Below, in pieces: positions 1-26,472 of a stretch of 26,472 bases of DNA (the first letter of the stretch is position 1; each line of letters starts with the position of its first letter). The notes under the pieces were generated by a model. It did no database searches. It was not told the origin of the DNA and saw only the letters and a program-made list of their open reading frames with translations. The DNA is taken from positions 1 through 26,472 of the IMG/VR virus record IMGVR_UViG_3300009129_000714, one strand, 5' to 3'. The DNA comes from a virus. Both the position numbers and the translations under genes were made by a program.

Positions 1-3000
1 GCCCCCTGTGAAGGTGGCGACGCCCCACTTGAGGGGGTCGCGGAAGTGGCCCATCAGAGAGAAGTATTTGTCGCTGCCGGTTTGCACGCCCTTCTCCCCG
101 AAGTGCTTGTTCATCAAGGCTGCAAGCGGACGCATGTTCATGTCTGTCCAGTACAGCTTGTGCACGCCGTCGTGCCAGCTTTCTCCCCCGGCTGCGGACG
201 CCTCCTTGGTGTCTTCCCAGAACTCGTCCCAGTCAAAGCCAGCCATCATAAAGTTCCACAGCATGGTCGTGGCAACAAAGCGCACGGCCACGTTGGCCCA
301 CATGTCTCGGTAGACCTGCTGCTCTGCCTTGCTCCCAGACTTGATGGCCTTGACAGCGGTGATGAGGTTGGACTCCGTCCAGTCCGGCGCAAGGAACACC
401 ATGCGCAGGGCCATCTGAGCGCGCACGCTGCGCGGCCCCTTGAACAGCTTGCCCGTAGACCTGCGCAGGTTGAGGCCGCCAAAGTCAGCGTTGAGCTTCT
501 CAGCCGCAAGCCTGGCGACGTACTCCTGGGCGGAGTTGTCGGGGTTGTTCTCCGTCCACAGCGGGTTGCTGCTGTCCCACGGCATCGCCAGTTCGGCGGC
601 GTACTTGCGCTTGAGGTGGGCGTACTCAATCATTGCGCCCTGCACCTTGAGGTGTGCGCCCATGTTGTTGAACAGCCAATGCGACGCGCGCCGCTGCGTG
701 GCGACGAAGTTGTCGTAGCCCTGCATGGCCTTTGGCGTAATGCCTATCTTTTTCAGGGCGCCGTCAAGTTTCTTCCTAAAGTCTGTCAGGTCGCTAATGA
801 GGGCGGGCTCCAAATCCTGCACGGACCCCACGGTCAGGCCGGCGCGCACAAGCTCGACAAGCTCGGGGGCCTGGCTCAGGATCGCCTGCCTGCCCGCCTC
901 GTAGGCCGGCATGTTTCTGGCGGACGCCTCAACGCTCTCCCTGCTGATAAGGCCGACGGCATACCCCGCCGTCTTGATTGCCGCCGTTGCAATGGACGGC
1001 AGGTGCGGCAGGTTCTTCATCATGGTCGGCCTGTCCATCGTCACGATGGAGCTTCGCATGAACGCCTGGTGGTGGAAGAAGCTGAACGTCAGGATGGTGT
1101 GCTTGGCCCACGAGTTCACCCCGATCAGGTGCGCCATCACCGGGTTGAGGTTGTCGTAGTCGTACGTCTCCGTGATGGCGTTGAGCGTTTTTGCAAGCTG
1201 CCTCGGGGCGACATACCCGATGAACTGCGGCGCCCGCAGCGGCATGTACCCGTCCCTGCGCCCGACCTCGTCGTGCTTGGCGATGATGCCCTTAGACTTG
1301 AGCGTGTCGATGAGCCTGGAGTTGTACACGGCCTCGCCCACCTGCCTTGACGCAACCCGCTGGGCCTCGATTGCGCCCGGCACCCGCAGCGTTTCGCCCA
1401 GGGCCTGGCCCTGCAAGATGCTGTCGTAGACGCGCTGCTTTTGCCGACCGCCAGGCTTGGTGCGCAGCGGGCCTCCAGGGCGCAAGGGATCAACAAGGCC
1501 GCCGCCGGCCCCCTGCCCTTTGCGGAACCACAGGCGCGCAGCGTAGACCTCCTGCTTGCCCCCGATGACTCCGTTGCGGACAGCGACGGTGCCGATCTTG
1601 TCGTTCTCTAGGATTAGCTGCTCGGCAAGGGCGTGGACCTGGGGCTCTTGCCGCTCGAGGCTTTGCGATAGCTCCCACAGGCGGCGCTGCTCGGGGCTAA
1701 GGTCGGCCCGGTATGTGTTGTATAGCTCCTGCGCGCTGCCGTACACGGGCGCGCCCTGCTCGTCCACCATGCGCAAGGCGTTCTTGGTGTCGATGTACAG
1801 CAGCATTGCCGCATCGCGGTCGCGCACCCACTTGTCGTTCTCGCGCGGGCTCAGCCCCACCGGGGCAAGCTCGTCCAGCTTTGCGCTGTGCAGCTTGCTG
1901 GTGGTGTCGCGCTCAAACAGGAACTGGTCGAGGTTTGCCAGGTACTTGTTGAGCAGTACCACCGACTGCCGGGGGTCGGCGCCGGGCACCAGCAGCGAGG
2001 TTGCAGGCCCGCTGACCGGGGTGTCCGTTACGGCGTAGGGGTCGTCGCCAAAGCGCCTGTCGCTTGGGTACAGCGGGCGCAGCCCCTGCGCAGCGCGCGC
2101 AATGTTCATGTCCTGCACCGACATTGCCAGCGCGAACTTGGGGGACATGGCTGACATGCTTTTGAGGTCGCCCGGCACGGCAGATACGTTTGTCTGCTCA
2201 CTTGCTATTTGCTCCCCCTCTGTCGGCTGGCCTACCATGGCGGGAATGGGGGCGGGCAACTCGTGGCCGTGCATGGCGCGCGGCTTTGGCAGGGCAAGGT
2301 AAACCTCCTCCGCTGCTATGGTGCTGCCCTTTATCGCCCTGGCCTTGTCTACGGACAGCCCCCCCTTGAACCTGGAAAGGTATCGGCCCCAGAGGTCGCG
2401 GACATGCTCTTCGATGCCTTCCTTGGTAAGCGACAGCCCTGGGTAGTTATCCGTTTGGGTGTACTCGGCAAGCGTTGCGGCGGCCCCGGAATGCCCCGGC
2501 TGGCCGGGCGTAAGCGCGCCCGGCTCCGCAATGGCTTCGGGGCCAGCCGTTCGGAGCAAATCTCCCCTACCTCGGGAGACGCTCCATACGGAGTCTTCCT
2601 GCTCGGCGGCCTCCTCGCTGGCGGCTAGGTGCACCAAGACGAACCTGGCCTTCTTCGTTCGGGCTTGCGGCGCCAGGAACGTGACGTACTGATGCTCTTC
2701 GTCAATCCCGTTTTCGTTCGTGGTCCCCCGCGAATACCAGACAGGCACAGCGAGCGTGTTGTTGCCGTGCCTGATTGCGACAATGACTTTCTGGTCAGCC
2801 CGAAGGGGGGCCCCCTCAACGCGCATCGGCCTTCCGATGCCTGTCTTTTTGCCGAGCTTTCTCGCAATTTGGGGCAGGATTATGTCGTACGTCCTAACAA
2901 ACGAGTACAGGGGTCTGGCGCCAGGGCTCCCCGAATCATTCCGCACCCACTCCATTGCTTTCTTGAGGCGCTCCGCGGGGTCGATAAACGTAACCCCCGG

Positions 3001-6000
3001 CGGCGGGTCCCCTTTGTCTTTGAGTGCCCACCCAATGCGGCCCGCCCCATGGGCGGTAACTTTTTCGGCAAGCTCCGGGTCGTGCTCCAGCAGATAGCGA
3101 AAGCCAGCAAGCGTCTCAGGTTGGCCGCCATAGTTGCGAGCAATGATCTCTTCGCCGGTAGGCCAGGACAGCTCTTTGTATCCAAGCTCCGCCGCGCGCA
3201 TCATTGCCAGCTTGAAGAACGCGGTGCGCCAGCGCCCGCTTCCAAACGGGGAGCCCCACTCCGGCGGGATTTCTTTGTTTCCAACTTGCTGCTCAAGGTC
3301 CGACTGCATCTCTTCCAGGCGCAGCCGGGTCGGGGTCTCGACGGAAAACCGCATCCAGCCAATCATGCCGGGCGTTGCCAGCCGAGCCGTTGGCCCTCCA
3401 AGGTGTTTGCGCTCGTAGTCCGGGTGCTCTCTGAACCCGTCAAGGAGCACTGCCACCTCGATGTGCTGGGTGGCGCCGGCAGTCTTTTCGTGGCGCCAGT
3501 ATTCCGGGATGACTTCGGGGGAATACTGCAAGTCGCCGCCGCTGAAGACCACCGTTTTCAGCACGAGCCTGCGCTTCTGCATTTTGTCGAGCACCTGCTC
3601 CCGCGTGATCGGCCTGCCGGGCTCCTGCTCCGCTTTCAGTTCCGCTTTGATCTCATCCCAGCCGATGGCTTCTAGCTCTGCCGCCAGCGCCACCTTTTGC
3701 ACGGAGCGGTCAATGTCGTCCACCGCGTTCTTGCCGCCCCACTTTTTGTTAGGCAGCGCGCCGACCGCTTGCTCGGCTGCCGAAAACATGTTCGCGGTAA
3801 TCGGAACCGTGACTGCAAAGTTGGCCTCGTCCTTCTCGGTTGTGCCATCCTCCTGCTCGCGGATGGCGTCAGCCGAGGAGATGATGTCGGCGTCCAGCAC
3901 GTAGGCAACCTTAGTGCGCGGAGCCCCAAGCTCCTCGCTTTGCTCTACCGTGTTGATGACAACCGTGGTCCCCTCCGGAACCTCGATGTCGTCAATCGAC
4001 TCCAACGGCTCGGCTGTTGTAACCTCGACCACCGTGCCTGGCGGTGGCAGCAGCACGGACGCGCCCTCGCCCTCGGCCAGGGCCTGCTCAGCCATGGCCT
4101 CGAGCGCTGCGTTCGCCTTGCTGTCCATCTGCCGCAAAGCCTCGGCGGCCTGCGGTGCGGACGCCAGGTACTCGTTTAGGGCGGCCTGCGCGGCCTCCCT
4201 TTCCTCGGCGGACAGGCCACGCGCCTCCGCCACGGCCTTCTCCGCCACCGCGACGTTCGCCTCCATGTCCGTCTGCTCCTTTTCGACGCGGGCCCTGGCC
4301 GCCATCAGGTCGGCAACAGCCCCCTCTCTTGGAGTCTCCGCCGCCTTGCGCCCCTCCTGGTTGGTCACGAAGACAAGCGTGTCGCCCTCGACCTCCTCCG
4401 CCTCCCACCATGCAAACGTGCCGCCAGCGTTGTCGCGCACGGCATGGTCGGCAGACTTGACCATGAGCACGCCGGCATGGTCGGGCTGCACCGTAGGCAT
4501 GTAGCCAGCTTGCGTGATCTTGCCCGCTGCGGATTCGCCGTCGCCGTAGCTCACGTTGTCCACGACGGGCGTGCCAAGCCCCAGAATCTCGGCTTCCGAC
4601 ACAGAGCCCTGGGCGATGCCAAGCAGGTCTTCGGCCCCCACCCCCTGCTTGTGCAGGATGCTGTACAGGATGCGCGAGCGGCGCGACGCCCACGGCTTCC
4701 AGTCCTTGCCCTTGTTGTATGCCTGCAACGCGCCCAGTTCGCCGGGGATCAAGCCCACGTCTTCGTCGGTCACGTCATGCGACGCCATGACCGCGCCCTC
4801 CTCGCCAGCGGTCAGGTCTGCAAGCACGCCCGCAGCGGGGTTCTCCATGGCGGCGTACGCGCCGCCCTCTGGCGCTTCGTACAGGCGCTCAAACTGGCGG
4901 TCCACAATGGGCTCAAGGCGCCTCCAGAGCTTCTGGTTGCTGCCCTGCAAGCTGAGCAGTTCTTTTCGCAGGTCTTCTGTGTCCTGCCGGGGGTCAATGA
5001 ACGGCAGACCGGGCTGCGCTCGGTTGTGAACAATGGCTTCGCTCTGTAGCTCGGAGCGGTCCATGTCACGCAATCGCCCGGCTTGCGGGCGCGGGCCCGT
5101 TGCGGGGGGCCGGATGACGCCGCGCTCCTCCATGGCCTCGCGCTGCCGCCTTTCGCCTCCGGCCTCGCCTTCGCCAAGCTGACGCCTTTGTGCCGCTCGG
5201 CGCTCTGCCTCGTCTCGTCGCGCCTGCTCCTCCGGCGAGACAATGGGCTGCGGTCGAACCGTGGCCGGCCTGGTCGCAAAGTCTAGGTCGCCTTGCTCTG
5301 CGGACTCAATGCCCTTTAGCGCCTCCATCAGCGCGTCCGTTCTTCCGTTGAGCGGCGGAGCGTCTACGCCGCCTTCTTTGTGGCGGCGCAGCGCCTCGAT
5401 GATGGCTTTGCGCTGCTTGCCCCTCGGCATCTTTTCGATGCGCTCGGACTCCGACAGGAACGGGCTGTCCTCTGCAAGCCGCTCTTGCTCCTCCTCCGTG
5501 AGTTTCGCTGCGGCATCCGGGGCAGGCGCCGGGCGCTCTTGCCTGCTTGCAGCGCGACGGCGACTAGACCTCTTCTTGCCGCCGCCGGCCTTGGCCGGCT
5601 TGGCCCCCGGCACCGTGCTCAAATCGGCGTAGACAGGGCCGCCCTCTTTGTAGGTGCCATAAACCGTGCCGTCGTCGAGCTTGCCAAGGGGGGTGAAGTC
5701 TTTGCCGGGGGCTTTTTCCTGGGTGCCCATGACGCCTGCGGCCCTGGCCTCGTCTTGCTCCCCCGAGAGGGCGCGCACGTCGTCGGCATCAAGCTCGTTG
5801 CGCGGCAGCGTGGGCTCAACGGGCTCGGGGTAACTGTCCGGGTCTTGCTCGTGCAGAGCCTTACGAACCCTGTAGTGCTGCGTGTCACGCCACGCCTTTC
5901 GCTGCGTCGGCGTGGGCTTGCGCGGCTTGCCCGCTTCCTCTTCTTCCGGTGCCGCCGCCTTGACCCTTCGCGGCTCCGGGTCTTCAAGCGGATCGGGCTC

Positions 6001-8910
6001 GGGCTCCGCCGCCTTCTTCCTGGCTTTCTTCTTGGCCTTCTTGCTGGCCTTCTTTTTTGCCCCAGGCTCTGGCTGCTCTTGGGTCTCGGGCTTGGGCGGG
6101 CCCTGGACCTCGGGCTCGGGCTGCTCCTGCGGCGCCCCAACCTCGGCTTCGTCAATCTCTTCGCTAAGCGAGCGGTCAGCGGCTGCGCGGGCTGCGCTGT
6201 CGGGGTTCTCGGCAGCGTCTTTGACGCCGGCCTGCTCCTCGGCCTCCCACGAAGCCGGGACCGGGGGCGCCGAGAACACGCCATACAGCGCGGTTGCAAC
6301 CTGCGTTGCGGCGGCTACCTGGTCGCTGCTCCACAGGTCTGCGTCCCCGCCGATCTCCTCCTTGATCTTGGCCCGAATTGCGCGCAGCGCCATGGTGTCG
6401 ATGTTGATCCACGGCAGCTTGCTTGCGGCCTTTGCAAACATGTCGGCCACCCGGTACGCCACGTTGTGCCGCTGGGCGAGTAGCTCGTTGAACAGGTGCA
6501 TGTTGTCGGCAACGTGCATCTGGTGCAGGAGCGGCCACAGAATCTGCGCCATTACGGCCACAGTCTCTTCGGTCTCGCTGATCTCTTTGCCTGGGTGTTG
6601 CTTCTGTATGGCTTCAACGTACGCCTTGCGCGCGGCCTCGTACGGGCCAGGCATGGCGGTCTTGATGAACTCCTCTAGCGCCTCCATCGTTTTGGGGAAG
6701 CGCTGGTATGCCTCGTGCACAAGCTCGTGGAACAAGTGCTCCCACCTGCGACGGCGGGCAAGCTCCTTGATCTCGGGCTCGGTCATGTCCGCCATGGCGT
6801 CGGGCGTAAGCCCGACGCCCTCTACGGCGCGACCCTCGCTGTCCTTGAGCCCGATCTCGGCCATTGTCTGCACAGACATGTCCGACATCATCGGGCGGCT
6901 CATCACGATGACGCGGCCCTCCTTTTGGGGGCCATACCGCCCCCCCTCTACGCGCTCGTTGTACTTGTACTTAGCGTGCAGCGACGGGATTCGGTGGCCT
7001 TCGCCGTCAACCCACATCACGGCAACGCCCAGCCGACTAAGCATGTCGGCAACTTCTTGCTCCTCGGGCGTGTACTCCGATTGCGGGATGGCGCGAACGT
7101 CCTCGCCCATCTTGACTACGCTTGCCTTGGACAGCCGAGGCACGCCCGGCATGCCAATGGCCGAGGGCCCTTGCGGCGTCACCGGCTCAAACTCCACGTT
7201 TGCGTGGACGGAGCGCCCTGCAACGCTGCCGCTTACAGCGTCTTGGTCAAGGTACGTGCGGCTAAGGCTGTCTTGCAGCGCCTCCACAGCGTCTGTCTGC
7301 GCTGCGCCCCACCCCTCAAGCTCACCGCCGTCGTACTGCTCCAGGTTGGCCGTGAGCGACCGCACGGCCTGGTCGGCCTCTTCTCGGTCCTTGACCCCGT
7401 GGAGGGCCTCCTGCGCCTGCTGAACGGCTGCCTCGCCAGCAGCCTCGGGGTTCTCCTCGCCCCGTGCGGCGGCCTCCGCCGTCGCCTTCATGCGGATTGC
7501 AAGTGCAGTCGGCTTGGGTAGCTCGACGCGCGCCTGCATGCCCGTGACTTCCCGAATGGCTCCGGGGGCGGTAGCAATAAGCTGGCGCACTACGCCCATG
7601 TCGGCGCGGCGTCCCGACGACAAGATCTTTGCCGTGCCGCCGGTCGCGCCAGAGATCAGGCCCATGCCGAGCATCGTGCCCAGCAGGTTTTCCGGCTCCC
7701 AGAACTCCTCCCACGCCCCCTCGAGCTGTCCGATGTGCCCCACGTCGGGGAGGCCCCGCCCGGCTAGGTCTCGCGCCCCGGCGCCGAACACCTCCTCGAG
7801 CATCTCGACTGCAAACGCAGAGAACGGCCCCTTGCCGTGGACGCCGATCTTGGACAGTCGCTTGCTGACTACGTCGGCGCCGTACTTCTGCACGCCCCTG
7901 CGCACGATGTGGCCTTTGAGCCCAGGCACAATGCCCATTGCGGCCTTGCCGAACATCGCGCCCGTCGCCTCGGACCACATCTCGATGTAGTCGTCAAGGA
8001 TGTTTTTAGGCAGGTAGCCCAGCCATGTGCCGGCGTCCTCGTCGATCTCTGCAACCAGGCTGTCGGCTGCGGTCAGCGACAAGCCTACGTTGTCTGAGAA
8101 CCAGTCGCGCATCGAGCCTGCGCGCGAGCGGCCAGCGCTGATGCCGTTGGCCCCAAGCGCGTCCATGGCGCCGCCCACCATGTGGCCCGCAAGGTTCTGC
8201 CCGAAGTATTGCCGGGCACCAACGCCCATGGTTGCAATGACAGGGGCGACCACGGACTGCGCCATTTGCGGCGCCGTCGCTGCCCACCGCTTGGCAATGC
8301 CTTCAACTGATTTGCTGCCCGCTTTGATTAGATGCCTGGTTAGCGCCGTCTTGCCCGCCGCCGTCATCCCGAGCTTTGCCGCGCTTTTCCAGACGGCGCC
8401 ACCGATGGCAAACTCGGGCAGGAACGCTGACGCCTCACCGACCGCCGCGCCTGCGGTAAAGCCGATGCCGGCGTACTGGGAGCGGTAGAAGAACTGCTCA
8501 ATGTCTTTGAGAAGCTCTAGCTCGTCCGCTGTTGCGGTGCCTTCTTCGGCGCGCTCGGCGGCTTGGCTTGCGCGGTAGATGTACTCTGCGTCGGTGGCTA
8601 AGCTGACGGCGGGGAAGGCAATGCCAAGGCCCGCGCGCTCGCGCCCCAGCGCGCCCGTAAGGGCCCCTTCGCCAAAGCCGGGCGTCGTCTCGCGCTCGAT
8701 TAGGTCTTCGCGCCAATCCCTCTGTTGCCGCGTGTCACCAAACGGCTGCTTCTTGAGGTATGCGGTGCGCGCCGAAAGGCCGGCGTCGTCCATTTCGGAC
8801 GTAAGCCCCGCGCCGTCGATGAGCTTGAGCACGTCCGGCGGCAGAGAGCTTGCCTGCTGGGGCTCCTGCATCGCGGCGCCGGGGGGCAGGGGTTTTTTGT
8901 AGGTAGCCAT
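1..8910 (-). CDS. Giant polyvalent/internal virion protein, 3' end cut by window edge
   Basis: A single open frame of 2970 codons starts at the ATG at 8910, three bases after the preceding stop, and runs off the left edge with no stop. Visible parts: Gly/Ala-rich hydrophobic segments (about residues 146-175, 216-250, 405-428); an HELVH metalloprotease-like motif at 728-732 with Glu at 779-782 as a possible third zinc ligand; a Pro/Glu-rich linker holding KKASKKAKKKARKKA (about 952-966); a region of about 1715-2025 with LEEMQSD (1865-1871) and YDIILPQIARKLGKK, which match the order of motifs in the EIQSDWHQ-type domain of phage polyvalent proteins; and a C-terminal part with LAPDWTESN (2840-2848), also typical of such proteins. 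The position downstream of internal virion proteins suggests it is packaged and ejected with the DNA; this is inference. Reading frame and motifs are seen directly. Domain names come from remembered family patterns. No strong Shine-Dalgarno is visible, so translation is probably coupled to the upstream gene. Confidence 0.9.
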   Translation of the reverse strand, partial: MATYKKPLPPGAAMQEPQQASSLPPDVLKLIDGAGLTSEMDDAGLSARTAYLKKQPFGDTRQQRDWREDLIERETTPGFGEGALTGALGRERAGLGIAFPAVSLATDAEYIYRASQAAERAEEGTATADELELLKDIEQFFYRSQYAGIGFTAGAAVGEASAFLPEFAIGGAVWKSAAKLGMTAAGKTALTRHLIKAGSKSVEGIAKRWAATAPQMAQSVVAPVIATMGVGARQYFGQNLAGHMVGGAMDALGANGISAGRSRAGSMRDWFSDNVGLSLTAADSLVAEIDEDAGTWLGYLPKNILDDYIEMWSEATGAMFGKAAMGIVPGLKGHIVRRGVQKYGADVVSKRLSKIGVHGKGPFSAFAVEMLEEVFGAGARDLAGRGLPDVGHIGQLEGAWEEFWEPENLLGTMLGMGLISGATGGTAKILSSGRRADMGVVRQLIATAPGAIREVTGMQARVELPKPTALAIRMKATAEAAARGEENPEAAGEAAVQQAQEALHGVKDREEADQAVRSLTANLEQYDGGELEGWGAAQTDAVEALQDSLSRTYLDQDAVSGSVAGRSVHANVEFEPVTPQGPSAIGMPGVPRLSKASVVKMGEDVRAIPQSEYTPEEQEVADMLSRLGVAVMWVDGEGHRIPSLHAKYKYNERVEGGRYGPQKEGRVIVMSRPMMSDMSVQTMAEIGLKDSEGRAVEGVGLTPDAMADMTEPEIKELARRRRWEHLFHELVHEAYQRFPKTMEALEEFIKTAMPGPYEAARKAYVEAIQKQHPGKEISETEETVAVMAQILWPLLHQMHVADNMHLFNELLAQRHNVAYRVADMFAKAASKLPWINIDTMALRAIRAKIKEEIGGDADLWSSDQVAAATQVATALYGVFSAPPVPASWEAEEQAGVKDAAENPDSAARAAADRSLSEEIDEAEVGAPQEQPEPEVQGPPKPETQEQPEPGAKKKASKKAKKKARKKAAEPEPDPLEDPEPRRVKAAAPEEEEAGKPRKPTPTQRKAWRDTQHYRVRKALHEQDPDSYPEPVEPTLPRNELDADDVRALSGEQDEARAAGVMGTQEKAPGKDFTPLGKLDDGTVYGTYKEGGPVYADLSTVPGAKPAKAGGGKKRSSRRRAASRQERPAPAPDAAAKLTEEEQERLAEDSPFLSESERIEKMPRGKQRKAIIEALRRHKEGGVDAPPLNGRTDALMEALKGIESAEQGDLDFATRPATVRPQPIVSPEEQARRDEAERRAAQRRQLGEGEAGGERRQREAMEERGVIRPPATGPRPQAGRLRDMDRSELQSEAIVHNRAQPGLPFIDPRQDTEDLRKELLSLQGSNQKLWRRLEPIVDRQFERLYEAPEGGAYAAMENPAAGVLADLTAGEEGAVMASHDVTDEDVGLIPGELGALQAYNKGKDWKPWASRRSRILYSILHKQGVGAEDLLGIAQGSVSEAEILGLGTPVVDNVSYGDGESAAGKITQAGYMPTVQPDHAGVLMVKSADHAVRDNAGGTFAWWEAEEVEGDTLVFVTNQEGRKAAETPREGAVADLMAARARVEKEQTDMEANVAVAEKAVAEARGLSAEEREAAQAALNEYLASAPQAAEALRQMDSKANAALEAMAEQALAEGEGASVLLPPPGTVVEVTTAEPLESIDDIEVPEGTTVVINTVEQSEELGAPRTKVAYVLDADIISSADAIREQEDGTTEKDEANFAVTVPITANMFSAAEQAVGALPNKKWGGKNAVDDIDRSVQKVALAAELEAIGWDEIKAELKAEQEPGRPITREQVLDKMQKRRLVLKTVVFSGGDLQYSPEVIPEYWRHEKTAGATQHIEVAVLLDGFREHPDYERKHLGGPTARLATPGMIGWMRFSVETPTRLRLEEMQSDLEQQVGNKEIPPEWGSPFGSGRWRTAFFKLAMMRAAELGYKELSWPTGEEIIARNYGGQPETLAGFRYLLEHDPELAEKVTAHGAGRIGWALKDKGDPPPGVTFIDPAERLKKAMEWVRNDSGSPGARPLYSFVRTYDIILPQIARKLGKKTGIGRPMRVEGAPLRADQKVIVAIRHGNNTLAVPVWYSRGTTNENGIDEEHQYVTFLAPQARTKKARFVLVHLAASEEAAEQEDSVWSVSRGRGDLLRTAGPEAIAEPGALTPGQPGHSGAAATLAEYTQTDNYPGLSLTKEGIEEHVRDLWGRYLSRFKGGLSVDKARAIKGSTIAAEEVYLALPKPRAMHGHELPAPIPAMVGQPTEGEQIASEQTNVSAVPGDLKSMSAMSPKFALAMSVQDMNIARAAQGLRPLYPSDRRFGDDPYAVTDTPVSGPATSLLVPGADPRQSVVLLNKYLANLDQFLFERDTTSKLHSAKLDELAPVGLSPRENDKWVRDRDAAMLLYIDTKNALRMVDEQGAPVYGSAQELYNTYRADLSPEQRRLWELSQSLERQEPQVHALAEQLILENDKIGTVAVRNGVIGGKQEVYAARLWFRKGQGAGGGLVDPLRPGGPLRTKPGGRQKQRVYDSILQGQALGETLRVPGAIEAQRVASRQVGEAVYNSRLIDTLKSKGIIAKHDEVGRRDGYMPLRAPQFIGYVAPRQLAKTLNAITETYDYDNLNPVMAHLIGVNSWAKHTILTFSFFHHQAFMRSSIVTMDRPTMMKNLPHLPSIATAAIKTAGYAVGLISRESVEASARNMPAYEAGRQAILSQAPELVELVRAGLTVGSVQDLEPALISDLTDFRKKLDGALKKIGITPKAMQGYDNFVATQRRASHWLFNNMGAHLKVQGAMIEYAHLKRKYAAELAMPWDSSNPLWTENNPDNSAQEYVARLAAEKLNADFGGLNLRRSTGKLFKGPRSVRAQMALRMVFLAPDWTESNLITAVKAIKSGSKAEQQVYRDMWANVAVRFVATTMLWNFMMAGFDWDEFWEDTKEASAAGGESWHDGVHKLYWTDMNMRPLAALMNKHFGEKGVQTGSDKYFSLMGHFRDPLKWGVATFTGG

Positions 8911-8913
8911 AGA

Positions 8914-10953
8914 CTAACGCCGCTTAGAGTTGGCCTGAAGCAGCTTCTCTACCTCGCGGATTTCATGCTTGATCTTGCGACGTATTTTCGCTGCGCCTCG
9001 ACCGTGCTTCTTGCCCGCGCCGGCTAACTCCTGCCTTAGCTCGTCAAGCAGCTTCAGCAACGCCTCCTGTTCAACCTCGGCATCGGGCTGCGTCCCGGTC
9101 TCCGGCTCAAACGGGAGCAAGTCGGTACTAACGCGCTCGGCGTGCTCTTGAAGTGTGGCGCCTTCGCGGTCCTCCCACGCGGTGCCACGCTTCTTGCTGC
9201 CTTTGCTTGCCTTGCGCTGCTCGGCCTTTGCGGCCTCGGCGGCCTCGATGAGACTGTTTGCCCTTTCGAGCCGCTCTTCGGGTTCATTTCCCGTCGCGCT
9301 CAGGTACTCTTCAACAAGCGGCGCAGCTTCCTGCGTCCCGCTGCCCGCTCGACCTTGCGGCAAATCGCCTACGTCATCAGCGGCGCGGTTGCCAAGCTGG
9401 TAGCCCGCGCCCCCAGCCATGCGCGGCCCCAGGCCGTCATCCGTGGAGTCCCGCTGTGGAAGTGCCGTCAGAGGGCCGACTTCTGCCTCGCCGCCGGGCT
9501 GCTCGCTTGTCATGGCCTCCCATAGCTCGCCGCCGACTTGAACCGGGTTGCCTTCGGCGTCTACTCGGCGGCCCATGTGCGTCGCGGGCCAGCCGCCGGG
9601 GGGCTCCCATTGGTCTACCTCGCCGAAGTAAGGCTTGCCAGACCGCGGGACTAGCCGAGGCACCTCATGCTTCGCCTTTAGGTTGCCCCTCATGGTCGTC
9701 GAGTACAGGTCGTCAACCGTCATGCCGTTGCGAGTAAGGTAGCGCTTGATGGCGTCAGACCAGTATTGGTCTACCTCGAACTGGTCTTTGGACGTAGGCT
9801 CGGGCACGCCAGCCTCCTGCAACATGCCTTTGATGTACTCGGTGTTGCTAAAGACCAATGCCTGCTCCTCGCCAACAAACGCCTCAAGGCGTGCGGCAAA
9901 GATAGGGTTGTCCTTAAAGGCGGCGGTCACGTCGTAGGCAAGCCCGCTGCCTTCGGCTGCCGGGTAGCGCGAGCCCGCTATGCCCTCTGCCCAGGTTCTC
10001 TTTGCTTCGTAGTCATCGAGGGCCTGGCGCGACGCTGCAAGCTGGCCCTCAAGGTCTCGTAGCTGGAGGTTGTAGCTGTCTTTGGCTGTGGGGTCGGCAA
10101 GGCCAACGGCAAGCTCGGTGATCGCTTTGTCGTACCAAGCCTTTAGGTCTGCACGAGACATAATGTCTGCCGGCGGACCCATCTGGATTTTCTCTACAGC
10201 GTCCTGGGCGTCCTCGGGCAGGGCCTTTTTGTCGTTCTCTTCAATCCATTTGTTGACCCTTCGCTGGGCGATCTCTTGAACCTGGTCGGTCATCTGCGCG
10301 CGGCGCCATGCGTTTTGCCACGCCAGGCCGGTTGTCCGAAGCGTCTCCTCTAGCTCGGTCCCCGTCATGTCGTTGAGGCCGCCCGGCTCTTTGAAGCCAG
10401 CCTGCTCAGCCCATGTGCGGATTTGCTGCCGGTACTGGGACTCGGTGTACGCAACGACCTCGTCGCTTTGCAGGAACTCGGAGGCCTCCCGCCGGGTCTC
10501 CCCAATCCACACCTCCGCTTCAAGGCGCTGGTCTGGCGTAGATGTGGGGTCGGCAAGCACGGCCTGGGCGTGGTCGTACCGCTGTTGCAGCCGGGTCGCT
10601 ACGGATGGGTTGACGGTCGCCACTTTGTCGAAGCCTTGGCGGTCAGGCGTGCCTGACGGCTGGCTTTCAATAGGGCCTCCGTTCCCCAGGGCAGCGCCGG
10701 GCATGGGGGCGCCCTGGGTGGGAGACGTAATAGACCCGCCGAGCTTGTAGGAGTGCAGCGCGTTCTCGTACTTGAGCTTCTTTAGCTGCTCCGCGTCTAG
10801 CTTCTCGTCGCGCTCAGCCTGGCGCATTGCCAGGCCCATCTTGAGCCCATCCTGCATGCCTTGGGCCACGCCCGCAGCCGCGCCGGCAGCGCCGCCCAGG
10901 GCACCGCTGATGCCACCCATGTCGCTCTTGAGTGCTGTGAAGAGACGTGCCAT
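8914..10953 (-). CDS. Probable internal virion protein (679 aa)
   Basis: I do not recognise a named family. The N-terminus (residues about 10-45) is Gly/Ala-rich and hydrophobic, with small residues that could form a membrane-active helix. It is followed by charged, probably helical coiled-coil segments (about 45-70 and again around 260-300). The centre has many Trp/Tyr residues and ordinary globular composition. The tail, after about residue 560, is rich in Lys, Arg and Glu and ends in basic KKHGRG and IRRKIKHE segments, suggesting contact with DNA or with another virion protein. The start overlaps the previous stop as TAATG, and the stop lies three bases before the giant gene. Its place after the tail genes, size and helical composition are those of podovirus ejection (internal core) proteins. 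It is probably a structural partner of the giant protein; this rests on position rather than homology. Confidence 0.7.
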   Translation of the reverse strand: MARLFTALKSDMGGISGALGGAAGAAAGVAQGMQDGLKMGLAMRQAERDEKLDAEQLKKLKYENALHSYKLGGSITSPTQGAPMPGAALGNGGPIESQPSGTPDRQGFDKVATVNPSVATRLQQRYDHAQAVLADPTSTPDQRLEAEVWIGETRREASEFLQSDEVVAYTESQYRQQIRTWAEQAGFKEPGGLNDMTGTELEETLRTTGLAWQNAWRRAQMTDQVQEIAQRRVNKWIEENDKKALPEDAQDAVEKIQMGPPADIMSRADLKAWYDKAITELAVGLADPTAKDSYNLQLRDLEGQLAASRQALDDYEAKRTWAEGIAGSRYPAAEGSGLAYDVTAAFKDNPIFAARLEAFVGEEQALVFSNTEYIKGMLQEAGVPEPTSKDQFEVDQYWSDAIKRYLTRNGMTVDDLYSTTMRGNLKAKHEVPRLVPRSGKPYFGEVDQWEPPGGWPATHMGRRVDAEGNPVQVGGELWEAMTSEQPGGEAEVGPLTALPQRDSTDDGLGPRMAGGAGYQLGNRAADDVGDLPQGRAGSGTQEAAPLVEEYLSATGNEPEERLERANSLIEAAEAAKAEQRKASKGSKKRGTAWEDREGATLQEHAERVSTDLLPFEPETGTQPDAEVEQEALLKLLDELRQELAGAGKKHGRGAAKIRRKIKHEIREVEKLLQANSKRR

Positions 10954-11498
10954 TAGTTATGCCCTGGAGCCATCGGCGGCCCCATGCCGCCTGGCCCCAG
11001 CCCGCTAGGGTTGATTTGCGTCTGCCCTGGGTTCATCGCGTTCATCATCATCGCCGTCGAGGCTATCTGCGCCCCTGCGCCTGCAAGCGCGCCGCCCATG
11101 CCCGACGCCTGGTACTGGATCATGGGGTACTCCAGGCCCTGGAACGCGGCGGCCCGAGCGCCCTTGTACTGCGAGTAAAGGGCGGCCAGCGCGTTGCGCG
11201 TGTCCATAGCGTGGCCTCGCTTGGCGCCAAGGCCAACGGTGGAGGTGTCGGCCCACCCACCCCTAGCCAAGCCTGCAAGCAGGTTTTTGCGACCGGCCTC
11301 CATTTGACCGGCCATGCGCTGCTCGGAGCCCTTGTAGCCCTGTTGAAGCTCCCCCAGCGCCTTCCACATGTTCTCCCGCTGGAACTTGAGGGCCGCAGCC
11401 TGCTGCGCCTCGTTGGCCTTGCGAGCGTCACTCGACTCCTTCGCGCCCATTGCAAGGCCGCCTACTCCCAGACCGACCGCCGCTGTTACCAGGGCCAT
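10953..11498 (-). CDS. Probable small internal virion protein (181 aa)
   Basis: The start chosen is the ATG at 11498, two bases after the acetyltransferase stop; the frame stays open further upstream but that extension would overlap the neighbour by about 110 bases. The N-terminus (MALVTAAVGLGVGGLAMG) is a hydrophobic Gly/Ala/Val segment of about 18 residues that could span or insert into a membrane. A charged, probably helical stretch follows (about 20-70), and the C-terminus is rich in Gly, Met, Pro and Ala with low complexity. This plan, a hydrophobic N-terminus and helical middle in a small protein placed before larger internal proteins, resembles T7 gp14-type ejection proteins that form a pore in the outer membrane. 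No sequence motif proves this. The stop overlaps the next start as TAATG, which suggests coupled translation and fixed stoichiometry. Confidence 0.6.
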   Translation of the reverse strand: MALVTAAVGLGVGGLAMGAKESSDARKANEAQQAAALKFQRENMWKALGELQQGYKGSEQRMAGQMEAGRKNLLAGLARGGWADTSTVGLGAKRGHAMDTRNALAALYSQYKGARAAAFQGLEYPMIQYQASGMGGALAGAGAQIASTAMMMNAMNPGQTQINPSGLGPGGMGPPMAPGHN

Positions 11499-11500
11499 AG

Positions 11501-12001
11501 CTAGTTCCCCACTTCCTTGATGTAGCCAACCTCGAAAGGCTCGTATCCCCAGCGCCTGAACAGGCGCGACAGCCGCATCCCTGTCTCGTCCACTAGGTGT
11601 GTCATGCAAACGCGCTTGGCGTTCGCCCCTGCGGCAAATGTTTCAAGCACCCGAACCAGGCGCCGGGCAAGCGGCCCCTTGCGGTGGTCCGGGTCCATGT
11701 ACCAAATAGCCTCGGTGACCTGGATTGCGCCATCTGTGTGCGCCAATGCAACGGTCGCCGTGAGCAACCCCACCGGCTTGCCAGCCTCGTCGGAGCAGTA
11801 CAGCACGACACCCAACCCCTCGTTGAGCAGGGACGACCAGTAGCGCACCCAGAAGTCCGCACAGAAGTCGTCCAGGTACCCGGGCCCGGCGATCTCAGCG
11901 TGAAAGCTATGCGCCAGCCCCGCCAGGGACTCGACCTCGCTGGACTCCGCCACGCTGATGCGTACCTCGCCGGCCTTTTCGTTCTCGATAGGGCTAACCA
12001 T
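11501..12001 (-). CDS. GNAT-family N-acetyltransferase
   Basis: GNAT enzymes transfer an acetyl group from acetyl-CoA to an amine. The 166-residue length is normal for a single GNAT domain. The hallmark motif A region is visible at about residues 98-118: a beta strand (AIWYMDPDHR) followed by the pyrophosphate-binding RKGPLARRL loop and helix. A later segment ends in FRRWGYEPFEVGYIKE, the usual motif B end where 'GF/GY' precedes the last strand. The N-terminal part contains the acidic, aromatic helix typical of the substrate side. The gene starts one base after the upstream stop and ends two bases before the internal virion gene, so it belongs to the late operon. Similar acetyltransferases occur among podovirus tail and internal protein genes; their substrate is unknown. 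A virion protein or an early host target are both possible. Confidence 0.8.
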   Translation of the reverse strand: MVSPIENEKAGEVRISVAESSEVESLAGLAHSFHAEIAGPGYLDDFCADFWVRYWSSLLNEGLGVVLYCSDEAGKPVGLLTATVALAHTDGAIQVTEAIWYMDPDHRKGPLARRLVRVLETFAAGANAKRVCMTHLVDETGMRLSRLFRRWGYEPFEVGYIKEVGN

Positions 12002-12002
12002 G

Positions 12003-12650
12003 TTAGATCCTTACTGCGGAGGCCCATCCCCGCAAGCCGTCTACGTCTGTTGTAGATCCAGAGATCCTGACCTGGACAGAGGAAATGGCTCCACCCCTGT
12101 TGTCCACCAGGGCAGAGACATCCACGAAGGCACGCCCGGAGGGCTCAATGCTGGTGTTGGTGTAGGCCAATGCGTCCGCACTAGCCGCCGCAGCGCTGCT
12201 TGCAGCAATGGCTATGTGCGCCTGCCGGTTGTTTGAGCCGTCGGTGTTCTTGAAGAAATGCGTGGCGGTAATCAGGTATGCGTTCCCCGGCGCCAGCACG
12301 ATGCTGTCATCATCCGTGTCAACCGTAACGTCCGCGCCGATTGATGTAGACGCGGCGGACAGCGGGACCTTGGTAAGGGTGGTGGTCAGGTTTGCAATCC
12401 CTGAGCAGGCCAGGGCTGCGCCCCCCGGTCCTGCGGTGCGCTCGGCAAGCTCTAGCTGCTTCCTTTTGTTGAGCTTGAAGTCTCTGGGGCTGTAACGCTG
12501 CGACACCTCCTGCTCTGCCTGGGCGCCGCGCCGTTCGCGCGTGTTGTCCTTGTTGCCACGGCCCTGACTCCCGGCAAGGGGCTCCTCCTTCGCCATGTTG
12601 CCGCGCTCGCCTTTGTTGAGCGCGGATGTGCCGTCCTTGCGCCGGTACAT
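12003..12650 (-). CDS. Virion-type protein with basic N-terminus and beta-rich C-terminal domain (215 aa)
   Basis: The chosen start is the ATG at 12650, which overlaps the nozzle gene stop as TGATG; an upstream start would extend 21 residues into that gene. The first 85 residues are charged, rich in Lys, Arg, Glu and Asn, and look disordered or helical (QGRGNKDNTRERRGAQ). From about residue 90 the protein becomes Ser/Thr/Ala/Val-rich with alternating hydrophobic residues, as in a beta-sandwich (NLTTTLTKVPLSAAST, DDSIVLAPGNAYLITATHFF, GRAFVDVSALVDNR, VQVRISGSTT). I know no family name for it. The position directly after the nozzle suggests a tail accessory such as an attachment or tail-fibre anchor piece, with the charged part as a linker to the tail. 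That is inference from position and composition only. Confidence 0.6.
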   Translation of the reverse strand: MYRRKDGTSALNKGERGNMAKEEPLAGSQGRGNKDNTRERRGAQAEQEVSQRYSPRDFKLNKRKQLELAERTAGPGGAALACSGIANLTTTLTKVPLSAASTSIGADVTVDTDDDSIVLAPGNAYLITATHFFKNTDGSNNRQAHIAIAASSAAAASADALAYTNTSIEPSGRAFVDVSALVDNRGGAISSVQVRISGSTTDVDGLRGWASAVRI

Positions 12651-15517
12651 CAGGAGCCTCTCCGCAGGTCGCCCGCCCCAGACACCTCGATGTAGCCCTG
12701 CTCGTACGCCCACCGGGAGGCCGCCTTGGCGTTGCGCATGCGGACGAACACGTTGTCGCCCGACACCCGGATGAGCTTGCGCCCGTTGCGCCCCGGTTGC
12801 AGGAACCCGGCAGCCTTGGCCGGGCCGAGGTCTTCGGGGTTGTCCGACGAGAACACCTCGAAGTTGCAGCCGTCCTGGGAGTCCCCCAGCAGGGCTGTGA
12901 ACTCCGTAAGCTGCAACTGCTGGGTTTGCCCCGGAGGCCCGAGCGGGCCAGCGGTGACGTAGCTGTCGATGGCGATGTTGGCCGAGGTCGTCTGCTCGTC
13001 GTCGCTCGGCATGTTGCCGCTAGAGTCTTTGCCCCACCTGCGTAGGCGCCCGTCTTCTCCGCCGATTAGCACGGCGCGGTCATCGAAGGTGTCACCGTTG
13101 AGGTCGATGGCTGCCGTGGGCTGGATGTTGTCCGAGTTGGACTTGCCGAAGCGGTCTTTGTGGAAGGCGTTGTTGGTGGCGTCGTAGAACCAATGATCGA
13201 CTAGCGTTCCGCCTGCCCCAAACGGACACACAAGAATGTGGACGCCGTTGTCGATGTAGTTCCAGACGAGGTTGACGTAGTAGTTCCCTAGGTCCACCTG
13301 CTGCAAAGAGCGAGGAACGCGCGGCGCCGATACCGAGGTGGGTAGCTGGCCTGGCGCCATGACGTACAGGTCGCCGTGGCTGCCAAAGAACCACAGGCGC
13401 CCGTTGGGGTCTTTGCACCATGGGCGCCCAAAGCTGATGCCCGTGCTGTCGGTCACTAGGTCTAGCTGGCCGCCCACCCTCGGGTCGCCGGTAAGCTGCC
13501 AGATGCTGGAGTCCCCACCGAAGACGCACAGGTCGTCGTTGTACGGGATGATCGTGTTGACAATATCGGGGATGCCGCCGGCCCTGCTGTTGCGAGCCGA
13601 GATTGCGTCCGCAGCGCTGGGGTTCTGGGGGAAGTTGTCCCACCCGTTAGGGTTGAACACCTCGCTCATGTGCCACGCCGAGGGGTCTTCGTTGTCTCGA
13701 GCAAGCACCATGCGTCCGCGCCAGGTTTCGACTAGCCGGCAGCGCTTGGGGATCTCCGCCATGGCGGAGGCCGTCCACCTCTTGACTGAGCCGTCGTCTC
13801 CGTCGTCGGGGTCGTAGACGAGGTTGGATTTGCCGTCAACGATGTAGACCTTGCCGAACGCCGGCACCATCTGCACGTACGGGGCCGCGCTGTCTAGGTG
13901 CTCGTCGTGTTCTGCCGGGTTGGTGGCGTAGTTGGTGCCCGCTGCGTTGAGGACGCGCACGCTGTCGCTGCCGGCGACCACGACCTTGATCTCGCGCGGG
14001 GACTGCGCTGACTGCGTGGACTTGGCTAGGCGTGTCTGCCAGATGGAGATGGCGGAGGCATCCTTCCCGCCGTACACAGCGTACTCGGAGTACGGGATGT
14101 CTACCCCGCCGTAGTCGGGCTTGCCGATAGGGAGCGCGACGGCCAGCACGGGCACAGCGCAGGTGCCGTCAAGGCCCTCGGAGTTGCCGTCCGAAATTGC
14201 CCCGCTCGCGTACTTGCAGAAAACAATGGGGTCAGTCGTGAACCTAGAAGTCGGCTCTGTAATGCCGTACGGCACATACAGGTGGTTGTCTTCATCGGCG
14301 GCAATGCGAATGCGCCTGCTGTTTGCAGCGCCAGTATACCAGCCGGTCTTGGATGGGGTGGCATCCCACATGCCGGACCCCGTGCCTAGGTTGACCCCAG
14401 AGCCAACCGACAGGGCGCTGCCGTTGTCGATAAGGACGGAAATGTGCCGGTCGTCCTGGTCGGCGTGGAGTTTGTCGCCCGCCGTGGCAATGTGGATGTT
14501 GCCGCTGCTTTGGGTGTCCAGCACCGTCACGGCAATGCCAATGCCGGACTCGTCGCCGCTGCCGCCATCGTTGACCAGCGATGACGTGCTCGTTGCCGGT
14601 GATCCCCCGTCGGGGTCTACGCGAAACACAGCTTGGTATTTGGCGGCTTCAGCGTCCTGGTCGCTAACGGCAACGTATGCGTGGCCCTGCGGAGCGATGG
14701 CAACCTGCATCATCCGGCTAGGCGCCGTGCTGGTGGCTATCCCTGCGGCTTGAGTCCACTTCTTCGACGTGTCCTCCTTGGGGGCGAAGCGCATGTCGAA
14801 GTCGGGGAAGACGTGCATGTACACTTCGCTCGCCCCGCCGGTAATGGGCGTTGCCGAGCTTGTGACGTACAGCGTGTCCCTTACCGCGCCCGGATAGATG
14901 GCAACGCTGGTTATCGACCACACCGAGGGCATTTCGATCTTCCACGCGAGCAAGTACGTGCCGTCCGCCTGTAGCTCTGCGGCGTACAGGGTCGCAGTCT
15001 CGGTGGCGCTGTACAGGGTCGGCCCAGTAGCGGCGATGATGCTCTGGTATTGATCGACCGCGATTGCGTTGATGTTGGACCCTGCCGGAATGGGGAAGAC
15101 CATCGTGTTTATGACCTCCCCATCGCCGTTGAACCTGTGGACCGTGCCGTTGACATCGGCTGCGTAAAAACCCCCGTAGTCATCGCGGATGATGTCAACG
15201 CAGGGGGTTGGCGTCGGGATAACGCTAAGGCTCCAGTCGTTGCTGCCGGTGACGCCGCCGGTCTGGTTCTTCGCCCAGGTCAGTTGCGTCTTGGCCTTGG
15301 CTAGTGCCGCAAGGGCTTTGACCTTGTTGGAGCTATCAAGCTGGTTGCCGCCAGCGTGCAAGCCTAGCCCCGCGCGCTGGGCGCCACGGATACGCTGCGT
15401 TACAGGGTCGATGGAGCGCATGTTGCGCTCGTCCCTAGAGGTGTTCTGCTCCTGGTTGGAGAAGCTGAAAACCTCTGACAGGCCCCCGTAGGGATAGTCA
15501 AACGCAGCGCGCGGCAT
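12650..15517 (-). CDS. Tail nozzle-like (tail tubular protein B type) protein (955 aa)
   Basis: A large protein translated immediately after the adaptor (TAATG overlap). The N-terminus has the signature of this tail class: an early segment NMRSIDPVTQRIRGAQ followed by RAGL. The middle is built of repeating blade-like units with Gly/Asp turns, aromatic residues and hydrophobic strands. The part from about residue 615 to 780 is especially typical: GRMVLARDNEDPSAWHMS, then DLCVFGGDSSIWQLTGDP, then GRLWFFGSHGDLYVMAPGQ, and a WNYIDNGVHILVCP segment. Similar strings occur in proteins of many podoviruses that follow the adaptor, and T7 gp12 has a beta-propeller in the equivalent place. I infer that it forms the lower part of the short tail tube and plugs or gates DNA exit. 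No transmembrane or signal segment is seen. The assignment is by pattern and order; the exact fold is not proved. Confidence 0.7.
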   Translation of the reverse strand: MPRAAFDYPYGGLSEVFSFSNQEQNTSRDERNMRSIDPVTQRIRGAQRAGLGLHAGGNQLDSSNKVKALAALAKAKTQLTWAKNQTGGVTGSNDWSLSVIPTPTPCVDIIRDDYGGFYAADVNGTVHRFNGDGEVINTMVFPIPAGSNINAIAVDQYQSIIAATGPTLYSATETATLYAAELQADGTYLLAWKIEMPSVWSITSVAIYPGAVRDTLYVTSSATPITGGASEVYMHVFPDFDMRFAPKEDTSKKWTQAAGIATSTAPSRMMQVAIAPQGHAYVAVSDQDAEAAKYQAVFRVDPDGGSPATSTSSLVNDGGSGDESGIGIAVTVLDTQSSGNIHIATAGDKLHADQDDRHISVLIDNGSALSVGSGVNLGTGSGMWDATPSKTGWYTGAANSRRIRIAADEDNHLYVPYGITEPTSRFTTDPIVFCKYASGAISDGNSEGLDGTCAVPVLAVALPIGKPDYGGVDIPYSEYAVYGGKDASAISIWQTRLAKSTQSAQSPREIKVVVAGSDSVRVLNAAGTNYATNPAEHDEHLDSAAPYVQMVPAFGKVYIVDGKSNLVYDPDDGDDGSVKRWTASAMAEIPKRCRLVETWRGRMVLARDNEDPSAWHMSEVFNPNGWDNFPQNPSAADAISARNSRAGGIPDIVNTIIPYNDDLCVFGGDSSIWQLTGDPRVGGQLDLVTDSTGISFGRPWCKDPNGRLWFFGSHGDLYVMAPGQLPTSVSAPRVPRSLQQVDLGNYYVNLVWNYIDNGVHILVCPFGAGGTLVDHWFYDATNNAFHKDRFGKSNSDNIQPTAAIDLNGDTFDDRAVLIGGEDGRLRRWGKDSSGNMPSDDEQTTSANIAIDSYVTAGPLGPPGQTQQLQLTEFTALLGDSQDGCNFEVFSSDNPEDLGPAKAAGFLQPGRNGRKLIRVSGDNVFVRMRNAKAASRWAYEQGYIEVSGAGDLRRGS

Positions 15518-16602
15518 TAGGACGGCCCCGCCGTACTGCTAAAGTTCCAGAAGTAGTCGTAGCTCGCACGCAGCCCCTGTACGGCCCCCCCGCTCATGGG
15601 GCCCAGGTTGGGTGTCATCTCTTTGTCGCGCTGCTGCGCCGCCATGAAGATGGGCCCCTGCTTGATGTCGGCCAGCCGCATGTTGACTGTGCCGTCGCCC
15701 TCGCGCTCGTACCCGCGCGCGAACGCGCGCACGGCAAGCAGGTACAGCGTCTCCATCCACTCGGGCAGATAGAGCATCTGCTTGTCGTTGGTGACGGGCA
15801 GCCACCCGCCACGGTAGTACACGAGCAGGCCGCCCAGGCTGTCGGCGCTAGGCGCGGGCCAGATGTCTAGGCGGGGCTGCGGGGTGCCCCCGTCGCGCCC
15901 TCCCAGCAGCGTGCCGGCAGAGAACGTAATGTTCACCGTGGCGGTCGTCTGGGCCTGCGTGGCGCTGTTGCCGGCAGAGCCACGCATCGTGTACGTCAAC
16001 GTGCTGACCTGGGTAGCCGTGTCGGCTGCCCGCATGTACAGCGTTGGCGTAGCGTTGACAGCATCGGTAAACGCCTGGGCCGTCGCCGTTGTTGTCGTGC
16101 CCTTGACTACGTGGCGCAGGACATCGGTGTCTGTGCCGGCAGAGGCAACAAACTTGAATTGCACCGCTGCGTTGCGCTTGTCGTCCAGCGTGACAATGCT
16201 GTTGGTGGTGGGCTGCGTGCTCGAGTCGAACGTCAGCGTCCCCGTAGCCTGCTCCTGCCGCATGGCGTGCGTGACAGCCGCGTGGTACACGTAGCTGTTT
16301 GCAGCCGACATAGACCGCAGCCGCAGTAGCTGCTGCTGGGTCGTCATCTGGACCCCGGCGTTGATGCCGTCCTCTGTCTGGACGGCTACAAGCTCGCGGA
16401 AGTTGTCAGGCAGCCACACGTAGTCCGTGTCTTGGAGTAGGTCCAGCGTAGCCTGCTGCGATTCCAGCCAGCGCCAGTTGTGCATGTTCACAAGGAACTG
16501 CCCGGCGTCGTTGAGAATGCGCATTGCCCCGACGCCAGGCACGGAGTCCGATGCCAGCGTGTGCTCGATGTGCCGAATGGCGTCGTGGGCAGAAAGGCTC
16601 AT
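15517..16602 (-). CDS. Head-tail adaptor (tail tubular protein A type) with inserted beta domain (361 aa)
   Basis: Residues 1-110 carry the typical adaptor start: helices with AMRILNDAGQFLVNMHNWRWLE (recognised as two pieces) and then VWLPDNFRELVAVQ. The closing part, from about 241 onward (PRLDIWPAPSADS, LVYYRGGWLPVT, then a helical LLAVRAFARGYERE segment), is also typical of short-tail adaptors that bind the portal ring. Between them, about residues 121-236, lies an insert of Thr/Ala-rich beta strands (FKFVASAGTDTD, ATAQAFTDAVNA, GSAGNSATQA, TLLGGRDG). This insert follows the repeating pattern of a domain found in many phage tail proteins. The stop overlaps the nozzle start, and the gene begins two bases after the previous stop. 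Role: it would join the portal vertex to the nozzle. Confidence is good for the role and moderate for the insert. Confidence 0.72.
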   Translation of the reverse strand: MSLSAHDAIRHIEHTLASDSVPGVGAMRILNDAGQFLVNMHNWRWLESQQATLDLLQDTDYVWLPDNFRELVAVQTEDGINAGVQMTTQQQLLRLRSMSAANSYVYHAAVTHAMRQEQATGTLTFDSSTQPTTNSIVTLDDKRNAAVQFKFVASAGTDTDVLRHVVKGTTTTATAQAFTDAVNATPTLYMRAADTATQVSTLTYTMRGSAGNSATQAQTTATVNITFSAGTLLGGRDGGTPQPRLDIWPAPSADSLGGLLVYYRGGWLPVTNDKQMLYLPEWMETLYLLAVRAFARGYEREGDGTVNMRLADIKQGPIFMAAQQRDKEMTPNLGPMSGGAVQGLRASYDYFWNFSSTAGPS

Positions 16603-16604
16603 GG

Positions 16605-16922
16605 CTATAATTGGTTGACGAACGTGGTGTACGAGAAGCCGGTACTCGCAGGCCGCGTTACACGGATGATGGTCCCAGGTTCGGTATGGAACCCAAACCG
16701 GGAGCCCCCAGGCGCGTTGTCCTCGACCTGGATGCCCGTGCTGGCCGTTGTGGCCCTGTCGTCTCTAACGAAGATGCGTCCTGCACCAATGGCGTTCGAC
16801 ACGCTAAAGATGATGTAGTACACGGCTCGCCCAACGGTGATGTCAACGTCTGCGGTCCCGTCAGCAACGTCGGTAGTTATCGTGTTGTTGTCCCAGATGG
16901 GATATGTGGCAATTGCCCTCAT
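16605..16922 (-). CDS. Small beta-rich virion-associated protein, unrecognised (105 aa)
   Basis: The ATG at 16922 is preceded by AGAGGAGG (16928-16935) with a five-base spacer, a strong ribosome site that fixes the start. The protein is composed of alternating hydrophobic and polar residues with many Thr, Val, Ile and Gly (ITTDVADGTADVDITVG, AVYYIIFSVSNAIG, GIQVEDNAPGGSRFGFHTE), which fits a small beta-barrel or beta-sandwich. No cysteine, signal peptide or membrane helix is evident. It sits between the decoration protein and the adaptor, separated from the former by a GC-rich hairpin. It could be a second decoration protein, a head fibre base or a head-completion factor. I do not recognise a family and give no function. 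The stop lies two bases before the adaptor start. Confidence 0.7.
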   Translation of the reverse strand: MRAIATYPIWDNNTITTDVADGTADVDITVGRAVYYIIFSVSNAIGAGRIFVRDDRATTASTGIQVEDNAPGGSRFGFHTEPGTIIRVTRPASTGFSYTTFVNQL

Positions 16923-16927
16923 GGCGG

Positions 16928-16935
16928 CCTCCTCT
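16928..16935 (-). promoter_or_regulatory. Ribosome binding site of the 105-aa gene
   Basis: AGAGGAGG on the minus strand, five bases before the ATG at 16922. It sits between the GC-rich hairpin and the start and decides that start. Confidence 0.7.
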
Positions 16936-16949
16936 GTGTTCGGTGGTGT

Positions 16950-16979
16950 AGCCGCCGAGGGGGTGAGCCCCCGGCGGCT
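16950..16979 (-). terminator. GC-rich hairpin, possible attenuator without U-tract
   Basis: A seven-pair stem (16950-16956 with 16973-16979) continues through a two-base bulge into five G-C pairs (16959-16963 with 16968-16972) and a four-base loop. It lies in the only sizeable gap of the operon, between the decoration gene and gene 16605-16922. Neither direction shows a U-run after the stem, so it is not a classic intrinsic terminator. It could attenuate transcription after the capsid genes or protect the capsid mRNA 3' end. Confidence 0.5.
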
Positions 16980-16994
16980 GTTAGCTATCTGAGA

Positions 16995-17459
16995 TTAGGC
17001 GTGCACCGTCCCAAAACCGTTGTAGCCGTCAAACATCACCTTGACCAAGCCAACGCTGTCGGTGGCTCTCGCCTCAATAGCCCAGCCGACAACCTTCGCT
17101 CCTTCGGTTGTGCCAAGATTGAGGTTCATCGCGGACGCATCTGCCTCCAGGGCATTGCCGACAGCGACATCGGTGGTGCCGTCTACCGACGCCTCAACCA
17201 TGCCGGTCAAGGCAAACCTGCCGTCCGCGCCAGAGGCGATGTCCTCTAGCGCCACAGCGAAAACGCCAAACTCGTTGTCGTCAATGGAAGCATTGCCGCT
17301 TGCGGGTGCTTGCGTCAGATAGAACTCATTGGCGCTGTTCACCGAAGGGGCAACGGCAACGACGTTGCCCTTAGAAATTGCCGCATGGGTGGTAAGTGTC
17401 ACGGTTTCCGTCCTCGACTGAATGCCGGGGCCCGGACCATTTGTGGGTTGCAAAGCCAT
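16995..17459 (-). CDS. Probable head-decoration protein (154 aa)
   Basis: The start ATG at 17459 is set by AAGGAGATATAC at 17462-17473, an almost ideal Shine-Dalgarno. The protein is small, Ala/Val/Gly/Asp-rich and beta-like, with segments such as SKGNVVAVAPSVNSANEF, FGVFAVALEDIASGADG and RFALTGMVEASVDG. The pattern 'AVSKGDVV... FGVALEDIASGA.G.V.L.G.V' is characteristic of the DUF2190-like capsid decoration or stabilising proteins that follow the major capsid gene in many phages. It lies 31 bases after the capsid stop and before a GC-rich hairpin, so it is likely produced in amounts close to the capsid protein. It would trimerise on the outside of the expanded head. Family assignment is from remembered pattern; there is no catalytic residue to check. 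Confidence 0.68.
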   Translation of the reverse strand: MALQPTNGPGPGIQSRTETVTLTTHAAISKGNVVAVAPSVNSANEFYLTQAPASGNASIDDNEFGVFAVALEDIASGADGRFALTGMVEASVDGTTDVAVGNALEADASAMNLNLGTTEGAKVVGWAIEARATDSVGLVKVMFDGYNGFGTVHA

Positions 17460-17461
17460 TG

Positions 17462-17473
17462 GTATATCTCCTT
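17462..17473 (-). promoter_or_regulatory. Strong ribosome binding site of decoration gene
   Basis: Reading on the minus strand, AAGGAGATATAC lies two bases before the ATG at 17459. The core AAGGAG is eight bases upstream of the start. The twelve bases are the same as the ribosome site I recall for the T7 gene 10 leader. It predicts very high translation. Confidence 0.8.
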
Positions 17474-17490
17474 AGTAGTTAGTGGTGGGC

Positions 17491-18681
17491 CTAGTAGGTG
17501 AACAGGTCACCCGTCGGGGAAAGGATGCCTTGGCGCTGACGGCTTCGGCAGATGAAGTTGTACCAGGAGTCCACCGGCATAATGGTGGTGAACGGCTGGT
17601 TGGGGTGACGCATCGTCGGGTGCGAGTACATGTAGCGGCTGCTGTGGAACACCGACTTCATGTAGTTGCCGTTGATGAAGTAGTAGCGCGGGCCTTCAAA
17701 GCCATCACAGCCACCCTCGGTAGCGGGGGTGTCGTCACCAGCGGGACCGGCGTACCCAGCGTAGGTGTCCAGGGCGACAACGCGCTCAAGATCAATACCG
17801 GCGTACTGCGGGCGCATGTACGACGGGTCCTGGCGACTGCCTGTAACAAAGGTGTCCTGTTGCGCCCGAAGCTGCTGCACGTAGATTTGCTGACCCTTTT
17901 GGCTGCACGCAATAAACTGCGCGTTCAGCGAGGGGGTCTCAAAATACTCCTGGTGCGAGGGGGGAGGGGTGAACTCAACGTCCATGAACAGCTTGTCCAT
18001 GCCCTGGCAGATGTCAAGCGCGCTCGCGCTGCCCCCAGCCGTGGCTGTGGTGTACCTGACTTGCTGAGGACGCCACTTACTGTACGTGTCCCCGCTCAGG
18101 CCCTGCACCGTGACGAAGTCTTCGCTGGTTGCGTCGTTTTTGTAGTTGCCGTCCGCGCACTCGTTGATGAACACGGGGATGCTGTACGGCTTGGTCGCCG
18201 CTTCGCCGCCGCCCTCCATCGCAGCAGAGCTAGGCACCGTGAACAGCGCGTCCTCCATCCCGTTCAGGATCGAAGTCCAGAGCCGCTGCTCCTTCGTGCG
18301 CTTGAGCTTCTTGAAGGTCTGGTGCCGGGCAGACTTGCCCAGGCCACCGCCGACGTTTAGCTCGATCTCCTGATCGGTCCATGACATGTGATCGACAGCA
18401 AAGCGCCAGTCAATCTCCCAGTTCTCCAGCACCTGGGGGTTACTCCAGGTGAAGGTGTCGTTGGGCTGATAGAACTGAAAGCTGTTGCTCTCGTCGAACA
18501 TCAGGGTGTCCTTGATTTTCGTGCCCCCTTGGACAGTCTCATCAGGACCCTTGCCCCGCAGGAAGCGGCGCAGCAGATAGTTATTGCGGCACGCTTCGTT
18601 CACCACGTCCTCGGCGGACGTAAGGAACGAAGGGCCAGTAGTGTCAACAAAGTCGTTGAACGTGCTGAGTGCAGAGGCCAT
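17491..18681 (-). CDS. Major capsid protein (396 aa)
   Basis: The start ATG at 18681 follows AGGAG (18692-18696) with ten bases of spacing. The protein follows the scaffold gene directly, as expected for the main capsid subunit. The N-terminal arm (SALSTFNDFVDTTGPSF, then VVNEACRNNYLLRRF) is followed by beta-rich segments (TKIKDTLMFDES, FQFYQPNDTFTWSNPQ) consistent with the extended E-loop and P-domain. The C-terminal part has YYFINGNYMKSVFHSSRYM and HPNQPFTTIMPVDSWYNF, then CRSRQRQG; similar strings close the capsid proteins of several podoviruses. Length fits an HK97-fold subunit with no separate maturation domain. No accessory Ig-like domain is seen. It forms the icosahedral shell around the scaffold, which leaves during packaging. 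This is one of the safest calls after the portal and terminase. Confidence 0.85.
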   Translation of the reverse strand: MASALSTFNDFVDTTGPSFLTSAEDVVNEACRNNYLLRRFLRGKGPDETVQGGTKIKDTLMFDESNSFQFYQPNDTFTWSNPQVLENWEIDWRFAVDHMSWTDQEIELNVGGGLGKSARHQTFKKLKRTKEQRLWTSILNGMEDALFTVPSSAAMEGGGEAATKPYSIPVFINECADGNYKNDATSEDFVTVQGLSGDTYSKWRPQQVRYTTATAGGSASALDICQGMDKLFMDVEFTPPPSHQEYFETPSLNAQFIACSQKGQQIYVQQLRAQQDTFVTGSRQDPSYMRPQYAGIDLERVVALDTYAGYAGPAGDDTPATEGGCDGFEGPRYYFINGNYMKSVFHSSRYMYSHPTMRHPNQPFTTIMPVDSWYNFICRSRQRQGILSPTGDLFTY

Positions 18682-18691
18682 TTCTTGTTAG

Positions 18692-18696
18692 CTCCT
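18692..18696 (-). promoter_or_regulatory. Ribosome binding site of major capsid gene
   Basis: AGGAG on the minus strand lies ten bases upstream of the ATG at 18681, just after the scaffold stop. This supports the capsid start and independent initiation there. Confidence 0.65.
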
Positions 18697-18698
18697 AG

Positions 18699-19697
18699 TT
18701 AGCGCCCGCCAATTTCCCGCGCGCGCTGCACCCGGTCAGGAATGTCGCTTTCGAGCATGTCGAGGACTGCTGCCTCTCGCTCCTCCATCGTCATTTCCTT
18801 GGACTGTGTGCGTTGCCGCTTGGGCGAGTCGGGCATCCCGTTGCGCTGATAGCGCTTCATGGTTTTTTTCGCAGACTTGACTTCCTTGCGGAAGTCCTCG
18901 CGGAACTCAAGGGCGATAGCTTCCTCCATCAACTCCCGAACGGTCGGGGGTCGATCAGCCTCCGCGTCGTATAGCTGTGCCATACGACCGATGACGCGCT
19001 GGATGTTCTCGTCCTCTCCGTCTGCAACTTGCGGATACACCTCCACAAGCTCCGCCCTTGCTACGTCGATTTCCTTTTGCAGCAGCGATGCCTGCATGGC
19101 TTGCACCTGGGCAAGCACAGGCGCCACCACGGCTTCGTAGGATTTGACAAGCAAGTCCTTTCCTTCTTCGTCTAGGCCGAGGTATTCGGCAAGCGGCGTA
19201 GCGGCTTCTTGCAGGTTAGCCGTCAAGGGTGCGTCCGGGGTGGCCTCTGCTTGTGTTTGGGCTTCCTCGGAGTCCTCTAGGGTCTGCTCGCTCGCTTCTG
19301 TGTCGCCGTCCGGCTTCTGCTCTTTGCCTTCACGAATCAGGCGGTCTACATCTGTCTGCACCTTCTTGCGGTGGTCCGCTAGGCGCAGGATTGCCTCGTT
19401 GTCTAGCGACTCGAGGTCTTCTCGCTGGAACCCGTCACGGCGAAGCACGGAGTAAGCGTCCGCAAGCTCCTCGTTGTTGACGGGCTCCTGTTCTTTCTTC
19501 GGCTCGGGGCCGGCGTCGCCGTCCTCCTCGCTCCCAGGGTCAAGCTGCTCTAGGAGGGCGTCCTCCTTGGCCTCCTGCACCTCCTCCTGGGGCTGCTCCT
19601 GGGGCTGCTCCTGGGGCTGCTCGGCAGCGCCCCCGGCGGCCTCTACAAGTTGCTCCGCAACAGCGGCGGGCTCGTTGGTGTTCTCTTCGTTGGTCAT
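18699..19697 (-). CDS. Scaffolding protein (332 aa)
   Basis: The protein is strongly acidic and poor in aromatic and cysteine residues. Residues 1-150 are Glu/Gln/Pro-rich and apparently disordered, with a tandem Gln-Pro-Gln-Glu repeat near residues 26-38. The central part (about 160-240) is helical with alternating hydrophobic residues (DLLVKSYEAVVAPVLAQVQ, LLQKEIDVARAELVEV). The C-terminal 60 residues are rich in Lys/Arg (EVKSAKKTMKRYQRNG, SPKRQRTQSKEM), then helical. An acidic, helical body with a basic C-terminus placed just before the capsid gene is the classic plan of phage scaffolds, where the basic end binds capsid subunits. The start overlaps the previous stop as ATGA. No protease motif is seen, so removal is probably by exit and not by a fused protease. 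Confidence 0.82.
   Translation of the reverse strand: MTNEENTNEPAAVAEQLVEAAGGAAEQPQEQPQEQPQEEVQEAKEDALLEQLDPGSEEDGDAGPEPKKEQEPVNNEELADAYSVLRRDGFQREDLESLDNEAILRLADHRKKVQTDVDRLIREGKEQKPDGDTEASEQTLEDSEEAQTQAEATPDAPLTANLQEAATPLAEYLGLDEEGKDLLVKSYEAVVAPVLAQVQAMQASLLQKEIDVARAELVEVYPQVADGEDENIQRVIGRMAQLYDAEADRPPTVRELMEEAIALEFREDFRKEVKSAKKTMKRYQRNGMPDSPKRQRTQSKEMTMEEREAAVLDMLESDIPDRVQRAREIGGR
19584..19619. repeat. Three tandem 12-bp copies inside scaffold gene
   Basis: CTCCTGGGGCTG is repeated three times exactly. On the minus strand it encodes the Gln-Pro-Gln-Glu repeats near the scaffold N-terminus. Period 12 keeps the frame, so copy-number change would only alter a disordered linker. Confidence 0.85.
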
Positions 19698-19957
19698 AGC
19701 TCGTTGTGGTAAATGGTCGTGCCTTCTTCGCCGCGAGCGCGAGCCATGGACTCTTCGATTTGCTTGCGGTTGCTAAATACGGGCTGTCCCTTGTCGTTGA
19801 ACTCGCCTCCGGAGTCCTCGTGATGCACCCAATTGCGCGGCAGTTGGTGCGAGGCAAAGCCGATGTCCTGCTGCACGGAAAGCTCTACACGCCTGCGCGT
19901 GCGGGCGGCCTTCTTCTCCACCACCTTCCCGTTGCGGTAAACGTACGTGCGTCTCAT
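19694..19957 (-). CDS. Small portal-adjacent protein, unrecognised (87 aa)
   Basis: An 87-residue basic N-terminal protein with ATGA overlaps at both ends, to the portal stop and to the scaffold start. The N-terminus (MRRTYVYRNGKVVEKKAAR) reads as a short beta hairpin of the type 'YVYR-G-KVVE' and is followed by an Arg-rich stretch. The middle contains VQQDIGFASHQLPRNW, and the end is polar (NRKQIEESMARARGEEG). Small proteins with a similar start, middle and position between portal and scaffold are frequent in podovirus genomes, but I know no assigned function. It could assist portal or procapsid assembly. No zinc-binding cysteines are present. The tight two-sided overlap makes a real gene very likely. 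Confidence 0.72.
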   Translation of the reverse strand: MRRTYVYRNGKVVEKKAARTRRRVELSVQQDIGFASHQLPRNWVHHEDSGGEFNDKGQPVFSNRKQIEESMARARGEEGTTIYHNEL

Positions 19958-21828
19958 TGAGGTGCCTGCTGTACGGGGCCTTGCATCATCTGCGCCATCA
20001 TGTCGCCCATCATCGGGACGGACTTAGACGGCTTGGGCTGGTCGGTGCCCATGAGCCTGCTGGACCCCACGTCCTTGCCCATGCGGGGCTGGGACGGGGT
20101 GGCAGCCGGTTGCGCCTGCGACTGCTGCATCTGCATCAGGTCTTGCGCGAGGCGTTGCAGCAAGCTCGTAGTCACAAGCTCCGACATATCGGGCGCGTTC
20201 ATGGCGTTGCCGATCTTGGCAAAATGCTCGCGCCACGGGTAGTCGGGGAACGCCGCCATCGTGGGCAGCGAGTTGATGAGGATTTGGTGCATCTCCAGCG
20301 CGCGCTTCTGGGCCAGGCCCTCGCTGGCGCGCTCCATGGAGTACGGCTCGATGTCTAGCTCCAGGTCGTCAAACGTGTAGCCCTCATCGTCATCGTGGCC
20401 GCCGCCCTGGAAGAGGATGGCAATGTCATCGGGCAGCCCCATCTCCTTGATGGCATCCTCCCCGAGCGGGAACACGATCTCGTCGTCGTGGTACATGTAG
20501 TACGCGACGAGCCGCAGCAGCTTGACGGTGGAGTCGGCAAACACCTGGCGGACAAAGGCCATCCGTGTGTTTGCAGCCTCGCTGGCGATGGTGTGCTCTG
20601 TCGCCGTTCCCGAGCCCGTGACAGCGCCGCGAAGGGCCTCGTCCATGCCCAGCACGCGGTCGGCGCGCTGTCGGCAGGTGTTGATCCAGACGGCCTGCTG
20701 CTCGGTCTGTCCGCCTAGCTCGAACTCCTGCACCAGGGCCTTGCCGTCCTCGAAGGGCACCACCGTCACGTAGTCGTGCTGTGTGTTCTTGACAAGCTGG
20801 GCCGTGCGGCTGTCGTTGACCCCGACGATGCGCTTGTGCTTCATCATCGAGTTGCTGGCGGCCAGCACATGCTCGTTGAGGTCGGTGATCTGCGTTTGCA
20901 CGGCCACCAAGGGGGACAGCGGGTAGGCGTTGTCCGGCACCTTGTAGCAGCCAAACATGACGTACGGGCCCGTGCGCGGGCCATAGAACGGACGCGGCTC
21001 CCTGATGAGGTGCGCCTTACCGTCCTTCTCGTCGCCAATGGGCTGGTTCAGCCCGAGCGTGTAGATCGTGCCATGGAACCCGGCGTCGGGGCCGGGCTCG
21101 CCATCAAGCTGGACCTCGGGGACCCACACCTCGTAGCACCAGATCTCCTTGCGGTCCACGGCATCCGGGCCCTGCTCGTAGGGCAGGCGCTCGCTTTGAT
21201 CGTCCGCTGTGCCGGTGGACAGTTGCTGGATGACATCCTTGTTCCAGCCGGCGTCGGGATTGTCCTTCGCCATCTCGAGGAGGTCTTCTTTGTCGCGGCG
21301 CCAGATGTGCCCGTAGAAGCGGGCGTCCTGCCAGCGCTGCGCCTGGGGGTCGATGAAAAAGCGCTTCTGCGACAAGCGCTCTATCACCGGCCACGAGGGG
21401 GTAGCCGCCTTGATGGGGTCCGACTGCGGCAGCGTGACGCCCTTGTTCTGCTCCTGCCGGACAAGGCACACGCCCCAGCTAAGCAGCATGTCGGTGGCAA
21501 GCTCGACAAGCGAGGCGCGCAGGTAGCTGTCTTTGCACCAGCGGTTGAGTCCGTGCCGCAGCGCCTCGGCCACGTCTTGCTGGGCGCCAGGCCGGCGAGA
21601 GCTAACCTGCACGCGCGGGTTGTCGTACACCAGCCGTGGGATCATCAGGCTGATGTACTCGTAGTACGTGTTCTCCGGCGCGTAGCCGTCCACGCCGCTG
21701 TCGTCAGGGGCATACGCCGGGCCGGTGAAGCGGTGTACCTGCTCCTCTAGCTCGGTCAGGCGGCTCTCGCGGAACTCGATAGCCGACTGGATCTCCTGCA
21801 TGAGATCCTTGGGGTCAGTCGATAGCAT
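19954..21828 (-). CDS. Portal protein (624 aa)
   Basis: Portal proteins form the twelve-subunit ring through which DNA enters and leaves the head and on which the terminase docks. The gene follows the large terminase, overlapping its end by 14 bases, which is the standard order. The N-terminal helix is charged (EIQSAIEFRESRLTELEEQ), then comes NTYYEYISLMIPRLVYDNPRV, a stretch typical of this class. Around residues 225-330 are WCYEVWVPE, the turn PRPFYGPRTGPYVMFG and YKVPDNAYPLSPLVAVQTQ, which matches the usual 'pYPlsp' region before a long helix (TDLNEHVLAASNSMMKHKR). Residues about 400-470 contain the GSGTATEHTIASEAAN helix. The C-terminus is Gln/Met/Pro-rich and disordered (SVPMMGDMMAQMMQG). 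Length is within the usual range. Family call by pattern and order; a named subfamily is not given. Confidence 0.85.
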   Translation of the reverse strand: MLSTDPKDLMQEIQSAIEFRESRLTELEEQVHRFTGPAYAPDDSGVDGYAPENTYYEYISLMIPRLVYDNPRVQVSSRRPGAQQDVAEALRHGLNRWCKDSYLRASLVELATDMLLSWGVCLVRQEQNKGVTLPQSDPIKAATPSWPVIERLSQKRFFIDPQAQRWQDARFYGHIWRRDKEDLLEMAKDNPDAGWNKDVIQQLSTGTADDQSERLPYEQGPDAVDRKEIWCYEVWVPEVQLDGEPGPDAGFHGTIYTLGLNQPIGDEKDGKAHLIREPRPFYGPRTGPYVMFGCYKVPDNAYPLSPLVAVQTQITDLNEHVLAASNSMMKHKRIVGVNDSRTAQLVKNTQHDYVTVVPFEDGKALVQEFELGGQTEQQAVWINTCRQRADRVLGMDEALRGAVTGSGTATEHTIASEAANTRMAFVRQVFADSTVKLLRLVAYYMYHDDEIVFPLGEDAIKEMGLPDDIAILFQGGGHDDDEGYTFDDLELDIEPYSMERASEGLAQKRALEMHQILINSLPTMAAFPDYPWREHFAKIGNAMNAPDMSELVTTSLLQRLAQDLMQMQQSQAQPAATPSQPRMGKDVGSSRLMGTDQPKPSKSVPMMGDMMAQMMQGPVQQAPQ

Positions 21829-22677
21829 CGGTCAAACCCCGGCTTTCAAGGTACATATCGGAGTGGCCGAACAGGTCTCCGTAGGTCCCGGACTCGTACT
21901 CGGGCGGGCGATCAGGCTCGGACATATCCTTGTTCCACAGGAACATTGCAGCGTAGCGGAGGGCGTCTACACCGTGGTCTGAGCAAACCGGGTCGGGCCG
22001 CTCCTTGACCGGGCGCCCGTCCCTGCTCTTTGCCCACACATAGCTGGGCATCTCCTCAATCAGGCAGCAGGGCTTCTTCTTGCCTACCCGATCCTCGTCA
22101 CGACCGCTAAGGCAGTCCCGCACAACGTGGATGCGCGGGCCGTTGTCTACCTCGCTCAGCGCCCAGCGCACCATGTCGATGCCCGTGCGGATAGCGTTCT
22201 TGGCCTTGCGTGCAATCCTGTCGCCGTCGCGCCCGCGCGCAGCGCCAAGCCGGTCATTGAACACGCGGATGTACTCAGGCTCGCTGGGGTCGCAGACAAG
22301 CGCTTGCAGGCCAAAGTCCCGCTGCGCCTCCATGACGCGCTCCGCCCACCAGTCCTGGTTCTGGTTCGTGCGGTAGATTTCCCGCAGCATGTACATCGCG
22401 TCGTCGCGCACGCCCCACACTTGCAGCGTGCCGGGGTGCCGCAGCCCCTTGTCGTAGCTGGCAAAGTGCCACTTCATCTCCGGCAGGTCTTCGTGGTCGA
22501 TCAGGTGTACCGACGGGTCCCACTCCTCGAAGATGATGCCCTCCTCGCTGGCCCATTTGCCCTCGTAGAGGTTCGCCCTACGCGCCCCGGTGAGGTGGTT
22601 GAGGATGCCGTGGACGTAGGCGTCGCCCTCCCGCGTCCACTCCCCCTCGCTATGCTTCCAATACACCGGGTTGTCCG
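21815..22677 (-). CDS. terL: Large terminase subunit, C-terminal (nuclease) part after apparent frameshift
   Basis: This is the second piece of the packaging motor, in the -1 frame relative to the ATPase piece. Homology-style continuity begins at DNPVYWKHSEGEW. The nuclease domain cuts concatemeric phage DNA. Its expected acidic clusters are visible: FASYDKGLRHPGTLQVWG (first Asp), then ALVCDPSEPEYIRVF (second Asp), and finally VCSDHGVDALRYAAMFL, the typical 'DH-xDALRY' third motif. If joined to the ATPase part through one extra residue, the protein would be about 483 residues, a normal length. The frame stays open upstream to about 22846, but that upstream sequence is out of frame with the true protein. 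It ends inside the portal start. As written, this part has no natural start codon of its own; translation would need recoding or the sequence contains a one-base deletion. Confidence 0.85.
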
Positions 22678-23265
22678 GTGTCGAGACAGCAAGCGCACAC
22701 ATTTGTCGCCACGATGTCGCTCGGGCACCTCGCGGAAGCCTTGCGGGAAGTGCGTGTTCAGCCAATGGAACTCGCCGGCAGGGTTGGTGTCCGCAATCCG
22801 CATCTGCCAGGGCATCTTGAAGTTGCGGTTCGCACGAGCCAGCCACTCCCAGGTGTCCGCGCCGATTTCGCGGGCCTCGAACACCGCAATCACGTCATAT
22901 TGCGTGGAAAACGTCTTCTCGGGCTTGTCTAGGCCGCCAACAACGATGTGTGAGCCGTTGGGATACTGGTAGTTTTGTCGCGTGTTTCGGGACGCAGAAC
23001 CGTGGATTGAGGGGTGTCCGGCCCACAACACCTCGTGTTCGAAGGTCACAAGCACGGATTCGGTCAACGACTCCCGCGTTTGGCGCAACATCAGCACGCG
23101 AATGCCGGCATACGTCTCGCACAGGAAGTTGATGTACTCCAGCAGCGCCCTGGTCTTGCCGGTGCCCGCCGGGCCCTCCAGCAATAGCTCGGTCGCGCGC
23201 AGATACCATAGCTGGCGCGCTGCCCCGTACGGGGTGTACTCGTGTACGACCGTGTTGCTTGCCAT
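22501..23265 (-). CDS. terL: Large terminase subunit, N-terminal ATPase part (frame broken near 22678)
   Basis: The motor ATPase drives DNA into the head. The start is the ATG at 23265, overlapping the previous stop as TGATG; a longer upstream start is unlikely. Walker A is GPAGTGKT at residues 31-38. A hydrophobic strand with acidic end, DVIAVFEA (E130 as the probable catalytic acid), forms Walker B, and the coupling-type segment is ADTNPAGEFHWLN (158-170). The genuine sequence continues to RLLSRH (residues 191-196, last codon at 22678-22680). After that the frame reads about 59 residues of Arg/Ser/Thr-rich nonsense to the stop at 22501, while the expected DNPVYW follows in the neighbouring frame. 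The true product is the fusion with the C-terminal piece. The junction lies inside a perfect hairpin, so a deletion, an assembly error or recoding must be distinguished. Confidence 0.88.
   Translation of the reverse strand: MASNTVVHEYTPYGAARQLWYLRATELLLEGPAGTGKTRALLEYINFLCETYAGIRVLMLRQTRESLTESVLVTFEHEVLWAGHPSIHGSASRNTRQNYQYPNGSHIVVGGLDKPEKTFSTQYDVIAVFEAREIGADTWEWLARANRNFKMPWQMRIADTNPAGEFHWLNTHFPQGFREVPERHRGDKCVRLLSRHRTTRCIGSIARGSGRGRATPTSTASSTTSPGRVGRTSTRANGPARRASSSRSGTRRYT
22663..22681 (-). other. Perfect 7-bp hairpin at the terminase frameshift
   Basis: ACACCGG (22675-22681, minus strand) pairs perfectly with CCGGTGT (22663-22669) around a five-base loop ACAAC. The stem covers the exact codons where the terminase frame changes (after His196, before Asp-Asn-Pro). 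It could be a sequencing or polymerase trouble spot, or part of a recoding signal; no standard slippery heptamer is seen just upstream. Confidence 0.75.
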
Positions 23266-23735
23266 CAGCCGATGCTCGTCATGGGCTTGACGTAGACAAT
23301 GCTGGCCCAGCAAACGCTGCCGTAGCTAACAGACCCGTGAGCGGAGTCCGTCGTGGCGTTGTTGAGGACGAGCGTGAACTCGATGCGGTAGCGGTTTCCG
23401 CCCTCCATCCACGACCCGTAGGGGACCCTGTAGAAGAAGTTGTAGCCGGTGTCGTCCACGCCTCCCCAGAACCCGTCCGTCAGCGGCGAAGCGCTAACGT
23501 CGTTCATCACGAGGAAGTTTGCGACGCTGCCGCTAAAGGTCGCGGTGTAGACCGCCTGGTCCTCGACAGCCGCGTTGCCGCTTAGGTCGTACGCCTTGAC
23601 GGTGAGCCAGTCGTCATCCCCGGCGGTCACGTCTGTGCGGGTCACGTACACCCCGTCAGCGCGCACAAGCCGGTAGGTCAGGAACCAATCGTTCCCCTCC
23701 AGCACCTCGCCCGAGTTGACTACCGCGTCAGCCAT
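23265..23735 (-). CDS. Unrecognised beta-rich protein, possibly virion-associated (156 aa)
   Basis: The start overlaps the previous stop as TAATG and the stop overlaps the terminase start as TGATG, so the gene is well fixed. The protein is rich in Val, Tyr, Asp, Gly and aromatic residues, with regularly spaced strand-like segments: DWFLTYRLVRADGVYVTRT, DDWLTVKAYDLSGNA, AVYTATFSGSVANFLVM and NRYRIEFTLVLNN. The aspartate and aromatic spacing is like a beta-sandwich such as a carbohydrate-binding or Ig-like fold. The segment 'DDTGYNFFYRVPYGSW' is notable. I do not recognise the family. Because it sits directly before the terminase with an unrelated beta-rich neighbour, it may be a head or tail surface component made from this transcript. 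No signal peptide or membrane helix is seen. Confidence 0.7.
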   Translation of the reverse strand: MADAVVNSGEVLEGNDWFLTYRLVRADGVYVTRTDVTAGDDDWLTVKAYDLSGNAAVEDQAVYTATFSGSVANFLVMNDVSASPLTDGFWGGVDDTGYNFFYRVPYGSWMEGGNRYRIEFTLVLNNATTDSAHGSVSYGSVCWASIVYVKPMTSIG

Positions 23736-24649
23736 TAGACAGCCTTGCTCCCGCTGCTAGTGTGGGACCGCTGCGCCGCACCGCTCGACACGCTGAATGC
23801 AGTCGCGCCCGCACGGGCATTGCCCGGACGCTCCATGCCCGACAGGGTTGCAATCGACGCCGCCCTCTGCGCTGCGCGTGCAATGCGCTCCCGCCGCACG
23901 TGGCTCTGCGTCATGGTCTGCGCCGTCACGTCCATGGCAAAGATGTGATACCGCTCCGGCATCGCACACCCAAACGACCACGCCTGGGCCCCGCTCGCCT
24001 CTAGCATCGAGCGCGCAAACGCACGGTTGGCAACACTCGACGCCGCCATCCGGTTGGCCCCCATGTGTGGCCGGAAGCCAGCACGGGGAGGCTCACCCGC
24101 AATCGGCGTCGCCAGGTTCTTGTTCGACTTGATCTTGAACGTGCTGCTGGGGGCGCCAATCGTCTGCCCGAAGTAGAACGACCACAAGATTGTCGAGCCC
24201 TGCGGCACCGCCACGTCCGATGTAGTCGTGATCGTCTCGGAGTACGTCCCGGTGCTAGACAGCGACTCGCCAATGCCAGTCTTGCTGGCAACCGCCGTCG
24301 TGGTAACCCCGTCCTCGTGAAGGGCGCAAATCTCCACGGAGTCCCAGAACACGTTGGCGCTGGCCTGCGACACATTGATGCGGCAAACCCAGTCGCCCTC
24401 CGGCCAAACGGACAGCAGGCCCGGGTCGTTCCCCGCAGACGCCACGCTCTCCCATTGAGCTAGAAGCACCACGCTGGCAGCGCCCGCTCCGGTGCCCGGC
24501 ACCGTTAGCGTGTACTGCGTGGCCGCCGTAGAGCCGTCAGACTCCGCGCCCCACTTCTTGGCGGTAGCCGCCACGTCGTGGTCGCTGGCGTTGCAGGCGT
24601 CCAGCACCGTGGCTGCTGTGCCCGCAAGCTGCTTGAATACCATCCCCAT
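23735..24649 (-). CDS. Unrecognised protein, beta-rich N-terminus and Ala/Arg-rich C-terminus (304 aa)
   Basis: Two different halves are visible. Residues 1-175 are Thr/Ala/Ser/Val-rich with strand-like stretches (TQYTLTVPGTGAGAASVVLL, DWVCRINVSQASANVFWDS, TTTSDVAVPQGSTILWSF), which looks like a beta-sandwich. From about residue 180 the composition changes to Ala/Arg/Met/Ser-rich (GANRMAASSVANRAFARSM, SHVRRERIARAAQRAAS), suggesting helices, with a Ser/Gly tail. The change might mark a domain boundary; I saw no frame disruption, and the alternative frame does not look more protein-like. The TAATG junction with the next gene supports the stop. The start lies three bases after the preceding small basic gene. 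Function unknown. It could be a head or tail structural protein produced with the next gene. Confidence 0.65.
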   Translation of the reverse strand: MGMVFKQLAGTAATVLDACNASDHDVAATAKKWGAESDGSTAATQYTLTVPGTGAGAASVVLLAQWESVASAGNDPGLLSVWPEGDWVCRINVSQASANVFWDSVEICALHEDGVTTTAVASKTGIGESLSSTGTYSETITTTSDVAVPQGSTILWSFYFGQTIGAPSSTFKIKSNKNLATPIAGEPPRAGFRPHMGANRMAASSVANRAFARSMLEASGAQAWSFGCAMPERYHIFAMDVTAQTMTQSHVRRERIARAAQRAASIATLSGMERPGNARAGATAFSVSSGAAQRSHTSSGSKAV

Positions 24650-24652
24650 TGA

Positions 24653-24838
24653 CTAGCGCTTCTTGCGAGCCTTGGCCTTACGGCGAGCCAGGGCCACAGC
24701 GCGGGGGTCGCGCTTGCCCTTGGTCGGCCTGGTAAGGCGTCCAGCAACGGAAGTGCGGGCAGCCTTCTTCTTAGCCGCGCGAGCCTTCTTCTTGCCGCCG
24801 GCGGTGTAGGCGTACGTCTTTCCTGCGACTCGAGGCAT
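24653..24838 (-). CDS. Very basic small protein (61 aa), possible nucleic-acid binder
   Basis: The ATG at 24838 is preceded by AGGAGA (24845-24850) with a six-base spacer. The product begins MPRVAGKTYAYTAGGKKK and then consists mainly of Lys, Arg and Ala (KKKARAAKKKAARTS, then GKRDPRAVALARRKAKARKK). The N-terminal pattern 'MP-V-GK-YAYT--GK' occurs in small basic proteins of other phages, which I recall without a certified function. With about 40 percent Lys/Arg and no acidic patch, it could bind DNA, perhaps neutralising packaged DNA or assisting packaging; that is inference. It is between two unrecognised genes ahead of the terminase, with a good ribosome site, so it is likely expressed well. 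Confidence 0.7.
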   Translation of the reverse strand: MPRVAGKTYAYTAGGKKKARAAKKKAARTSVAGRLTRPTKGKRDPRAVALARRKAKARKKR

Positions 24839-24844
24839 AGCTTA

Positions 24845-24850
24845 TCTCCT
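24845..24850 (-). promoter_or_regulatory. Ribosome binding site of the 61-aa basic gene
   Basis: AGGAGA on the minus strand, six bases before the ATG at 24838, overlapping the preceding stop codon. It supports real expression of this short gene. Confidence 0.65.
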
Positions 24851-25490
24851 ATCGGATGTATTCACGGCGGCGGGCGGCACGCTCCTCTAGCTGCCGATCC
24901 AGCGCCGTCGTTCTTCCAAGGTTGCTCTGGCCTATCGCGCTAAAGCGCTTGGTCTGCTGTGATCGGATGTACTCCGCCAGGGCAAGCTCGTGCTCCCTCG
25001 GCGTGTCGTCGAACTCCATCATTTTGCCCAGGGAATGGGTCTTGCCCAGTCCGGCGCCCATACGGGAAAGGATGGTGGACATACCTCCGCTATCCATGTC
25101 GCGCTCCCACTTCTTGCGCCGCTTGCCAACCAGGAACTCAAGAGGGTCCACGCTCTCGTGGGCTAGTAGCTTGTCGCGCACCTCGTCAGGCAAGCCTGCA
25201 AGGTAGTCGGCGCCCTTCGCGTCGCTGAATGCAGGCTTCTTGTCCTTCTTCTGACCACCCGCCGCCAACGCCAGCGCGCCAAGTTTGTCGGTCTGCTTGC
25301 CCGCTGCCATGTCGGCAAGACTGCTCGGCGTAGCACCCAGCGACTTTAGGTTCTGCATCAAGAACCCACCCGCGTTGCCGCCCTGGCTGCCAAGGATTGA
25401 CTGGAACGGGTGGCTGTCAGTACCGCCCTGGCCCACAAGGTTCTGCATCCAGTGGCCGCCACCACCCAGCCCCGGGAAGGTGCCAAACAC
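24849..25490 (-). CDS. Unrecognised Gly-rich N-terminal, charged C-terminal protein (213 aa)
   Basis: The frame begins with GTG at 25490, whose G is the last base of the preceding TAG (TAGTG), a coupling arrangement. An in-frame ATG 14 codons downstream is the alternative start. The N-terminal 60 residues are Gly/Gln/Leu-rich and low in charge (FPGLGGGGHWMQNLVGQGG, GNAGGFLMQNLKSLG) with a repeated MQNL element at about residues 15-18 and 45-48. The C-terminal part is charged and probably helical (DEVRDKLLAHESVD, KRRKKWERDMDSGG, then RQLEERAARRREYI). No known motif is seen. It may be a small internal or assembly protein. The stop at 24849 overlaps the Shine-Dalgarno of the next gene, which again suggests coupled expression. 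Function not assigned. Confidence 0.65.
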   Translation of the reverse strand: MFGTFPGLGGGGHWMQNLVGQGGTDSHPFQSILGSQGGNAGGFLMQNLKSLGATPSSLADMAAGKQTDKLGALALAAGGQKKDKKPAFSDAKGADYLAGLPDEVRDKLLAHESVDPLEFLVGKRRKKWERDMDSGGMSTILSRMGAGLGKTHSLGKMMEFDDTPREHELALAEYIRSQQTKRFSAIGQSNLGRTTALDRQLEERAARRREYIR

Positions 25491-25681
25491 TATGTCGCCT
25501 TCTTCTTGGCCTTCTTCTTAGCCTTCTTCTTCGTGACCTTCACCACCGGAGGAGGATCATGCACCACCTCCTCCGGGGGCTCCGGCTGCTTCTCCTCGAC
25601 CACAGCGCGGTCCTCCGGGTGGCGACGCAGCCACTTCTTCATCTTCCAGGCAGGCGCCCCCGGTCCCGGTTTCTCGCTCAT
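25490..25681 (-). CDS. Small Lys/Ala-tailed protein, unrecognised (63 aa)
   Basis: The start is uncertain: ATG at 25681 (MSEKPGPG) is given, ATG at 25687 would add two residues, and the frame is open to 25726. The protein has a basic Trp-containing start (PAWKMKKWLRRHPEDR), a Pro/Glu/Val middle (EEKQPEPPEEVVHDPPPVV) and a KKKAKKKAKKKAT C-terminus. The lysine-alanine tail resembles histone H1 tails and the lysine tract in the giant protein and in the 61-residue protein nearby. Its stop overlaps the GTG start of the next gene. Because short, low-complexity frames can be spurious, I give moderate confidence. If real, it could bind DNA or an acidic partner; nothing more specific is visible. Confidence 0.5.
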   Translation of the reverse strand: MSEKPGPGAPAWKMKKWLRRHPEDRAVVEEKQPEPPEEVVHDPPPVVKVTKKKAKKKAKKKAT

Positions 25682-25734
25682 AGCCATGCAAACATACGAA
25701 CCCACCGTGCCATGCAATTCAACCACTTTGCCTT

Positions 25735-25774
25735 AGCTATCCAAACGTACTGCAAAGCTATCCAAACGTACTGC
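25735..25774. repeat. Direct repeat, two 19-bp copies with 21-bp period
   Basis: AGCTATCCAAACGTACTGC occurs at 25735-25753 and again at 25756-25774, separated by two bases. On the minus strand the first-read copy encodes the last residues and stop of the gene at 25758-26039, and the second lies in the short gap before the next gene. It looks like a recent tandem duplication. Confidence 0.9.
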
Positions 25775-26039
25775 GCTCGCTGTCCATCCGCTTCCTGCGC
25801 GCAGCCTCGCCCTGCACGTACTCGTCCAACTCCTCCAGCACCCCCTCGAGCACCCCACCCTCCACACCACGGCTGGCCGCGTACAGCAACACCGAACGCG
25901 CTACCGCACACACAGCGTCCAAAGCCTCACGGTACTCACCCTCCGGAGCCTCAATGCCCACCATCAACAAGGCCCTCCTGTACGCAAGCTCACCCACGCC
26001 ACGCGGTGATGGGTTCGTTACACAGCCATACCTACGCAT
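25758..26039 (-). CDS. Unrecognised small helical protein (93 aa)
   Basis: The start chosen is ATG at 26039, overlapping the end of the previous gene by eight bases (ATGCGTAG). A longer upstream start would give 21 Arg/Ser-rich residues encoded entirely within that gene and is not favoured. The protein has a short polar head and then amphipathic helices: VGELAYRRALLMVGIEA, EYREALDAVCAVARSVLLY and LEGVLEELDEYVQGEAARRK. It has no recognisable catalytic motif. The stop codon lies within a 19-base direct repeat. By position immediately after the small-terminase-like gene it may assist packaging, for instance as a small helical adaptor; I do not assign a function. Confidence 0.6.
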   Translation of the reverse strand: MRRYGCVTNPSPRGVGELAYRRALLMVGIEAPEGEYREALDAVCAVARSVLLYAASRGVEGGVLEGVLEELDEYVQGEAARRKRMDSERSTFG

Positions 26040-26415
26040 CCGGCTCCTCCAACTGCGGACGCGATCCGTCCATGTCGATGACCTCGAACTCCGGCTCCGC
26101 AAACCCCAGGCGCTTCACGTGCGTTACCTCCGTCCTCGTCTCCAACTGCCGCACCACCGCACCATCCAGACGGTCAAACAGCAGCGCAGCACACTTCACG
26201 TCACCCTGCCGTGCCTTGTGGATCAAACCCATCACCACGTGCTCCATGTACTCCGGATGCTCACGCACGTAGTCCTTCAACGCCTTCACCAAGCTGATGC
26301 TCTTGCTACCCGACATCTTCGGTGGCCTCCTCTTGTGCTCCGCAGGGATCGCTCCCTGACGCTCTAGCTCGTCCCACGCCTTTGCCGGCGTACTCGGGGG
26401 GTTGGGGTTGCTCAT
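26032..26415 (-). CDS. Probable small terminase subunit (127 aa)
   Basis: The small subunit binds the packaging start site and loads the large terminase. After a disordered, basic N-terminus (PAEHKRRPPKMSGSKS) there is a helical core, LVKALKDYVREHPEYMEHV followed by IHKARQGDVKCAALLFDRLDG. The pattern 'ALK-Y--EHPE ... GDVKAA-LL-DR-DG-V' is shared with small proteins often annotated as small terminase subunits or related helix-turn-helix proteins next to packaging genes in other phages. The C-terminus is acidic (EFEVIDMDGSRPQLEEPDA). It is the first gene of the late set. The large terminase is 2.8 kb downstream, which is unusual. Start ATG at 26415; no clear Shine-Dalgarno is seen. Confidence is moderate because the core motif also occurs in general proteins of unknown role. 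Confidence 0.55.
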   Translation of the reverse strand: MSNPNPPSTPAKAWDELERQGAIPAEHKRRPPKMSGSKSISLVKALKDYVREHPEYMEHVVMGLIHKARQGDVKCAALLFDRLDGAVVRQLETRTEVTHVKRLGFAEPEFEVIDMDGSRPQLEEPDA

Positions 26416-26460
26416 AATATTTTAGGACCACCCGCATGGGACCCACCACCCTACAGAAAT
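26416..26460. other. Short non-coding leader upstream of small terminase gene
   Basis: Forty-five bases with no gene. The part nearest the start is AT-rich (TAAAATATT just before the ATG on the minus strand), which stands out in this GC-rich DNA and includes a -10-like TAAAAT at 26419-26424. No matching -35 is visible and the distance to the start is very short, so I do not call a promoter with confidence. Confidence 0.3.
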
Positions 26461-26472
26461 GGGGGGGGGGGG
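26461..26472. repeat. Terminal poly-G tract
   Basis: Twelve consecutive G at the extreme right end of the window. This is typical of a read or assembly end artefact, although a true homopolymer cannot be excluded. Confidence 0.8.

Follow-up and report, generated by a model that had tools for sequence, protein, structure and literature searches.

The giant gene on the minus strand of a linear phage fragment from an IMG/VR record likely encodes an internal virion protein that fills the slot of the largest ejection protein, that of T7 gp16, and combines several effector modules in one chain. The whole stretch of 26,472 nucleotides analysed here is called the window. The giant has a constant, uncatalogued C-terminal module, which is linked here with a particular gene slot and with payloads that vary. 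Should this module act as a packaging signal, sequence searches could systematically reveal the effectors that uncultured phages deliver, and the role of ejected polyvalent proteins could be tested module by module. A further region, named here the QSD module, represents a widespread, unlisted family with a predicted GNAT-like fold, whose invariant residues are suited to mutation.

Extent and Selection of the Giant Gene

The giant polyvalent protein gene occupies 1..8910 of the window (minus strand). A total of 2970 stop-free codons are seen from the ATG, the frame being open at the window edge, and alignment with a homologue places ∼124 further codons beyond position 1. This full-length homologue, in IMG/VR 3300030107_006280 (G001), is 3116 aa long, free of stops and 82% identical over residues 1-2970. 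Codon comparison gave dN/dS values of 0.10-0.54 in each of 11 segments, so the reading frame is in use throughout, and the gene is under purifying selection over its whole length. The uninterrupted frame of at least 2970 codons reported by the first-pass annotation was confirmed by the complete homologue and by dN/dS. Synonymous divergence was very uneven, at 0.06 in residues 441-900, 0.08-0.13 in residues 2261-2970 and 0.22-0.64 elsewhere, and parts of the gene have likely been swapped by recombination between relatives.

Other features named in that annotation fared differently. The two polyvalent-type regions were confirmed, at residues ∼1795-2075 and 2486-2970. The lysine-rich tract was found at residues ∼951-968 (6007..6060, minus strand), where a variable linker of low complexity begins; the linker/cargo as a whole spans residues ∼931-1620 (4051..6120, minus strand), with ∼45-92% identity per 60-residue window between close relatives. 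The hydrophobic segments proved weak, amounting to an Ala/Gly-rich N-terminal region and one 19-residue window above a Kyte-Doolittle value of 1.3 (residues 2874-2892); with this single window, the giant has no clear transmembrane helices. Searched whole and in slices, the giant gave no Pfam match and no usable PHROGs or PDB match, and tblastn against 50,697 phages, with the giant, its C-terminal part or its middle as query, returned nothing relevant. The LPD38 model did not match the giant, and its controls were likewise unmatched.

Gene Neighborhood and the Ejection Slot

The window genes run in the order TerL, SU10-type portal, major head protein, decoration protein, three genes of 361, 955 and 236 aa, a GNAT, a ∼218-aa gene, a 679-aa gene and the giant. 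The giant is therefore placed among late virion genes, with TerL, portal and head genes upstream, and this late-gene order resembles that of short-tailed phages. In G001 no further large gene of the late block follows the giant, and opposite-strand genes come next; these include a RecT-like protein and a nuclease, as judged by eye. The window TerL (21815-23313, minus strand) is broken by a single-base frameshift at ∼22,680 relative to two relatives; intact copies exist, and the break is possibly a sequencing error or real decay. We also observed that the right end of the window (26155-26472) is 85% identical to the left end of G001 (L004:1-318), and that the right end of G001 matches the window at ∼23,259. 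These matches point to a probably circularly permuted genome of ∼40.7 kb, of which the giant would make up ∼23%.

Three genes lead up to the giant, all on the minus strand. The stand-alone GNAT acetyltransferase (11501..12001) matched phrog_1249 and Acetyltransf_1. The next gene, of ∼200 aa (∼218 aa, start uncertain; 10953..11609), stands in the slot that phrog_418, "internal virion protein," has in relatives. Directly upstream of the giant, the 679-aa gene (8914..10953) takes by synteny the place of a middle-sized ejection protein, a T7 gp15-like position. Neither of the latter two has a family match of its own. Among 79 upstream neighbors of giants bearing the C-terminal module, the commonest family was the phrog_418 internal virion protein (5); other families were tail, tail tubular, (major) head and the phrog_1249 acetyltransferase (2). 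Four records have phrog_418 in place, and in each of them the small internal virion protein comes first and the giant last, with space between them for about a single gene of 430-600 aa. No match to phrog_418 was obtained in five records with large giants.

T7 ejects gp14, gp15 and gp16, whose genes close the virion block in order of increasing size. Since the slot order in the window is the same, we take the giant to be a probable ejected internal virion protein with cargo. Its placement directly after two internal virion proteins, as annotated earlier, agrees with synteny, although neither gene is identified by a family match. The description "ejected polyvalent protein" is well supported within limits. 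Its second part draws on the zincin, on the GNAT-like module, on the ART in the equivalent gene of a sister phage, and on a C-terminal module that dozens of giant phage proteins share; for ejection the evidence is gene order.

N-Terminal Region and Zincin

At the equivalent locus, a sister phage (TerL 76%) encodes another giant (L020:7910-12631; P0003), which reads for 1574 aa to the contig end. Residues 62-435 of the window's giant (7606..8727, minus strand) form an N-terminal conserved region in common with it, at 29% identity (E 2e-18). The N-terminal part of P0003 resembled PF18827 LPD14 at 7.7e-5 and 23.2 bits, a weak match below the gathering cut-off of 27.

The metalloprotease-like motif noted earlier is HELVH at residues 728-732, conserved in both relatives (flanking similarity E 4e-8). 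It lies in a zincin-like metalloprotease region, residues 700-860 (6331..6813, minus strand), in which a conserved E(E/D)(T/S) follows ∼50 residues past HELVH in three phages. With HExxH and a putative Zn-binding glutamate downstream, the region has the sequence features of a zincin-like MPTase. The zincin is optional, because HExxH is absent from many relatives with the C-terminal module. The sister's giant has the same N-terminus and zincin as the window's, followed by an ART-PolyVal module (below cut-off). ART in place of the window's cargo reads as cargo exchange at one locus.

The QSD Module, a Predicted GNAT-Like Fold

Residues 1795-2075 (2686..3528, minus strand) carry the [ED]E[IM]QSDxxQ (QSD) module, predicted to adopt a GNAT-like acyltransferase fold. 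The family was surveyed by a degenerate-pattern scan of IMG/VR, which gave at least 120 stretches, and then by a family profile, which matched at least 97 IMG/VR frames. The family profile HMM, with its long inserts, scored the giant weakly (E ∼0.003-0.07 at Z=1000), so membership had to be established by profile-profile comparison and invariant columns. Specifically, hhalign aligned the window's copy with the family at Prob 95.3 and E 2e-8, with 28% identity over 114 columns, and all 10 of the 10 invariant columns are retained. Pfam had no match for the four members tested, PHROGs holds the module solely within phrog_7348, a 2564-position profile labelled endolysin, and a literature search for the EIQSD motif returned nothing relevant.

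An AF2 model of a compact homologue (L116) reached pLDDT 79 and pTM 0.80. GNAT acetyltransferases made up most of its top Foldseek matches in the PDB (best E only 0.009, prob 0.97). VIA placed first the GNAT domain of M. tuberculosis ICL2 (Z 9.2, rmsd 3.0 over 128 residues), followed by the tRNA-acetylating toxin AtaT and then Gcn5; against BFVD, the model retrieved large phage proteins, some named polyvalent. A model of residues 1611-2260 of the giant itself, made from the single sequence, had pLDDT 34 and was discarded. These predictions suggest that the module is likely a divergent GNAT-like fold, as modelled in the homologue and extended to the window's copy by homology. As judged by eye from predicted secondary structure, the alignment has EEIQSDxxQxG where the usual acetyl-CoA loop R/Q-x-x-G-x-G/A would be expected, and no such loop is evident there; the donor may be a different one, or the module may lack activity. 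Among the domains described in polyvalent proteins are two RimI-like GNAT families (Iyer et al., 2017; PMC5512222). The QSD module may be one of them; its predicted GNAT-like fold appears new within the libraries searched.

The C-Terminal Module

The constant C-terminal module occupies 1..1455 (minus strand), where residues 2486-2970 are seen of a complete length of ∼620 aa. A motif scan yielded 18 stretches, 13 of them true, and an HMM was built from the 12 that came from outside the window. This HMM recovered the window's giant at E 2e-97 and the complete G001 relative at 2.7e-126. An alignment search found the module in 84 IMG/VR loci. It lay at the C-terminus, at most 150 residues from the stop, in 53 of 53 nonredundant strong cases, whose frames range from 659 to more than 3,900 aa. 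Within these 53 proteins HExxH occurred in 25 (2.7 expected by chance), the QSD module in nine, and both in six. The window's order of zincin, QSD and C-terminal module recurred in five loci (L187, L211, L218, L219, and L220).

No match to the C-terminal module was found in Pfam, PHROGs, 50,697 phage records or PDB sequences; judged by sequence, this ∼600-residue module appears to be new, being absent from the libraries searched. We regard it as an even chance that the module serves uncultured phages as a packaging/ejection platform, with exchangeable effectors (zincin, divergent GNAT, ART, and others) fused to it, such that one chain would build the ejection machine and carry the payload.

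Comparison With Known Systems

Polyvalent proteins have been described earlier, with zincin, ART and GNAT domains in phage members near late genes; a match to an LPD/PolyVal model is common in the published definition, not required (Iyer et al., 2017; PMC5512222). The giant is likewise very large, located in the late block and composed of disparate modules (zincin and GNAT-like; in the sister, ART and a weak LPD14). It differs in that it has no Pfam LPD or ART match of its own, and its QSD and C-terminal modules lie outside Pfam. Several unrelated domains occur in the one chain (zincin, GNAT-like, C-terminal module), and no catalogued LPD/PolyVal model matched it in Pfam searches of the whole protein and its slices. 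By its multidomain make-up, its zincin and its late-gene context, the giant can be classed as a polyvalent protein in kind. The first-pass annotation had put it forward as an undescribed system; polyvalent proteins as such are known (PMC5512222), but two of its modules are undescribed as far as the libraries searched extend.

The likeness to T7 gp14-gp15-gp16 lies in the slot and the size order. No sequence or profile match to these proteins was found, and the giant is more than twice as long as gp16 and has effector-like modules. N4 gp50, the vRNAP, is also comparable: it is an ejected protein of ∼3,500 aa with an HExxH zincin, and its C-terminal region is necessary for encapsidation (PMC5512222). 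Unlike N4 gp50, the giant yielded no polymerase module: no T7-type RNAP match was obtained with Pfam, PHROGs or PDB, but residues 931-1620 are divergent and might conceal one, and no phage record matches the C-terminal module. As for the P1 DarB type, Pfam and PHROGs gave no SWI2/SNF2 helicase or adenine methylase match in the giant.

The cultured pelagiphage HTVC028P, the closest isolate found, carries a QSD module in its internal-virion gene block. Its genes run gp37 (GNAT), gp36 (internal protein A, 156 aa), gp35 (565 aa), gp34 (with QSD) and gp33 (internal virion protein). Its gp34 (L146, 10204-13068) resembles the giant in having the QSD module downstream of a GNAT, internal protein A and a 565-aa gene; however, it is only 954 aa long and matches the giant through the family profile only. 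A phmmer search of the window's proteins against those of HTVC028P found no homology. Another relative in kind is the LPD23 protein of P. aeruginosa plasmid p382 (WP_042853530.1; L147), a polyvalent protein of 5,000 aa with QSD and repeated ART modules, although it is plasmid-borne and of other architecture. We also observed that the sister's ART region has 12 matched stretches in this p382 protein.

Proposed Function and Alternative Explanations

Judged by its gene position, the giant is probably packed in the virion and ejected with the DNA. The C-terminal module would pack it into the head or ejection assembly, as suggested by the N4 vRNAP, and the chain would then enter the cell with the DNA. 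There the zincin might cleave either the giant itself or a protein of the host, and a host target could be modified, presumably acylated, by the GNAT-like module in the first minutes of infection. For the role in genome protection that had been proposed, no support emerged: searches of the giant gave no domain for DNA modification, helicase activity or anti-restriction.

The same gene position would suit a purely structural protein, a long ejection-channel or core protein like T7 gp16 whose modules build a trans-envelope conduit or cut the cell wall and which has no effector role in the host. Two observations fit such a protein: conservation along the gene is highest in the C-terminal module (dN/dS 0.10), and small members of ∼1,100 aa consist only of this module and ∼550 further residues. 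We nevertheless consider this reading unlikely, given that many giants carry zincin and GNAT-like modules, that ART replaces the cargo in the sister, and that synonymous differences from 0.06 to 0.64 across the gene fit exchangeable cargo better than a channel. More improbable still is an unpackaged giant, synthesized late during infection to modify the host or to take part in lysis. The endolysin label of the related giant profile phrog_7348 would speak for lysis, yet Pfam searches of the whole protein and slices found no lysozyme or amidase domain; moreover, the gene lies within the virion block and adjoins the internal-virion-protein slots, and an effector made so late would bring little gain.

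An assembly artefact that fused two or more genes can be given almost no weight. The TerL frameshift indicates at least one possible contig defect in the window, but one uninterrupted 3116-codon frame is present on another contig, that of G001, and in three loci (L187, L211, and L220) a single frame contains the modules in the order of the window. The intact relative G001 refutes the artefact.

Host

The TerL search retrieved 13 IMG/VR records and one genome contig, CP070811.1 of an Anaerolineales MAG (TerL 73%). On this contig TerL and a broken-off portal adjoin bacterial genes (L024). When 400 Chloroflexota genomes were searched for the C-terminal module, the single one with a match was again CP070811.1, in which a separate stretch of the module (L249), with one TGA and early genes, also adjoins bacterial genes. 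Both phage pieces could be remnants or misassembled phage DNA. These results suggest a possible host among the Anaerolineales (Chloroflexota). Additionally, a giant with the C-terminal module (L227) is found on IMGVR 2522572160_000002, whose record number resembles that of an isolate genome rather than a metagenome.
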